Positions 1 through 60,413 of a stretch of DNA of 60,413 bases are shown here, piece after piece. Positions within the stretch are counted from its first letter, which is position 1; the number at the start of each line of letters is the position of its first letter. Source of the DNA: an uncultured Erysipelotrichaceae bacterium (GTDB taxonomy: Bacteria; Bacillota_I; Bacilli_A; RF39; UBA660); NCBI GenBank assembly GCA_902767245.1, contig CACXGO010000021.1:1-60413 (forward strand). Direction: 5' to 3'. The position numbers were made by a program, and so were the translations under genes. Under the pieces are notes generated by a model. That model saw only the letters and a list, made by a program, of their open reading frames with translations. It ran no database searches and was not told the DNA's origin.

Positions 1-31
1 ATCTCAATATGAGATGATATCTATCGTAAAT

Positions 32-48
32 GTTCGAAAAGTTCGAAC
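32..48. repeat. Perfect inverted repeat beside tRNA genes
   Basis: A 7-bp perfect inverted repeat (GTTCGAA, loop AAG, TTCGAAC) lies just beyond the 3' end of the minus-strand tRNA-Gly. A second short palindrome occupies bases 1-15. No T-run follows on either strand, so it is not a typical terminator. It could be a processing hairpin of the tRNA transcript. Function unknown. Confidence 0.4.
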
Positions 49-59
49 AGAAACGTCAC

Positions 60-134
60 TGGAGCAAGTGAGCGGAATCGAACCGCCGTCTCAGCCTTGG
101 CAAGGCCGCATACTAACCGCTGTACTACACCTGC
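60..134 (-). tRNA. tRNA-Gly (anticodon GCC)
   Basis: On the minus strand a complete cloverleaf can be folded: acceptor GCAGGTG pairs with CACTTGC, the anticodon loop is TTGCCAA giving anticodon GCC, and the T arm holds GGTTCGATTCC. The discriminator is T and the CCA end is encoded. It reads GGC and GGT codons. It lies 12 bases downstream of tRNA-Cys in the same direction, so the two are probably cotranscribed. Confidence 0.93.
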
Positions 135-146
135 AGTTTATAAAGA

Positions 147-220
147 TGGAGGAGCCAGTCGGATTTGAACCAACGATCAGGGAGTTGCAGTCCCACGCCT
201 TACCACTTGGCTATGGCTCC
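147..220 (-). tRNA. tRNA-Cys (anticodon GCA)
   Basis: Minus-strand cloverleaf: acceptor GGAGCCA pairs with TGGCTCC, the anticodon loop is CTGCAAC giving GCA, the T loop is GGTTCAAATCC, and the CCA end is encoded after discriminator T. It is the upstream member of a two-tRNA unit with tRNA-Gly(GCC). Confidence 0.93.
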
Positions 221-287
221 GTCATGTATAAATTATAGCAAAACATTAAAAATATTGCAAGCAAAAATAATAAAAAATATAAATATA

Positions 288-296
288 TGATATAAT
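288..296 (+). promoter_or_regulatory. Extended -10 promoter of the P-type ATPase gene
   Basis: TGATATAAT, an extended -10 box with a full TATAAT core, sits 17 bases before the ATG at 314. A GGTGG ribosome site (304-308) lies five bases before that ATG. No convincing -35 is visible, as is common for extended -10 promoters. Confidence 0.7.
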
Positions 297-313
297 CAAT
301 ATTGGTGGTACTA

Positions 314-2461
314 ATGACTGATAAAATTTATTCTAAAAGCGTTTTTAAAATAATTTTAGATCATACATTAACATTATTTAATATTTTAAATATTATCCTA
401 GCAGTTTTAATAATAATTTTTGATAGTCCAAAAAATTGCTTATTTATGGGTGTTGTTATATGCAATACTTTAATTGGAATATTACAAGAATTATATGCTA
501 GAAATATTTTAAAAAAACTAAATGTTTTAAATAAAACAAAATTTACTTTAAAAGATAATTCTATTAAATCAATTGAAGAAATTTGTATCTCTGATCATAT
601 TAAACTTAATATTGGTGATCAAATTGTATTTGATGGTATTGTTTCAGAAGGTGAAGTAAGTGTAGATGAATCATTTATTACTGGTGAACCAGATTATATA
701 GTAAAACATCAAGGAGATAAATTAATTCCAGGTTCATTTGTAGTCTCTGGAAGTGGGATTTTATTAGTAACTGCTATTGGCGAAGAAAATTATATTTACA
801 AAATAATGAATGAAGGTAAAAAAGTCAAAAAAATCGATTCAGAAATAGTAAAATCACTTAAAAAAATTATCAAAATTATTACTATAATTATTATTCCACT
901 TTCGATTTTAATATTTTTAAAGCAATATTATATTTTAGATTCAAAGGTAAATGTTGCAATAGTAAATACAGTAGCATCAATTCTATCGATGATTCCAGAA
1001 GGACTTATTCTATTAACAAGTACAGTAGCTGTATTATCTATTATTAAATTAAATAAATATCAAGTTTTAATTCAAAATTTATATGCAACTGAATTGCTTG
1101 CTAGAACCGAAGTAATTTGTTTTGATAAAACAGGAACTTTAACTACAGGAAACATAATTTTAGAAGGTGTAATTGAATTTGATTCAAAAACTAGTGAAAT
1201 ATTAACAGCAATTGCAACTAATTCAAAAGATAATAATAAGACAATGCTTGCTATTAAAGAGAAATATAGTGAGGAATCAACTAAAAAAATTGATAAAATT
1301 ATTCCTTTTGATTCCAAAAAGAAATATATGCAAATTACAATTGATAAAGTTACCTATCAACTAGGAGCGCCAATTAAAGAAACAAAAGAAGTAAGAAAAT
1401 ATCAAAAAGATTATCGTGTCTTAACACTATCAAAAGATGCAGAAATTCTTGCAATTTTGCTTTTTAAAGATGAACTCAGAAATAATATTGATGTAATAAT
1501 TGATGAATATAACAAATCCAATATAAAAGTTGTTGTAATTTCAGGGGATGATGCATCTACTGTTTCGGGAATTGCTGAAAAAGCTGGAATTATCGGTATA
1601 AAAACAGTTAATATGAACAGTTTAAAATCAATTGATTATGATAAACTTGTAAAGGAATATAACATTTTTGGCCGGGTAACTCCAGAACAAAAGCAAAAAT
1701 TAGTTGCAGCCTTAAAACTATATAGCACTGTTACATATGTAGGAGACGGCGTCAATGATGTTTTAGCTCTCAAAGAAGCAAATACATCAATAACCTTTGA
1801 AAATGCCTCAGAAGCCGCCAAAAGTGTCTCAGAAATAGTGCTTTTGAATAACGATTTTGAAGTTTTACCAAAAATTATCAAAGAAGGAAGAAGAATAACT
1901 AGTAATATTGAAAGAAGTGCTAGCTTATTCCTCTCTAAAACAATATATGCAATTCTTTTAACAATTATTTTTCTAATTGTTAGTGTCAAATATCCGTTTA
2001 TTCCAATTCAAATAACTTTAATAGGATCAATGACTATTGGAATACCTGGTTTTATATTATCTCTTGAAGCTTCTAATGATGACATTAATAAAGATTTTTT
2101 AGTGCGAGTTTTAAAAAAATCTTTACCAACAGCTTTAACAGTAGCAATTGCAACAATATTAATTTTAGCATTAAAAAATGTAACAAAATTAAGTATTCAA
2201 GAATTTACAACAATTTCGGTTTTAGTTGTTTCATTTATTGGTTTTATTAATTTATATCGTGTTTGTAAACCATTTACTAAACTTCGAAAATGCTTATTTA
2301 TAAGTTTAGGAATTATATTTTTATTGCAAGTTATATTTTTAAAAGATTTTTATAATTTAGCAACAATAAATTTGAAAATAGCATTAGGAACAATTCTTGA
2401 AGGAATATTAATGTTATTTGTTTATAGTTTTTTTGACAAACTTATTAAACGATATTTATAG
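314..2461 (+). CDS. CtpE-like cation-transporting P-type ATPase
   Basis: This 715-aa membrane pump uses ATP to move a cation, most likely Ca2+ by analogy with CtpE. The actuator motif appears as DESFITGEP near residue 118, the phosphorylation motif DKTGTLTTG starts at about residue 271, and the hinge motif GDGVNDVLALKEAN starts near 477. PEGLILLTSTVAVLSI in the fourth membrane helix is typical of CtpE-type pumps. About ten hydrophobic helices are present and there is no N-terminal metal-binding domain, which argues against a copper or zinc pump. The ATG at 314 is preferred over an upstream TTG at 302 because the GGTGG site lies between them. A terminator overlaps the stop. Ion specificity is inferred. 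Confidence 0.85.
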   Translation: MTDKIYSKSVFKIILDHTLTLFNILNIILAVLIIIFDSPKNCLFMGVVICNTLIGILQELYARNILKKLNVLNKTKFTLKDNSIKSIEEICISDHIKLNIGDQIVFDGIVSEGEVSVDESFITGEPDYIVKHQGDKLIPGSFVVSGSGILLVTAIGEENYIYKIMNEGKKVKKIDSEIVKSLKKIIKIITIIIIPLSILIFLKQYYILDSKVNVAIVNTVASILSMIPEGLILLTSTVAVLSIIKLNKYQVLIQNLYATELLARTEVICFDKTGTLTTGNIILEGVIEFDSKTSEILTAIATNSKDNNKTMLAIKEKYSEESTKKIDKIIPFDSKKKYMQITIDKVTYQLGAPIKETKEVRKYQKDYRVLTLSKDAEILAILLFKDELRNNIDVIIDEYNKSNIKVVVISGDDASTVSGIAEKAGIIGIKTVNMNSLKSIDYDKLVKEYNIFGRVTPEQKQKLVAALKLYSTVTYVGDGVNDVLALKEANTSITFENASEAAKSVSEIVLLNNDFEVLPKIIKEGRRITSNIERSASLFLSKTIYAILLTIIFLIVSVKYPFIPIQITLIGSMTIGIPGFILSLEASNDDINKDFLVRVLKKSLPTALTVAIATILILALKNVTKLSIQEFTTISVLVVSFIGFINLYRVCKPFTKLRKCLFISLGIIFLLQVIFLKDFYNLATINLKIALGTILEGILMLFVYSFFDKLIKRYL

Positions 2462-2485
2462 GAACATTATTGTTCCTTTTTATTT
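2461..2485 (+). terminator. Rho-independent terminator after the ATPase gene
   Basis: Stem GGAACA, loop TTAT, stem TGTTCC, then TTTTTATTT. The stem begins at the last base of the stop codon. Confidence 0.85.
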
Positions 2486-2503
2486 ACGCAAAACATTTGT
2501 TTG

Positions 2504-2512
2504 TGTTAAAAT
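2504..2512 (+). promoter_or_regulatory. Extended -10 promoter of the polymerase gene
   Basis: TGTTAAAAT 17 bases before the ATG at 2529, followed by a GGTGG ribosome site five bases before the ATG. Confidence 0.6.
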
Positions 2513-2528
2513 ATTATTGGTGGAATAT

Positions 2529-3704
2529 ATGGAAAGAATAATTATGCATATAGATGTAAATAACGCTTTTTTATCTTGGAGTGCCATTGATTTATTAAAT
2601 AAAGGCTCTAAATATGATATAAGAAATAGTTATGCCGTTATTGGTGGCGATGAAAAAGCAAGAAGAGGGATAGTTTTAGCTAAGTCAATGCCAGCTAAAA
2701 GGCAAGGGGTAGTAACAGCTGAAACTCTTTTCCAAGCCAAGAAAAAATGCCCGGCTTTAAGAATATATCCGCCTAATTTTGAATTTTACCATATGATGTC
2801 AAATAAAATGTTTGATATTCTTTACAAATATACACCAGATATTGAAATAGCTAGTATTGATGAATGTTATTTAGATTACGGCAAAATAAAAAAAATAAAT
2901 GGAAATGAAATAGAATTTGCTTATAAAATTCAAAAAGAAATATATGATACATTAGGATTTACCGTTAATGTTGGAATTGCTAATAATAAATTATGTGCTA
3001 AAATGGCCTCAGATTTTTCTAAGCCAAATAAAGTTCATACTTTATTTAATAATGAAATAGAAGAAAAAATGTATCCATTACCAATTGGTGATTTATTTGG
3101 TGTTGGTAAAAAAACAGCTGCGATTTTAAAAGAAATGGGCATTTTAACCATAGGTGATTTAGCAAATGCTTCATATGATGAATTAAAAAAAACTTTTAAA
3201 AATCAAACTGACTATTTAATAAATAGTGCTAAAGGAATCGATAATAGTGAAGTAATTAGCTTTAAAGTCGACCCAAAATGTATAAGTACTACTGAAACTT
3301 TACCGAATGATGCCCACAATTTGTCCGAAATAAAAGATTTATTAAAAGAACAAGCTGAAAAATTAGGACTTGAACTCAGAAAAGAAGAAAAATATGCTTA
3401 TGTAATAGCAGCCATATTAAAAAATAAAGATTTTCAAAGTATATCAAAACAAACAAAACTTTTAAATCCAACAAATATTTCAAAAGAAATATATAATATT
3501 GCTTTAAAACAAATGGAACAAATTTGGGATAAAAATGGTGTTCGTTTAATTGGAATTAGACTTTCAAATCTAGTTTCAAACTATTATTTTCAAGCATCAA
3601 TGTTTGACAATAATATAGAAGTTAATGAAAAAAAAGAAAAATTGGAAAAAACAATTGATCATTTAAAAGAAAAATATGGAATAGAAAAAATAAATAATTT
3701 TTAA
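2529..3704 (+). CDS. Y-family DNA polymerase (DinB/UmuC-like)
   Basis: A 391-aa translesion polymerase that would copy damaged DNA with low fidelity. The palm carries the two metal-binding motifs: IDVNNAFLSW with Asp9 near the N terminus and SIDECYLDY with Asp111-Glu112. A helix-hairpin-helix stretch (IGDLFGVGKKTAAILKEMG) follows near residue 190, then the little-finger domain. IDVNN and SIDECYLD differ from E. coli Pol IV and resemble the DinB/UvrX-type polymerases of Bacillota. The start is set by the GGTGG site with five-base spacing; an alternative start is Met6. No beta-clamp motif is obvious at the C terminus. The gene has its own promoter and no SOS box was recognised. Confidence 0.88.
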   Translation: MERIIMHIDVNNAFLSWSAIDLLNKGSKYDIRNSYAVIGGDEKARRGIVLAKSMPAKRQGVVTAETLFQAKKKCPALRIYPPNFEFYHMMSNKMFDILYKYTPDIEIASIDECYLDYGKIKKINGNEIEFAYKIQKEIYDTLGFTVNVGIANNKLCAKMASDFSKPNKVHTLFNNEIEEKMYPLPIGDLFGVGKKTAAILKEMGILTIGDLANASYDELKKTFKNQTDYLINSAKGIDNSEVISFKVDPKCISTTETLPNDAHNLSEIKDLLKEQAEKLGLELRKEEKYAYVIAAILKNKDFQSISKQTKLLNPTNISKEIYNIALKQMEQIWDKNGVRLIGIRLSNLVSNYYFQASMFDNNIEVNEKKEKLEKTIDHLKEKYGIEKINNF

Positions 3705-3748
3705 TTTTATTTTCTAAACTATAATTAATATAAAAAACTTTAAATTTT

Positions 3749-3757
3749 TGTTATAAT
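3749..3757 (+). promoter_or_regulatory. Extended -10 promoter of tex
   Basis: TGTTATAAT, an exact TGN-TATAAT, 23 bases before the tex ATG; the ribosome site TTGGAG follows. Confidence 0.7.
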
Positions 3758-3780
3758 ATTTAAAGAATTGGAGAATTTTT

Positions 3781-5925
3781 ATGAATGAATTATTAATTAA
3801 AGAAATAAGTAACGAACTAAATATTAAAATAAATCAAATAGAAGCCGTTTTAAAACTTTTAAGTGAAGGTGCAACAATTCCTTTTATTGCAAGATATAGA
3901 AAAGAAGCAACTGGAGCATTAGATGAAGAACAAATACGAAAAATAAATGATGTTTATGAGTATCAAGAAAATCTTCTTAAAAGAAAAGAAGATGTAATTC
4001 GTTTAATTGATGAAAAAGGACTATTAACTGAAGAACTTAAAAATCAAATAATGGCAGCCGAAAAATTAGTTGAAGTTGAAGATTTATATCGTCCATATAA
4101 GGAAAAAAAGAAGACAAAAGCAACTGACGCTATTAATAATGGTTTAGAACCACTTGCTAAAATGATGATGTCTTTTCCAATTAAAGGAGATATTAATTCA
4201 TTAGCAAGCAAGTTTGTAAATGAAAAAGTAAAATCAGTTGAAGAAGCTATTGAAGGTGCTAAATATATTATTGCTGAATATATAAGTGATAATGCATATT
4301 TTAGGAAGTCAATTCGCTCATTTATTTATAAAAATGGCTTGATTGTAACAAAAAAGAAGAAAAATGATTTAGATTTAGAAAAAGTTTATGAAATATATTA
4401 TGACTATAATGAACCAATAAAATATATAAAACCTCATCGCATTTTAGCATTTAATCGTGCCGAAAAAGAAGATGTTATTTCCGTTAATATAAAAGTTGAA
4501 GATGAAAAAATAATTGAATATTTAAAAAGTAAAATTATTAAAAATTCTGAATCTTTCGTATCTGAATATGTAATCGATGCTATAAATGATTCATATAAAA
4601 GGCTTATATTTCCATCAATTGAACGCGAAATTAGAAGTGATTTAACTGATAAAGCAAGCGAAGTTGCAATTGAAAACTTCAGCAATAATTTAGAAAAGCT
4701 TTTAATGACACCACCAATGAAAGATAAAATGGTTTTAGGCTTAGATCCTGCATATAGAACTGGTTGTAAACTTGCTGTTATTGATAAAACTGGTAAAAAA
4801 TTAGATATAAAAGTTATATATCCACATGAACCACATAATAAAAAAGAAGAAGCTAAAAAAATTGTTTTAGATTTAATTGATAAATATAATATTGATATTA
4901 TAGCAATTGGTAATGGAACAGCATCCAGAGAATCAGAAAGTTTTATTGCAGAAACAATTAAGGATGCTAAAAGAAAAGTTGAATATATCATTGTAAGTGA
5001 AGCTGGAGCTTCAGTTTATTCAGCATCAAAACTTGCAATTGAAGAATTTCCAAACCTTCATGTAGAAGAAAGAAGTGCTATAAGCATTGCAAGACGACTT
5101 CAAGATCCATTAGCAGAACTTGTTAAAATTGATCCCGAAAGCATTGGAGTAGGATTATATCAGCATGATATTCAAGGAAAAAGACTAGATGAATCACTTG
5201 ATTTTGTTGTTTTAAAAGCCGTAAATAATGTTGGAGTTAATGTTAATACAGCAAGTCCATTTTTACTTAAATATGTTTCTGGTTTAAATAAAAAAAATAT
5301 TGACAAAATAATTGAATATCGTGAAAAAACTGGAAAAATTTTAGAAAGAGAAGAATTAAAAAAGAAAAAAATCTTAACTGATAAAACCTATGAGCAAGCA
5401 ATAGGATTCTTAAGAGTTACTGAAGGAAAAAATCCGTTAGATGTTACGGGAATTCACCCTGAAAGTTATAGTATTGCTTTAAAGCTACTTGATATAATTG
5501 GTTGTACTTTAACTGATTTAGGTAGTGAAAAAATTAAAGAAAAACTAAATTTAGATCTTAATAAATTAAAAGATGAATTAAATACTGATATTTATACCTT
5601 AGAAGATATCATAAAAGCTTTAAAAATGCCTTTAAGAGATCCTAGGGATGATATGCCACATCCAATTCTTCGAAGTGATATATTACATTTAGAAGATTTA
5701 AAGGTTGGAATGAAATTAGAAGGAACAGTTCGAAATGTTGTTGATTTTGGAGCTTTTGTTGATATTGGTCTTAAAAATGATGGGTTGATTCATATTTCCA
5801 ATATGGCAGATAAATATATAAAACATCCAAGCGAAATTTTAAATGTAGGCGATATTATTGAAGTATATGTTAAAGAAATATTTTTAGATAAAAAGAAAGT
5901 TGCTTTATCATTAAAGGAGATATAA
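3781..5925 (+). CDS. tex: Tex-family RNA-binding transcription accessory protein
   Basis: A 714-aa cytoplasmic nucleic-acid-binding protein of the Tex family, related to the core of eukaryotic Spt6. Typical blocks run in order: a helical N terminus with IPFIARYRKEATGALDEEQ, a YqgF/RNase-H-like fold from about residue 318 (MVLGLDPAYRTG), helix-hairpin-helix repeats near 490-560, and an S1 domain from about 637 (VGMKLEGTVRNVVDFGAFVD). Length matches the family (700-780 aa). The end of the gene carries the ribosome site (AAAGGAG) for the PAP2 gene, whose ATG abuts the stop codon, so the two form an operon. The role in transcription or RNA handling is known only broadly for the family. Confidence 0.93.
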   Translation: MNELLIKEISNELNIKINQIEAVLKLLSEGATIPFIARYRKEATGALDEEQIRKINDVYEYQENLLKRKEDVIRLIDEKGLLTEELKNQIMAAEKLVEVEDLYRPYKEKKKTKATDAINNGLEPLAKMMMSFPIKGDINSLASKFVNEKVKSVEEAIEGAKYIIAEYISDNAYFRKSIRSFIYKNGLIVTKKKKNDLDLEKVYEIYYDYNEPIKYIKPHRILAFNRAEKEDVISVNIKVEDEKIIEYLKSKIIKNSESFVSEYVIDAINDSYKRLIFPSIEREIRSDLTDKASEVAIENFSNNLEKLLMTPPMKDKMVLGLDPAYRTGCKLAVIDKTGKKLDIKVIYPHEPHNKKEEAKKIVLDLIDKYNIDIIAIGNGTASRESESFIAETIKDAKRKVEYIIVSEAGASVYSASKLAIEEFPNLHVEERSAISIARRLQDPLAELVKIDPESIGVGLYQHDIQGKRLDESLDFVVLKAVNNVGVNVNTASPFLLKYVSGLNKKNIDKIIEYREKTGKILEREELKKKKILTDKTYEQAIGFLRVTEGKNPLDVTGIHPESYSIALKLLDIIGCTLTDLGSEKIKEKLNLDLNKLKDELNTDIYTLEDIIKALKMPLRDPRDDMPHPILRSDILHLEDLKVGMKLEGTVRNVVDFGAFVDIGLKNDGLIHISNMADKYIKHPSEILNVGDIIEVYVKEIFLDKKKVALSLKEI

Positions 5926-6537
5926 ATGAATAAAAAGTTATTAAAAAAAACATTGTTTATTATTCTTTTTTTAGTTTTTATTGTTATTTTATATTTGGTT
6001 TTAAAATATGATTCAAATATATTTGATACTAAAGGTTATAATTTAGTTTCAAATTATATAAATAACACAAATACTAGAATTGCTAAAATTTTTACTTTTT
6101 TAGGAAGTACATTATTTATAACAATTCTATGTATTTTAAGCTTACTTTTTAAAAAATATCGTATTTCAATAATATCTAATACTTTAATTGTAGTTGGAAT
6201 TAGCCAAGCTTTAAAATTTATTGTAAGAAGAAATAGACCAATCGGAATAGCTTTAATTGATGAAACCGGCTTTAGTTTTCCAAGTGGGCATTCAATGGTT
6301 AGCTGTGCTTTTTATGGCTTTATTATTTATTTAATTTACAAATCAAAATTAAGAAAATCCTTAAAAATATCTTTAATGGTATTGTTTTCTTTAATAATCA
6401 TTAATATTGGCTTAAGTAGAATATATTTAGGTGTACACTACACAACTGATGTTTTTGCTGGTTTTACACTTGCTTTGATTCATTTAATTTTATTTATTGA
6501 ATTAATTTATAAAAAGTACATTTTAAAAGAGAAGTAA
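5926..6537 (+). CDS. PAP2-family membrane phosphatase
   Basis: A 203-aa integral membrane protein with the three catalytic motifs of the PAP2 superfamily: KFIVRRNRP (residues 97-105), PSGHS (119-123) and SRIYLGVHYTTD (from 164). Such enzymes remove phosphate from lipid phosphates, and bacterial members often recycle undecaprenyl pyrophosphate or dephosphorylate phosphatidylglycerol phosphate. About five helices are predicted. It starts directly after the tex stop codon and is cotranscribed with tex. Its stop codon lies in the loop of a terminator. Substrate unknown; UppP in the same window is a second candidate for undecaprenyl recycling. Confidence 0.88.
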   Translation: MNKKLLKKTLFIILFLVFIVILYLVLKYDSNIFDTKGYNLVSNYINNTNTRIAKIFTFLGSTLFITILCILSLLFKKYRISIISNTLIVVGISQALKFIVRRNRPIGIALIDETGFSFPSGHSMVSCAFYGFIIYLIYKSKLRKSLKISLMVLFSLIIINIGLSRIYLGVHYTTDVFAGFTLALIHLILFIELIYKKYILKEK

Positions 6538-6546
6538 TTCTCTTTT
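6528..6546 (+). terminator. Terminator with the stop codon in its loop
   Basis: Stem AGAGAA, loop GTAA, stem TTCTCT, then TTTT. The TAA of the PAP2 gene is in the loop. The same hairpin sequence recurs at 15180-15200. Confidence 0.85.
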
Positions 6547-6551
6547 TCATG

Positions 6552-6560
6552 TGATATAAT
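6552..6560 (+). promoter_or_regulatory. Extended -10 promoter of the WG-repeat gene
   Basis: TGATATAAT, exact TGN-TATAAT, 26 bases before the ATG at 6587, with AGGTGGTG as ribosome site. Confidence 0.7.
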
Positions 6561-6586
6561 TGATATATAAACAGGTGGTGATAATA

Positions 6587-9133
6587 ATGGAAGAAAAAAT
6601 TGAAAAATTATATCAAGAATATTTAAAAGAAAAGCTTGATTTAATATTTAATGGTGACAAGGACATCACAAATTCAAATAATTTAAGATATTCTGTTGTT
6701 AAATTACAAAATGGCACTTACTTTGAAAAGATAGTAAGAAATGGTAAAAATAATTTTATAGATACTAATGGGAAACTAATAAGTAAAGAAGGCTTTGATT
6801 TTGCATATGATTTTAAAAATGGTTATGCAAGAGTAGAAAAGAATGGTAAGTGTAATTTTATAGATACCAACGGAAAATTTGTAAGTAAAGAATGGTTTGA
6901 TGGTGTTAGAGACTTTGAAAATGGTTGCGCAATGGTCATAGAGTCAAATAGGTTCAGTCGGAATAGCAAAAAGAATTTTATAGATATTAATGGGAAACTA
7001 ATAAGCAAAGAATGGTTTGATGAAGCTGAAAATTTTGAAAATGGTTATGCAAGAGTAGAAAAGAATGGTAAGTGTAATTTTATAGATACCAACGGAAAAT
7101 TTGTAAGTAAAGAATGGTTTGATAATGTATGGAATTTTAGAAATGGCTATGCATTAATAAAGAAGAAACTTAAATATAATCTTATAGATATCAACGGGGA
7201 AGTAATTAGCGAAGAATGGTTTGATTTTGCTTCAAATTTTGAAAATGGATATGCTGCAGTTAGTGAAGAATATAAATGGAATTTCATAAATATTAATGGG
7301 GAATTAATAAGCAAAGAATGGTTCGCTAGTGTAGAAAGTTTTAAAAATGGTTATTCGATAGTTGAAAAGGATGGTAAATATAATTTAATAAATTCTAATG
7401 GAAAACTAGTAAGTGATGAATGGTATGATTATGCAAAAAATTTTGAAAATGGATATGCTGCAGTTAGAGAAGAATATAAATGGAATTTCATAAATATTAA
7501 TGGGGAATTAATAAGCAAAGAATGGTTCGCTAGTGTAGAGAGTTTTAAAAATGGTTATGCAAGAGTAGAAAAGAATGATAAGTGTAATTTTATAGATACC
7601 AACGGAAAATTTGTAAGTAAAGAATGGTTTGATTTTGCTTCAAATTTTGAAAATGGATATGCTGTAGTTGGAAAAGATGGCAAGTGTAATATTATAGATA
7701 CCAACGGAAATCTTGTATGTGAAGAATGGTATGACGATATAGAGGGTCTTGAGAACGACTATATAAAAGTATACAAAGATGATAAATGGAATTTTATCGA
7801 CACAAACGGAAAATTAATAAATGAAAATGAGTGGTATGATAATGTAGAGGATTTTAAAAATGGATATGCAAAAGTCAAGAAAGATGGAAAATTTAATTTT
7901 ATTAATAAAAACGGAAAAATAATAAGTGAAGAATGGTATAATTACGCAGAAAATTTTACAAATAGTGGTTTTGCACTTGTTAAAAAAATTAAATTGAATA
8001 ATAAATGTAACATAATAAATGTTAATGGAAAATTAGTAAGTGAAAAGTGGAGCAAGAACACTTCATTTAGATCAATTTCTCCTAATTTTGTAATATTTGA
8101 TGGCGAAGCAATATGTTCATATATAAATATGCAAGAATATAAGGTTAGAAGAACGCTTACAGGTTATCAATGCAGTAGTTCAAAATTTAATGATAAATAT
8201 AATGTTAAATATAAACCAATAAAAAGATTTGGTTTAAGATATACATTATGTTTAAATAAAGAAATGATATGGCTATATGATAGAAATAACGATAGCTATC
8301 AAAATATGGGAACTGCCTATGACATTGAGTACGATGATAATTTTATCTTCAATAAAATAAATAAAAAAATATACTTAATATATGAAAACCAAATGATTGA
8401 TATTACAGAATATTATAATGAAGAACTAAAAGATAAAAAAGAAATAAGTATTAGTAAAGGTGTAACCAATATACTTTCAAGAGAAGAATTTTCTTTTAAA
8501 AATATGCAAGAAATAGATAGATTAATGCAAGAAGAAAAAGAAAGAAACAAAATTATAAAAGAAGCTCAAGAAAAAGAAAAGAAAGTTGAGGAATTTAAAA
8601 AAATACAAGAAAAAGAGAATAAAACTGAAGTTGCAAGAAAAGAAGCAAGACAAAAAGCACTAAAACAATTAGAAGAGACTTTAACAATGCTACAACAAAT
8701 TGATACTTCTAAAGATAAGACACAAAAAATAAGATATGATAATATTTTTGTGCAAGTAGAAGATCATTTAGAAATTCCACCAATTACATTAAATGTATTA
8801 AGATATATAGATTTAAGTGCTATAAAGTTTGATAATGTTAAAGTTGAAGGCATAGATTTCAGAAGTTGCAATATTGATTTACTAAATCCTCAAAACGTCT
8901 ATCAAAGAAGTTTAAGAAATTGCAATTTTGAAGGAATATTTATAAAACCTTTTAGTAATTATACTGATGTTGATATAAGAGGATGTGCTTTTAGTGTAGA
9001 TAATGATTCAACAACATTAGATGTATTTAATCAGACATTTAAAGATGCAATATATGATGAAACAACAACATATAATGGTATAAGCTTTGTAAAGATATTT
9101 GGTGAACGCGCTAAAGTTAAAAGTATTAATTAA
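6587..9133 (+). CDS. WG-repeat protein with coiled coil and pentapeptide-like tail
   Basis: An 848-aa protein with no signal peptide or membrane segment. Residues about 40-480 hold roughly a dozen WG-type repeats of about 34 residues with the pattern NFIDTNGKxVSxEWFD, then F.NGYA.V.K. A linker follows, then a Lys/Glu-rich coiled coil near 640-700, and a C-terminal region with pentapeptide-like segments (IDFRSCNIDLL, LRNCNFEGIF, VDIRGCAF). WG repeats are common in large proteins of gut Bacillota, with no firm biochemical role. Repeats are nearly identical at DNA level, suggesting recent duplication. The ATG at 6587 follows AGGTGGTG. It is a single-gene unit with its own promoter. Function unknown; a binding scaffold is the mildest guess. 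Confidence 0.8.
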   Translation: MEEKIEKLYQEYLKEKLDLIFNGDKDITNSNNLRYSVVKLQNGTYFEKIVRNGKNNFIDTNGKLISKEGFDFAYDFKNGYARVEKNGKCNFIDTNGKFVSKEWFDGVRDFENGCAMVIESNRFSRNSKKNFIDINGKLISKEWFDEAENFENGYARVEKNGKCNFIDTNGKFVSKEWFDNVWNFRNGYALIKKKLKYNLIDINGEVISEEWFDFASNFENGYAAVSEEYKWNFININGELISKEWFASVESFKNGYSIVEKDGKYNLINSNGKLVSDEWYDYAKNFENGYAAVREEYKWNFININGELISKEWFASVESFKNGYARVEKNDKCNFIDTNGKFVSKEWFDFASNFENGYAVVGKDGKCNIIDTNGNLVCEEWYDDIEGLENDYIKVYKDDKWNFIDTNGKLINENEWYDNVEDFKNGYAKVKKDGKFNFINKNGKIISEEWYNYAENFTNSGFALVKKIKLNNKCNIINVNGKLVSEKWSKNTSFRSISPNFVIFDGEAICSYINMQEYKVRRTLTGYQCSSSKFNDKYNVKYKPIKRFGLRYTLCLNKEMIWLYDRNNDSYQNMGTAYDIEYDDNFIFNKINKKIYLIYENQMIDITEYYNEELKDKKEISISKGVTNILSREEFSFKNMQEIDRLMQEEKERNKIIKEAQEKEKKVEEFKKIQEKENKTEVARKEARQKALKQLEETLTMLQQIDTSKDKTQKIRYDNIFVQVEDHLEIPPITLNVLRYIDLSAIKFDNVKVEGIDFRSCNIDLLNPQNVYQRSLRNCNFEGIFIKPFSNYTDVDIRGCAFSVDNDSTTLDVFNQTFKDAIYDETTTYNGISFVKIFGERAKVKSIN
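6816..7632 (+). repeat. Near-identical DNA repeats inside the WG-repeat gene
   Basis: A block of about 86 bp is identical at 6816-6901 and 7038-7123 and recurs with one difference at 7550-7632. A second 120-bp block at 7235-7354 recurs at 7439-7558 with two differences. Such identity beyond the protein level points to recent duplication or gene conversion, so repeat number may vary between strains. Confidence 0.85.
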
Positions 9134-9147
9134 TATTAAGGACTTTA

Positions 9148-9172
9148 AGAAAGAAGTAATTCTCTTTTTTAT
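9148..9172 (+). terminator. Probable terminator after the WG-repeat gene
   Basis: AAAGAA, loop GTAA, TTCTCT, then TTTTT. It resembles the terminator at 6528 but has one mismatch in the stem, so it is weaker. Confidence 0.5.
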
Positions 9173-9277
9173 ATGAAATTTAATAATTTGTAAAATAAAA
9201 ATTTTTGTGATAATATAACTGCAAAAAAGAAGCTTATTATAGAAGTAACTTTTAAAAGAAAGGGAGGGTGGCCCTAG

Positions 9278-10375
9278 ATGATAAAAATAGATAATTTTAA
9301 TGGTAAAATCATTAAAAACGTAATTCAAAGCTATAAGTTTAGTTATAACACAAAAATGCGCACTGTTACTATTGCAGATTTACACGGATATACTAATAAT
9401 TCAAAAAGAGCAACAAGATTAGCTGAAACTATAAAAAAACAAGCACCTAATTTTATATTTATTGCTGGTGATATATTTCATGGTGGAACACCTTGGGAAG
9501 GTGGCAGAAAACTAAAATTATTTAGAAATTTTATTGACAATATATCTGAAGTTGCACCTGTATTTATAACATGGGGTAATCATGATTTAAGAAAAATGAC
9601 GCCTGATAACAAAAATATAAGAATTGATAACTTAAATAAACTTGAAAATGTTAGACCAGGCCAAATATATCCACTATATAACGATAGAGTTGTTGTAAAC
9701 GGAATGGAAATAATTGGCTATGTTCCAAGTTTTGATATAATTGAAGGCTCAATGAAAGATCATTTTCTTGGAGTTCCAATTCAATTACATGGTATTGCTC
9801 ATGATAAATTTATTCAAGAATATGAAGAAAAAGGTGTTAAATTTGAACATCCAGAGCTTGTAACAACCTATTTAGGTCACGATCCACACTTAATTGCTGT
9901 ATCTGAAAACGGAATTGGTTTAGGCAGTTTATCATCTTGCGACTATTTCATAGCAGGTCATTTACATGATGGCTATAAGTTGATATTAAACGCTTTAGGC
10001 TTAGGAAAACTTGAATCACTTAAATATGATCAAGGTTGGACTGCACAACCATCAGTAGTTGATAAAAATGGCAAAATCATTAAAAGAAATTTTATTTTGG
10101 GTAAAACAAATCTATGCCGTGGTATTGTTTATTTTGATGATAGAGCCCAACAAAAAATATGGCAATCACCAGACAGTAAATTTTATAAAAATATTGCTAT
10201 TGGTGATAATAACCAAATTTGGAGTCCAATATTAGAAGAAATAGCGCGTGCTGAAATATTGAATAATAAACTACATTTTATGCTTATTTCAGAAGGTATT
10301 GCTCCAGGATTTGCATCAAACGAAAAACTTGCAACAATAAATGTTGTCGATTTTGAGGGAGTTAAAAAAAGATAA
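9278..10375 (+). CDS. Calcineurin-like metallophosphoesterase
   Basis: A 365-aa cytoplasmic hydrolase of the metallophosphoesterase superfamily. The metal-binding signature is complete: ADLHG near residue 33, AGDIFHGG near 65, WGNHD near 99 and AGHLHDG near 226. Family members cleave phosphomonoesters or diesters, including nucleic acids and cyclic nucleotides, and the substrate cannot be told here. The ATG at 9278 is chosen because of the strong site AGGGAGGGTGG upstream. It is a stand-alone unit between two terminators. The insert between the third and fourth motif is long and unlike Mre11 or YfcE as far as I can see. Confidence 0.82.
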   Translation: MIKIDNFNGKIIKNVIQSYKFSYNTKMRTVTIADLHGYTNNSKRATRLAETIKKQAPNFIFIAGDIFHGGTPWEGGRKLKLFRNFIDNISEVAPVFITWGNHDLRKMTPDNKNIRIDNLNKLENVRPGQIYPLYNDRVVVNGMEIIGYVPSFDIIEGSMKDHFLGVPIQLHGIAHDKFIQEYEEKGVKFEHPELVTTYLGHDPHLIAVSENGIGLGSLSSCDYFIAGHLHDGYKLILNALGLGKLESLKYDQGWTAQPSVVDKNGKIIKRNFILGKTNLCRGIVYFDDRAQQKIWQSPDSKFYKNIAIGDNNQIWSPILEEIARAEILNNKLHFMLISEGIAPGFASNEKLATINVVDFEGVKKR

Positions 10376-10378
10376 ATT

Positions 10379-10409
10379 TAAAGGATATATTTTATATATG
10401 TCCTTTTTT
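10379..10409 (+). terminator. Terminator after the metallophosphoesterase gene
   Basis: AAAGGA and TCCTTT enclose an AT-rich inner stem, then a T-run. Confidence 0.75.
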
Positions 10410-10434
10410 AATTGTATTAAATAAACTTTTGTAT

Positions 10435-10440
10435 TATAAT
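10435..10440 (+). promoter_or_regulatory. -10 box of the uppS operon
   Basis: TATAAT 15 bases before the uppS ATG at 10456. The ribosome site GGTGA (10447-10451) and the ATG follow with the usual five-base spacing. Confidence 0.6.
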
Positions 10441-10455
10441 TATTATGGTGATAAT

Positions 10456-11148
10456 ATGATACCAAATCATATGGCTATTATCGTTGACGGTAATGGTAGA
10501 TGGGCTCGAAATAAAGGCTTACCACGGAGCCTAGGTCATAAAGCAGGTAGTGAAAGATTAGAAGAAATAACGCTTTATGCAGCTAAAAAAGGTATTAAAT
10601 ATTTAAGTTTATATGTGCTTTCGTGTGATAATTTAAAACGAAGTGAAGATGAAATAAATTTTTTATTCAAATTATTTATAAATACATTTAAAAAGAAAAA
10701 AGAGATTTATAAAACAAAAAATATTAAGGTTTTATTTTCAGGAGTTAAAGATAATCTTCCAGATTTACTTTTAAAAACGATGGATGAAATGGTCGAAATC
10801 ACAAAAGGTAATACTGGAATGATTGTTAATTTCTGCTTAAATTATAGTTCTAGAATGGAAATAATTGATGCATTTAAAAGAATAAGTAAAGAAAAAGTTA
10901 GTTTAGACAATATCGATTTAAGGAAATACATGTATCAAGATTTACCAGATATTGATTTTTTAATCAGAACTAGTGGTGAACAAAGATTGAGTGATTTTAT
11001 GCTTTATCAAGCATCATATGCGGAGCTTTATTTCCCTAAAGTTCTATTTCCTGATTTTGATAAAAATGAATTTGATATTGCATTAGCTGAATATGAAAAA
11101 CGTGATCGTAGATTTGGAGGTATAAATTATGAAAACACGAATAATTAG
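10456..11148 (+). CDS. uppS: Undecaprenyl diphosphate synthase (isoprenyl transferase)
   Basis: A 230-aa cis-prenyltransferase that extends farnesyl diphosphate with isopentenyl diphosphate to make the C55 carrier for cell wall synthesis. The family signature VDGNGRWARNKG is at residues 10-21 with catalytic Asp11, and the C-terminal RTSGEQRLSDFMLYQ and AELYFP blocks are intact. The start at MIPNHMAII is set by GGTGA with five-base spacing; a longer frame upstream runs through the promoter. It is the first gene of uppS-cdsA-rseP and overlaps cdsA by 20 bases, indicating coupled translation. Confidence 0.95.
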   Translation: MIPNHMAIIVDGNGRWARNKGLPRSLGHKAGSERLEEITLYAAKKGIKYLSLYVLSCDNLKRSEDEINFLFKLFINTFKKKKEIYKTKNIKVLFSGVKDNLPDLLLKTMDEMVEITKGNTGMIVNFCLNYSSRMEIIDAFKRISKEKVSLDNIDLRKYMYQDLPDIDFLIRTSGEQRLSDFMLYQASYAELYFPKVLFPDFDKNEFDIALAEYEKRDRRFGGINYENTNN

Positions 11149-11917
11149 TGCGTTAATAGCTTGCTTAATTGTAATTCCTATTGTTTATTTTGGAGGTTTA
11201 CCATATAGAATAGGTGTTGGATTAGTAGCAGTTATAGGATATACGGAATTTTTAATGACATATGAAAAGCAAAAAAGAATACCAGATTTAGTAAAAATTA
11301 TTGGTTATATTGTTTTATTTAGTATTTTTGCAATAAACATTCTAAATAAAAATAATTTTGATTTTAATTATAAAACATTAATATTCACATTAATAATGTT
11401 TTTAATACCAGTAATTCTTTATCACGATGATAAAACATATAATACTAAAGATGCTTTATATTTAGTTGGTGGAACTATTTTTTTAGGACTTGCATTTTCA
11501 ATTCTTTATACAATTAGAGAATGGGGACTTACTACTATTATTTATTTAGTTACAATTACTATTTCAGCGGACACATTTGCATACTTCACTGGAGTTTTAT
11601 TTGGTAAACATAAAATGATTCCAAGTATTTCTCCTAATAAAACATGGGAAGGCGCACTTGGTGGAACTATTTTTAGTGTTATTTTAGCTACTCTTTACTA
11701 TGTTACATATTTAAATCCAGACAAAAATTTATTTATGGCAATATTAATAACTTTATTTTTAACTATTATTAGTCAATTTGGAGACTTGATTTTTTCAGCA
11801 ATGAAAAGGAATGCAGGAATTAAAGATTTTTCAAATATTATGCCTGGTCATGGTGGTATTTTAGACCGCCTAGATAGTTTAATTTTAGTAATGCTAGCAT
11901 ATATGTTAATTTTATAG
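11129..11917 (+). CDS. cdsA: Phosphatidate cytidylyltransferase
   Basis: A 262-aa polytopic membrane enzyme making CDP-diacylglycerol from phosphatidate and CTP, the entry to phospholipid synthesis. The signature near the C terminus is GIKDFSNIMPGHGGILDRLD, and KTWEGALGG precedes it. About seven or eight helices are visible. The ATG lies inside the end of uppS and follows TTTGGAGG. The order uppS-cdsA-rseP is the classic Bacillota order, but dxr, which often sits between cdsA and rseP, is absent from this place. Confidence 0.95.
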   Translation: MKTRIISALIACLIVIPIVYFGGLPYRIGVGLVAVIGYTEFLMTYEKQKRIPDLVKIIGYIVLFSIFAINILNKNNFDFNYKTLIFTLIMFLIPVILYHDDKTYNTKDALYLVGGTIFLGLAFSILYTIREWGLTTIIYLVTITISADTFAYFTGVLFGKHKMIPSISPNKTWEGALGGTIFSVILATLYYVTYLNPDKNLFMAILITLFLTIISQFGDLIFSAMKRNAGIKDFSNIMPGHGGILDRLDSLILVMLAYMLIL

Positions 11918-11927
11918 GAGGATAAGT

Positions 11928-12968
11928 ATGACATTAATTTATTTTATTTTAGTTTTAGGAATTACCATTTTAATACATGAATTTGGGCATTTCATTTTTG
12001 CCAAAAAAGCCGGCGTTCATTGTTATGAATTTTCAATTGGAATGGGGCCAAGATTATTTAAATGGAATCGTAAAAATGATGAAACTGATTATTCGATTCG
12101 TTTGTTTCCAATTGGTGGATATGTTTCAATGGCAGGGGAAAGCATTGAAATGGATCCAAATGTTCCAAAAAATAAACATTTACAGAAAAAAACATGGTGG
12201 CAAAGATTTTCAATCATGTTTGCAGGTGTTTTATTTAATTATTTGCTTGCAATTGTTTGTTTTACAATCGTTGCTTTAAAAACAGGAGCTCCTACTAATG
12301 TTCCATATATTAAAGAAGTTTCTGAAGGATACTCAGCTTATGAAGAACAAGTTCCAGTAGATAGTATAATTACCAAAATAAATGATACAAATATTATTAA
12401 TTTAGATCATTTAAGTTTGGTTATTACCTCAGTAAATGGTCAAGACATTAATTTAACTGTAAAGACAAAAGAAGGCAACCTTGAAACTTATGCTTTAACG
12501 CCTAAAAAAGAAGAAGAAAATGGTAAAACAGTATATCGTTATGGCTTTGCAATTGGAACCGAATATGAAAAAGGGTTCTTTAAAGCCATAAAATATGGAT
12601 TTACCAAAATGTTTTCTTTATTCTACCAAATGATTTTAATCATTGGCTATTTAATCACAGGCAAATTAAGTTTAGGTTCACTATCTGGGCCAGTCGGAAT
12701 TTACAGTATTGTTGGTGAATCTGCAAAAGCAGGACTAATTAACTTAGTATATTTAGTTGGTTATTTATGTGTCAATGTTGGAGTTATTAATATTATTCCT
12801 TTACCAGCTTTTGATGGTGGGCATATATTATTCTTAATAATTGAAAAGATAAAAGGTAAACCAGTATCTCAAAAAGTAGAAAATACAATTCATGGAATTG
12901 GAATGGCATTTTTAATTTTACTTATGATTGCCATTTCAATAAATGACATCATAAAATTAATCAAATAG
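11928..12968 (+). CDS. rseP: RseP-type site-2 (RIP) metalloprotease
   Basis: A 346-aa membrane zinc protease that cuts substrates within the membrane, in other Bacillota anti-sigma factors and signal peptide remnants. HEFGH (residues 17-21) in the first helix gives the zinc ligands and catalytic Glu, and LPAFDGGH near 292-299 gives the second zinc motif. One PDZ-like domain lies at about 110-195. Strong site TAGGAGG ten bases upstream. It is third in the uppS operon and is followed 12 bases later by an ABC transporter gene, possibly read through. Confidence 0.94.
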   Translation: MTLIYFILVLGITILIHEFGHFIFAKKAGVHCYEFSIGMGPRLFKWNRKNDETDYSIRLFPIGGYVSMAGESIEMDPNVPKNKHLQKKTWWQRFSIMFAGVLFNYLLAIVCFTIVALKTGAPTNVPYIKEVSEGYSAYEEQVPVDSIITKINDTNIINLDHLSLVITSVNGQDINLTVKTKEGNLETYALTPKKEEENGKTVYRYGFAIGTEYEKGFFKAIKYGFTKMFSLFYQMILIIGYLITGKLSLGSLSGPVGIYSIVGESAKAGLINLVYLVGYLCVNVGVINIIPLPAFDGGHILFLIIEKIKGKPVSQKVENTIHGIGMAFLILLMIAISINDIIKLIK

Positions 12969-12980
12969 GGGGGGTAAAGT

Positions 12981-13877
12981 ATGTTAAAAGTAGAAAACGT
13001 AACAAAATATTATGGCGATATAAAAGCTGTAGATAATTTATCATTTGAAGTGAGGCCCGGTGAAATATTCGGGCTTCTTGGTGTCAATGGAGCAGGTAAA
13101 ACAACAACATTTAGAATGATTACTAATTTACTTGATCCAACAAGCGGAAAAATAACTTTAAATGGTAAAAAAATCGATTATAATATGACTGATAAAATTG
13201 GATTTTTGACTGAAGAAAGAAGTTTACTTACAAAATTGACTGTAAAAGAACAATGTTACTTTTTTGGAGCGCTTAAGGGTATGAGCGATAACGAAATAGA
13301 AAAAAGTATGAACTCTTTACTTAATGAATTTGAAGTAGCAGAATACAAAGAGCGAAAAATCAAAGAACTTTCCAAAGGAAATCAACAAAAAATCCAGTTT
13401 GTAACAGCAATTTTAAATCACCCTAAATTACTAATTCTAGATGAACCATTTAGCGGTCTTGATCCAATTAATGTTGAACTTTTTAAAAAAGTAATTATTC
13501 GTCTTGCTAATGAGGGTAGTATGATAATATTTTCATCACATCGAATGGAACATGTTGAACTTTTCTGCGAAAAACTAGTTATTTTAGTGCACGGAAAATC
13601 AGTATTAGAAGGTTATTTAAAAGATATAAAAGAAAATTATCAAAAGAAAAACATTTTAATAAAAGGTGATTTAACTAAAAAAGATTTAGAAAATATTGAT
13701 GGGGTAATAAAAGTAGAAAAACTGAAAGATGAATTTAATGTTCAAATAAAAGATAAATCATATATTGATATTGTATTTAATAACATTAAAAAATTTAAAA
13801 TTATAAAATTTGTGGTTGAAGAACCAACGCTAAATGAAATATTTGTTGAGAAAGTTGGTGAAAGCTATGAGAAATAA
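12981..13877 (+). CDS. ABC transporter ATP-binding protein (NatA-like)
   Basis: A 298-aa ATPase subunit. Walker A GVNGAGKTT is at about 34-42, the signature appears as LSKGNQQ near 130, and Walker B LLILDEPF near 150; the C-terminal 80 residues are the regulatory tail usual in NatA/YhaQ-type subunits. It would power the permease encoded next, whose start overlaps its last 11 bases. The GGGGGGG tract before the start acts as ribosome site. Substrate unknown; Na+ or drug export are family precedents. Confidence 0.88.
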   Translation: MLKVENVTKYYGDIKAVDNLSFEVRPGEIFGLLGVNGAGKTTTFRMITNLLDPTSGKITLNGKKIDYNMTDKIGFLTEERSLLTKLTVKEQCYFFGALKGMSDNEIEKSMNSLLNEFEVAEYKERKIKELSKGNQQKIQFVTAILNHPKLLILDEPFSGLDPINVELFKKVIIRLANEGSMIIFSSHRMEHVELFCEKLVILVHGKSVLEGYLKDIKENYQKKNILIKGDLTKKDLENIDGVIKVEKLKDEFNVQIKDKSYIDIVFNNIKKFKIIKFVVEEPTLNEIFVEKVGESYEK

Positions 13878-15189
13878 ACTTGGATTTTTAATTAGTGTAA
13901 GTTTAAAGAGAAAAATAAAATCTAAATGGTTTATAATAGCTAATATTTTAGTTGGCTTATTAATAATTGGCTTATTAAATATTGACACAATTATCAATTA
14001 TTTTGGTGGCGATTTTAATGAAAAGCGTGTTATTTATGTTGTTGATAATGCCAATGCTTATGAAAGCTTTAAAGATTTTTTATCAAAATCAGCAATTTTA
14101 AGCTTTGAAAACGAGAATGATACTTACGACATTATTTTAACCCAAAAATCAATTGAGGAACTAAAAAAAGATTATGACAGTGAAAGTGATAAAAAAGAAT
14201 TTTGGATAGTTGCATTTAATAAAAGTGAAAAAAATGTTATTGATGCAAAAGTAATCAGTAAGTCTTTCATTGATACACTGGATTATCAATTACTTGTAGG
14301 AGCCATCAATAACACCAAAACAATGCTTGCAATCCGTGACTATAATCTAAGTGAAGACGATATAAATCGTTTGTTTGGAACAATTGAAGTTGAACGTGAA
14401 ATAATTGATGAAAATCAAAAATCTGAAGACGAAATGATGGCTTCAATGTTTACAACAGTATTTCCAGTTGTAGTATTACCGTTCTTTATTCTTTCGATTA
14501 TGTTAGTTCAAAATATAGGTTCTGAAGTAAATGATGAAAAAACAACTAGAGGAATGGAAATAATTATTTCCAGTGTTTCACCAAGAAAACACTTTTTTGC
14601 AAAAGTAATTGCTGGAAACTTATTTATTTTAATTCAAGGAATATTACTGCTAGTTTTTGGTGGAATTGGATTATTTATAAGAAGCGAAACAAGTACACTC
14701 GTTGCTAAGGGAAGTTTTGACCTTACTGAAATAACTTCAAAACTTATAACACCTTCAATTATTTCAGAACTTACATCAATTATTCCGGCTTTATTAATAC
14801 TTATGATTTTAACATTTATTGGTTATTCACTTGTTGCTGGTATTTTAGCTTCAATGACAACAAATGCCGAAGATTTCCAGCATGTACAAACTCCAATTAT
14901 GATGATTTCATTAGTTGGATATTATTTATCAATGATGGCGGGAATCTTTAAAGGTGCAACCTTCTTAAAAATACTTTCATATTTTCCATTTATTTCAGCA
15001 ATTCTGTCACCATCGTTACTTGTGATGGGAGATGCAACAATAATTGATTTTATTATTTCAGCTCTTATTATGGCATTAACAAATTATCTATTAATAAAAT
15101 ATGGGCTTAGAATTTACAAAGTTGGAATATTAAATTATTCATCAAAAGATCTTTGGAAAAAAATGATAAAAGCATTAAAAGAGAAGTAA
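13867..15189 (+). CDS. ABC-2 type transporter permease (NatB/YhaP-like)
   Basis: A 440-aa membrane subunit pairing with the ATPase upstream. One N-terminal helix (about residues 18-37) is followed by a soluble external domain of about 150 residues and then five or six helices, with the block GSEVNDEKTTRGMEIIISS typical of NatB-like ABC-2 permeases. The ATG at 13867 follows TTGGTGA, which lies within the ATPase gene, so translation is coupled. The stop codon is in the loop of a terminator identical to the one at 6528. Confidence 0.85.
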   Translation: MRNKLGFLISVSLKRKIKSKWFIIANILVGLLIIGLLNIDTIINYFGGDFNEKRVIYVVDNANAYESFKDFLSKSAILSFENENDTYDIILTQKSIEELKKDYDSESDKKEFWIVAFNKSEKNVIDAKVISKSFIDTLDYQLLVGAINNTKTMLAIRDYNLSEDDINRLFGTIEVEREIIDENQKSEDEMMASMFTTVFPVVVLPFFILSIMLVQNIGSEVNDEKTTRGMEIIISSVSPRKHFFAKVIAGNLFILIQGILLLVFGGIGLFIRSETSTLVAKGSFDLTEITSKLITPSIISELTSIIPALLILMILTFIGYSLVAGILASMTTNAEDFQHVQTPIMMISLVGYYLSMMAGIFKGATFLKILSYFPFISAILSPSLLVMGDATIIDFIISALIMALTNYLLIKYGLRIYKVGILNYSSKDLWKKMIKALKEK

Positions 15190-15200
15190 TTCTCTTTTTT
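15180..15200 (+). terminator. Terminator with the stop codon in its loop
   Basis: AGAGAA, loop GTAA, TTCTCT, TTTTT; the permease stop TAA forms the loop. Sequence identical to 6528-6546. Confidence 0.88.
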
Positions 15201-15235
15201 GTTTACATTAATAACTAGTATATTTATTTAATTTT

Positions 15236-15244
15236 TGTTATAAT
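15236..15244 (+). promoter_or_regulatory. Extended -10 promoter of tRNA-Gln
   Basis: TGTTATAAT ends 11 bases before the mature tRNA 5' end. Confidence 0.65.
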
Positions 15245-15255
15245 TAGTATGTGAT

Positions 15256-15330
15256 TGCCCCGTTGCCAAGCGGTAAGGCCTCGGACTCTGACTCCGATAT
15301 GCGTTAGTTCGAATCTAACCGGGGCAACCA
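15256..15330 (+). tRNA. tRNA-Gln (anticodon CUG)
   Basis: Starts with T as is usual for tRNA-Gln: acceptor TGCCCCG pairs with CGGGGCA, the D arm holds AAGCGGTAAGGC, the anticodon loop is CTCTGAC (anticodon CTG), the T loop is AGTTCGAATCT and CCA is encoded. It reads CAG, a rare codon in such an AT-rich genome; a UUG isoacceptor is expected elsewhere. Confidence 0.93.
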
Positions 15331-15381
15331 AGTATATTTTTTAAAACTAAATTATATAATTTAATAGAATGGAGAATTTTT

Positions 15382-16461
15382 ATGCGCGCTATAATTAGTG
15401 CCGGAGGCACTGGAGGACATATATATCCAGCATTAGCAATTATAAATAAAATCAAAGAAATGGAGCCAAATAGTGAATTTCTTTATATTGGTACTCATGA
15501 TCGTATGGAAAATGAAATAATCCCAAAACATGATATACCATTTAAAACTATTGAAATTTATGGTTTTAATAAAAATCCATTTAAAAATTTTAAAACTATT
15601 AAAAAATTTATTAAAGCATATAAAGACGCTAAAATAATGATTGAAGAATTTAAACCTGATGTTGTAATTGGCGTAGGTGGATATGTAACAGGTCCAGTTT
15701 TATATGCTGCAAGCAAACTTGGAATTAAAACATTTATTCACGAGCAAAATAGTATTCCTGGAAAATGTAATAAGTTTTTAAGTAAATATGTGGATGTGAT
15801 TGGTGTATCAATGAAATCTTCGTTGCAAGCATTCCCAGAAGCAAAAGTTCATTTTACTGGAAACCCTTGCAGTGAAGAAGCATTAAAGATGAAACCCGCA
15901 AAAAAAACAGACTTTGGTCTAACAGAAAACAAAAAATTAGTTTATATAGTAATGGGATCACTTGGATCAAGTGCAATAACTGAAAAGTTAAAATCATCAA
16001 TTAAACTTTTTGATAAAAAAGATTATGAAGTTATGTTTGTAACCGGAAAAGGTTCATACAATGATATAAGTGCATTAGAAATACCATCTAATGTAAAAAT
16101 TTTTCCATATGTTGAAGCACAAGCTCGCATTATGAAAAGAGCTGATTTAATTGTCACTCGATGTGGAGCTTCAACATTAGCAGAAATAATTTCGTTAAAA
16201 TTACCATCAATATTAATACCTAGTCCATATGTTCCAAATAACCATCAATTTATTAATGGTATGGATTTTGTAAACAAAAATGCTGGTGTTATGATTGAAG
16301 AAAAAGATTTAACCGGAGAACTTTTAGTAAACACTATCGATAAATTAATCAATGACAATAATAAATTAAAAGAAATGAAAGAAAATTTATCGGATTTAGG
16401 AATAGATGACTCTGCAAGTCAAATTTATAAGTTATTGAAAGAACTCACAAGTAAGGAGTAA
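15382..16461 (+). CDS. murG: MurG, lipid II-forming GlcNAc transferase
   Basis: A 359-aa peripheral membrane glycosyltransferase that adds GlcNAc from UDP-GlcNAc to lipid I. The N-terminal glycine-rich loop SAGGTGGHIYPALAI (from residue 6), GVGGYVTGPVL, HEQNSIPGK and the donor-site block CGASTLAEI are all present. Length is normal. The ATG follows ATGGAG. murB starts four bases after the stop, so murG-murB-divIB form an operon that opens the division gene block. A TATAAT at 15355-15360 probably drives it. Confidence 0.96.
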   Translation: MRAIISAGGTGGHIYPALAIINKIKEMEPNSEFLYIGTHDRMENEIIPKHDIPFKTIEIYGFNKNPFKNFKTIKKFIKAYKDAKIMIEEFKPDVVIGVGGYVTGPVLYAASKLGIKTFIHEQNSIPGKCNKFLSKYVDVIGVSMKSSLQAFPEAKVHFTGNPCSEEALKMKPAKKTDFGLTENKKLVYIVMGSLGSSAITEKLKSSIKLFDKKDYEVMFVTGKGSYNDISALEIPSNVKIFPYVEAQARIMKRADLIVTRCGASTLAEIISLKLPSILIPSPYVPNNHQFINGMDFVNKNAGVMIEEKDLTGELLVNTIDKLINDNNKLKEMKENLSDLGIDDSASQIYKLLKELTSKE

Positions 16462-16464
16462 AAA

Positions 16465-17361
16465 ATGACAATAAAAGAAATATTTAAGAAAGTAAAATGT
16501 GGACATAAAGAATATGACGTATCATTAAAAAAATATACTACATATAAGCTTAATACAATTGCTAGACTTATAGTAAGTCCACACAATATTGATGAATTAA
16601 AATTAGTTTTAACGACAATAAAAAATAATAATTTAAATTATAAAATCCTAGGTAATGGCTCAAATCTAATATTTGCAACCGATATTTATGAAGGAATTTT
16701 AATAAAACTAAACGATTTAAATGATTTAAAAATTAAAGGAACAAGAATTATTGTTGGAGCAGGATATAATTTAGTAAAACTCACAATGAAAGCTGCAAGT
16801 GAATCCCTAACTGGATTAGAATTTGCATCAGGAATTCCTGGTACTGTTGGTGGAGCTTGTTATATGAATGCAGGCGCATATAAAAGTGATATGGGATACA
16901 TTGTTGAATCAGTTAAAGTTCTTACACCAAATTTAGAAATAATAACAATGATGAACAATGAACTTGATTATCACTATCGTTCTTCGTTTTTTCAAAAAAA
17001 TAAAAATTATGTTATTTTAGAGGCAACTCTTCATTTGAAAAAAGGTAAGAAAGAGGCAATAATGGCAGTTATAAATGATCGTCGTGAACGTAGAATTGCT
17101 TCACAACCACTAGAATATCCAAATGCTGGAAGTGTTTTTAGAAATCCGGAAAATGATTTCGCCGGAAGATTAATTGAAGAAAGCGGGTTAAAAGGAACCC
17201 ATATAGGTGATGCCTATGTTAGTGAAAAACATGCCAATTTCATTATTAATAAAGGTAATGCAAGTGGCAAAGATATAAAAAAATTGATTGAAAAAATAAA
17301 AAAAGAAGTAAAAGAAAAATATAATATAGAATTAAAAGTTGAACAAGAAATTATTGAATAA
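16465..17361 (+). CDS. murB: UDP-N-acetylenolpyruvoylglucosamine reductase
   Basis: A 298-aa FAD enzyme that reduces the enolpyruvyl ether to give UDP-MurNAc. The FAD-binding block LGNGSNLIF, the substrate block ASGIPGTVGGACYMNAGAY and the catalytic Ser motif PNAGSVFRNP (from about residue 219) are intact, with HANFIINKGNAS near the end. The length and lack of the type I insert fit the Bacillota type II enzyme. Ribosome site AAGGAG overlaps the end of murG. Confidence 0.96.
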   Translation: MTIKEIFKKVKCGHKEYDVSLKKYTTYKLNTIARLIVSPHNIDELKLVLTTIKNNNLNYKILGNGSNLIFATDIYEGILIKLNDLNDLKIKGTRIIVGAGYNLVKLTMKAASESLTGLEFASGIPGTVGGACYMNAGAYKSDMGYIVESVKVLTPNLEIITMMNNELDYHYRSSFFQKNKNYVILEATLHLKKGKKEAIMAVINDRRERRIASQPLEYPNAGSVFRNPENDFAGRLIEESGLKGTHIGDAYVSEKHANFIINKGNASGKDIKKLIEKIKKEVKEKYNIELKVEQEIIE

Positions 17362-17373
17362 ATAGGTGAAATT

Positions 17374-18045
17374 ATGAAAAAGGGTAAAAAGAAAGTTAAA
17401 ATTCGCTATGATCGTATAATAATGGTATTAATTATTTTAATAATTATAGGATTTATAATATATAAATATTTTGATAGAAATTTAAAAAACATTTATATTT
17501 CTGGAAATACTTATTTATCTGATCAAACAATTATCAAAATAGCAAAAATTAATAATTACCCTAAAATGATTAATATAAATAACCTTAATATTAAAGAAAA
17601 ATTGCTTGAAAATAGTTATATTGACGATGTTGACATAAGTAAAAAGTCTACTGAACTTCATATTAAAATCAAAGAAGCTCATCCAATATACCTTGACTCA
17701 AATACTAATAAAACTATTTTATCTAATGGAAATAGTGTTGATGATATTTATATTCTACCAACATTAATTAATTATGTTCCAGATACTATTGTAAAAGACT
17801 TTAATAAAGCTATGGGAAATGTCAAAAATGAAATACTCATTAAAATATCTGAAATAAAATATGATCCTAATATTGATTCAGAAAGATTTTTGCTCACAAT
17901 GACAGATGGAAATTATGTTTATATAAATATTAATCGTTTCGATTTAATCAATAATTATTTAACAATTATTTCTAATTTCAAAGATCAAAAAGGAATCGTT
18001 TATTTAGATTCTGGAAGTCATTTTGAACTATTTAAAAAAAGTTAA
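17374..18045 (+). CDS. divIB: Cell division protein DivIB/FtsQ
   Basis: A 223-aa single-pass membrane protein. A basic cytoplasmic N terminus (KKGKKKVKIRYDR) precedes one helix at about 15-36, then a POTRA domain beginning IYISGNTYLSDQTIIKI, then the beta domain. It is shorter than most DivIB proteins (about 260 aa) and lacks a long cytoplasmic tail. It would link the FtsB/FtsL complex to septal wall synthesis. Its place between murB and ftsA matches the division cluster. The stop codon is inside the stem of a terminator, so ftsA needs its own promoter. Confidence 0.88.
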   Translation: MKKGKKKVKIRYDRIIMVLIILIIIGFIIYKYFDRNLKNIYISGNTYLSDQTIIKIAKINNYPKMININNLNIKEKLLENSYIDDVDISKKSTELHIKIKEAHPIYLDSNTNKTILSNGNSVDDIYILPTLINYVPDTIVKDFNKAMGNVKNEILIKISEIKYDPNIDSERFLLTMTDGNYVYININRFDLINNYLTIISNFKDQKGIVYLDSGSHFELFKKS

Positions 18046-18062
18046 AATTATTAACTTTTTTT
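18034..18062 (+). terminator. Terminator overlapping the divIB stop
   Basis: A-run plus GTTAA, loop AATTA, TTAAC plus T-run; the stop TAA is in the upstream stem arm. The A/T symmetry could let it act in both directions. Confidence 0.75.
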
Positions 18063-18095
18063 ATTTTTTCTCTTTTATAATCATCATGTTTATAG

Positions 18096-18101
18096 TATAA
18101 T
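18096..18101 (+). promoter_or_regulatory. -10 box of ftsA-ftsZ
   Basis: TATAAT 28 bases before the ftsA GTG, downstream of the divIB terminator; AGGAGATG is the ribosome site. Confidence 0.5.
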
Positions 18102-18129
18102 TGTTATTAGATTATAGGAGATGATTTGA

Positions 18130-19368
18130 GTGCGACATATATATACTAGTATTGACATTGGGTCAGATACTATCAAAGTAATTGTATGTGAATTATGCAA
18201 AAACAAACTTAATTTGCTTGGAGCATCTTCAGTTAATGCAAATGGAATAAAAAAGGGCGTTATAAGTGATCCCAAAGCTGCAATTATTTCAATAAAAAAA
18301 GCCATCAATGAGGTTGAAGAAATGCTAGGAATTGAATTAAAAAAAGTTTTAGTAACAGTTCCAAGCTATTTTGCAAAATATAAAACTTTTAAAGAAGAAA
18401 TTGCACTTGATGATACACCAATTTCTAACGAAACTATTAGTAAACTAATGCAACAAATTCTTACAAACAACAGTAATAAAGCAGAAGAAATTGCAACGGT
18501 TCAAACAACTGACTATAAAGTCGATGATGTTGAAGTTAAAGATCCAAAAGGTCAAATTGGCAAAACATTAAAAGTTAGAGGAATTGTTACAACAATTCCA
18601 CGTGAAAATTTATATTCAGTCGTTGCTTTACTTGAGAAAAATGGAATTAATGTTGTTGACGTTTGTGTTGGACCTATATCTGATTATTATGCATATAAAT
18701 CTAAACAATATGATTCTAAAAATGGAATCGTTGTTAATATTGGTTCTGAACTTACCACAATTTCAGTTGTAACTCATGGAATAGTAATTAAATCAAGTGT
18801 CATCCAATTTGGTGGTAAAAGCATTGATAACGATATAGCTTATATATACAAAATTGATAGTAAAAGTGCTACAGCATTAAAAGAAAAATTTGCATTTGCT
18901 CATTCATCTGGGGCAAAATCAGATGAAGTTAAGGTAGTAAAAAACATTATAAATGAAGATATTGAAATAAATCAACATAAAATATCAGAAATTTGCATGG
19001 CTAGGCTAGAGGAAATATTAAACTTAATAAAAAACGAAATTTCTTCTTTGACTAATATAGAAAATGATTATATAATAATTACAGGCGGAACTAGTAATAT
19101 GAAAGGTCTAGGTAAGCTCGCAATTGAAAAACTTGATTCAACAGCAGTAGTTGAAAATATAAAATTATTAGGTGTTCGTAACAATAAGTTTGTAACGCCT
19201 ATCGGAACAATTATATATTTTATAAGTAAACTAAAAACTAGAGGTCAAGAATATACTATGATTGATAAAAACGAAGTAAATGAAATGATTTCAAATGCTA
19301 AAAGTAAAAACATTAAAAATGGTAATAATGTAATAGATAAAGTATTTAATTACTTTTTCAATGAATAA
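18130..19368 (+). CDS. ftsA: Cell division protein FtsA
   Basis: A 412-aa actin-like ATPase that tethers FtsZ to the membrane. The N-terminal phosphate loop region [13 protein letters not shown], the 1C insertion domain, the second phosphate motif [13 protein letters not shown] and the adenosine motif [15 protein letters not shown] are present. The C terminus ([12 protein letters not shown]) looks like the membrane-targeting amphipathic helix. The GTG start at 18130 is chosen because AGGAG lies nine bases upstream and no in-frame ATG is near. ftsZ starts 17 bases after the stop. Confidence 0.95.
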
Positions 19369-19385
19369 AGGAGGAATTAGTAATT

Positions 19386-20450
19386 ATGTTTGGAGTAGAA
19401 ATGAATTTATTAGCAAAAATTAAAGTTATTGGAGTAGGTGGCGGTGGTAATAACGCCGTTAATCGCATGATCGAATCCGGATTAAAAGGAGTAGATTTTA
19501 TTGTTGCTAATACGGATTTACAAGTTTTAAACAATTCACAAGCACCAACAAAAATTCAAATAGGCGCTGAACTTACAAATGGCTTAGGTGCAGGTGCTAA
19601 TCCTCAAGTTGGAAAAGAAGCAGCATTGGAATCTAAAGCCGATTTAGAGGAAGCTCTTAAAGGTGCTGATATGGTATTTGTAACTTGTGGTATGGGGGGT
19701 GGAACTGGTACTGGTGCTGCACCTATAATTGCAGAAATTGCTCAAAGTTTAGGAGCTTTAACAGTTGGAATTGTTACGAAACCATTTTCATTTGAAGGAA
19801 AAAAGAGAATGGCACAAGCTTTAGCAGGTTTAGAAGAGTTAAAAAAACATGTTGATACACTTATCGTTGTTCCAAATGATCGTTTAAGAGAATTAATTGA
19901 CAAAACAACTCCTCTTTTAGATTCATTTAAAGAAGTAGATAATGTATTAAGAACTGGCGTTCAATCAATTTCTGATTTAATTGCTGTATCAGGTTTAATT
20001 AACTTAGACTTTGCAGATGTTAAAGCCGTTATGGAAAAACGTGGTAATGCACTAATCGGAATTGGTATTGGAGTAGGCGAAAATAGAGCTGCAGAAGCTG
20101 CAAGACAAGCAGTCTCTAGTCCACTTCTTGAAACAAGCATTAATGGTGCAACTGATGCTATAATTAATGTTACTGGTGGTCCATCACTTACATTATTTGA
20201 AGTTGAGGAGGCAGCCGAAGTAGTTAGAACAAGTGCTAATACTGATATAAATACAATTTTTGGTGCAATTATTTCTGAAAATTTAACTGATGAAGTAATT
20301 GTTACTGTTATTGCTACGGGATTTGAAGAAGAAAGTGAACCTTTATACAAATCATACGCCAAAAGCAATGTAAAAGAAGAAAAATTTGATCCTGAAGAAG
20401 ACAATAATGATACGGATATTCCATCATTTTTCAGAAATAGAAACTTCTAA
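19386..20450 (+). CDS. ftsZ: Cell division GTPase FtsZ
   Basis: A 354-aa tubulin-like GTPase that forms the division ring. [11 protein letters not shown] near the N terminus, the tubulin signature [10 protein letters not shown] near residue 105 and NDRLRELID are intact. The linker is short, and the conserved C-terminal peptide [11 protein letters not shown], which binds FtsA and other partners, is present. A strong AAGGAGG site precedes the ATG. A second possible start (MNLLAKIKV) lies six codons in. Followed by a strong terminator. Confidence 0.97.
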
Positions 20451-20459
20451 TCATAAAAC

Positions 20460-20485
20460 GACACAATTATATGTGTCTTTTTTTT
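20460..20485 (+). terminator. Terminator after ftsZ
   Basis: GACACA, loop ATTATA, TGTGTC, then eight T. A longer reading frame of spoIIGA would start inside it, which supports the later start. Confidence 0.9.
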
Positions 20486-20506
20486 ATGATTATATTGGTG
20501 ATATTT

Positions 20507-21229
20507 ATGTATATAGAATTAATTATTATTTTTAATATTTATATTGATTTTTTAATAATTATGATGACATCTATTTTAATGCATCAAAAAATTTCAATAA
20601 AAAAAATTTTTTCTGCATCATTTATTTATGGACTATCATCAATAGTTTTATTTGCAAAAATATCTATTTTAGAATTATTAATTTTCAGTTTTATTATGTG
20701 TTTTATTATCACCAAAATCATCTTTCATAAATTAAAAGCATTAATGTATTTTTATTTAAACGCTATTTTAATCGGTGGAGTCATTTTTTTAATAAATAAT
20801 TATTTTAAAATCTCTACTTTTGGAAACTATTTATTGTTAATAATCCTAACTCCAATTATCCTATTAATCTACAAATATAGAATCAAAGATTTAAAAGAAA
20901 ACTACAATTTAAATTATCAAATACATTTTAAATATAATAATCAAAACATAATTTTAAATGCATTTTTAGATACAGGTAATAAATTAAATGACCCATATTT
21001 TAATAAGCCAGTTATATTAATTAATGAATCAATTATAAAATGTGACAAATATTTTTATATACCATATAGTACAATAACAGAAACTGGTATTATTAAGGCA
21101 ACAACAGTAAGTGAAATAGAAATAGTAGGAATAAAAAAAATAAAAAATGCTGTCATTGGCTTACTACCAAAAAAATTGCAAATGAAAAAAATTGATTGTC
21201 TTTTAAATAATAGGCTACTGGAGGAATAA
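20507..21229 (+). CDS. spoIIGA: Sigma-E processing protease SpoIIGA
   Basis: A 240-aa membrane protein with five hydrophobic helices in the first 120 residues and a C-terminal aspartic-protease-like domain whose motif FLDTGNKLNDP has the catalytic Asp at about residue 155. In Bacillus it cuts pro-SigE at the sporulation septum. It is shorter than the B. subtilis protein (about 309 aa). The start MYIELIIIFNIYIDF follows GGTGA with the usual spacing. sigE starts three bases after the stop and its ribosome site lies within this gene, the same pairing as in Bacillus. Identification rests on motif, topology and neighbour. Confidence 0.88.
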   Translation: MYIELIIIFNIYIDFLIIMMTSILMHQKISIKKIFSASFIYGLSSIVLFAKISILELLIFSFIMCFIITKIIFHKLKALMYFYLNAILIGGVIFLINNYFKISTFGNYLLLIILTPIILLIYKYRIKDLKENYNLNYQIHFKYNNQNIILNAFLDTGNKLNDPYFNKPVILINESIIKCDKYFYIPYSTITETGIIKATTVSEIEIVGIKKIKNAVIGLLPKKLQMKKIDCLLNNRLLEE

Positions 21230-21231
21230 AA

Positions 21232-21918
21232 ATGTTGAATATTATTAAAAAAATTTTAAGAATTTTCTTACCTAAAAATAACATATATTTTGTTGGAAGT
21301 GCAGATAAATTACCTGGACCTTTATCAAAAGAAGAAGAAACTGCTTATGTTTTAAGAGCAATGGCTAATGATGAAGAAGCTAAAAATAAATTAATTGAAC
21401 ATAATCTAAGATTAGTTGTTTATCTAGCCAAACGTTATGAAACATCAGGATACGATTTAGAAGACTTAGTAAGCATTGGAACAATTGGTTTAATAAAGGG
21501 AATTAATACATATAAACTTGATAAAAATATTAAACTTGCTACCTATGCATCAAGATGTATTGATAATGAAATACTGATGTTTTTAAGAAAAAATAAAAGA
21601 AGAAAAGGGGAAGTATCATTTGAAGATAATTTAAGTTACGATGCTGAAGGTAATGAACTTCATTTAGAAGATATATTAGGGACCGAACCAGATTTAGTGA
21701 CAAAAGGATTAGATGATGAACTAAATTATAATTTATTGCATCAAGAACTAGAAAAATTAAATGATCGTGACAAAAAAATTATTATTTTAAGATATGGCTT
21801 GTTTGGTGAAAAAGAAATGACTCAAAAAGATGTTGCTGAATATTTAAATATAAGTCAATCATATATATCAAGAATTGAAAAAAAAGTGATTAAAAAATTG
21901 AAATCAGTAATAAAATAA
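21232..21918 (+). CDS. sigE: RNA polymerase sigma-E precursor
   Basis: A 228-aa sporulation sigma factor of the mother cell. Residues 1-19 are a basic/hydrophobic pro-sequence (IIKKILRIFLPK) ending before YFVGSADKLPGPLSKEEE, which aligns with the Bacillus cleavage region. Region 2 (HNLRLVVYLAKRY, EDLVSIGTIGLIKGI, ATYASRCIDNEILMFLR) and region 4 (LRYGLFGEKEMTQKDVAEY, ISQSYISRIEKK) are intact. The pro-sequence is shorter than the 27 residues of B. subtilis. Translation is probably coupled to spoIIGA through GGAGG at the gene junction. The stop lies in a terminator stem. Confidence 0.95.
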   Translation: MLNIIKKILRIFLPKNNIYFVGSADKLPGPLSKEEETAYVLRAMANDEEAKNKLIEHNLRLVVYLAKRYETSGYDLEDLVSIGTIGLIKGINTYKLDKNIKLATYASRCIDNEILMFLRKNKRRKGEVSFEDNLSYDAEGNELHLEDILGTEPDLVTKGLDDELNYNLLHQELEKLNDRDKKIIILRYGLFGEKEMTQKDVAEYLNISQSYISRIEKKVIKKLKSVIK

Positions 21919-21945
21919 TCTTTAGCTATGAAGATTATTTTCTTT
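21914..21945 (+). terminator. Terminator overlapping the sigE stop
   Basis: AATAATCTT, loop TAGCTATG, AAGATTATT, then TTCTTT. The stop TAA is inside the first arm. Confidence 0.8.
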
Positions 21946-21946
21946 G

Positions 21947-21955
21947 TGCTAAAAT
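21947..21955 (+). promoter_or_regulatory. Extended -10 promoter of dxs
   Basis: TGCTAAAAT 17 bases before the dxs ATG, immediately after the sigE terminator; GGTGA follows. Confidence 0.6.
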
Positions 21956-21972
21956 AATTATTGGTGATTTAA

Positions 21973-23793
21973 ATGCTTGATAAAATAAATAATCAAACAG
22001 ATATAAAAAAATTAAATATTGACGAATTAAACGAATTAAGTAAAGAAATAAAAGCATTTATTCTTGAAAGTGTATCAAAAACCGGTGGCCATTTAGCATC
22101 TAATTTAGGTGTTACTGATTTAACTGTGGCTTTATTTAAAGTTTTTGATTTCAATAAAGATAAAATCATATTTGATGTTGGTCATCAATCATATGCATAT
22201 AAAATACTAACCGGAAGAAAAAATGAGTTTAATACTTTAAGAAAACTCAATGGAATTAGTGGCTTCCCTAAAATAGAAGAAAGCAAATATGATTTTTTTA
22301 ATACTGGGCATAGTAGCAATTCAATTTCAGCAGCTTTAGGTTATGCTATAAGTCGCGATTTAAATCATGAAAAATACAATGTTATTGCTTTAATTGGCGA
22401 TGGTTCAATGACTGGTGGTGAAGCTTTTGAAGGCCTTAACAATCTTGGGCATTTAAACACTACAATGTTAGTAATTTTAAATGATAATGGTGAATCCATA
22501 TCAAGTAGTGTAGGTGGCCTAGCTAAAAAACTAAATAATATAAGAATTAATCAAAAATATATAAATTTTAAAAAAGATTTAAAAAAGAAATATAAAAGTA
22601 AAACTATTTTTACTTTACGAAAAATCAAAAATCATATTAAAAACATAATTATTCCAAATAAAATGTTTGAAAGTTTTGGTGTAAAATATATTGGCCCAAT
22701 AAATGGTCATAATATAGCAGAATTAGTGAGCACATTAAATAAAATTAAAAAAATTGATGGACCAGTCTTATTGCATGTAATTACTGAAAAAGGAAACGGT
22801 TATGAATTCGCAACTAAATATCCAAACTTATATCATGGTGTATCATCTTTTAATATTAACGAAAAAATTCAAAAAAATACTAATGATTTTTCAAATTATG
22901 TTGGGCATGAACTTAGTGAATTAAGATCTAATAATGATAGAATTGTAGCAATAACAGCTGCAATGAAAGATGGCGTTGGTTTAAATGAATTTGCAACTAA
23001 ATATCCAAAATCATTCTTTGATGTTGGAATTTGTGAAGAACATGCTGTTTCTTTTGCGGCTGGACTTGCATTAAATAAATATAAACCTTTTGTTTGCATT
23101 TATTCAACTTTTTTAGAGCGTGCATACGATCAAATATTGATTGATGTTTGTATGCAGAAATTAAATGTAATTTTTTTAATTGACCGTGCTGGCTTAGTAG
23201 GCGAGGATGGTGAAACTCACCAAGGAATATTCGATTTGTCATATTTAACGCATATGCCAAACATTGAAATAATTGCGCCAAAATGTGTTGAGGATATTAA
23301 ATTATGCCTTAATTATGCTTTAAACGCCTCAAATCCAGTTGCAATTCGCTACCCCAAAGGATTTTATTCTTCAAAAGAATATGCCTTAAAAACCCTAAAA
23401 ACAGGAAAATGGAGCATAATTCAAAAAGGTAAAAAAATTGCAATTCTGGCAACTGGTAAAATGTTTGAAATTGCAATTAATTTAATAAATGAATTTAAAG
23501 ATATTGAAATAATAGATGCAACTTTCATAAAACCTCTTGACTATGAAACATTAGATAGATTAGCTTCAAAAAATTACAAAATAATTACTTTAGAAGACAA
23601 TCAAATAATTGGTGGTTTTGGATCATTAGTACTTTTATATCTAAATAAAATTGGATATAAAGAAAAAATTGAAATAATTGGATACAACGATACCTTTATA
23701 AAACAAGGAAAAATAAGTGAACTTTATAATAAAGAAAATATTACTTACGAAAACTTAAAAGAAATCATACTAAAACTAAAAAATGTGATATAA
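21973..23793 (+). CDS. dxs: 1-Deoxy-D-xylulose-5-phosphate synthase
   Basis: A 606-aa thiamine diphosphate enzyme that joins pyruvate and glyceraldehyde 3-phosphate, the first step of the non-mevalonate isoprenoid pathway. GHQSYAYKILTGRK, the ThDP motif GDGSMTGGEAFEGLNNLG and the transketolase-type block DRAGLVGEDGETHQG are intact. It would feed UppS. It sits between sigE and sigG, where Bacillus has no gene, and has its own promoter. Its stop codon is part of the -10 box of the next gene. The ATG follows GGTGA with normal spacing. Confidence 0.96.
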   Translation: MLDKINNQTDIKKLNIDELNELSKEIKAFILESVSKTGGHLASNLGVTDLTVALFKVFDFNKDKIIFDVGHQSYAYKILTGRKNEFNTLRKLNGISGFPKIEESKYDFFNTGHSSNSISAALGYAISRDLNHEKYNVIALIGDGSMTGGEAFEGLNNLGHLNTTMLVILNDNGESISSSVGGLAKKLNNIRINQKYINFKKDLKKKYKSKTIFTLRKIKNHIKNIIIPNKMFESFGVKYIGPINGHNIAELVSTLNKIKKIDGPVLLHVITEKGNGYEFATKYPNLYHGVSSFNINEKIQKNTNDFSNYVGHELSELRSNNDRIVAITAAMKDGVGLNEFATKYPKSFFDVGICEEHAVSFAAGLALNKYKPFVCIYSTFLERAYDQILIDVCMQKLNVIFLIDRAGLVGEDGETHQGIFDLSYLTHMPNIEIIAPKCVEDIKLCLNYALNASNPVAIRYPKGFYSSKEYALKTLKTGKWSIIQKGKKIAILATGKMFEIAINLINEFKDIEIIDATFIKPLDYETLDRLASKNYKIITLEDNQIIGGFGSLVLLYLNKIGYKEKIEIIGYNDTFIKQGKISELYNKENITYENLKEIILKLKNVI

Positions 23794-23794
23794 T
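23786..23794 (+). promoter_or_regulatory. Extended -10 promoter overlapping the dxs stop
   Basis: TGATATAAT, with the dxs stop TAA inside the TATAAT box, 18 bases before the ATG at 23813. Confidence 0.65.
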
Positions 23795-23812
23795 TATAAA
23801 ATGAGGTGCGTT

Positions 23813-25108
23813 ATGAAGAAAAAAAACATTTTTAAAAGAAACTTTATTATAATAAGTGCCGTTTTTATTCTTGGACTAATATTTGCATTTGGTTCAAGAT
23901 TAATTCACTTTTATTTAAAAGAAAACAAAAAAATAAATGAAGAAGGCGAAGTTATTACTACTAATTATTTTTCTGATATTATAGAAAATACAATCAACGT
24001 TTCTGATGTTAATGGTGGGCTTTATTTAGATGGTGATGACTTTGTTTATAAATATGCTGCAAATGAAAATTATTTATGGTATTCTGGTCAAATGTGGCGC
24101 ATTATGAAATTAAATGCCGATAAATCATTAACTATAATTACTGATGAAGCAATTAGTTTAATGCAACCAAAATATGAAGAAAATAATTATATTAACAATT
24201 TTTTAGACGATTTTTATAACAAATTAGATCAAGAATATTTGCAAGAATTTGAGTATTGTAATGATCAAATTATAGATATTAAGAAAATAACTTGTAAAAA
24301 CAAGCAAAAAGGATTTGTATCTTTACTAGATATGTATAATTACAACAAAGCTGGTAATATTAAAAGCTATTTAAACAATAAAACAACTTTTTGGCTTAAT
24401 AATACTGATGAAAATAATAACTATTGGTACATTGATGATTCTGGTGCCGTTGGAATTGGAACTGAAAATGTAGCTCATTATGTAAGACCAATTGTTAATA
24501 TTAAAAGTAATATTAATGTTGTAAGTGGCGATGGTACAAAAGAAAATCCATACATAATTAAAAATTTGGAAAAAGAAAAAATCAGTAAAATTTTAACAGG
24601 TGAATATATTAAATATAATAACTCATTATGGCGAGTTTTAAATATTGGCGAAAGCGTAAAAGCAATAAAAGTTGAATGCCTTAAAAATGAAGAAGAATGT
24701 TTAAATCATAAATTTGGTTATAATATTACTTATTTAAACAGTTCAATTTATAGATATTTAAATGAAACTTATTTTAATTCTTTAGATAATAAAGAGTTTT
24801 TGGTAAAAGATAAATTTTATGTTGGTTCTTATACTGATTATAGTTTAGACTCATTAAAAGAAAAAGAAGTAGAAGCTTATATAGGCCTTCCTAAAATAGG
24901 TGAATACTATAACTTTAGTAATTTAAATAGTTATTTAATAACCCCGAATACTATTGAAACTGTTTATACAATAAATGATATGGGAAATTATTATTTAGTA
25001 AAACCAACAACTGAAAAAAATATTTATCCAATTTTAAACTTTGATATAAATTTACTTATTGTAAATGGAAATGGAACAATGGAAAAACCATTTGAATTAG
25101 GTAGGTGA
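23813..25108 (+). CDS. Membrane-anchored protein with DUF6273-like repeats
   Basis: A 431-aa exported protein held by one N-terminal helix (about residues 10-30) after KKKNIFKRN. Two similar halves follow: each has a WRI/WRV core (YSGQMWRIMKL near 90; NNSLWRVLNI near 270) and ends with a Gly-rich motif (GDGTKENPYII; GNGTMEKPFEL). This fits the DUF6273-type surface proteins of Bacillota. Function unknown. It overlaps or abuts the next gene, a phosphodiester glycosidase homologue, so both may act on the cell envelope. GAGGTG precedes the ATG; the longer frame starts inside the promoter region. Confidence 0.7.
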   Translation: MKKKNIFKRNFIIISAVFILGLIFAFGSRLIHFYLKENKKINEEGEVITTNYFSDIIENTINVSDVNGGLYLDGDDFVYKYAANENYLWYSGQMWRIMKLNADKSLTIITDEAISLMQPKYEENNYINNFLDDFYNKLDQEYLQEFEYCNDQIIDIKKITCKNKQKGFVSLLDMYNYNKAGNIKSYLNNKTTFWLNNTDENNNYWYIDDSGAVGIGTENVAHYVRPIVNIKSNINVVSGDGTKENPYIIKNLEKEKISKILTGEYIKYNNSLWRVLNIGESVKAIKVECLKNEEECLNHKFGYNITYLNSSIYRYLNETYFNSLDNKEFLVKDKFYVGSYTDYSLDSLKEKEVEAYIGLPKIGEYYNFSNLNSYLITPNTIETVYTINDMGNYYLVKPTTEKNIYPILNFDINLLIVNGNGTMEKPFELGR

Positions 25109-25113
25109 TGTTA

Positions 25114-26187
25114 GTGACAAATGAAGAAGAAATATTAATTATTGAAGAAGATAATAAAAACAGAAAGAAAAATAAAAAAGGCAAAAAAATCAACCGTTGG
25201 TTTTATATTTTTATTATCTTAGATGTTTTGGCTATTGCTGCTTTATTTGTTATCTACGGACCTTGGAGTGGTTTTAGAGATTTTTGGATTACTTCAGCAA
25301 TGACAACAATGACTCATCACTATTTAGCAGAAACATTTTATTCAGATGAAGTAATAAAAGATGTTATCAATAAAAACTTTGTTGAAAATATTGACGCAAC
25401 AACTGATGCAAGTGAAATTACTTTTTCAGATGGAAAAGATACAGGAATATATGAATCTGAATATGAAGAACAAATCTTAAAAAGAGATGAAGGAAATGAT
25501 TTATATAAAGTATTTGATATAACTGTCAATCGCTCAAAAGCACATATAGCTGTTATATATGATCCATCAAGAATCACATACACCGTTTCATCTAAAATAA
25601 ATAATCGTGGGCAACAATTAATTGATATAGCAAGAGAACAAGAGGCAGTTGTTGCAATAAATGCTTCTGCTTTTGCACGAATTGGATCTGGAGGAAGAAA
25701 ACTTGTTCCCAATGGAATAACTATTAAAGAAGGTAGAATTTTGCAAAATGGAGTAGTTGCTTCAAAATACGGAATAATTGGCTTTAACAATGATAATGTC
25801 CTAGTTTTGATGAAAGGTACAGCTGAAGAAGCAATTGCAGCAGGAATTCGTGATGCAATGACATTTGGACCATTTTTATATGTTAATGGAGTTCCGGCAA
25901 AAATAAATGGTAATGGAGGATGGGGTGTCGCCCCACGAACTGTTATTGCTCAAAGAAAAGACGGAATAGCATTCTTTATCGTTTTTGATGGTCGTAGTGC
26001 TGGTGGTTTAGGTGCAAGTATGAACGATTTAATTGAAGTTCTAACTCGTTATAAGGCTTATAATGCTGCTAATTTAGATGGTGGTGGCTCATCAACTCTT
26101 GTTGTAAACAATAAAGTTATAAACGAAACTGGTGGATGGGGCTATACTGGTGATAGATACCTACCAGATGCTTGGATAGTAAAATAG
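25114..26187 (+). CDS. Membrane-anchored phosphodiester glycosidase (NAGPA family)
   Basis: A 357-aa protein with a basic N terminus, one helix at about 29-49 and an external NAGPA/DUF2233 domain. Diagnostic blocks are INASAFARIGSGGRKLVPNG, APRTVIAQRKDG, VFDGRS, NLDGGGSSTLVV and GDRYLPDAWIV. Family members cleave sugar-phosphodiester bonds, in the mammalian case uncovering mannose 6-phosphate and in Bacillus (YoeB/YojL-like neighbours) acting on envelope glycopolymers. I choose the GTG at 25114 because GGTGA lies five bases upstream; ATG at 25108 or GTG at 25105 are alternatives. The preceding gene ends at 25108, so the two are coupled. Substrate unknown. Confidence 0.82.
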   Translation: MTNEEEILIIEEDNKNRKKNKKGKKINRWFYIFIILDVLAIAALFVIYGPWSGFRDFWITSAMTTMTHHYLAETFYSDEVIKDVINKNFVENIDATTDASEITFSDGKDTGIYESEYEEQILKRDEGNDLYKVFDITVNRSKAHIAVIYDPSRITYTVSSKINNRGQQLIDIAREQEAVVAINASAFARIGSGGRKLVPNGITIKEGRILQNGVVASKYGIIGFNNDNVLVLMKGTAEEAIAAGIRDAMTFGPFLYVNGVPAKINGNGGWGVAPRTVIAQRKDGIAFFIVFDGRSAGGLGASMNDLIEVLTRYKAYNAANLDGGGSSTLVVNNKVINETGGWGYTGDRYLPDAWIVK

Positions 26188-26192
26188 TGAAT

Positions 26193-26238
26193 AAAAAAAT
26201 CTTTTTTCGCTCAAAATAAAGCGAAAGGAGATTTTTTT
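26193..26238 (+). promoter_or_regulatory. Hairpin hiding the sigG ribosome binding site
   Basis: Bases 26193-26211 pair without a break with 26220-26238 (19 bp, two of them G-U), loop CAAAATAA. The 3' arm holds AAAGGAG, the sigG ribosome site, and ends two bases before the GTG start. The final T7 tract also makes it look like a terminator for the gene upstream. It should limit both read-through and translation of sigG. Confidence 0.85.
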
Positions 26239-26239
26239 A

Positions 26240-27019
26240 GTGGCACGTCACAAAGTAGAAATTGCGAACGTGAATACTGCGGACTTAAAAGTTTTATCAC
26301 ATAAAGAAATGATTAAACTTTTTAAAAAATTAAAAACTGGAGATAAAACTGTAAAAGAAGAATTAATCAACGGAAACTTAAAATTGGTTTTATCAATATT
26401 AAAAAAGTATACTAATAGAACAGATAACATGGATGACTTATTTCAAGTTGGTTGTATTGGTCTTATAAAAGCTATTGATAATTTTGATTTAAAACATGAA
26501 GTAAAATTTTCGACTTATGCTGTTCCTATGATATTAGGAGAAATAAAGCGTTATATAAGAGATAATAACAGTAGCATACGAATATCAAGAAGCATTAAAG
26601 ATCTTGCATATAAAGCGTTAAAGGCGAAAGAATTTTTGACCAATAAATACAATCGTGAAATAAATCTAAAAGAACTAGCAGAATATATGAAAATTGATGA
26701 AACTGAAATAAATGAAGCTTTTGAAGCCATGTATGATACTATAAGTATATTTGAACCAATTTTTAACGATGGGGGAGAAACAATATATTTATGTGATCAA
26801 TTAAGTGATAAAAAAAATTCATTATACCCACTTGATGATCATATTGCCTTAAATGATGCCTTAAAAAAATTAAAACCTAAAGAAAGATATATTATTAATG
26901 AAAGATATATATATGGTAAAACCCAAATGGAATTAGCTGAAGAAATTGGAATTTCGCAAGCTCAAATATCAAGACTCGAAAAAAATGGAATTGAAACCTT
27001 AAAAAAAATAATAAAATAA
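26240..27019 (+). CDS. sigG: Forespore RNA polymerase sigma-G
   Basis: A 259-aa sporulation sigma factor. The N terminus MARHKVEIANVNTADLKVLS matches the SigG-specific leader in B. subtilis, followed by region 2 (NGNLKLVLSILKKYTNR, DDLFQVGCIGLIKAIDNFDL, KFSTYAVPMILGEIKRYIRD), region 3 and region 4 (GKTQMELAEEIGISQAQISR). It would drive late forespore genes. The GTG start, with a site occluded by a 19-bp hairpin, implies weak and controlled translation. In Bacillus it directly follows sigE; here three genes intervene. The next plus-strand gene is ylmC, as near sigG in Bacillus. Confidence 0.96.
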   Translation: MARHKVEIANVNTADLKVLSHKEMIKLFKKLKTGDKTVKEELINGNLKLVLSILKKYTNRTDNMDDLFQVGCIGLIKAIDNFDLKHEVKFSTYAVPMILGEIKRYIRDNNSSIRISRSIKDLAYKALKAKEFLTNKYNREINLKELAEYMKIDETEINEAFEAMYDTISIFEPIFNDGGETIYLCDQLSDKKNSLYPLDDHIALNDALKKLKPKERYIINERYIYGKTQMELAEEIGISQAQISRLEKNGIETLKKIIK

Positions 27020-27044
27020 AAGTAAACTCTAAAGTTTACTTTTT
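27019..27044. terminator. Shared terminator between sigG and gpsA
   Basis: AAAGTAAACT, loop CTAA, AGTTTACTTT, with T-runs on both strands. It begins at the sigG stop and contains the gpsA stop, serving both convergent genes. Confidence 0.88.
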
Positions 27045-28013
27045 ATTTATCAAAAATGTCAATAATTTGTTTTTATCACAATTATTAAAAATAATATCAT
27101 ATATTAAATCAATAATTGGCATTTCAACTTTCTTATTTTTCAAAAGCTTATGAATTGATTTTAAAGTATATAATCCTTCAATTGTAGTGTTATTTATATA
27201 ATTATCGATTTCTTTTTTACTTAGACCACTACCTATCATATAACCAAAAGTAAAATTACGGCTTTTTTTACTTGTACAGGTAAGTAAAATATCACCAAAA
27301 CCAGCAAAAGATAAAATTGTTTTTTTAGAACCACCTAATGCTTTAATCAAGTTTTTTATATCATTTAATGACTCAGTAATAAACATTGCTTGAGTAGATT
27401 CAGGCATATTCATACCGGCTAAAATACCTGAGGCAATTGCAATGATATTTTTGACTGAACCACATATTTCAATACCTAAAATGTCGGTTGTTGATCTTAA
27501 TTTTAATGTATCATTTTGAAGTGTTTTCTTTAAGATATTTAATGTTTCTTTATTTTTGGTACCTAAACTAAGTCCAATTGGGACATTAGCAGCAATATCA
27601 ACTGCAAAAGATGGACCAGAAATGATAGCTAGTTTATTCGTTTTAATATATTTTTTAAAAACATCAGTTACAAATAAGCAAGTATCTTGTTCAATTCCTT
27701 TTGAACCAATACAAACATGCTGATCTTTTTTTATAATGCTTTTTAATTCTTTTGAAACATCATCAACAAAACCAGCAGGAACAGTAATTAAAATTAGTTT
27801 AGCTTCCTCAATTGCTTCTTTCATATTTGTTGTATATTTAAAATTTGAAGGAAGAATAACTCCTTTTAAAGAAATCTTATGCTCATGAAACTTTTCAAGC
27901 ATTTTTCTTTCTTCTTCAAACTTTGTCCATATAGTGACATCAATATTATTTTTATTAAACATCATTGCTAATGATAAACCATATGCACCTGAACCTAAGA
28001 TTGCTACTTTCAT
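27036..28013 (-). CDS. gpsA: Glycerol-3-phosphate dehydrogenase [NAD(P)+]
   Basis: A 325-aa cytoplasmic enzyme reducing dihydroxyacetone phosphate to sn-glycerol 3-phosphate for phospholipid synthesis. The Rossmann motif GSGAYG is at residues 7-12; GSKGIEQDT, SGPSFAVDIA, CGSVKNIIAIASG (with the catalytic Lys) and NTTIEGLYTLKSI are present. The ATG follows GGTGATAAT and an extended -10 box. In Bacillus gpsA lies elsewhere (near spoIVA). Length is normal. Confidence 0.95.
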   Translation of the reverse strand: MKVAILGSGAYGLSLAMMFNKNNIDVTIWTKFEEERKMLEKFHEHKISLKGVILPSNFKYTTNMKEAIEEAKLILITVPAGFVDDVSKELKSIIKKDQHVCIGSKGIEQDTCLFVTDVFKKYIKTNKLAIISGPSFAVDIAANVPIGLSLGTKNKETLNILKKTLQNDTLKLRSTTDILGIEICGSVKNIIAIASGILAGMNMPESTQAMFITESLNDIKNLIKALGGSKKTILSFAGFGDILLTCTSKKSRNFTFGYMIGSGLSKKEIDNYINNTTIEGLYTLKSIHKLLKNKKVEMPIIDLIYDIIFNNCDKNKLLTFLINKK

Positions 28014-28028
28014 ATTATCACCAATATT

Positions 28029-28037
28029 ATTTTACCA
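28029..28037 (-). promoter_or_regulatory. Extended -10 promoter of gpsA
   Basis: Reads TGGTAAAAT on the minus strand, 15 bases before the gpsA ATG, then TTGGTGA. Confidence 0.6.
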
Positions 28038-28090
28038 TTTATATGTAATTATTAAAATACTTTTTCATATAATTGAGTAGGTGATTTATT

Positions 28091-28318
28091 ATGCGATTAT
28101 CAGATTTACAAAATAAAGATGTAATAAATGTAAAAGATGGTAAAAAAATAGGAAATATTATTGATATAATTATAAATTTGGAAGGTAAGATGCAAAGCAT
28201 TGTTGTTGAGCAAACAAAAGGAATGAGAGTTTTTACAAGTAAAGAAGATATTGAAATCACATGGCAACAAATTGAAAAAATAGGGGAAGATGTAATTTTA
28301 GTAAAATTAACTATTTAA
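28091..28318 (+). CDS. ylmC: YlmC/YmxH-family PRC-barrel sporulation protein
   Basis: A 75-aa PRC-barrel protein: MRLSDLQNKDVINVKDGKKI, then GNIIDIIIN and the C-terminal WQQIEKIGEDVILVKL match the YlmC/YmxH family, found in spore formers. In Bacillus ylmC lies downstream of sigG, and here it is the next plus-strand gene after sigG with gpsA inserted between. Its biochemical role is not settled. The ATG follows GGTGA. uppP begins one base after its stop. Confidence 0.88.
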   Translation: MRLSDLQNKDVINVKDGKKIGNIIDIIINLEGKMQSIVVEQTKGMRVFTSKEDIEITWQQIEKIGEDVILVKLTI

Positions 28319-28319
28319 A

Positions 28320-29126
28320 ATGGAAATAATTAAAATAATAATCTACGGAATTATTGAAGGTATTACTGAATGGTTACCAATAAGCAGTACTGGCCATTTA
28401 ATAATTTTTGAACACTTATTAAATCTTCCTTTTAATGAAAATTTTATGAACACATTTCGAGTTATTATTCAATTTGGTGCAATTTTAGCAGTAATATTCA
28501 TTTATTTCAAAAAAATATGGCCATTTTCTAATAAAGGAAAATTTTTTATTGATGAAGATATTATAAAAATGTGGTTTAAAATACTAGTAGCATGTATCCC
28601 TGCAACAATAATTGGACTATTTTTTGATAATTTTTTTGAAAAATTATTCTATAATTATATTTCAGTTGCATTCGCTTTAATTATTGTTGGAATTATTTTT
28701 GTTATTATTGAAAATAAAAATTTTAACACAAATATTTATAGTATTAATGAAATAAATTATAATATGGCTTTAATTATTGGAATTTGTCAAGCAATAGCAG
28801 CTATTTTCCCTGGGGTTTCAAGATCAGGCGCAACAATAATTGGTGCAATAGTTTTAGGTGTTTCAAGAGAAATTGCTGCGGAATTCACCTTTTTTATGGC
28901 AATTCCTGTAATGTTTGGAGCAAGCCTATTAAAATTAATCAATTTTGGTTTTAATTTTGATAAAAAAGAAATAATTGCATTTATAATTGGATTAATTGTA
29001 TCTTTTCTTACTTCAATTGTGGCAATTAAATTTTTAATTAATTTTATTAAGAAACACGATTTTAAAGTTTTTGGTTATTATCGAATATTAATTGGATTAA
29101 TTATTTTATTACTTTTTATCATATAA
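28320..29126 (+). CDS. uppP: Undecaprenyl-diphosphatase UppP (BacA)
   Basis: A 268-aa polytopic membrane phosphatase that converts undecaprenyl diphosphate to the monophosphate carrier. Both consensus regions are present: EGITEWLPISSTGHLI near residue 12 and PGVSRSGATI near 165. It starts one base after the ylmC stop, and no ribosome site is seen in the 20 bases upstream, so translation probably depends on ribosomes finishing ylmC. Ends in a terminator shared with the PASTA gene. Confidence 0.94.
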   Translation: MEIIKIIIYGIIEGITEWLPISSTGHLIIFEHLLNLPFNENFMNTFRVIIQFGAILAVIFIYFKKIWPFSNKGKFFIDEDIIKMWFKILVACIPATIIGLFFDNFFEKLFYNYISVAFALIIVGIIFVIIENKNFNTNIYSINEINYNMALIIGICQAIAAIFPGVSRSGATIIGAIVLGVSREIAAEFTFFMAIPVMFGASLLKLINFGFNFDKKEIIAFIIGLIVSFLTSIVAIKFLINFIKKHDFKVFGYYRILIGLIILLLFII

Positions 29127-29149
29127 AAAAAGCAACAAATTGCTTTTTT
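29125..29149. terminator. Shared terminator between uppP and the PASTA gene
   Basis: A-run GCAA, loop CAAA, TTGC T-run; symmetric for both convergent genes and touching both stop codons. Confidence 0.88.
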
Positions 29150-30875
29150 ATTGCGATGTAATAATTACATTATATGTTTTACCTTGTGTTACTTTTGTTC
29201 CATCTTTTACCTGACTATTTTCATGAATATAACCAGCACGAGGATAAGTATTACTTTTTTTATAACTAAAAACAAAATTAACATCAGGATAGTTTTTTGC
29301 AAAATATGTTTTTAAGGTGTTAGCTGTCGCACTAGCATTGCCTAAAGTTAATTGTGATTCAAATATTTGAACCGTAAATGTTTTAGCAGTTCCTTTACTT
29401 AATGTAATAATAAGTGATGTTCCACTTATAACACTAGAACCAGCTTTCTTGTTTTGGCTTACAGCAACATCCTTTGATGTAGTAGAGTATGAGCCATATG
29501 TAAATGAACAAGAAAGTCCTATATTTTTACATGAAGATGTTATTTCCGACTTTGATTTACCAACATAGTTTGGAATTGTTACCGCTTTTCCGTTAGAAAT
29601 AGTTACAATAATAGGAACATTTTCATCTATTAAATCATTAGGAGATAAGGAGAATTTAATAATATTACCTTTGCTAACATTATTATTAAACTCATATTCT
29701 TCTTCATATTTAACATTATATGTATTGGCCCATTTTCTAAATTCACTTAATGATTTAAATGAAAGCATTTTTAATGCACCTTTAGAAGTAGTAACTTTTA
29801 CCAGTGTTCCTTCAGATATTTCTTCATTTTCTTTATAGTTTGCGCTAATTACTTTTCCTGCTTCAATTTTATTGTTATAGGCATCAGTTAATTCAATTTT
29901 TAAATTATTATCTGTAATCCATTTAATTACTTCAGAAATAGTCATTTTAGTTAAATCTGGAACTAAAATTTTATTTCCTTTTGAAACAGTTAAAATAACT
30001 TTAGTATCAAAAGGTTTAATAATCTCGTTTTCTTTTACAGATTGAGAAATAACAACATCTTTGTTTTCATTACTAAAATCATATTTGATTTCATAATTAA
30101 TACCATTTTGTTCTAAATATAGAGTAGCATCAAAAATATTTTTACCAACTAATGAAATCATAGTAATTTCTGATAGTTCACTTTTTTTACCTAATGAAAC
30201 AACAATTTTTACTTCTTCATTTCTTCTAATTTCACCACTTACACTTTGAGTTAAAACAATTCCTTTTTGATTATAATCATTTACTTCATAATCAATTTTA
30301 ACATTATTTAAATGTAAATCAGTAATATCATTTAAAAGTAAACTTATATCTTGCCCAACATATGAAGAAAGTACCACAGTTTTATCATAATTAATACCAT
30401 TAGAAATAGTTACGTTTAATTTTTCAATTTCTTTGACATCAATATTAAATTGATCTTGAGCAAAAATATTATTTTCTTTAAATGAATCACTGAACTCATA
30501 GGTTTGCACTAATTCAACTTTATTTTTAGAAGCCCATTCAACTGCTTCACTAATATTTTTGCCTATAAAATTAGGTACCAAATTTTCAGTTCTTGCTACT
30601 GTTTTTCCAGTATTAATAAGAAAAAAAGTACCAATTCCAAATACCAAAACCATTACTGAATTCAAAATATTAAACTCTGATTTTTTCGATCCAATTCTAA
30701 TTTGATTTATAACTGCTAGAATGGAAGTCATAACTAAAAGCCCAATAATTAAAGCAAGAAGCTTAAAATTTGAAAAATTTCTTTTATAAAGAACAATATA
30801 TACTGCAAAAGCCAAAACTAATACAAGTACAACTATTGATATAATTAAACCATAATTCTTTTTTCCTTTATTCAT
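29148..30875 (-). CDS. Membrane protein with six PASTA-like domains, no kinase
   Basis: A 575-aa protein with three helices in the first 90 residues (about 9-29, 37-58 and 68-87) and then about six PASTA-like repeats of 60-65 residues, each ending in a motif such as VTISNG, IVVSLG or VTTSKG, with LVPDLTKMTISEVI and VTIPNYVGKSKSEI as good matches. A last 75-residue segment may be a degraded seventh. PASTA domains bind muropeptides or lipid II and normally belong to Ser/Thr kinases or penicillin-binding proteins; neither catalytic domain is present. It could sense wall precursors or partner a kinase encoded elsewhere. The ATG follows TTGGTGATGAT. Confidence 0.78.
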   Translation of the reverse strand: MNKGKKNYGLIISIVVLVLVLAFAVYIVLYKRNFSNFKLLALIIGLLVMTSILAVINQIRIGSKKSEFNILNSVMVLVFGIGTFFLINTGKTVARTENLVPNFIGKNISEAVEWASKNKVELVQTYEFSDSFKENNIFAQDQFNIDVKEIEKLNVTISNGINYDKTVVLSSYVGQDISLLLNDITDLHLNNVKIDYEVNDYNQKGIVLTQSVSGEIRRNEEVKIVVSLGKKSELSEITMISLVGKNIFDATLYLEQNGINYEIKYDFSNENKDVVISQSVKENEIIKPFDTKVILTVSKGNKILVPDLTKMTISEVIKWITDNNLKIELTDAYNNKIEAGKVISANYKENEEISEGTLVKVTTSKGALKMLSFKSLSEFRKWANTYNVKYEEEYEFNNNVSKGNIIKFSLSPNDLIDENVPIIVTISNGKAVTIPNYVGKSKSEITSSCKNIGLSCSFTYGSYSTTSKDVAVSQNKKAGSSVISGTSLIITLSKGTAKTFTVQIFESQLTLGNASATANTLKTYFAKNYPDVNFVFSYKKSNTYPRAGYIHENSQVKDGTKVTQGKTYNVIITSQ

Positions 30876-30982
30876 ATCATCACCAATCTAATTATATCTT
30901 ATTTTCGTTAAAATAAAAAGATTTATATAAAATATTGTAAATAAAACTTTATTTTTTGAATATATTATAATAAGTTGTCAAT

Positions 30983-31011
30983 TTGACAATCTATTGAATT
31001 TTTGATAAAAT
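30983..31011 (+). promoter_or_regulatory. Strong promoter of the OLE-like RNA with -35 palindrome
   Basis: TTGACA (30983-30988), 17-base spacer, TAAAAT (31006-31011) preceded by TGA, a near-consensus housekeeping promoter with an extended -10. The -35 lies in a 7-1-7 perfect inverted repeat (30975-30989, TTGTCAA T TTGACAA), which could be an operator. Predicted start near 31018. Confidence 0.82.
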
Positions 31012-31017
31012 TTACTT

Positions 31018-31587
31018 TGTTAGTGGCACATTATTCTAGTCACTTCTAATTGTTATGGAGACGGGGCTAAAAATCCGTTGAAGAGCATATATTTCACCTT
31101 TTGGTTTTTGCTTCTTACGCCCAGTTTGGGGTGATAGCTGAAAGGAATGAATTATTGGGCTCTCATAATGGCATATGAGCAAGTTCCAATAATTTGAACG
31201 TCTATTTTATAGACAAAACCTACTAGGTGGCGAATAGTTGCGAGTAGTGTAGCTTGTCTTGAGTGAATGTTGGGGATAATTAGCAACATTTTAAATATAT
31301 GCGGCCACATATATTTAATCTACAAATTTGAAACAGCCTTTGCAAAAAAGAATAAGTAACAATTAAGTGTTTGAGGAAAACTCCTAGGAATGTGTATAGG
31401 TAAGGATTGCAGTGCGAACTAAGTGGTAATCAAGTCATATAGATGGAAACACTATATTAAGTTTTTTAAAGGGGAACCGCTTTTGGGTAACTGAAAGTAA
31501 AACTTAGAGAAATTCTACTTGACCTATGTCGCAAAGTTTACTTCTTATACGCCATTATTTATTAATTAGAGCACAGCTCTTTTTTTA
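31018..31587 (+). ncRNA. ole: OLE (ornate large extremophilic) RNA, putative
   Basis: No gene fits this 570-base stretch, which is far less AT-rich than other intergenic DNA, has its own consensus promoter and ends in an intrinsic terminator. Several helices can be seen: ATTATTGG (31151) with CCAATAAT (31186) enclosing CTCATA/TATGAG, GTCTAT/ATAGAC (31200-31214), AATGTTG/CAACATT (31266-31290) and AAATATATG/CATATATTT (31293-31316). The gene 10 bases downstream is an OapA homologue, the membrane partner that is normally encoded beside OLE RNA, and the length fits OLE (about 600 bases). OLE RNA forms a membrane ribonucleoprotein linked to stress tolerance in Bacillota. The call rests on size, structure and neighbour, as I could not run the Rfam model RF01071. 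Confidence 0.8.
31568..31587 (+). terminator. Terminator of the OLE-like RNA
   Basis: AGAGC, loop ACA, GCTCT, then seven T. The ribosome site GGTGA of oapA begins four bases later, so oapA depends on read-through or on a promoter within the RNA gene. Confidence 0.85.
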
Positions 31588-31597
31588 TAGGTGAAGT

Positions 31598-32164
31598 ATG
31601 AAAAAATATGTTCAAATTTTAAAAAATGATGATAAAAAACACAAAAAAAATAAAAATAATGGATGGATAGTATTAATTACTATTTTATCTTTCATTATTT
31701 CTTTAGTATTTTCGTTTATAGCCGAAACAGTTTTACCTGATGTTAATATAATTTTAGGTATCATTTTGATTTTTTGTTTTATTTTAATTGGTGTACTATT
31801 TGACATGATTGGAGTTGCGGTTGCATCTGCAAATGAGGCACCATTTCATTCAATGGCAAGTCAAAAGGTAAAAGGAGCAGTAACTGCTATAAAAATGATT
31901 AAAAATGCTAGTAAAGTATCATCATTTTGTAATGATGTTATTGGTGATATATGTGGTATTATTTCAGGATCTGCAGGTATTACTATTTCCTTGAAAATTG
32001 GAAATTATTTAAATATAGATCAGCTAATTTTGACATTATTAGTAACTGCTTTAATTGCCGCAATGACGATAGGTGGTAAAGCAATTGGAAAAAGTATTGC
32101 CTTAAATAAAAGCAATATGATTCTTTATGAAACTGCAAAAATATTAAGTATTTTAAAAAAATAG
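31598..32164 (+). CDS. oapA: OLE-associated membrane protein OapA
   Basis: A 188-aa membrane protein with a Lys/Asn-rich cytoplasmic N terminus and about four helices (about 22-41, 49-75, 118-136, 141-160). The central conserved block is HSMASQKVKGAVTAIKMIKN followed by SSFCNDVIGDICGI, which contains a D-x3-D motif (Asp113/Asp117). OapA of Bacillus halodurans carries a D-x3-D motif (D104/D108 as I recall), mutation of which gives a dominant phenotype. OapA binds OLE RNA and brings it to the membrane. It lies directly after the putative OLE RNA. The stop is in a terminator stem. Confidence 0.82.
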   Translation: MKKYVQILKNDDKKHKKNKNNGWIVLITILSFIISLVFSFIAETVLPDVNIILGIILIFCFILIGVLFDMIGVAVASANEAPFHSMASQKVKGAVTAIKMIKNASKVSSFCNDVIGDICGIISGSAGITISLKIGNYLNIDQLILTLLVTALIAAMTIGGKAIGKSIALNKSNMILYETAKILSILKK

Positions 32165-32188
32165 TTTATTTGACATGAGCTATTTTTT
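32155..32188 (+). terminator. Terminator overlapping the oapA stop
   Basis: AAAAAATAGTT pairs with AGCTATTTTTT across a 12-base loop; the stop TAG is in the first arm. Confidence 0.75.
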
Positions 32189-32222
32189 ATTATATAATTT
32201 ATTGTGAAATGAGGTAAATTTT

Positions 32223-32651
32223 ATGAATTTAGATGAACGTAAAGAAGCAATAAAAGAAATAGAAAAAATTAAAAAATTAGAATACAAATCAGGAGTAAAG
32301 AGCCATCATTATACTGCCAAAGAAGTAGTTATGGCAATATTAGTTGGTGGCAGTTTAGCTAGTTATATTGTGCAAAAAGGTGTTGAACCAATTGCAAATC
32401 TTGAAGCTCTTCCAAGTAATGGTTACTTAGAAGAAAGTTGGATTTGGATAAAACAAGTATTTTTACCAAAACTACGTAGTTTTCCAGAACTTTGGAATGC
32501 TATTAAGCCAAATAATAGTTTGGAAGGATTTACAGCTGCAACAACCGCTTTATTTGCAGGAGCTGGAATGTGGTTTCATCATAAAAAAGCTTTATTAAAA
32601 AAGCAACTAGATAAAGAACAAAGTGAAGAAATAAAAGGTTTGGGGAGATAA
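32223..32651 (+). CDS. Hypothetical protein with two hydrophobic segments
   Basis: A 142-aa protein I do not recognise. It has a charged, helical N terminus (DERKEAIKEIEKIKKLEYKS), a hydrophobic stretch at about 36-50 (VVMAILVGGSLASYIV), a Trp-rich middle, and a second hydrophobic stretch at about 104-118 (AATTALFAGAGMWF), so it may be membrane-associated. A TATAAT at 32193-32198 and GAGG before the ATG serve it. One base separates its stop from the next small gene, so the two are a pair lying between oapA and holA. Confidence 0.6.
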   Translation: MNLDERKEAIKEIEKIKKLEYKSGVKSHHYTAKEVVMAILVGGSLASYIVQKGVEPIANLEALPSNGYLEESWIWIKQVFLPKLRSFPELWNAIKPNNSLEGFTAATTALFAGAGMWFHHKKALLKKQLDKEQSEEIKGLGR

Positions 32652-32652
32652 T

Positions 32653-32877
32653 ATGAAGTTTGAAATTGGAGATATCATAACATTAGCTGATGATAAAGAT
32701 TATGTAATAAGTTGTGCTAAAAATTATGAAGGTAATTTATATATGTTATTAATAGAAATGCCTGATTATAAATCATTTAAGTATGTAAAAGTTATTGATA
32801 AAAGTAATTTAGAAGAATTAGAAGATATTGAATTAATTGAAAAATTATCAGCATTATTTACAAAAACTGAAGATTAA
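32653..32877 (+). CDS. Small hypothetical protein (DUF1292-like)
   Basis: A 74-aa acidic soluble protein beginning MKFEIGDIITLADDKDYVI, with a beta-rich pattern similar in size and style to DUF1292/YrzB-type small proteins, though I cannot confirm the family. GGGGAG in the end of the preceding gene is its ribosome site. Its stop codon forms the loop of a terminator, so it ends the small operon. Function unknown. Confidence 0.6.
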   Translation: MKFEIGDIITLADDKDYVISCAKNYEGNLYMLLIEMPDYKSFKYVKVIDKSNLEELEDIELIEKLSALFTKTED

Positions 32878-32893
32878 ATTGATCTTCTTTTTT
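32869..32893 (+). terminator. Terminator with stop codon in the loop
   Basis: GAAGAT, loop TAAATTG containing the stop TAA, ATCTTC, then six T. Confidence 0.85.
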
Positions 32894-32914
32894 ATTGTTT
32901 AATTACATTAAAAT

Positions 32915-32923
32915 TGATATAAT
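32915..32923 (+). promoter_or_regulatory. Extended -10 promoter of holA
   Basis: TGATATAAT, exact TGN-TATAAT, 17 bases before the ATG at 32940. Confidence 0.7.
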
Positions 32924-32939
32924 AAATTTGGTGATAAAG

Positions 32940-33872
32940 ATGATTTATTTATTTTATGGCCTTGAAAAATTTTTTATAAATGAAGAAATTAAGAAAATTC
33001 AAAATTCAAATCAAATAGATGAATATAGTATTTCAAAATTTGATGCCAACCAAGATAATATAGATAACATTATTTTGGATGCAATTTCCATGTCTTTATT
33101 TGGTACAAGAAGATTAATTATTATTGAAAATGCTTATTTTTTTACATCTGATAAAGTAGAGGATGATGTTTCTTCAAAACTTGAAAAATTTTTAAATAAT
33201 TATAATCAAAATAATGTAATAATATTTGCTCTTAATAATGAAAAATTAGATGAAAGAAAAAAATTAACAAAACTCATAAAAAAGGTTGCAAAAGTCATAG
33301 AATGTAACAATAAAAAAGATAGTAAAGAGCTTATAAAAGACTTATTAAAAGATTATCATATCGATTATAAAAATATTGAAAATATTAAAAATAAATTAAA
33401 TAATCAAAGTGAATTAGTAAATTCAGAAATTGAAAAATTGATTACTTATAAAGAAAATAAAGAAATTACCGAAGATGATATAAATAATGTAATATGTGAC
33501 TACCCTAAAATCGATTTTTTTGAATTTATTGACAACATTATTAATAAAAACATAAAAGAAAGTATTAAAACATATGAAGAACTCTTAAAATTAAAAGAAG
33601 AACCCATTAAAATAATTGTTACACTAGCTAATCAATTTAGACTTATGTATCAGGCAAAAAAATTAAATCAAAATGGATATTCAGAAAAAGATATTGCATC
33701 AGAAATTGGAGAACATCCATATCGTGTAAAATTAGCGATTTTAAAAGCTAAAAACTATTCTGATAGTGATTTATTAGAAAATTTAAAAAAGCTTGGAGAA
33801 ATAAATATAAATGCCAAAAAAGGACTTGTTGATAGTGCAAATGCTTTAGAATTATTTATTTTAGACATTTAA
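32940..33872 (+). CDS. holA: DNA polymerase III delta subunit
   Basis: A 310-aa clamp-loader subunit that opens the sliding clamp. The start MIYLFYGLEKFFINEEIKKI matches the family N terminus (LxYGxExxL), and the domain order and end with PYRVKLAILKAKNYSD and the final DSANALELFILDI fit HolA. No Walker motif, as expected for delta. It is slightly shorter than usual (about 340 aa). A longer frame upstream runs through the promoter, so the ATG at 32940 after GGTGA is used. It ends in a terminator shared with rarA. Confidence 0.88.
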   Translation: MIYLFYGLEKFFINEEIKKIQNSNQIDEYSISKFDANQDNIDNIILDAISMSLFGTRRLIIIENAYFFTSDKVEDDVSSKLEKFLNNYNQNNVIIFALNNEKLDERKKLTKLIKKVAKVIECNNKKDSKELIKDLLKDYHIDYKNIENIKNKLNNQSELVNSEIEKLITYKENKEITEDDINNVICDYPKIDFFEFIDNIINKNIKESIKTYEELLKLKEEPIKIIVTLANQFRLMYQAKKLNQNGYSEKDIASEIGEHPYRVKLAILKAKNYSDSDLLENLKKLGEININAKKGLVDSANALELFILDI

Positions 33873-33895
33873 AAAAAGACATAAGTCTTTTTTTA
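33871..33895. terminator. Shared terminator between holA and rarA
   Basis: A7 GAC, loop ATAA, GTC T7, contiguous with both stop codons. Confidence 0.9.
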
Positions 33896-35101
33896 TGGGT
33901 TTACTTTTTCGATAGCTTCATAAATGTTTTTTAATGTTTGTTCATTTTTACTTGTTTCTTTTGGAACATAATATTTTTTACCAACAAGTTTATCAGGCAT
34001 ATATTGTTGTTTTACAATCGCATTTTTATAATTATGAGGATATTTATAATCTTTTGATGTTGTTCTTAAATGACTCGGAACTTTCCCAGTATCAATTGTT
34101 TCGACATCTTTTATAGCTTCATCAATTGCTAATATTGCACTATTAGATTTTGGAGATAAGCACATTTCAATAACAATTTCTCCTAAAGGAATTCTAGCTT
34201 CCGGAAATCCTAAGCGTTCACAAATATTAATTACAGCATCCACTTTGGGGCCAATTGAAGGATTGGCAAGACCAATATCCTCATATGCTATAACACTAAG
34301 TCGCCTTAAAATAATATCTAAGTCTTCAGCAATAATCAGTTTTGCTAAATAATGTAAAGCGGCATTTACGTGACTCCCACGAATAGATTTCTGAAATGCA
34401 CTTATTGTATCATAATAACCATCGTCATTTTTATCAATAGTAATCGAAGGTTTATTATTTATTATTTTGACAAGATCAATATCAATTTTATTATCGTTTG
34501 AACAAGTATAGGCAACCTCTAATAAATTTAAAGCAAATCTTAAATCTCCATTAGAGAGTTTAGCAATATAATCTTTTGCTTTTGCTGTAATTTTAATATT
34601 TTCTAAATAGGGAATAGCTTTATCTAACCCTTCTAAAACATCTTCAGTTGAAAGAGGTTTTAGTTCAAATATTTGACATCTACTTCTAATTGCACTATTA
34701 ATACTATGATATGGATTAGCAGTAGTCATCCCAACCAAAGTAATAAGACCACTTTCAAGATGAGGAAGAAGTAAATCTTGTTTATCTTTATTTAAGCGAT
34801 GGATTTCATCCATTAAAATAACAAGCCCATGGTCTTCTTTGGCTTCATTAATTGCTTCATCAAAGTCTTTTTTGTTATTAATTGTTGCATTTAAAAGTTT
34901 ATATTTTAGATTAAGCTCATTTACAATTGCCAAAGCAATACTTGTTTTACCAATTCCTGGATTTCCATATAAAATCATTGAAAAAATATGATTATGTTTA
35001 ACCATATTATAAATAACATGATTTTCACTTACTAAATGCTTTTGACCAACTATGTCGCTTAATTTTTGAGGACGCATTTTTATTGCTAATAAATCTTGCA
35101 T
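33893..35101 (-). CDS. rarA: Replication-associated recombination ATPase RarA/MgsA
   Basis: A 402-aa AAA+ ATPase acting at stalled replication forks. The N terminus MRPQKLSDIVGQKHL, Walker A GNPGIGKTS, Walker B LVILMDEIHR, sensor GMTTANPYHSINSAIRSRCQ and the C-terminal tetramerisation region ending near MPDKLVGKKYYVP are all present. Length slightly below usual (about 420-450 aa). GGTGATACT before the ATG. It is divergent from xerD with a very small shared promoter region. Confidence 0.94.
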   Translation of the reverse strand: MQDLLAIKMRPQKLSDIVGQKHLVSENHVIYNMVKHNHIFSMILYGNPGIGKTSIALAIVNELNLKYKLLNATINNKKDFDEAINEAKEDHGLVILMDEIHRLNKDKQDLLLPHLESGLITLVGMTTANPYHSINSAIRSRCQIFELKPLSTEDVLEGLDKAIPYLENIKITAKAKDYIAKLSNGDLRFALNLLEVAYTCSNDNKIDIDLVKIINNKPSITIDKNDDGYYDTISAFQKSIRGSHVNAALHYLAKLIIAEDLDIILRRLSVIAYEDIGLANPSIGPKVDAVINICERLGFPEARIPLGEIVIEMCLSPKSNSAILAIDEAIKDVETIDTGKVPSHLRTTSKDYKYPHNYKNAIVKQQYMPDKLVGKKYYVPKETSKNEQTLKNIYEAIEKVNP

Positions 35102-35116
35102 AGTATCACCAAAAAC

Positions 35117-35149
35117 ATTATAGCAAAATTAATCTTTTTTTGCTATAAT
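35117..35149. promoter_or_regulatory. Divergent extended -10 promoters of rarA and xerD
   Basis: TGCTATAAT reads on the plus strand at 35141-35149 (xerD) and on the minus strand at 35117-35125 (rarA). The two identical boxes face outward with 15 bases between, so polymerase could hardly hold both at once. Confidence 0.72.
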
Positions 35150-35163
35150 GGAGTAGGGATTAT

Positions 35164-36075
35164 ATGAAAAGTATTTTTGAAAAAATTGAAAAAGATTGTA
35201 TTACTGACCAAGATTTAATTAATTACATAAAATTTTTGCTTATGGAAAAAAAATCAAGTGAAAATACCATATATAGTTATTATAATGATTTACATAAAAT
35301 TAGTGTTTTTACAAAAAAGAAGTTATATGCTTTAACAAAAAATGAAATAAATGACTATATTAATAATTTAAATGAAAGCGAGTATTCAATAGCTCATTTA
35401 ATTACAGTCCTAAATTCTTTTTATAAATATTTGATTATAAATAATAAATTAAATAATAATCCTATGGATTTAATAAAACCACCAAAATTAAGAAAAAATA
35501 TTCCTAAAGTATTAAATATTGAAGAAATTGATAAATTATTAAATATTAAGCTTGAAAACGAATATGATTATCGCAACAAAGCGATGCTCGAACTTATGTA
35601 CGCCTGTGGTCTGCGTGTTAGTGAAATTGTTGAACTCAAAACAACAGATGTTGATCTTACAAATAGTATTGTTAGGGTTTTTGGTAAGGGTAGTAAAGAG
35701 CGCATAATTCCAATCGGAGATTATGCAAATACAGCTTTAAATCTTTATTTAGAACATTCGCGAAATATTTTATTAAAAAATAAAACAAGCAATTTTCTTT
35801 TTATAAATAATCAAGGTAATAAACTAAGTAGAGTGGGGTTCTTTAAAATGCTTAAAAAATTAGCATTAAAAGAGGGGATAAAGAAAGATTTTTCTCCCCA
35901 CACATTAAGACATTCATTTGCAACACATTTACTTGATAATGGTGCTGATTTAAGAAGCATTCAAGAATTGCTTGGTCATGCATCAATTTCAACAACACAA
36001 ATATATACACATGTTTCAAAAGAAAATATAAGAAAAGATTATGATGAATACCATCCACATGGAAAGGAAGTATAA
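35164..36075 (+). CDS. xerD: Tyrosine recombinase XerD-like
   Basis: A 303-aa site-specific recombinase that resolves chromosome dimers at dif. The core-binding domain occupies residues 1-110 and the catalytic residues are visible: Arg in CGLRVSEIVELK, HTLRHSFATHLLDNGADL, LGHASISTTQIYTHV with the nucleophilic Tyr. It is followed immediately by deoB, the same xerD-deoB order as in B. subtilis, and no phage genes are near, so a housekeeping role is more likely than an integrase. GGAG and a good promoter precede the ATG. Confidence 0.9.
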   Translation: MKSIFEKIEKDCITDQDLINYIKFLLMEKKSSENTIYSYYNDLHKISVFTKKKLYALTKNEINDYINNLNESEYSIAHLITVLNSFYKYLIINNKLNNNPMDLIKPPKLRKNIPKVLNIEEIDKLLNIKLENEYDYRNKAMLELMYACGLRVSEIVELKTTDVDLTNSIVRVFGKGSKERIIPIGDYANTALNLYLEHSRNILLKNKTSNFLFINNQGNKLSRVGFFKMLKKLALKEGIKKDFSPHTLRHSFATHLLDNGADLRSIQELLGHASISTTQIYTHVSKENIRKDYDEYHPHGKEV

Positions 36076-36076
36076 T

Positions 36077-37234
36077 ATGCAATTTAAACGAATTTTTTTA
36101 ATTGTTATGGATTCAGTAGGAATTGGTGAAGCTAAAGATGCTGTTAAGTTTGGTGATGTTGGCGCCAATACTTTAAAGCACACAATTGAATTTAACAAAT
36201 TAGAACTTAACTATTTTAATTGGCTAGGTTTAGGTAATTTGCTAGGCGGAAATAATAAAACTGCTGGATATTACGGGAAATTAGCAGAAATGAGTAATGG
36301 AAAAGATACACTTACAGGTCATTTAGAAATGATGGGTATTAGATCAAAAGTACCATTTAAAACTTTCCCAAACGGATTTCCTGCTGAACTTTTAAAGGAA
36401 ATCGAAAAAGCCACTGGACATCGTGTAATCGGAAATAGAGCAGAAAGCGGAACTGAAATTATTAAACAATTAGGAGAAGAGCATATAAAAACAGGTAATT
36501 TAATCATTTATACATCAGCTGACTCAGTTTTACAGGTAGCTGCTCATGAAGAAATTATTCCATTAAAAGAATTATATAATATTTGTTCAAAAATAAGAGA
36601 AATTACATTAAAAGAAGAGTGGAGAGTAGGCCGTATTATTGCAAGACCATTCATTGGAACCCCAGGTAATTTTACACGAACTCCAAATAGACATGATTAT
36701 GCTTTAAATCCTCCCAAAAAAACAGTTTTAGATGAACTTAAAAATAATGGATATGAAGTAATTGCAATAGGTAAAATTGCAGACATATTTAATAATAATG
36801 GAATTACTTATACAATTAAAACCCAAAACAATGCCGATGGTATAGAAAAAATATTAGATATTATGAAAAAAGATTTCAACGGATTATGCTTTGCAAATTT
36901 AAATGATTTTGATACATTATATGGTCATAGAAGAGATCCTATAGGTTATGGTAAAGCATTAGCATATTTAGACAAATCAATACCAAAAATTGTTAAAAAT
37001 TTACGAGAAGATGACTTACTTATGTTTACTGCTGATCATGGTAATGATCCAACATTTAAAGGAACAGATCATACTAGAGAATATACACCAATATTTATGT
37101 ATTCAAAATCTTTTAAATATACTGGAAAATTACCAGAAATAGGGAACTTTGGTGATATTGGAGCCTCAATTGCTAAAAACTTTGAATTAGATGCTCCAAG
37201 TATTGGTAAAGATATGTTTTATTTATTTAAATAA
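36077..37234 (+). CDS. deoB: Phosphopentomutase
   Basis: A 385-aa alkaline-phosphatase-superfamily enzyme interconverting ribose/deoxyribose 1- and 5-phosphates in nucleoside salvage. The metal-binding motifs are MDSVGIGEAKDA, the nucleophile-containing GKDTLTGHLEMMG, ANLNDFDTLYGHRRD, and TADHGNDPTFKGTDHTREY. ATG at 36077 follows AAAGGAAG; a longer frame overlaps xerD and is not used. One base separates it from the xerD stop, indicating an operon. Confidence 0.95.
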   Translation: MQFKRIFLIVMDSVGIGEAKDAVKFGDVGANTLKHTIEFNKLELNYFNWLGLGNLLGGNNKTAGYYGKLAEMSNGKDTLTGHLEMMGIRSKVPFKTFPNGFPAELLKEIEKATGHRVIGNRAESGTEIIKQLGEEHIKTGNLIIYTSADSVLQVAAHEEIIPLKELYNICSKIREITLKEEWRVGRIIARPFIGTPGNFTRTPNRHDYALNPPKKTVLDELKNNGYEVIAIGKIADIFNNNGITYTIKTQNNADGIEKILDIMKKDFNGLCFANLNDFDTLYGHRRDPIGYGKALAYLDKSIPKIVKNLREDDLLMFTADHGNDPTFKGTDHTREYTPIFMYSKSFKYTGKLPEIGNFGDIGASIAKNFELDAPSIGKDMFYLFK

Positions 37235-37258
37235 ACCTATATAAAAATAGGTTTTTTT
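37233..37258 (+). terminator. Terminator after deoB
   Basis: AAACCTAT, loop ATAAAA, ATAGGTTT, T-run. Confidence 0.85.
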
Positions 37259-37264
37259 GTTAAT

Positions 37265-37290
37265 AAAAAGAGATACATAAATGTATCTCT
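37265..37290 (-). terminator. Terminator of the 42-aa peptide gene
   Basis: AGAGATACAT, loop AA, ATGTATCTCT; on the minus strand a run of T follows. Confidence 0.85.
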
Positions 37291-37304
37291 TAGGTAATCA
37301 AAAA

Positions 37305-37433
37305 CTAATTACATTCTCTTGAAGAATTAGCAGATTTTTCATTTCTAGAATTTTCTTTATTTTTATTATTTTCTCTAGAATTATTTTTTCTACTATTATT
37401 TTTAGATTTTTGATTTCTAGAATCTTTCTTCAT
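37305..37433 (-). CDS. 42-residue Asn/Lys/Ser/Arg-rich peptide
   Basis: A short minus-strand gene with a clear ribosome site (GGGTGATTAAA before ATG) and its own terminator. The product begins MKKDSRNQKSKNNSRKNNSR and ends SANSSRECN. It is strongly basic and hydrophilic with NNSR/ENSR repeats, no hydrophobic segment, and one Cys next to last. Similar small Asn/Lys-rich peptides are common in spore-forming Bacillota, some of them spore components, but I cannot assign a family. Signals at both ends make it a likely real gene despite its size. Confidence 0.65.
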   Translation of the reverse strand: MKKDSRNQKSKNNSRKNNSRENNKNKENSRNEKSANSSRECN

Positions 37434-37874
37434 TTTAATCACCCAGTAATATTATTAACAAAGTAGGGATAAGTTATACTATCAAAAACAAAAAACAAAT
37501 ATTTGCTAGTTAACATAATATATATTATAGGAAGTAATATGTTGGCTTTATAATTGTATGTGTTTAAATATAAAAATCTGTATTATTATACCTGTTTTTG
37601 ACTTGTTTTACTAATTGTTTTAAGAATCTTTTTCTTGATACTTATATTCTATAAAATATTTATTTTTAATTAAATTTTAAATATATAGTTTTAAAATTTT
37701 TTATGCTTTTTATATATTTTGTTTTATATATATTTTTTTATTATTTTAATTTCTAATATAATCAAACTTTTTATCAAATATTTTTTGTATACAAATTTTG
37801 CAATTTATATATTTATCTTCTCCTTACCTACTTTCCTTGCTATAATTTTTTTCACTTTACATTTTGTTTACAAT
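37434..37874. other. AT-rich intergenic stretch without recognised gene
   Basis: About 440 bases of strongly AT-rich DNA, mostly T-rich on the plus strand, between two divergent genes. The 60-codon frame at 37719-37901 is Phe/Ile/Tyr-only, starts with TTG without a ribosome site and runs into the next promoter, so I treat it as noncoding. The upstream signals of the 42-aa gene lie at its left end. Nothing else is seen. Confidence 0.6.
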
Positions 37875-37902
37875 TTGACAAAATTAAAAAATTATCTATA
37901 AT
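37875..37902 (+). promoter_or_regulatory. Consensus promoter of the MraZ-like gene
   Basis: TTGACA (37875-37880), 16-base spacer, TATAAT (37897-37902). Both boxes are perfect. Start predicted near 37909, giving a leader of about 19 bases with AAGGGGG as ribosome site. Confidence 0.82.
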
Positions 37903-37927
37903 ATTAAGCAATTAAGGGGGAAAAATA

Positions 37928-38368
37928 ATGTTAGGTGAGAAAATAATATTAGGGACGAAAGAAGTTTCTATGGATGAAAAAGGACGTATGATAATTCCAA
38001 GTTTTGCATACCCTACACCAGATGAAGAGGTTGTTTTTACAGTTGAAGATAAAGAATCATTTTATATATCATCTTTAGAAATGCTAAAAAATACTTTGAT
38101 CAATTTAAAAAACGAAAGATATTCTACTATTAATAGTCAAAAAATTTTTGAAATTGAAAGAAGAATTGAACAAATATATAAGACTGCAATTGATATTGCT
38201 CAAATTGATAAAAACGCTCGTATCATTGTACCAAAGTTCATCAGAAGTGAGATTATATTTGTAAATGATGAAACTCAAAAAAGTACAAATTTAATTGCTC
38301 AAGGCAATGGATATCGTTTAAAATATTATATTAATAAAAATGCATATTATAATAGTTTAGTAAAATAA
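37928..38368 (+). CDS. MraZ/AbrB-like DNA-binding protein
   Basis: A 146-aa protein with two tandem swapped-hairpin half-domains carrying the two D-x3-R motifs of MraZ: VSMDEKGRMIIPSF near residue 15 and AQIDKNARIIVPKF near 97. The length fits MraZ (about 143 aa). MraZ normally heads the division cluster and represses it, but this gene stands alone at 38 kb, far from ftsA-ftsZ, with a perfect promoter. It may be MraZ relocated or another AbrB-type regulator. Sequence between the motifs is more divergent than usual. Confidence 0.62.
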   Translation: MLGEKIILGTKEVSMDEKGRMIIPSFAYPTPDEEVVFTVEDKESFYISSLEMLKNTLINLKNERYSTINSQKIFEIERRIEQIYKTAIDIAQIDKNARIIVPKFIRSEIIFVNDETQKSTNLIAQGNGYRLKYYINKNAYYNSLVK

Positions 38369-38394
38369 AAAAAGTATCAAATGATACTTTTTTA
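38367..38394. terminator. Shared terminator of the MraZ-like and HTH genes
   Basis: AAAAAAGTATCA, loop AA, TGATACTTTTTT, symmetric and contacting both stop codons. Confidence 0.88.
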
Positions 38395-39168
38395 TATTTT
38401 TCTTGATTGAATTTCAGCCATTTTTTCTAATATTTCAGCTGCATTTTGTTCATTTATTTCACTATAACCAAGTTCTTTTAAAGCTTGGCTTTTAATTATA
38501 TTTAGTTCTAAAGTACGACTCATTTTTTCTTCTTTTTTATGTTCAATTTGTTCCACAAATCTACGATGTGATTCAGCTAGTTTATTTCTTGATAAACCAC
38601 CATTATTATATAAAGTCATCCCACTAAATACAATACTTTCAAAAGAAAACTGTTCATCTTCATTAAATACAAACTCCAATGGTTTTACAAAACCCATTGA
38701 TTTTGCAGTATATGCAAGAAAATACTTTAATTCCTTTGAACTATCTAATCCTTGCAAGAAATAATATAAATATCTCATTGTATTAGTAGCATCTGAATCA
38801 CTTTCATCTTCTAATTTTTCATGCAAAATATCAATGATATTTTTTAATAAATCTCTTTGGGTTTTCTTAAGCCCATTATAAACATTAGCACTTTCACTAC
38901 CATTTGCACGATAATTATTTTCACAAATGTTATTAAACCTCGCTTCAACATCCATTATATAGTCTGTATTAACCTTTAATGTGTCAATTTCCTCCGGAGT
39001 TTTAATCCCAAGCAAATTAAAAAGCATTACTTTTTTGTCTTTTGGCCATTTATTTAAATCGTCTAATTCTAAATAATTATAGATCATTTGGCGTGAAACT
39101 CCTAGAAATTTTGCAAGTTTAACTTTTGAAATTCCTACTTCTTTTAATAGATTATTTAATTTATCCAT
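38392..39168 (-). CDS. Helix-turn-helix regulator with large C-terminal domain
   Basis: A 258-aa protein whose first 60 residues form a Xre-like helix-turn-helix (MDKLNNLLKEVGISKVKLAK, then FLGVSRQMIYNYL). The remaining 190 residues are helical and unrecognised, with a Lys/Glu-rich tail. The start at 39168 is used because GTGGAGGG lies just upstream and the longer frame runs through the promoter. It ends the minus-strand array that includes the M20 peptidase and adenylation genes, but it has its own strong promoter. A role in controlling this array is a guess. Confidence 0.7.
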   Translation of the reverse strand: MDKLNNLLKEVGISKVKLAKFLGVSRQMIYNYLELDDLNKWPKDKKVMLFNLLGIKTPEEIDTLKVNTDYIMDVEARFNNICENNYRANGSESANVYNGLKKTQRDLLKNIIDILHEKLEDESDSDATNTMRYLYYFLQGLDSSKELKYFLAYTAKSMGFVKPLEFVFNEDEQFSFESIVFSGMTLYNNGGLSRNKLAESHRRFVEQIEHKKEEKMSRTLELNIIKSQALKELGYSEINEQNAAEILEKMAEIQSRKI

Positions 39169-39187
39169 CTCACTACCCTCCACTATC

Positions 39188-39216
39188 ATTTTAGCTAGTT
39201 TGCTGTCAATTGTCAA
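39188..39216 (-). promoter_or_regulatory. Strong promoter of the HTH gene
   Basis: On the minus strand TTGACA, 17 bases, TAAAAT. The -35 is directly followed by a second TTGACA-like copy. The start codon is only about 20 bases beyond the -10, so the leader is very short. Confidence 0.78.
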
Positions 39217-39249
39217 GTGTAAAGTTAAAGTAAAATCTGACAAATTTTA

Positions 39250-40317
39250 TCAAAGAAGACTTTTGAATATACGATATAAAGTATAATAACTATTAATATC
39301 TGCATATTCATTCTTATTATGCCAATAATCTCCAATTGGATTCATAATAATTACAGGTATCTTTTTTTCACTAAAATATGTAGCATCACTACCAGCAGAG
39401 CATTTAGTAATAACTAATTTTTTATTTAAAATTTTTTCGGATTTAGCAATAAAATTTTTAACTATTTCTAATTCCTGATCCAAATAGAAAACTGGTTCAA
39501 CATCCAATATTTTAAGAGTTATATCTTCTGAATAATTTCTAATATAATTAATTATTCTGTTAATATTATCATTTGCTGTATATCTTATATCAAGTGCCAT
39601 CGTTGCTTTATCTGGTACCTTGTTATTTGCATCTCCACCATTCATTTTTGAAAGTGTAATTGATAAACGCCAATCATCTTTTGACTTTGGTAGCGAATAA
39701 ATACTAATTAAATCATTATATAAATTTATAAGTTTTAGTATTGCATTGTCTCCGTTGAAAGGTTCACTTCCGTGTGCCGAAACACCAGTAGCAGTTATTT
39801 CAAGTTGTGCAAGGCCTTTTTCTTCAACTATTAAATCAAAATTTTTTCCACCATCTGGCATAATTACGATTTGGGCGTTTAAATTTTTAGCAATGTTTTC
39901 GCAACAAAATCCACCAATTTCTTCATCACTCGTTAAAAGAAGTGCCATTTTTTTTGAGGTTTTAGCATTTTTCAATATTTCCATCATGACTGCTACTTGC
40001 CCCTTCATATCAATAGCTCCTCGTCCATATAATTTATTGCCTACAATTCTTGCTTTGTATTCTTCATTCTTTACAACATCAACATGTCCACTAAAAATGA
40101 TATCAAAATCATTACTTTCTACATTTGAAATAAGTAAATTATGGTTATCATGATTATTATAATTAACAATAATGTCTTTTATAAAAAAACCATTCATTTG
40201 CTCTTTTACATAATCAAATAGCTCTTTAAAGGCATCATCATTCCCATGATATGTAGGAAATGATATTAATTTACTTGTATTATTTACAATATTATTTAAT
40301 ATTTCGTTTTTATTCAT
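39250..40317 (-). CDS. M20-family metallopeptidase/deacylase
   Basis: A 355-aa zinc hydrolase of the ArgE/DapE/aminoacylase family. FSGHVDVV holds the first metal ligand and catalytic Asp, YGRGAIDMKGQ the bridging Asp, TSDEEIGG the catalytic Glu pair; a dimerisation domain follows, and YWHNKNEY near the end supplies the last His. Such enzymes remove acyl groups or amino acids from N-acyl amino acids or dipeptides. It follows the GNAT-like gene with a 10-base gap, so they form an operon. An N-acyl amino acid substrate would fit the neighbouring activating and acyl-transfer genes (inference). Confidence 0.82.
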   Translation of the reverse strand: MNKNEILNNIVNNTSKLISFPTYHGNDDAFKELFDYVKEQMNGFFIKDIIVNYNNHDNHNLLISNVESNDFDIIFSGHVDVVKNEEYKARIVGNKLYGRGAIDMKGQVAVMMEILKNAKTSKKMALLLTSDEEIGGFCCENIAKNLNAQIVIMPDGGKNFDLIVEEKGLAQLEITATGVSAHGSEPFNGDNAILKLINLYNDLISIYSLPKSKDDWRLSITLSKMNGGDANNKVPDKATMALDIRYTANDNINRIINYIRNYSEDITLKILDVEPVFYLDQELEIVKNFIAKSEKILNKKLVITKCSAGSDATYFSEKKIPVIIMNPIGDYWHNKNEYADINSYYTLYRIFKSLL

Positions 40318-40327
40318 TATTTACCTT

Positions 40328-41356
40328 CTATCTAACTAATTTCTTTCTTTTTTCTTCTTTAGCACTACCAATTATAAATTCATCAATTAATTGAATTCTA
40401 CTTAAAGGAATACGATCATTTCCTTTTTCTGTTCCGTTTGTAATAATATTTGAAAAATTCTTAAGTTGATTGAATGTAGAATCAAGTTTTACATAAGTAA
40501 CATCTACTCCACCAAGTTCCATATCTTTATTTACAACTGGATGAAAATGTAAATCAGGCTTAAATGTTTCAACCACTGTCCTTAATAATGATTCATTTAT
40601 ATTTTTGTCTGGAATAAATTCAAGTTTCCTTTCAAAATGTTTTTCTATTTTTTTAGGTTCCAAATCTACTTCCATTACTAATGTTGGTGCCTCAGTTAAT
40701 TTCTTATGTTGGTTAGTAATTATATAATAAGCTGTAATATATGTAGGAAATTCCATTCCTTTTTGATCTAACTTAAATTTTTCACCTAACTTTTGTGCTG
40801 CATTTTTTAAAGCATATATGCTATGTTTATTTCTACAATCAATTACGCACATAATTCTTGTATCTTTATAAGCGCTATTTTGTTTAAAAGCAAGTGCTGC
40901 AAATAATTCTATTTCATATATCTTATTTCCAATTCCATTTAAACCTCGAAATTTATTGGTTGGATTTGTTAAAATCCCAGTGATTGAAAAGTATTTAGAA
41001 TTCATTTCTGGAAAATATGGATCAACATGATTCTCTGTTACTTCATCATATTGCATTGTTGAAATTCCAAGTATTTCCATATTAACTTTGTCATACGCAA
41101 TTATAATTGGAAATGATTTAATATATTTCATCATTTTGTCATAATTGGGTATATGCATAAAATCTTGATTTCCTGTCCAATTTTCATTATAAAATTCAAC
41201 CAAATCATATGGGCAGAAACTTTGCTCTTCACTTTCTTTCATAAATTGGTAAACTCCAAAAGCAACATTTGGATTTACTTTTGAGTATTCCATTGTAGCT
41301 TTTTTGCATAATTGTTTAAGAACACTCATAATTCTCATAAATTTTTCATCATTCAT
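40328..41356 (-). CDS. GNAT-like acyltransferase, function unknown
   Basis: A 342-aa soluble protein. Residues about 85-190 look like a GNAT fold: FPIIIAYDKVNMEILGIST as beta strands, YFSITGILTNPTNKFRGLNG running into an R-G-x-N-G-x-G acyl-CoA loop, and RIMCVIDCRNKHSIYALKNA as the next strand and helix. The C-terminal 120 residues are unrecognised. No close family comes to mind, so this is a structural guess. It has an AGGAGG ribosome site and is the first gene of a pair with the M20 peptidase, which suggests acyl transfer and removal on the same compound. Confidence 0.6.
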   Translation of the reverse strand: MNDEKFMRIMSVLKQLCKKATMEYSKVNPNVAFGVYQFMKESEEQSFCPYDLVEFYNENWTGNQDFMHIPNYDKMMKYIKSFPIIIAYDKVNMEILGISTMQYDEVTENHVDPYFPEMNSKYFSITGILTNPTNKFRGLNGIGNKIYEIELFAALAFKQNSAYKDTRIMCVIDCRNKHSIYALKNAAQKLGEKFKLDQKGMEFPTYITAYYIITNQHKKLTEAPTLVMEVDLEPKKIEKHFERKLEFIPDKNINESLLRTVVETFKPDLHFHPVVNKDMELGGVDVTYVKLDSTFNQLKNFSNIITNGTEKGNDRIPLSRIQLIDEFIIGSAKEEKRKKLVR

Positions 41357-41439
41357 AAAAATTCCTCCTCTTTGCTTTTAATATAATTGTTTTTTTTAGA
41401 TGTATAAAATATTAAATTTTTATACAAACTATAAAATTT

Positions 41440-41958
41440 TTAAATAGTCTTTTCTTTTTTTCGGTTTATAAATATTCCTACTAACTCAACCAATAAAAGA
41501 ATTATTTCCGTAATAACAGCAAACGGTGAACAAATATGAATTCCATAAATAATAAATTCAATACTTACAATAACAGCAATATATCGATATTTTTTTACAT
41601 CTTTCTGCCATACTGAATAAGCAGATAAAAGTGACGCACTCATTGATATTAAACTATAAAAATCTTGATATGAATAAATACCAAAACCAATAATTATTGC
41701 AAATAAAATTATTAAAAATGTTAAACCATTTTCTTTTCCTTTTTTATTGTTGTAATAAAAAAATACATTTCTACCAATACTAACAAGATTCATAAAAAAT
41801 CCCGTATAAGCATTCAAAAGTAAATAATGTATTCCATAAAATGTATTATAAGCAATAAAGCATTCTAAAAGTTTTTTTCGTGATTTTGTAATGTAAGTAA
41901 CTGATATTATTACTGTTGCAATTATTACTAATAATTGTGATATAAAATATTTATCCAT
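41440..41958 (-). CDS. YgjV-family membrane protein
   Basis: A 172-aa membrane protein with five or six helices. SYITKSRKKLLECFIAYNTF-like spacing (here TYITKSRKKLLECFIAYNTF), followed by the LLNAYTGFFMNLVSIGRNVF block, matches the Imp-YgjV family related to small sugar or metabolite transporters. It has its own GAAAGGG site; starts upstream (MRI or MKG) are possible but overlap that site. It lies between LysR and the GNAT-like gene in the same direction and may export or import the compound handled by this cluster (inference). Confidence 0.75.
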   Translation of the reverse strand: MDKYFISQLLVIIATVIISVTYITKSRKKLLECFIAYNTFYGIHYLLLNAYTGFFMNLVSIGRNVFFYYNNKKGKENGLTFLIILFAIIIGFGIYSYQDFYSLISMSASLLSAYSVWQKDVKKYRYIAVIVSIEFIIYGIHICSPFAVITEIILLLVELVGIFINRKKEKTI

Positions 41959-42044
41959 AATTCTCATCCCTTTCAATTACATTGTATTAAAAGAGAACAA
42001 GATTTTCTAATACCATTTTTTTATACTTACTATTAATTTTTTTT

Positions 42045-42074
42045 ATAAAAAAAGAAATCAATTTTTTGATCTCT
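42045..42074 (-). terminator. Terminator of the LysR gene
   Basis: On the minus strand AGAGATCAA, loop AAAA, TTGATTTCT, then T-run; one G-U pair. The LysR stop TGA lies in the stem. Confidence 0.78.
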
Positions 42075-42951
42075 TTGATTCAAGTAATACATAATAATCA
42101 TTGTTTTTAAAAAAATCTACAACTGCAGTAATTTTTTTATTTGATAATCTTTTTATATATGAAGCATACATTTTAGCCTTTGGAAGGCCAATATTAGTAT
42201 TAAGTTCAATAAATTCGCCACTCTGCAATTCTCTTTTTAAAATCATTTTAGGAGCAATTCCAATGTTATCCGTTTCTTCTAATTTTAGTAACATAAGTGG
42301 TGTATTTCTAAAGTGCTCATATTTAAAATCAGGATATATTTCCATAATTTTTTGGCTAAATCTATTCATAGGAACAATACCTATTGAATTCTTCTGGCAA
42401 TATTTTTCGTCAATAATTTTTTCTCCTAAATCTTTTTTGTTTGCTTTATGTGCTATAAAAATTGCTGGATCTTCAAAAGCCAAGATTGATGCCACTTCAT
42501 CATCTAGTTTTACCTCATCAATTAGAATATCTATCTCATGATTCAAAAGCATTTTTCTTAATGACTCAGATTCCCCCGTTATATAATCAATTTCCAAATT
42601 AGGATAAATTCTATTTAATTCACGCATATAAATTGGCATTGTTTCTTCAGCAAAAGCAGGTCTGAGCCCAAGAGTTACTTTACCACTTACTAAGTCAGCA
42701 TTAATATTTATTTCATCCAAGGCCTCAAAAATTGGAATCAATTTATTATATATTTCTCTTCCAGCTTCTGTTAAATATACATGATTTTTCTCTTTTTTAA
42801 AAAGTTTTATTTCCAATTGCTCTTCTAAAACTTTAATACTATAACTTAATGAAGGTTGTGAAATCATTAATTCTTCAGCAGCTTTTGTATAATTTTCATA
42901 TTTTGCTACTTGAAAAAAGTATTTATATAAATTTAAATTAATATTATTCAT
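42058..42951 (-). CDS. LysR-family transcriptional regulator
   Basis: A 297-aa regulator. The N-terminal winged helix-turn-helix is typical (LYKYFFQVAKYENYTKAAEE, SQPSLSYSIKVLEEQL, LFKKEKNHVYLTEAGREIY), followed by a two-lobed ligand-binding domain. It follows the first adenylation gene by 45 bases in the same direction and precedes the YgjV gene. LysR proteins usually control neighbouring genes and respond to a pathway metabolite, so it is the best candidate regulator of the duplicated promoters upstream. GTAGGTGATAAT precedes the ATG. Confidence 0.9.
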   Translation of the reverse strand: MNNINLNLYKYFFQVAKYENYTKAAEELMISQPSLSYSIKVLEEQLEIKLFKKEKNHVYLTEAGREIYNKLIPIFEALDEININADLVSGKVTLGLRPAFAEETMPIYMRELNRIYPNLEIDYITGESESLRKMLLNHEIDILIDEVKLDDEVASILAFEDPAIFIAHKANKKDLGEKIIDEKYCQKNSIGIVPMNRFSQKIMEIYPDFKYEHFRNTPLMLLKLEETDNIGIAPKMILKRELQSGEFIELNTNIGLPKAKMYASYIKRLSNKKITAVVDFFKNNDYYVLLESKRSKN

Positions 42952-42996
42952 ATTATCACCTACTTTAATTATACATCAAAATACTTAAATTTAATC

Positions 42997-45255
42997 TTAT
43001 TTAGTTGGATTATTATTTGGATTATTATAATCATTTTTATTAAAATCATTTATAGTCAAAAGTCTTATGGCCATATCATAAAGAATATTGTGCTTAAGAA
43101 TTTCAAAAATCTCATCGACATCTTTTGCATCTTTTACATTTTTATATGTTTTTTTAGAAACTTCGCCATTTTTATAAGCACTGAGAGCAACATATGGTAA
43201 TGTATCAATCATTTCTTTATATTCTAAAAGCAAAATTAAATTTGAAAATCCAATATGTTCAGAGGTTATAAAAATAATTTCTGGTTTTGGAGTAAAAAGA
43301 ACATTCCAATTGTCAAGATTAGTAGGTGTATAAAAATAGTTTAATATTTCATTAATTGGTAAAAATAAATCCAAACATTCATTGACTATAAAACTTCCGT
43401 TTGATAATAACAAAAAATTAGGATTATGAAACATTTTTACAATATGTTTTGAAATTTCTGCGGCTGAGGCGCATTTTGTGTGTAATCCTTCCAATTGAAC
43501 TTGCAAATATTGTTCATAACGCTGTAAATATGCCCTTTGTACTTTGCCAGATATTTTTGACGACGCAAAAACATAATCATCAATTATCACTGGTGGATTG
43601 ACTTTGAAAGCATTAATACTTTTTGAAAAAATTAAACATTTATAATATTCCTTTACAAGATTCGGAAAATTTTCAATTCTATCAACTTTGAGATAAGGCT
43701 GAATAGTATTTTCATCAACAGGTGTTATGTATATTTCAGTTTGCAATTGATTAGAAAAATACGATTCAATATAATTAGTAATATATGTTTTTCTATTTAA
43801 TTTAATTAATTCACTTTTTCGACCTAACACATATAATTGATTATCTATATATATTCCAAGATCTCCAGTATTCTTATTACGATATAAAATGTTTAAATCT
43901 TTGTCAACTACTACATCTTTTTCATATTTACTACTAACTGTTAAACATGGAGTATAGCCAAACAAATCTTTTGGCACTACAATTTCTTTTGTAACACCAT
44001 TTTCAATTTCATAAAATGTTTTTTTATCATATGTGTAATAAACCTTACCGATTTCATAGTCTCCAACATTTATATAACAAGTTTTAAGATCTTTTTCATC
44101 ACAATAACAGATAACACCATTGGCCTCCGTTGAACCATATAGATTTGTAAATACTCCCTTAGGAATAGATGGAATTTTCCTGCGCATTTTTTTAATTACT
44201 TCTTCTGAATTAATTCCACCTGCCATATATATATGGTGAATTGAGGAAAGGTCGACTCCGTTTAAATCAGCATTAGCTAAATATTTCATAATATTTCTCG
44301 GGAGCATCATTGAATCTGCTTTCATTTCAGTTCCATTAAATAATTTTAATAAAGTCAACTGATTACCACTAATCATCTGATAATCTGGGTGACATTCTTT
44401 GATAACTAATTCATTTTCATCTATATAAGTCTTATTATAAAAAATTCCATCATATTTTTTTCTTTTATAAAAAACCAAATTAATCAAAGCTGGATTAGCT
44501 GTTGATAAAAAATAGCGTTTTTCAATATATTTATTTTCAAAATTTTTTTTCAAAAACTTGTTCATATTACCAGCAAAATAAATAGATTCAAGATTAAAAT
44601 TTTGATCTAATAATATTTTATTATTATGAACTATTGGGTTCACAATGTTAGTTAATAATCCTGAAATATTTGCACATGATATATAACTATAAAAAACCCC
44701 ATCTTTTTCTCCATACTGAATAGGTAATTTAATTAGGTCTTCTTCTTTAATCAAATTAAAATGAGGTGATAGTCCTTCACTACCACTTGAACAAATAATA
44801 AGTTTAGAGCCAGGCTCATTTTCTCCATCTAATTTTTTATCATAATCTTGTATAAGATTTAGATAATTTTGGACAATTTTATCTTGCATTTCGGCACCTT
44901 TTGCTAAATCACCATATTCAATATAAGGCAACGATTCCTCCTTTAATAAATAAACATTTTTAGCATCAATTATTACAGGAATTGCACCACACTCTAATAA
45001 TGCAATAATTGTCGCAATTGAATTGATTGAATTATCTACAACAATATATTTTCTTCTTCCAGCAATTGGCTGAAGCGTATATTCTGGATCATTATATAGT
45101 TTAATATATACATCAACTAAATATAAAAGTTCTTGGTATGATTTTGCTACATAATTAATAGTAATATTACTATTTTCTCTTCCAATCATTACGATTTTAT
45201 TTTTTAATTTAGAATCTTCTGCCTTTTCTTTTAGTAATTTATAAATAATACTCAT
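42997..45255 (-). CDS. ANL-superfamily adenylate-forming enzyme, paralogue 1
   Basis: A 752-aa soluble protein with ANL motifs in order: A3-like ICSSGSEGLSPHFN near residue 152, A5 LYGSTEANGVIC near 375, A7 NTGDLGIY, A8 LGRKSELIKLN and A10 SKISGKVQR with the catalytic Lys. The usual Lys in the A3 loop is replaced (PHF instead of PKG). An extra 150-residue C-terminal domain is unrecognised. It would activate a carboxylic acid as an acyl adenylate; no carrier-protein, condensation or CoA domain is attached. Paralogue 2 lies just upstream with the same architecture. GGGGG precedes the ATG. Substrate unknown. Confidence 0.78.
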   Translation of the reverse strand: MSIIYKLLKEKAEDSKLKNKIVMIGRENSNITINYVAKSYQELLYLVDVYIKLYNDPEYTLQPIAGRRKYIVVDNSINSIATIIALLECGAIPVIIDAKNVYLLKEESLPYIEYGDLAKGAEMQDKIVQNYLNLIQDYDKKLDGENEPGSKLIICSSGSEGLSPHFNLIKEEDLIKLPIQYGEKDGVFYSYISCANISGLLTNIVNPIVHNNKILLDQNFNLESIYFAGNMNKFLKKNFENKYIEKRYFLSTANPALINLVFYKRKKYDGIFYNKTYIDENELVIKECHPDYQMISGNQLTLLKLFNGTEMKADSMMLPRNIMKYLANADLNGVDLSSIHHIYMAGGINSEEVIKKMRRKIPSIPKGVFTNLYGSTEANGVICYCDEKDLKTCYINVGDYEIGKVYYTYDKKTFYEIENGVTKEIVVPKDLFGYTPCLTVSSKYEKDVVVDKDLNILYRNKNTGDLGIYIDNQLYVLGRKSELIKLNRKTYITNYIESYFSNQLQTEIYITPVDENTIQPYLKVDRIENFPNLVKEYYKCLIFSKSINAFKVNPPVIIDDYVFASSKISGKVQRAYLQRYEQYLQVQLEGLHTKCASAAEISKHIVKMFHNPNFLLLSNGSFIVNECLDLFLPINEILNYFYTPTNLDNWNVLFTPKPEIIFITSEHIGFSNLILLLEYKEMIDTLPYVALSAYKNGEVSKKTYKNVKDAKDVDEIFEILKHNILYDMAIRLLTINDFNKNDYNNPNNNPTK

Positions 45256-45273
45256 TAAAAATACCCCCTAGCA

Positions 45274-45320
45274 CATATTTTCTTGGCAAATATAATATTA
45301 CTTTAGTATAATTTTGTCAA
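45274..45320 (-). promoter_or_regulatory. Duplicated promoter/leader of adenylation gene 1
   Basis: TTGACA (45315-45320), 17 bases, TATTAT (45292-45297) on the minus strand. The 29 bases at 45274-45302, which include the -10 and run into the transcript, are identical to those before adenylation gene 2, and so are 17 bases around the -35. Confidence 0.8.
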
Positions 45321-45325
45321 ATTAA

Positions 45326-45350
45326 AAGAAACAATTTATTATTGTTTCTT
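45326..45350 (-). terminator. Terminator of adenylation gene 2
   Basis: On the minus strand AAGAAACAAT, loop AATAA, ATTGTTTCTT, then TTAATTT; it touches the stop codon and runs directly into the next gene's -35. Confidence 0.75.
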
Positions 45351-47640
45351 ATTCAAATAATTTATGAATTTTTTCACGTTGCTCTTTTGATAAAATTATA
45401 CGCACTGGTGGTATATCATCAAATGCATGCGGATCAGAATATCTTATATGTTTTATTAAATATTCTTTATATTTCTTTAAAAAGTTCTTAGTTAATTGAT
45501 CTAAATCATTTCTATCAATTTTATGATCAAAATAAACATCTTTATATTGAAAATTGTCAATTGTTTTAGCATTTTTATATATCATATATTTTGTAAAACA
45601 ACTATCTTTATAGTCTTCTACTAATTTTTCATCCAATTTTTCAGTAAATTCTTCATCAACAAAAAATAATATTTGTGGCTTTATATGTAAAACAATGATT
45701 CCTTTTTCATCATCAATATCAATGACATCAAACAAATAATTAATTGATTCATAATAAGGGAAAAAGAAATTATCTTTTAAAGTTATACTGAAGCATAATT
45801 CTTCATCAATTGGTGTTACTTCATAATCGCTAAAGTATTTTCTAATAAATTCTTGACCCAATCTTCTTAAATTTTCACAATAATCTCCCATAAAATTATT
45901 ATATTGTATTTCTGAATATTTTCTTAAACCAATCAATTTTGCACGCGATACTTTCCCAGATATTTTTGACATTGGAAAAACATGATCATTTAAAAGTACA
46001 GGATGATTAATATTCATATTTTGAAAAAAATCTATTATTTTTAGGGCTTTTTTATATAGTTTAAGCCCTTCTTCAAAATGATCTTTACTATAACATAAAT
46101 ATGGTTGAATTGCTTCACCATTTGGATCTTTAATACAATAAACTTTTATTCCAAGCATCCTTGATAAATGCTGTTCAATATAAATTATATTATAATCTCG
46201 ATCATATATTTTTACTAAATCACTTTTTCGACCTAAGATATATAATTGATTATCAATATAAACCCCTAAATCACTAGTAATATTATTTTTATATTTAATA
46301 TTGATGCCATCAACTATTATATCTGGAATCAATCCTTCACTAACACTTAAATATGGTGCAAATTCAAAAGCACTATATTTTTTATTAATTTCTTTAACCT
46401 TACCATTTTGTAATCTAAAAACATGTTTTTGATCATAACTATATTCAATTATTCCTTTTTTAAATTTAGAAATATTAATATAGCAAGTTTTTAATTTTTC
46501 TTCTCTACAACTACAAATAACCCCATTTGCTTCCGTTGAACCATATAAATTTGTAATTATTCCTTCAGGAATTGATGGAATAATTCTTCTAACATTATTA
46601 ATTATTTCTTGAGAATTAATACCTCCTGCTAAATAAATTCTTTTAACACATGAAAAATCCAACTTTGATGTATCAATTTTTTTCAAATATTCCAAAATAT
46701 TTCTTGGAAACATCATAATATCTGGCATAGTATCAATATTACAATATTCAAAATCATTAGCAACGCAAAATTCTCTATAACCTTTTTTCCACTCTAGTAC
46801 TCTAACTTTGTTATTCTCAATAATAATATGATCATTAATACTCCTCCTTAAAAGTAAATAATGCATAAAATCAAAATCGTGAATAGAAAATATATAATCT
46901 TTTTGTTTAAATTTTTTATATATTTCGTGCTCTATAACACTCTTTTCCTCACGATTGAAATAATATCCTTCTAGATTAAATGATTCTGATAACATAACCG
47001 TACAATCGTTAACAATAGGATTAACAATATTAGTAAGAATTCCTGAAATGTTAGCACATGATATATAACTATAAAAATGACTTTCATTTTCGCCATATTG
47101 ATTTGGAAGATTAATTAAGTCACTTTCTTTTATTAAATTTAAATGTGGTTTTAAACATTCACTACCAGATGAACAAATAATTAACTTCCCACCTTCAGAA
47201 GTTTCATAAGGTAGTTTTTCATTACTATTAAGATAATCACGAATATAATTTGAAACCTTAATAAGAAATTCGTCAAATTCATTTTCTAAATTCCTACTTG
47301 AATAAATATGTGGCAAATAATCTGTTTCTTCTATTTCAAGATTTTTATAATCAACTAAAACAGGAATGACATTAAGTTTTAAAAGTGCAATCGTAATAGC
47401 TATTGAATTGATTGAATTATCAATAATTACATATTTTCGTTTCCCAATATCATTACTAGTTACATAACCAGCTTCTTGCAATTTATTAATATATATATCA
47501 ACCATTTTTAAAAGATCCGCGTATTTTAAAGCGGCATAATCCAAAGTATTCTTACCTTGATTTACTCTACCCATTATAACGTGTTTATCATTATATTTTG
47601 GATTTTTTGCTTTGGCTTTTAAAATCTCGTAAAATGTCAT
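45349..47640 (-). CDS. ANL-superfamily adenylate-forming enzyme, paralogue 2
   Basis: A 763-aa paralogue of the downstream enzyme with the same order: A3-like ICSSGSECLKPHLN, A5 LYGSTEANGVIC, A7 reading NITSDLGVY (TGD changed to TSD), A8 LGRKSDLVKIY and A10 SKISGKVSR. The C-terminal 170 residues are extra and only weakly similar to those of paralogue 1. The two may have different substrates or form a heterodimer. Start at 47640 (MTFYEILKAKAKNP) follows AAAGGTGGTG; a longer frame begins inside the leader. Its own promoter and terminator make it a separate unit from gene 1. Confidence 0.78.
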   Translation of the reverse strand: MTFYEILKAKAKNPKYNDKHVIMGRVNQGKNTLDYAALKYADLLKMVDIYINKLQEAGYVTSNDIGKRKYVIIDNSINSIAITIALLKLNVIPVLVDYKNLEIEETDYLPHIYSSRNLENEFDEFLIKVSNYIRDYLNSNEKLPYETSEGGKLIICSSGSECLKPHLNLIKESDLINLPNQYGENESHFYSYISCANISGILTNIVNPIVNDCTVMLSESFNLEGYYFNREEKSVIEHEIYKKFKQKDYIFSIHDFDFMHYLLLRRSINDHIIIENNKVRVLEWKKGYREFCVANDFEYCNIDTMPDIMMFPRNILEYLKKIDTSKLDFSCVKRIYLAGGINSQEIINNVRRIIPSIPEGIITNLYGSTEANGVICSCREEKLKTCYINISKFKKGIIEYSYDQKHVFRLQNGKVKEINKKYSAFEFAPYLSVSEGLIPDIIVDGINIKYKNNITSDLGVYIDNQLYILGRKSDLVKIYDRDYNIIYIEQHLSRMLGIKVYCIKDPNGEAIQPYLCYSKDHFEEGLKLYKKALKIIDFFQNMNINHPVLLNDHVFPMSKISGKVSRAKLIGLRKYSEIQYNNFMGDYCENLRRLGQEFIRKYFSDYEVTPIDEELCFSITLKDNFFFPYYESINYLFDVIDIDDEKGIIVLHIKPQILFFVDEEFTEKLDEKLVEDYKDSCFTKYMIYKNAKTIDNFQYKDVYFDHKIDRNDLDQLTKNFLKKYKEYLIKHIRYSDPHAFDDIPPVRIILSKEQREKIHKLFE

Positions 47641-47660
47641 TTTATTCACCACCTTTAAGG

Positions 47661-47707
47661 CATATTTTCTTGGCAAATATAATATTACTTATCAATTTTT
47701 TTGTCAA
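47661..47707 (-). promoter_or_regulatory. Duplicated promoter/leader of adenylation gene 2
   Basis: TTGACA (47702-47707), 17 bases, TATTAT (47679-47684) on the minus strand. The conserved downstream segment TTTGCCAAGAAAATATG is shared with 45274. Confidence 0.8.
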
Positions 47708-47710
47708 ATT

Positions 47711-47733
47711 AAAAGCACTATAAGTGCTTTTTA
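47711..47733 (-). terminator. Terminator of mnmA
   Basis: AAAAGCACT, loop of three, AGTGCTTTT; overlaps the mnmA stop and leads directly into the adenylation gene 2 promoter. Confidence 0.75.
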
Positions 47734-48828
47734 TAAATACCAAAGTTTTTGACCATTTTTTCTTACTTCTTTTATAATTCCCCCACCAAGACATTCTTCG
47801 CCTAAATAAAAAACACATGCTTGTCCCGGTGTTACCGCTTTTACACCTGCAGGATATCTAACTAAAACTTCATTATTATCTAGAAATTCTAACTCAACAT
47901 CATTGTCAGGTTGACGATATCTAAATTTAGCTGTACATTTATTTGGTCTTTCATCGCTTATCCAATTGACTTGCTCAATGATAGCTTCAGTTGTAATTAA
48001 ATAATCTTCTATGTCAGAAACATACAAAATATTTTTTTCTAAATCTTTTCCAACGGCGTAAGTTCGATCTTCATTACCTCCAAGATTTAATCCTTTTCTT
48101 TGACCAATTGTATAATACATAAGTCCAATATGCTTAGCAATTACTTCATTTGTTTTGATATCAACTATATCTCCAGGAATATTTGGTAAATAATTTTCTA
48201 AAAATTTAGTAAAATTTCTTTCTCCAATAAAACAAATCCCCGTCGAATCTTTTTTATTTGCTGTTATCAAACCATATTCTAAAGCAATTTCACGCACTTT
48301 TGGTTTTTCCAAATCTCCAATTGGAAATAAAACATTTGATAACTGTTTTTTACTAAGTTGTGATAAAAAATATGTTTGATCTTTATTACTATCAACTGCC
48401 CTTAAAAGTTTACCATCTTTAATTCTTGCATAGTGGCCAGTTGCTATATAATCTGCACCAAGCTTTTCTGCTTCTTTGACAAACATATCAAATTTTATAT
48501 ATTTATTACACATAATATCAGGATTTGGAGTACGACCATTTTTTAACTCACTCAAAAAGTATTCAAATACATAATCCCAATATTCTTTTACAAAATCTAC
48601 ACGATGTAAAGGAATTTCTAGTTTTTCACAAACCTTTAAAGCATCATTATAATCTTCTTCTTGTGGGCATATATTGTTATTTAAATTTGGATTACCTAAA
48701 TAGTCATTATTAATTGAGCTATCCCAATTACGCATAAAAAGGCCTATTACTTCATAGCCTTGTTTTTTTAATAATATGGCAGCAACGCTACTATCTACGC
48801 CACCAGACATCCCAATAACAACTTTCAT
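47731..48828 (-). CDS. mnmA: tRNA-specific 2-thiouridylase
   Basis: A 365-aa enzyme that thiolates U34 of tRNA-Lys, -Glu and -Gln. The PP-loop [14 protein letters not shown] near residue 7, the first Cys in [12 protein letters not shown], the second in [15 protein letters not shown] and the C-terminal [17 protein letters not shown] are intact. Start at 48828 follows GGGTGAATTAT and an extended -10. A sulfur-donor partner (IscS type) is not in the window. Confidence 0.96.
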
Positions 48829-48845
48829 ATAATTCACCCGAACAA

Positions 48846-48854
48846 ATTATATCA
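48846..48854 (-). promoter_or_regulatory. Extended -10 promoter of mnmA
   Basis: TGATATAAT on the minus strand, 17 bases before the ATG. Confidence 0.7.
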
Positions 48855-48860
48855 CAAATC

Positions 48861-49436
48861 TTATTTAAAAAACAAATTAAATAAAAATGGATTTAAATAA
48901 ACTTGATAAACAATAACAATTAATAAAATTCCAAACAAGATTCCAAAAATTTTATTGTAATCTACAAAAATATTTTTAAAATTTATTTCACGTTTTTTAA
49001 ATAAAATTTTAAAAAACATAAATGAAGAATTAAGGGCATAAATAGCAAGCAAAGCATAAATAAAAATACTCACAATTTGGCTTGGAAAAACATATAAAAA
49101 TGCTTTTAAAATTGCATCTTCTCCACCTAGTTTAACAATTGCTGAAACACTCAAACTTAAAAGAAACATTTTAATAAAATAAATAAATACTATAAAGCCT
49201 GAGCCAAACATTGAAAGACCAAAAATCCATATTAGAATAAATATAAGTAAATTTAATAAAATAATATTAATAATAGAATATTCGCTATTAATAAAATAAG
49301 CATCAATATATGTTTTTATTAGCTCTTGATCATTAACTCCTAATTTAAAATAAAAAATTGCTCCGGCAATAACAGCAATAATTGATAAAACAATAAAAAA
49401 TAATTTATAATTCTGAGGAATGCTTATTTTTTTCAT
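48861..49436 (-). CDS. spoIIM: SpoIIM-like stage II sporulation membrane protein
   Basis: A 191-aa membrane protein with five or six helices. The central block IFGLSMFGSGFIVFIYFIKM, followed by AFLYVFPSQIVSIFIYALLAI, resembles SpoIIM (family pattern of a G-rich helix then a short loop and P-x-x-I/L helix). SpoIIM works with SpoIID and SpoIIP in engulfment and is usually the SigE-controlled scaffold of that complex. The other two are not in the window. ATG after TTGGTGATACT. Identification rests on the pattern of hydrophobic blocks, so moderate confidence. Confidence 0.7.
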   Translation of the reverse strand: MKKISIPQNYKLFFIVLSIIAVIAGAIFYFKLGVNDQELIKTYIDAYFINSEYSIINIILLNLLIFILIWIFGLSMFGSGFIVFIYFIKMFLLSLSVSAIVKLGGEDAILKAFLYVFPSQIVSIFIYALLAIYALNSSFMFFKILFKKREINFKNIFVDYNKIFGILFGILLIVIVYQVYLNPFLFNLFFK

Positions 49437-49521
49437 AGTATCACCAATAAATTTTATTATTTAAAAACTTTTTTATTCCATTTTTTTATTATTTATATTA
49501 TAATTAATAATGAGGTGCAAT

Positions 49522-49677
49522 ATGGAAAAAGTAGAAAAGAATAAAAAAAAGAAAACAAGTTTGAAAAAAAGAATTAAAAATATAAATTGGACACGTATTC
49601 TTGCCTTAATACTAGTAATAACTATGTTAGCAAGCTTTGTTGCTGGCTTACTAGTTTATGTAAGTAGGTCAAAATAA
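49522..49677 (+). CDS. 51-residue Lys-rich single-pass membrane protein
   Basis: A small plus-strand gene with TATAAT (49499-49504), GAGGTG before the ATG and a terminator after the stop. The product has a strongly basic N terminus (MEKVEKNKKKKTSLKKRIKN) and one helix at about 25-47, ending VSRSK, so the N terminus is likely cytoplasmic. It resembles DUF4044-type small membrane proteins but I cannot confirm this. Function unknown. Confidence 0.68.
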   Translation: MEKVEKNKKKKTSLKKRIKNINWTRILALILVITMLASFVAGLLVYVSRSK

Positions 49678-49702
49678 AAATATAACAAAAGTTATATTTT
49701 TT
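49678..49702. terminator. Shared terminator downstream of the 51-aa gene
   Basis: AAATATAAC, loop AAAA, GTTATATTT, with T-run; also serves the minus-strand gene ending at 49692. Confidence 0.85.
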
Positions 49703-50654
49703 TATTTATTGACATTAATGGATTTCTAAGTGGTCTTTTTTGATAACCTAAATTTTCTTTTCCTTCATAATTTACTTGATTATCATTTCCAACTAAAAAA
49801 TTAATGTAATTTTCAAAGGTATATTGAGTTTCAAAAGAAAAATCACCAGTTGATTCATAATATAAACCATTTCTAAAAGATATAGTAAAAGCATCTAAAT
49901 ATCTTTTTAAGACTTCTTCATCAAGTTCTATAAACCCATCCTGTAAAATTTTAAGCGCAATATTTTTACTTTTTTCATCCATTGTCATAAATATTCCTGG
50001 ATCACTTTCAAAAATATCAACAACGCCTATTCTTTCTAAGTTATTTCGGTGTTCATAAAAAAATTGCGAATATGTCAAATCAACCAAATATCTCTTTCCT
50101 TGATATTTCATTATATTGAAGCAATGATAACCACATTTATTATATAATTCATCATTCTTTGAAAATCCCGGATAAATTTTTATTATTTGTGACTTAACGC
50201 CATATTTATCACACACTCTTTTTATATATTCAGAAGCAATTAAACAATTATTAGTTAAATCAAGTTCTTGAATTGTAGGTTTATAAGTAGCTGTTTTGTA
50301 CTTATCTATTAAATACTTCCTTCCTAAATAAACTAAATATGTTACAAATTCAAAATCTTTTATACTTATATTGGGATTATATATAGTTTTATAATCCAAA
50401 ATTCTATTCCAATATATGCTACGAATTTTATTTCCTGCACATAGTAAACTATATCTTAAATTGTCATAAATATAACTCATACTATCATTTTTAGTATCAT
50501 AATACTTATTTGATATAAATTTGATATATTTATACATTATAGTTAATATTTGGTTAAGATTTTCTTTGGTAATCATACTTTCATATTGCATTAAAATAGC
50601 TTCATCTTTAATATATTCCTGCCATAATGCATTTTTTTTACCGAATGCTTCCAT
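49692..50654 (-). CDS. Hypothetical protein with putative Cys-His-Asp triad
   Basis: A 320-aa soluble protein I cannot assign. The middle looks like a papain/transglutaminase fold: Cys in LTNNCLIASEYIKRVCDKYG, then His in CGYHCFNIMKYQGKRYLVDL and the Asp of VDLTYS, with the spacing expected for a Cys-His-Asp triad. The first 130 residues are helical, and the C-terminal 30 are basic. No signal peptide. GGGGG precedes the ATG; the gene stands alone. A cysteine hydrolase or transglutaminase-like activity is inference only. Confidence 0.6.
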   Translation of the reverse strand: MEAFGKKNALWQEYIKDEAILMQYESMITKENLNQILTIMYKYIKFISNKYYDTKNDSMSYIYDNLRYSLLCAGNKIRSIYWNRILDYKTIYNPNISIKDFEFVTYLVYLGRKYLIDKYKTATYKPTIQELDLTNNCLIASEYIKRVCDKYGVKSQIIKIYPGFSKNDELYNKCGYHCFNIMKYQGKRYLVDLTYSQFFYEHRNNLERIGVVDIFESDPGIFMTMDEKSKNIALKILQDGFIELDEEVLKRYLDAFTISFRNGLYYESTGDFSFETQYTFENYINFLVGNDNQVNYEGKENLGYQKRPLRNPLMSINKKI

Positions 50655-50744
50655 AAATCCCCCTTAATAAATTGATATTATATAATTAATATAATAAAAA
50701 TGCAAATCTGGATACTTTATTATATTGTATTATAGCATATTTAA

Positions 50745-50766
50745 AAGCAGATTAATCATCTGCTTC
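50745..50766 (-). terminator. Terminator with the ssb stop in its loop
   Basis: On the minus strand AAGCAGAT, loop GATTA, ATCTGCTT, then TTAAA. The last codons of ssb (Glu-Ala-Asp-Asp-stop) form the first arm and loop. Confidence 0.8.
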
Positions 50767-51087
50767 ACTTCGTTTACTTGATAAAAAAGTAACTTTTTCT
50801 GCAACAAGTTCCATTATATGTTGATTATGATCTTCAGCTTCTATTGTTCTTGTTTGCAATCTTCCTTTAATGCCAACCAAATCGCCCTTTTTAACATATT
50901 CCACTGTATTTTCAGCTACACCTTTCCATAAAACGCATGAAATAAAATCTGTATCATATTCACCATTTACATTCTTATAACTTCTTGGAACAGCTAAAGT
51001 TAAATTGGTAACTTTATTACCATTTTCAGTTTGATTAAGTTCAGGGTCTCTAACTACTCTTCCAACTATTACAGATTGATTTAACAT
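50752..51087 (-). CDS. ssb: Single-stranded DNA-binding protein
   Basis: A 111-aa OB-fold protein: MLNQSVIVGRVVRDPELNQT, TLAVPRSYKNVNGEYDTDFI and SCVLWKGVAENTVEYVKKGD are typical of bacterial SSB. It lacks the long linker and the DDDIPF-type tip; it ends SSKRSEADD directly after the OB fold, so it is more like a short SsbB than SsbA. That would weaken binding of partner proteins. AAAGGAGG before the ATG; the longer frame is discarded. A second ssb may exist elsewhere. Confidence 0.93.
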   Translation of the reverse strand: MLNQSVIVGRVVRDPELNQTENGNKVTNLTLAVPRSYKNVNGEYDTDFISCVLWKGVAENTVEYVKKGDLVGIKGRLQTRTIEAEDHNQHIMELVAEKVTFLSSKRSEADD

Positions 51088-51182
51088 TTTTTTCCTCCTT
51101 TCATTGAAATCAAGTTTAGCATTATTAAAAATAGAAATCAAAGCACTAAATCTACATATTTGCTTTATTTTTTTAACAAAAA

Positions 51183-51212
51183 AAACTTATTTTTTTTCTA
51201 TAAAATAAGTTT
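51183..51212 (-). terminator. Terminator after sufB
   Basis: On the minus strand AAACTTATTTT, an 8-base loop, AAAATAAGTTT, then T-run, about 35 bases beyond the sufB stop. Confidence 0.78.
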
Positions 51213-51246
51213 CTTTAAAATTATAATTTACAATATTTGAAAACTA

Positions 51247-52557
51247 TTAAAAATAACTTTTCATCAAAGAATTTAATTCAACCGCATATTCCATTGGTAA
51301 TTCTTCTTTAAATTTTTCAATAAAGCCCATAATTAATAATTCTTTAGCTTTTTCTTCACTTATACCTCTACTCATCAAATAAAATAGTTTTTCTTCACTA
51401 ATTCTTGATACTGTAGCTTCATGTTCAATGATAGATGAAGCCGAATAATTGATGTTTTTAGGTATAGTATCACTTTTAGATTCTGAATCTAAAATAATGG
51501 TATCACATTTAATAAAAGCTTTTGAGTTTTCTGCTTTACTTGCAATATTGACTGTTCCTCTATATGTCGCATTTCCACCATTTAAAGCTATAGATTTACT
51601 AATGATTGAACTTGTTGTATAGGGTGCTAAATGAATCATTTTAGCTCCAGCATCTTGAATTTGATTTTTTGCTGCTACTGCTATTGAAATACAATTCCCA
51701 CTTGCATATTTACCATTTAAAATACAACTTGGATATTTCATATTAATACCTGAGCCGATATTTCCATCAACCCATTCCATAAGACCATTTTCTTCAACAA
51801 TTGCTCTTTTGGTTACTAAATTATATACATCCTTCGACCAATTTTGAATTGTTGTGTAACGACACTTGGCATTCTTTTTAACATAAATTTCTACAACTGC
51901 TGCATGAAGTGAATCACTTGAATAAGTTGGTGCTGTGCATCCTTCCATGTAATGTAAACTACTATTTTCATCAACTATAATAATTGTTCTTTCAAATTGG
52001 CCCATGTTTTTTGTGTTTATACGAAAATAGCTTTGTAATGGACGATCAATTGTAGTATTAGGTGGAATATAAATAAATGTTCCTCCACTCCATACCGCTC
52101 CATTTAAAGCAGTATATTTATTTTCATCATATTTAACTAAGTTATTAAAATATTCTTTAAAAATTTCAGGATATTTTTTTAAAGCACTATCAGTATCACA
52201 AAAAATAACATTTTTTTCGTCTAATTCTTTAAGCATACTTTTATAAATGACTTCACTTTCATATTGGGCTTTAACACCATCTAAATACTTTTTTTCAGCA
52301 TCAATAAGTCCAATTTTATTAAAAGTATTAGTAATATCAGTTGGGACATCATTCCAACTACTTTTAATCTCATCCACAACTTTTTTGTAATAATTAATCT
52401 TCTTAAAATCAATTTTAAGTTCTGGCCCAAAAGTTGGATTTGAAAGCTCTAAAAATTTTTTATAAGCATTTATTCTAAAATCAAGCATCCATTTTGGTTC
52501 TTGCTTAATTTTTGAAATTTCACGTATTTTTGCTTGTGAAAGACCTAATTCTTTCAT
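51247..52557 (-). CDS. sufB: Fe-S cluster assembly scaffold SufB
   Basis: A 436-aa beta-helix protein of the SUF system. MKELGLSQAKIREISKIKQE at the start, SLHYMEGCTAPTY, GSGINMKYPSC, SSIISKSIALNGGNATYRG and EHEATVSRISEEKLFYLMSR match SufB, slightly shorter than the usual 465 aa. It builds Fe-S clusters with SufC and SufD. It follows sufU with four bases between. No sufC, sufD or sufS is in this operon. Confidence 0.95.
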   Translation of the reverse strand: MKELGLSQAKIREISKIKQEPKWMLDFRINAYKKFLELSNPTFGPELKIDFKKINYYKKVVDEIKSSWNDVPTDITNTFNKIGLIDAEKKYLDGVKAQYESEVIYKSMLKELDEKNVIFCDTDSALKKYPEIFKEYFNNLVKYDENKYTALNGAVWSGGTFIYIPPNTTIDRPLQSYFRINTKNMGQFERTIIIVDENSSLHYMEGCTAPTYSSDSLHAAVVEIYVKKNAKCRYTTIQNWSKDVYNLVTKRAIVEENGLMEWVDGNIGSGINMKYPSCILNGKYASGNCISIAVAAKNQIQDAGAKMIHLAPYTTSSIISKSIALNGGNATYRGTVNIASKAENSKAFIKCDTIILDSESKSDTIPKNINYSASSIIEHEATVSRISEEKLFYLMSRGISEEKAKELLIMGFIEKFKEELPMEYAVELNSLMKSYF

Positions 52558-52561
52558 AAAC

Positions 52562-52987
52562 TCACTTCCCTATTTCATCAATTACTTTTTTAATTCCCCA
52601 CCAAGGAAGAAGAGCACATTTTTTTCTATTTGGTTGCTTAGCAATATCTGCATAAACAACGGCATCTTCAAGAATTTCCTCGTTATAATTTTCTTCATTA
52701 ATCATTTTTTCATAATTATTATATATTTCTTTAATTTCATCTATTGTTTTACCTAAAAGTGTATTAATCATAATTGAAGTTGCACTGGTACAAATAGCGC
52801 AAGCTTCACCATCAAAACGTATATCTACTATAACATTATTCTCTATTTTAACCATTAGATTAATTTCATCAATACATGATTCATTATTCATATTTACTTT
52901 AATATAACTATCATCATCAAATAAACCGCGATTCGTTGGATTTTGATAATTTTCTAAAATAATGGTCCTTTTTAGTTCTTGATTCAC
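52562..52987 (-). CDS. sufU: SufU, Zn-dependent sulfur transfer protein
   Basis: A 141-aa protein accepting sulfur from SufS. The Cys-x-Asp pattern ESCIDEINL, the second Cys in GEACAICTSATSIM and the third in KKCALLPWW correspond to the zinc ligands of SufU. The GTG start at 52987 is used because GGTGA lies five bases upstream; the longer frame would begin inside that site. It leads the sufU-sufB operon. Confidence 0.9.
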   Translation of the reverse strand: MNQELKRTIILENYQNPTNRGLFDDDSYIKVNMNNESCIDEINLMVKIENNVIVDIRFDGEACAICTSATSIMINTLLGKTIDEIKEIYNNYEKMINEENYNEEILEDAVVYADIAKQPNRKKCALLPWWGIKKVIDEIGK

Positions 52988-53109
52988 ATAAATCACCACC
53001 AATAATTATATTATAATTATTATATTTAAGCAAGAAAAAGCCAAAATATTTAAGGAAAAAACCTTTTTATTTGAAGCTACTTGTTATATAATAAATTTGA
53101 GGTGCATAT

Positions 53110-54438
53110 ATGATGTTTACAATCCTAATATGTAAAATTATACTTTTTATTGGAGATTTAATTGGCCGCGGTAGTACTTTACCTGGTACAATTGCTTTAA
53201 AATTAAATAAAAATATATTAAATAAATTTAAAGTCCCAAAAAATATTATTGCTGTTACTGGGTCTTCTGGTAAAGGAACTACTTCTAAATTAATTGCATC
53301 TGTTTTAAAAGATCAAGGTCTAAAAGTACTTCATAATCATCGTGGCGGTAATTTAAAGCCAGGAATTATCACTATGTTAATTGAAGGTGCTAGTTTAACT
53401 GGAAAAATCAAAGCTGATTACATTGTTTATGAAATAGATGAAAGATATATGAAACAAGTAATCAAATATTTAAAGCCAAAAACGATTGTTATAACTAACA
53501 TTGTTAGGGATCAACCGCCAAGGCAAGGACATCATGATTTCGTTTATAATGACATTAAAAACTGCTTAACTAGTGATATGCATTTAGTTATAAATAGTGA
53601 TGACCCTTATTTACAAAAATTTGTAATTGATACTGATTGTGAAGTAACATATTATGGTATAGAAAAAAATAATTATTCCTATACAAAAAACAATTATGAA
53701 AATCTAGTTATCGAATATTGTCCACTATGTCACACCAAATTAAAGTATAAATATTACAACTTTGAAATATATGGAGATTTTAAATGCCCAAATTGTGATT
53801 TTAAAAGAGTTAAACCAGAATATGCGGTAACAAATGTTGATTATGAAAAAGAAATAATGATTATTAATAATAAATATAAAATAAAAATTTTGAACAATAT
53901 TTTATATAATATTTACAATATTGCTGCAACATTTGCAACAGCTAGTTATTTAGGTTATGATGAAGAAAAAATCATTGATTCTATTAGTAAAAGTGAATAT
54001 GATCATAAATTATGTAATCATTATAAATACAATAATAAAGAAATATTTGTTTTTTATAATAAAAATGAAAATAGCACCTCATTTAATCAATCTTTGAATT
54101 ATGTGAGTCGCAATAAAGAAGAAAAAACAGTTGTTATTGGTTGGGAAACAATATCGCATAGATATAAATTCACAGATGTTTCATGGATTTATGATATTAA
54201 TTTTGAATGTTTAAATGATGCTAATGTCGTAAATTTTATTTGTGTTGGAGACTATGCTTATGATATAGCAACTAGATTAAAACTTGCAGGAATTGAAAAA
54301 GAAAAAATAATGGCTTTCCCTTCATTAAATGATTCTTTGGATACAATTTTAAATAAATCAAAAGGTAATTTGTATGCAGTCGTTAATCCTGACTATGTAT
54401 TACCTTTACTCCATTTATTGAAAGGAAAAGAGATATGA
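53110..54438 (+). CDS. murT: Lipid II isoglutaminyl synthase subunit MurT
   Basis: A 442-aa Mur-ligase-like protein that activates the D-Glu of lipid II for amidation. The N terminus ends in STLPGTIALKL, the nucleotide loop is VTGSSGKGTTSKL (Gly after the Lys, as in FolC), YEIDERYMKQV holds the acidic residues, and a four-Cys ribbon (CPLCHTKL, then FKCPNCDF) lies near 205-230 as in other MurT. A C-terminal ligase domain follows. gatD starts with an ATGA overlap at its stop. Start after GAGGTG; ATG 53113 is an alternative. Confidence 0.94.
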   Translation: MMFTILICKIILFIGDLIGRGSTLPGTIALKLNKNILNKFKVPKNIIAVTGSSGKGTTSKLIASVLKDQGLKVLHNHRGGNLKPGIITMLIEGASLTGKIKADYIVYEIDERYMKQVIKYLKPKTIVITNIVRDQPPRQGHHDFVYNDIKNCLTSDMHLVINSDDPYLQKFVIDTDCEVTYYGIEKNNYSYTKNNYENLVIEYCPLCHTKLKYKYYNFEIYGDFKCPNCDFKRVKPEYAVTNVDYEKEIMIINNKYKIKILNNILYNIYNIAATFATASYLGYDEEKIIDSISKSEYDHKLCNHYKYNNKEIFVFYNKNENSTSFNQSLNYVSRNKEEKTVVIGWETISHRYKFTDVSWIYDINFECLNDANVVNFICVGDYAYDIATRLKLAGIEKEKIMAFPSLNDSLDTILNKSKGNLYAVVNPDYVLPLLHLLKGKEI

Positions 54439-55163
54439 AAATAGTAATTGCATATTTATATTATGATTTACTTAACTTATATGGTGAATCTGGTAATATA
54501 AAATTTTTAAAAAATCATTTAGAAAGCCAAGGAATTGAAGTAATTATTAAATCACTTACCATAACTGATGAAATAGATTTTAATAGTTATGATTTAGTTA
54601 TTATGTCAGCTGGAACAGAAGAAAATCAAAAACTGGCATTACATCATTTAATTAAATATAAAACCGAAATAAAAGCTGCTATTGAAGCAGGCAAGTATTT
54701 TTTAATTACAGGTAATGCAATTGATCTGTTTGGAAAAGAAATCAATTATCTTGATGGAAAGAAAATTGAAGCTTTAAATATATTTGATTATAAAGTTAGT
54801 GAAAGTGAAAAAAGAATTGTCAATGATGCACTATTTTTAAATAAGGAAACAAATGAATATGTCATCGGTTTTCAAAATCAAAGCAGCATTTTATCTAACA
54901 ATAATAATCCTTTATTTGAAGTTTTAGTAGGAACAGGTGCTAAAAAAGGATTTAAAGAAGAAGGCATTCATTATAAAAACTTTTATGGTACGTATTTAAT
55001 TGGACCGCTTCTAGTGAGAAATCCTGCTTTTGCTAAAGAGTTTATGAAAGAATTGATACTAAGTATCGATAAAAACTTTGAAATTAAAGATTTTGATCTT
55101 GATTTTGAAACTGAAGCTTATGAAAAATATTTTAATTTACATTATAATGAAATTGCAAAATAA
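54435..55163 (+). CDS. gatD: GatD-like protein without catalytic Cys and His
   Basis: A 242-aa class I amidotransferase fold, partner of MurT. The N terminus IAYLYYDLLNLYGESGNIKF and the ends GIHYKNFYGTYLIGPLLVRN and AFAKEFMKELIL match GatD. The expected nucleophile motif (C-G-G-Y-Q) is replaced by ITGNAIDLFG, and the whole protein contains no Cys. The expected catalytic His in GTYLHGP is Ile (GTYLIGP). So glutamine hydrolysis is very unlikely. It may still bind MurT structurally while ammonia comes from solution. Confidence 0.88.
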   Translation: MKIVIAYLYYDLLNLYGESGNIKFLKNHLESQGIEVIIKSLTITDEIDFNSYDLVIMSAGTEENQKLALHHLIKYKTEIKAAIEAGKYFLITGNAIDLFGKEINYLDGKKIEALNIFDYKVSESEKRIVNDALFLNKETNEYVIGFQNQSSILSNNNNPLFEVLVGTGAKKGFKEEGIHYKNFYGTYLIGPLLVRNPAFAKEFMKELILSIDKNFEIKDFDLDFETEAYEKYFNLHYNEIAK

Positions 55164-55191
55164 AAAATCTACATTAATTTGTAGATTTTTT
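55162..55191. terminator. Shared terminator of gatD and the flippase gene
   Basis: AAAAAATCTACA, loop TTAATT (holding the flippase stop), TGTAGATTTTTT. Symmetric for both convergent genes. Confidence 0.9.
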
Positions 55192-56826
55192 AAATTTTCT
55201 CAATACATTTTTCAATTTTGCTTTTGAATCAATTCTAAATATGCGGTCAATCAAATTGTAATTATACGAAAGTATAATATAAATTGCACACCCTACTATT
55301 GCATATAAAGCTGTAAGTAATATAAAATTAAATTTTGTAGTTTCAATATCTACTGGAATAAATAATGCCATTATTTTTAAAGATACAAACATTATTAATG
55401 AAATTAGAATTGACTTTAAAATTGGGTTAATACTTTGCTTATAATTCAATTTATATTTTTTTGATTGAATAACAGCAATTACAATAGTTGTTCCAACATG
55501 TAAAATCAAATTTAAAATAATTGGTGCATATTGAGCTTTGATACCAATTAATGGGCAAAAATTCATAAATGGAACATTTAATAGAGCTTTAAGTAAAAAG
55601 CTTCCAAAAAGGGTCCCTAAAGCAAGTTTTGTATTCCCCATTATCTGAGCTGAATCAATTGAAATTGAATAAAAAGCAAAGGTTAATGCTTGAAAAACAT
55701 ATAAACTAAAAATATCAATTCCAAGTGCATTATTTCCATAGAATAAATTCCATACTGGTGTTGCTAGAACAAATAAACCTAAAACCATTGGTAAATTAAT
55801 AAACATAATCATTTGGAAACTTTGATTTATTTTATTATTTACATCCTTCATGTCACCCTTTACAAAGCTACTAGATATATTTGGTATAAGTGATACTGTT
55901 AAACCTGCTTCAAATGCTAAAATAATCATATTTAATTTAGAACCCCAAGTGGATATAACGCTTAAAATGTATTCTGAATCTTTTAAACTATAACCTAAAG
56001 AAGTTAATGTTGAATTGATTGTGAATGTATCTACAACTGAATATATTGAACGAACAAAATCAATTACAACAAATGGTAAAGCTACCATTATAACTTTCTT
56101 CAAAATCGTTTTAGAAGTGTTATTTTTTTCACCTTCTATTTTTTTGGCTTTAATATTAAATGCTTCTTTATTTTTAGCTTTTTTAATTTTTAAATAAAGA
56201 TAAGATACTAAAGCTCCAATTGTCGCACCTAAAACAGCAATTGCTACAACTGTTGCTGTTTTTAGTTTAAATACTTTCGCTGCTAAATAACTTCCAATTA
56301 TAATAAATCCAACACGTACTAATTGTTCAATAACATTGGAAATTGCATAAGGAGTTATATACTTATGACCACTTAAATAACCTTTTATTGATGATAAAAA
56401 TGGAACAGCAAGAAGCGCAAATGAAATTGACCTAATAACTAAAGTAACATCTTCAATTGTATTTCCACCTTTAATATCACCAATGATTAAATATGCAATT
56501 GGCTTTGCAAAAATCATTAAAATGAGAAACCATAAAACACCTAAACCAACCATTAAATTTCTAACAATTTTATATGCTTTTTCTTTCGACCAATGATAGT
56601 TTAAAGTATTATATTCACTTATGATTTTACTCATAGCAACTGGAATTCCTTGCGTTGATAGAGTTAAAAATAATGCATAAATTGTATAAGCATAGCTATA
56701 AAGTGCTCCCCCACTTTCGCCTATTATTGAATAAAATGGGATTACATATAAAAGCCCAACTATTTTACATAAAATAATACAAAATGTTGAAACAAACGCA
56801 CCTGATAAAAATCCATTCTTCTTCAT
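55174..56826 (-). CDS. MurJ/SpoVB-like lipid flippase
   Basis: A 550-aa membrane protein with 12-14 helices of the MOP superfamily. KNGFLSGAFVSTFCIILCKI and GLLYVIPFYSIIGE, then YAYTIYALFLTLSTQGIPVA, match the YtgP(MurJ)/SpoVB group, and the length fits YtgP. It would flip lipid II across the membrane. It lies convergent to murT-gatD. Which of MurJ or SpoVB it is cannot be decided here. GGAGGAAATC before ATG 56826. Confidence 0.85.
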   Translation of the reverse strand: MKKNGFLSGAFVSTFCIILCKIVGLLYVIPFYSIIGESGGALYSYAYTIYALFLTLSTQGIPVAMSKIISEYNTLNYHWSKEKAYKIVRNLMVGLGVLWFLILMIFAKPIAYLIIGDIKGGNTIEDVTLVIRSISFALLAVPFLSSIKGYLSGHKYITPYAISNVIEQLVRVGFIIIGSYLAAKVFKLKTATVVAIAVLGATIGALVSYLYLKIKKAKNKEAFNIKAKKIEGEKNNTSKTILKKVIMVALPFVVIDFVRSIYSVVDTFTINSTLTSLGYSLKDSEYILSVISTWGSKLNMIILAFEAGLTVSLIPNISSSFVKGDMKDVNNKINQSFQMIMFINLPMVLGLFVLATPVWNLFYGNNALGIDIFSLYVFQALTFAFYSISIDSAQIMGNTKLALGTLFGSFLLKALLNVPFMNFCPLIGIKAQYAPIILNLILHVGTTIVIAVIQSKKYKLNYKQSINPILKSILISLIMFVSLKIMALFIPVDIETTKFNFILLTALYAIVGCAIYIILSYNYNLIDRIFRIDSKAKLKNVLRKFKKSTN

Positions 56827-56916
56827 GATTTCCTCCAACCCTTTAAATTATAACAATTTTTACTATTTTAGTAAATATCTTTTACAAAGCTTGTACATAA
56901 TTATATTAGTGATAAT

Positions 56917-57918
56917 ATGCAAAGATTAAAATATTTATTTAAAAAGGCTTTTACTTGGAATTATAAAGATGCTTACAAACAAGCAAAAATAATCCATAAA
57001 AAGAGACACAAAAATACAATTTGGATTTTTTTAGATATGATTTTTTGTGGCATCAAATATGGTGCTGGGTATTCTGATTATGTTGAATTTGAATTTGATT
57101 TATTAAATAATTGCGAACGAAAAACTTATCTAACAAGTGAACTTAATAATCGTATTGTTAGAAAATATAATAATAAAGCTTATTTTCATTTATTTCAAAA
57201 TAAAATTGAATTTAATAATCTTTTTAAAAATTTTTTAGGGCGAAATTTTCTTGATCTTAGTTCTAATTCATTTGAAGAATTCAAAGATTTTTGTTTAAAA
57301 AATAAAAAAATATGTATTAAACCTTATAATGGTTCTTGTGGTGAAGGAATAGAATTTATTGAAATAAATAAAAATATAAATTTTAAAAATTTATATAAAC
57401 GTTTAAAAAAAGAAAAAAAATATGTAATTGAAGAATATATTAAGCAACATAAAAGTTTAAATAAATTATATCCTGATAGTGTTAATACTCTTCGTATTAT
57501 TTCTTTTCTTGATAGTAATAATAATGTAGATATTATTAGAGTTGTCATAAAATTTGGAACTACTGGTAAAATTGATAATCATGTTGCTGGTGGTATGTAT
57601 ACATTTTTAGATGAAAACGGTATTATCTTATATCCTGCATGTGATGATTTTGGAAATTCTTATACCAAACATCCAGTCACAAAAACAAATTTAATTGGAT
57701 TTAAAGTGCCATATTATAAAGAAGCAATTGAATTGATTAAAAAAGCCGCAAAAATTGTTCCTCAAATTCGCTATGTTGGATGGGATGTTGCTATAACAAA
57801 TAATGGACCTATTATTATTGAAGGTAATGAATATTGTGGATTATTTCAAAATAAAGCCAGCACTAATCCATCAAAAAAAGGAGACCTTCCCCTTTTTCGA
57901 AAATACATAGATTTTTAA
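56917..57918 (+). CDS. Sugar-transfer associated ATP-grasp protein
   Basis: A 333-aa protein with an ATP-grasp fold: ICIKPYNGSCGEGIEFIEIN with the Gly-rich ATP loop, YVIEEYIKQH, the SVNTLRIISFLD block, NHVAGGMYTFLDENG and the metal-binding GWDVAITNNGPIIIEGNEYCG. This pattern is that of the ATPgrasp_ST family, often near polysaccharide genes. It would attach an amino acid or similar group with ATP. Substrate unknown. Its stop codon overlaps that of spoVS on the other strand. Confidence 0.8.
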   Translation: MQRLKYLFKKAFTWNYKDAYKQAKIIHKKRHKNTIWIFLDMIFCGIKYGAGYSDYVEFEFDLLNNCERKTYLTSELNNRIVRKYNNKAYFHLFQNKIEFNNLFKNFLGRNFLDLSSNSFEEFKDFCLKNKKICIKPYNGSCGEGIEFIEINKNINFKNLYKRLKKEKKYVIEEYIKQHKSLNKLYPDSVNTLRIISFLDSNNNVDIIRVVIKFGTTGKIDNHVAGGMYTFLDENGIILYPACDDFGNSYTKHPVTKTNLIGFKVPYYKEAIELIKKAAKIVPQIRYVGWDVAITNNGPIIIEGNEYCGLFQNKASTNPSKKGDLPLFRKYIDF

Positions 57919-58175
57919 GAAGCTTCAACAATAAGCTTAATAGCAGTTTTAGTATTACCGTCAATTGTAATATCCGCAAATGTTGGTATACAAATAATAT
58001 TTTTCCCACTCGGAGCAACAAAACCACGAGCAATTGCAATTGCTTTAATTCCTTGATTTAAAGCCCCTGCTCCTATTGTTTGAACTTCTACTTTACTTGT
58101 ATCCCTCAAAATATTTGCTAATGCTCCAGCAACTGAATTTGGATTAGACTTAGATCCTACTTTAATTATTTCCAT
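57915..58175 (-). CDS. spoVS: Stage V sporulation protein S
   Basis: An 86-aa Alba-like protein, exactly the family length. MEIIKVGSKSNPNSVAGALA, TIGAGALNQGIKAIAIARGF and the DITIDGNTKTAIKLIV end are all typical. SpoVS affects septum placement and spore coat in Bacillus. The start follows AAAGGAAG; an upstream ATG adds six residues but overlaps that site. Its stop overlaps the ATP-grasp stop (TTAA), and no terminator separates them. Confidence 0.96.
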   Translation of the reverse strand: MEIIKVGSKSNPNSVAGALANILRDTSKVEVQTIGAGALNQGIKAIAIARGFVAPSGKNIICIPTFADITIDGNTKTAIKLIVEAS

Positions 58176-58244
58176 TTTGTTTCTTCCTTTCATTTAACTA
58201 TATGTTTTTAAAAATAAAATAGACTATAACTCATATAATTTAGT

Positions 58245-58628
58245 ATGAATAATGATGAAATAAATAAGCGATTAAAGCAATTAAATACTGAAGATTTTAT
58301 ATGGATAATTTATATTGGAATTATTTTTTTAAGTTTCTTATCAAATAGTTACGAAAGAAAATATTTTATATATAATGATGAAAAAAGCAAAAATAAATAT
58401 CGAAATTTAAATATTATTATTTTCAGTATTCTAGTAGTTGTTTATCTCTATTTTTTAAAAAATTCAATAAATGATTTAAAAAATTTGAATGCAAATGACA
58501 GTGAAAAAAAGAAAAAGCTTATCTATTTTTCATTTATTGGATCATTATTAATTTCTATAAGTGGTTTTATTTTTCTTTATATAGCTTTTATTGATAAAGA
58601 ATTAGATGTTGAACTTGCATTTAATTAA
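58245..58628 (+). CDS. Hypothetical three-helix membrane protein
   Basis: A 127-aa protein with helices at about 18-37, 54-70 and 90-112 and charged linkers. I do not recognise the family. The only -10-like box (TATAAT at 58234-58239) lies six bases before the ATG, and no ribosome site is visible, so the message may be leaderless. It is divergent from spoVS and followed by a terminator. Function unknown. Confidence 0.62.
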   Translation: MNNDEINKRLKQLNTEDFIWIIYIGIIFLSFLSNSYERKYFIYNDEKSKNKYRNLNIIIFSILVVVYLYFLKNSINDLKNLNANDSEKKKKLIYFSFIGSLLISISGFIFLYIAFIDKELDVELAFN

Positions 58629-58650
58629 TACCTTTTTTGGTATTTTTTTC
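58627..58650 (+). terminator. Terminator after the three-helix protein gene
   Basis: AATACC, loop of six T, GGTATT, T-run, immediately after the stop codon. Confidence 0.82.
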
Positions 58651-58685
58651 TATTATTTTATTCAATATAATAATGGTGATTACTT

Positions 58686-60020
58686 TTGAAAAATATAAGT
58701 ATCTGGAAAGATTCAATTGATTTAAAAGAATATCCTAAATTAAATGAAAATAAAAATGTTGATGTTCTAATAATTGGTGGTGGTATTACTGGAATTAGTA
58801 CTTTTTATTATTTGAAAAAGTCTGGTTTAAAAACTATATTAGTTGAGCAAAATAAAATTGGTTTGGGAATAACTGGTTCTTCTACTGGAAAATTGTCAAT
58901 TTTACAAAATGATTTAATTGATAAAATACGATCATCATTTAATGATGAAACTGCATTAAAATATATTAATAGTCAAATTGATGCAATTAATAAAATTGTT
59001 AAACTAATTTTAGATTTGAAAATTGATTGTGATTTAGAAAAAATACCAGCTTCACTATATACAAATAATGAGTTCGAAATCGATAGAATTAAAAACTTAG
59101 CTGCATTTTTATTAAAAAACAATATTAGAGTTGAACCAAGTAATTTAAAAATTGTTAAAAATAAATTTGCGATTAAAGATGATGTTTCATATGTTTTCAA
59201 TCCGTTAAAGTTTTTAAATGGTATTTTGAGTAAAGATGATTATGAAATATATGAAAAAACAAGTATTATTAAAATTAAAAGAGAAAAAAATTTTTATATT
59301 TCTTATACGGATAATTATAAGATTAAATCAAAATTTGTTGTTATAGCATCTCACTATCCTTACTTTCTAATTCCATATTTTTTTCCTTTTAAATCAGCTT
59401 TAGAAAAATCATATTTAAGTGCTTCGACATATAATGGTCAAAAATTATCTCTTATTAATTATCAAAAACCATTTATTTCGATTAGAACATATAAAAATTA
59501 TTTAATTTATCTTAGTAATTCACATAATATAAGTTGTAAAACTTGTGATTATAATCATTTTCAAGAATTGTTAAAGAAATTAGAAGATATTAAGCTAAAA
59601 CCAGATTATTTATGGAGTAATATCGACATTATTACAAATGATGGGATGCCTTATGTTGGTGAAATTAAAAAAAACTTATTAATTGGAACTGGCTACAATA
59701 CTTGGGGACTTACTAATGGTTTTTTAGCTGGTGAAATCTTAAAAGACATTATTTTAAAAAATAATAATCCATATATTAGTTTATTTGCTCCAAAGCGTTT
59801 TAATTTGGCTCAATTAAAAGGTTATATAGGAAATATATGTAAAAATGCATTGGGCTTTTTAGTGGGCTTAAAAGGCAAAAATAATCATTATTGTTCACAT
59901 ATGAATTGTAAGCTTATTTTTAATAAAATAGAAAAGACATGGGATTGTCCATGTCATGGTTCTAGATTTGATATTAATAATAATCCAATTAGTGGTCCTG
60001 CTAATAAAAAATCCAAGTGA
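58686..60020 (+). CDS. FAD-dependent oxidoreductase with Rieske domain
   Basis: A 444-aa protein resembling YhfW of Bacillus. Residues 20-380 are a DAO-type FAD domain (VDVLIIGGGITGISTFYYL at 25-43, GITGSSTGKLSILQ, GTGYNTWGLTNGFLAG). The C-terminal 60 residues form a Rieske 2Fe-2S site with CSHMNCKL and CPCHGSRFD supplying two Cys and two His. A TTG start is used because GGTGA lies five bases upstream and no ATG is available. The substrate is unknown. The stop TGA is in the loop of a terminator. Confidence 0.88.
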   Translation: MKNISIWKDSIDLKEYPKLNENKNVDVLIIGGGITGISTFYYLKKSGLKTILVEQNKIGLGITGSSTGKLSILQNDLIDKIRSSFNDETALKYINSQIDAINKIVKLILDLKIDCDLEKIPASLYTNNEFEIDRIKNLAAFLLKNNIRVEPSNLKIVKNKFAIKDDVSYVFNPLKFLNGILSKDDYEIYEKTSIIKIKREKNFYISYTDNYKIKSKFVVIASHYPYFLIPYFFPFKSALEKSYLSASTYNGQKLSLINYQKPFISIRTYKNYLIYLSNSHNISCKTCDYNHFQELLKKLEDIKLKPDYLWSNIDIITNDGMPYVGEIKKNLLIGTGYNTWGLTNGFLAGEILKDIILKNNNPYISLFAPKRFNLAQLKGYIGNICKNALGFLVGLKGKNNHYCSHMNCKLIFNKIEKTWDCPCHGSRFDINNNPISGPANKKSK

Positions 60021-60038
60021 TTCGCTTGGATTAATTTT
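60010..60038 (+). terminator. Terminator with the oxidoreductase stop in its loop
   Basis: AATCCAAG, loop TGATTCG with the stop TGA, CTTGGATT, then AATTTTT. Confidence 0.85.
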
Positions 60039-60041
60039 TAC

Positions 60042-60115
60042 TGGAGCAAATAACGGGAATCGAACCCGCACCCTAAGCTTGGGAAGCTCATGTTCTACCA
60101 TTAAACTATATCTGC
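60042..60115 (-). tRNA. tRNA-Gly (anticodon CCC)
   Basis: On the minus strand, acceptor GCAGATA pairs with TATTTGC; anticodon loop TTCCCAA gives CCC; T arm GGGTTCGATTCCC; discriminator T and encoded CCA. It reads GGG. The acceptor and T arm resemble the tRNA-Gly(GCC) at the other end of the window. Confidence 0.92.
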
Positions 60116-60283
60116 ATAAAATTATATTAACATAAATATTAAATTTTTTCAATTTAAATGTTATAAATTAAATTCTTTTATAATTAATAAAGATATTCAA
60201 AATATTGTGATAGTTATAAGTAAATAATAGTATAAAGGAATGCTCCTAAAACTTAAAAAATGCATTTCACAGGTAACATTTAA

Positions 60284-60311
60284 TTGACAAATAATAAAAA
60301 TAGTGTATAAT
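60284..60311 (+). promoter_or_regulatory. Promoter of tRNA-Gly(UCC)
   Basis: TTGACA (60284-60289), 16 bases, TATAAT (60306-60311), preceded by TG. Start near 60318, about 11 bases before the mature tRNA. Confidence 0.82.
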
Positions 60312-60328
60312 TAAAATTGCTTACCAAT

Positions 60329-60402
<74 letters not shown>

Positions 60403-60413
60403 TATGTAAAAAT

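Follow-up and report, generated by a model that had tools for sequence, protein, structure and literature searches.

OLE is a large bacterial RNA located at the cell membrane, for which, to our knowledge, no biochemical job has been established after almost 20 years. Its partner protein OapA is described as a dimer that binds the RNA close to P2 and P4a. In H. halodurans, OLE and OapA form a membrane ribonucleoprotein that affects how the cells tolerate cold, alcohols, Mg2+ and poor carbon sources (PMC12265935, PMC10898510). The kink-turn, whose strands J4a/5 and J6/7 pair with each other in cryo-EM, is the OapC-binding site, L4 provides the A-A dimer contact in published cryo-EM structures, and P6 is described in the literature as the bS21 site and as the stem of the L6 kissing loop. 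About 60% of the species with OLE have OapB and about 45% have OapC, and hence neither protein is defining (PMC11332333). The occurrence of OLE in the reduced gut lineages RF39 and TANB77, in shortened variants and without OapB or OapC, was published in 2024 (Fernando & Breaker, PMC11332333).

The locus described here lies in a 60,413-nt stretch of DNA (the window), which makes up a single contig of an assembly of 1.08 Mb and 76% completeness. With a probability of roughly 85%, we read it as a bona fide OLE ribonucleoprotein locus, specifying a stripped-down complex, in a genome-reduced and potentially spore-forming RF39-type relative.

OLE RNA and OapA at the window locus

The Rfam model of OLE (RF01071, gathering score 50 bits) matches the window at 31007-31571 on the plus strand, covering 565 nt and model positions 1-616 of 616 with 338.1 bits and an E-value of 1.1e-95 in cmscan, and no other Rfam family reached threshold in this region, all of them scoring at chance level. 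As such, the covariance model bears out the sequence-only reading, which had proposed a structured non-coding region of about 570 bases with promoter and terminator on this strand and at these coordinates and, with the OapA homologue downstream, had correctly named it OLE. In a 30-sequence alignment from the same family, 93 of the 130 predicted OLE pairs show at least one two-sided compensatory change. The minimum-energy fold of the window OLE alone lies only mildly below that of shuffled sequences (z -2.3), so that what identifies the RNA is the covariance model together with the compensatory changes of the relatives. This mild signal is what could be said for another large structured RNA class, or for an AT-rich leader structured by chance, but with OLE at an E-value of 1e-95 and every other Rfam family at chance level such alternatives are refuted, their probability being negligible.

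The cmscan alignment recovers the conserved OLE core, namely L4 CUAAAAA, L5 CGCCCA, L6 UGGCA, the GGCC of P9 and ACUAAGUGGUAAUC. Helix names in the following list are taken from PMC12265935 and PMC12286853, and their placement on the window sequence is our own.

30983-31011, plus strand: OLE promoter, TTGACA-17-TAAAAT, with a TG extension of the -10 box (11 of 12 positions matched in a consensus scan)
31007-31571, plus strand: OLE RNA, RF01071 (cmscan; covariation in relatives)
31041-31056, plus strand: P3 5' strand (CACT, TAATTGTTAT), duplex with 31356-31369, named from published descriptions
31060-31079, plus strand: P4 hairpin, its loop being the conserved L4 CUAAAAAU at 31067-31074 (cmscan alignment)
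31086-31097, plus strand: J4a/5, strand 1 of the kink-turn, lost; consensus AUCGAUGAAG, window ATATTTCA (alignment)
31094-31144, plus strand: P5 stem, its loop CGCCCAG at 31118-31124 being the L5 kissing loop (cmscan alignment)
31150-31194, plus strand: P6 stem with loop AAUGGCAU at 31167-31174 (cmscan alignment)
31195-31199, plus strand: J6/7, strand 2 of the kink-turn, lost; consensus CCGUGGAGA, window TTGAAC (alignment)
31200-31214, plus strand: P7, shrunk to a short hairpin (33 consensus positions collapsed to 2 in cmscan)
31220-31247, plus strand: P8 hairpin (cmscan alignment)
31303-31306, plus strand: GGCC, the palindromic tip of P9, which acts as a kissing loop in the RNA dimer (sequence; cmscan alignment)
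31356-31369, plus strand: P3 3' strand (GTAACAATTA, AGTG), duplex with 31041-31056
31390-31555, plus strand: domain 2 (P11-P15 region), which contains the invariant ACTAAGTGGTAATC (cmscan alignment; covariation)
31568-31587, plus strand: intrinsic terminator AGAGCACAGCTCT followed by T7, hairpin AGAGC-ACA-GCTCT (sequence scan)
31589-31594, plus strand: ribosome-binding site of oapA, AGGTGA (sequence)
31598-32164, plus strand: oapA, open reading frame of a 188-aa membrane protein, with the D-x3-D codons at 31934-31936 and 31946-31948 (alignment; weak CNNM match; AlphaFold2)

Promoter-like sites near the OLE are, as a class, at chance level (4 found against 4.6 expected), and the weight therefore lies on the position of the OLE promoter, which would place the transcript start probably at about 31018, a plausible 5' end 7 nt past the -10 box. 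At the 3' end, one terminator was found where 0.2 were expected, and the RNA would thus run from its own promoter to this terminator. The P3 duplex has 14 bp and an energy of -11.1 kcal/mol, compared with -5.1 kcal/mol for shuffled strands, and P3, P4, the contact sequences of L4, L5, L6 and L9 and domain 2 are all retained in the alignment. One large clade of the family (e.g. L166, L028 and L165) has relaxed the otherwise conserved L4 sequence CUAAAAAU to, for instance, UUAAACAA or AUAAACCA, despite the role of this loop in the A-A dimer.

The start codon of oapA lies about 10 nt past the T run of the terminator and 27 nt past the OLE model match. The encoded protein is 42-50% identical to the OapA proteins that adjoin OLE in OLE-bearing Clostridia and roughly 46-63% identical to members from its own family, throughout which its relatives adjoin OLE, and D113-x3-D117 (DVIGD) is invariant in an alignment of 27 relatives. 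We take this motif to correspond to D100/D104 of the H. halodurans protein. Mutation of D-x3-D constitutes the OapA PM1 allele of that species (PMC9723947). The Pfam CNNM family (PF01595) scores 18 bits against the window OapA, below its cut-off of 28.4, and matches 20 of the 27 OapA members at E<0.01; an OapA profile searched against PDB sequences gave nothing significant. The AlphaFold2 model (pLDDT 88.9) is closest among PDB folds to the archaeal CNNM protein MtCorB (E 3.6e-3, probability 1.00, TM 0.48), followed by the CorC membrane domain (probability 0.99, TM about 0.5), with no E-value below 0.001. On this model, OapA is predicted to be a small CNNM-like four-helix membrane protein, in agreement with the published relation between OapA and CNNM (PMC11332333). 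The suggestion, made from the letters, that the downstream membrane protein with the D-x3-D motif is OapA was thus confirmed by homology as well as by predicted fold. OapA, made from the next gene, would hold an OLE dimer at the cytoplasmic membrane, and the complex may there tune the response to stress and Mg2+ as in H. halodurans.

Missing partners and the lost kink-turn

The sequence-only reading had proposed a look for OapB and OapC homologues in the genome, and there are none in the family: OapC was not found in any of the 193 family genomes at the cut-off of Pfam L7Ae, nor was OapB with the H. halodurans sequence from PDB 7k9b as query (0 of 193). The same searches recovered OapC in 14 of 14 OLE-bearing Clostridia and OapB in 13 of these 14. 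Since the window genome is 76% complete, its own gene absences rest on those of its relatives. The ribosomal protein bS21 is present in the window genome (G000) and in 177 of the 193 family genomes.

The OapC-binding kink-turn is likewise missing from the window OLE, both strands being gone. The motif is present in full-length OLE and is not a defining trait of the RNA family, other undisputed OLEs lacking it too. Using motifs looser than CGAUGAA, we counted among family OLEs of at least 530 nt 70 with both kink-turn halves, 7 (the window included) with neither, 3 without J6/7 only and none without J4a/5 only; that is, J6/7 is also missing from all members that lost the J4a/5 half (7/7). This co-loss gives a Fisher P of 7e-15, a statistic that ignores relatedness; the losses fall on several branches of the tree, where the informative independent pairs stand at 3 to 0, too few for significance. 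The joint loss of both halves is as such suggestive only, and its pattern fits the pairing of J4a/5 with J6/7 in cryo-EM. A loss of the kink-turn nearly everywhere in the family, as the strict motif CGAUGAA would have it, was rejected, as UGA(A) and GGAG are still there in the majority of full-length members. Given that OapC is absent family-wide and the kink-turn mostly kept, the motif either serves something besides OapC or decays slowly.

A CorC_HlyC (MpfA) protein was found in none of the 193 family genomes, including those without ole, so that the loss of OLE is not offset by MpfA in this family; with about a third of the family lacking both, this is evidence against MpfA and OLE as obligatory mutual substitutes. 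The genome had also been called spore-forming, which is supported by a sporulation sigma factor in the window and by spoIVA elsewhere in the genome. The former (26240-27019, plus strand) is of SigF/SigG type, with SigG as best match below the equivalog cut-offs, and the latter occurs in 165 of the 193 family genomes as well as in the window genome. No association of spoIVA with ole was seen across the 193 genomes (111/18/54/10, odds ratio 1.14, P 0.83), and the enrichment of sporulation genes that has been published for OLE carriers hence does not show up inside the family, as judged from one marker gene in incomplete genomes.

Distribution, gene order and probable shrinkage in the family

The named relatives are assemblies of uncultured Bacilli, Tenericutes, Mycoplasmatota and Erysipelotrichaceae, many of them from animal guts, and we infer that the window genome belongs to an RF39-type, genome-reduced and potentially spore-forming lineage. 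OLE was found in 129 of the 193 genomes of the same family, a strong OapA match in 129 and both in 126, with two OLE-only and two OapA-only genomes accounted for by contig ends. In a phylum-wide sample, which favours very complete genomes, OLE occurred in 12 of 344 and only in this family. An extension of the range of OLE, as had been expected of this copy, was therefore not borne out: its presence in such lineages is published (PMC11332333), OLE is ordinary in this RF39-type gut family, and the window locus adds one more copy. The RNA was not detected in the remaining 64 of the 193 genomes, nor in G115, the one congener searched, and the locus is thus dispensable within the family.

All 122 loci in which ole and oapA occur together have both genes in the same orientation, and in 112 of them the two are at most 150 nt apart. 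An OLE acting mainly as a cis-acting leader that controls oapA, instead of as an independent RNA particle, could explain why oapA follows ole in the same direction wherever the two lie together, and the terminator between the two is attenuator-like. However, ole precedes oapA by 180 to 3000 nt in about ten genomes and is on a separate contig in G003, the shortest OLE loci of the family (see below) show no room for a terminator ahead of oapA, and the OLE of H. halodurans acts as an abundant ribonucleoprotein (PMC9723947, PMC12265935), which makes this alternative quite improbable.

Several loci depart from the usual arrangement. In G034, an OLE in mid-contig (L169:2001-2603, minus strand) has no oapA downstream, and OapA was found nowhere in this 93% complete genome. 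G003, with oapA and ole on different contigs (C3 and C12), belongs to the same genus as G150, which has oapA at C1:94025-94612 and in which OLE was not detected. G025 carries, at the end of contig C3 (L115:1946-2414, plus strand), a second OLE-like copy beside a full OLE-oapA pair; it is degenerate in its 5' strand and P4 loop and cut by the contig end, and may be a paralogue, a relic or contamination.

A conserved neighbourhood around ole-oapA was not found, as only holA among the neighbours in the window recurs, in one other locus; the envelope genes beside which this copy had been placed are accordingly not a conserved part of the ole surroundings in relatives. Upstream of ole and pointing away from it, 29148-30875 (minus strand) encodes a membrane protein with six PASTA stretches, in which no kinase domain was found. 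The two frames after oapA, a 142-aa one of predicted membrane character (32223-32651, plus strand) and a 74-aa one (32653-32877, plus strand), have no Pfam or NCBIfam match and are not near ole in relatives.

The OLEs of the family fall into length classes of about 530-618, 464-519 and 378-381 nt. In the OapA tree, the 464-519-nt group, which is the published variant 2, forms one clade (SH-aLRT 95), the three carriers of 378-381-nt OLEs form one lineage nested in it (support 100), and the window sits in the other, full-length clade. These mini-OLEs (L112:2001-2378, plus strand; L113:3001-3378, minus strand; L114:3001-3381, plus strand; in genomes G106, G170 and G035) score 134-139 bits and are 90-95% identical to one another. 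They retain the 5' and 3' ends, P3 (11-13 bp), P4 and all of domain 2, have a small hairpin in place of P5, P6, P7 and P8 and a short P9 without GGCC, and each of the three has a TTGACA promoter and is followed directly by an intact oapA. That they occur in three different genomes, which carry the labels of two genera, speaks against an assembly fault, although all three are of one lineage. We found no report of a 378-381-nt size class in the open literature, and the published survey, which applied a floor of 235 bits to its own, different covariance model (PMC11332333), probably missed it.

The mini-OLEs also bear on whether the window locus is a decaying relic, with an OLE on its way out and no longer functional. 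The short P7, the kink-turn gone on both strands and the failure to detect OLE in the congener and in a third of the family would be in keeping with decay, but promoter and terminator are intact, P3 has its full 14 bp, the oapA frame is intact with all invariant residues, the conserved loops are still present, as is domain 2, pairs are kept by compensatory change across the lineage, and lineages long without the kink-turn (variant 2 and mini-OLE) still keep OLE and OapA. We thus consider a relic improbable and favour a working complex that is stripped down, which would do without OapB, OapC and the kink-turn and keep a membrane-length P3, P4 with the kissing-loop dimer contacts, and domain 2.

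The mini-OLEs suggest that P3, P4 and domain 2 with OapA are the core of OLE, with the kink-turn, the bS21 site and most contacts of the RNA dimer being dispensable. Loss of P5-P8 removes the kink-turn, the bS21 site and the L5 and L6 kissing loops, and with the GGCC tip also gone most of the cryo-EM dimer interface would be unneeded. We regard it as reasonably probable that OLE in this family is shrinking stepwise, from about 600 over 464-519 to 378-381 nt, towards a minimal but still functional ribonucleoprotein of P3, P4, short P9, domain 2 and OapA. A P3 that stays at membrane-spanning length while P5-P8 can vanish is what the integral-membrane model (PMC12265935) would predict, provided that the essential parts are P3 and domain 2 together with OapA.

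The window locus and its relatives thus amount to a natural deletion series of OLE within one bacterial family, in which OapB and OapC are absent, the kink-turn was lost several times and P5-P8 are gone in one lineage, with P3, P4, domain 2 and OapA persisting; as such, the series points to a working core made up of P3, domain 2 and OapA. Beyond the single locus, its value lies in partner absences backed by controls, the joint loss of the kink-turn halves, the lack of substitution by MpfA and a natural 380-nt OLE, which could be exploited as a construct for structural work on the domain left unresolved by cryo-EM.

Comparison with known systems

With the full-length OLEs of H. halodurans, C. 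acetobutylicum and C. botulinum (RF01071), the window OLE shares the overall fold, the L4, L5, L6 and L9 loops, P3, domain 2 and the downstream oapA. It differs in its length of 565 nt, the reduced P7, the loss of both kink-turn strands and a missing 12-nt hairpin after P10, and no OapB or OapC was found in its genome or family. OLE variant 1 of TANB77 (PMC11332333) has in common with it a shortened P7 and a reduced gut genome without OapB and OapC, and the 338 bits of the window fall in the 310-390 band of this variant, although the published model differs and the scores are only roughly comparable; the window is from a different lineage, however, and its P9 is still long with a GGCC tip. OLE variant 2 of RF39 (PMC11332333) comes from the same GTDB family, but is 464-519 nt long and lacks P7 and P8, whereas the window OLE keeps both and sits in a different OapA clade. 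Finally, within the CNNM-CorC-MpfA superfamily, the predicted fold of the window OapA is closest to the membrane domains of MtCorB and CorC, with a weak match to PF01595; unlike those proteins it has no CBS or CorC_HlyC domains, and the D-x3-D motif and the adjacency to ole are features of OapA.
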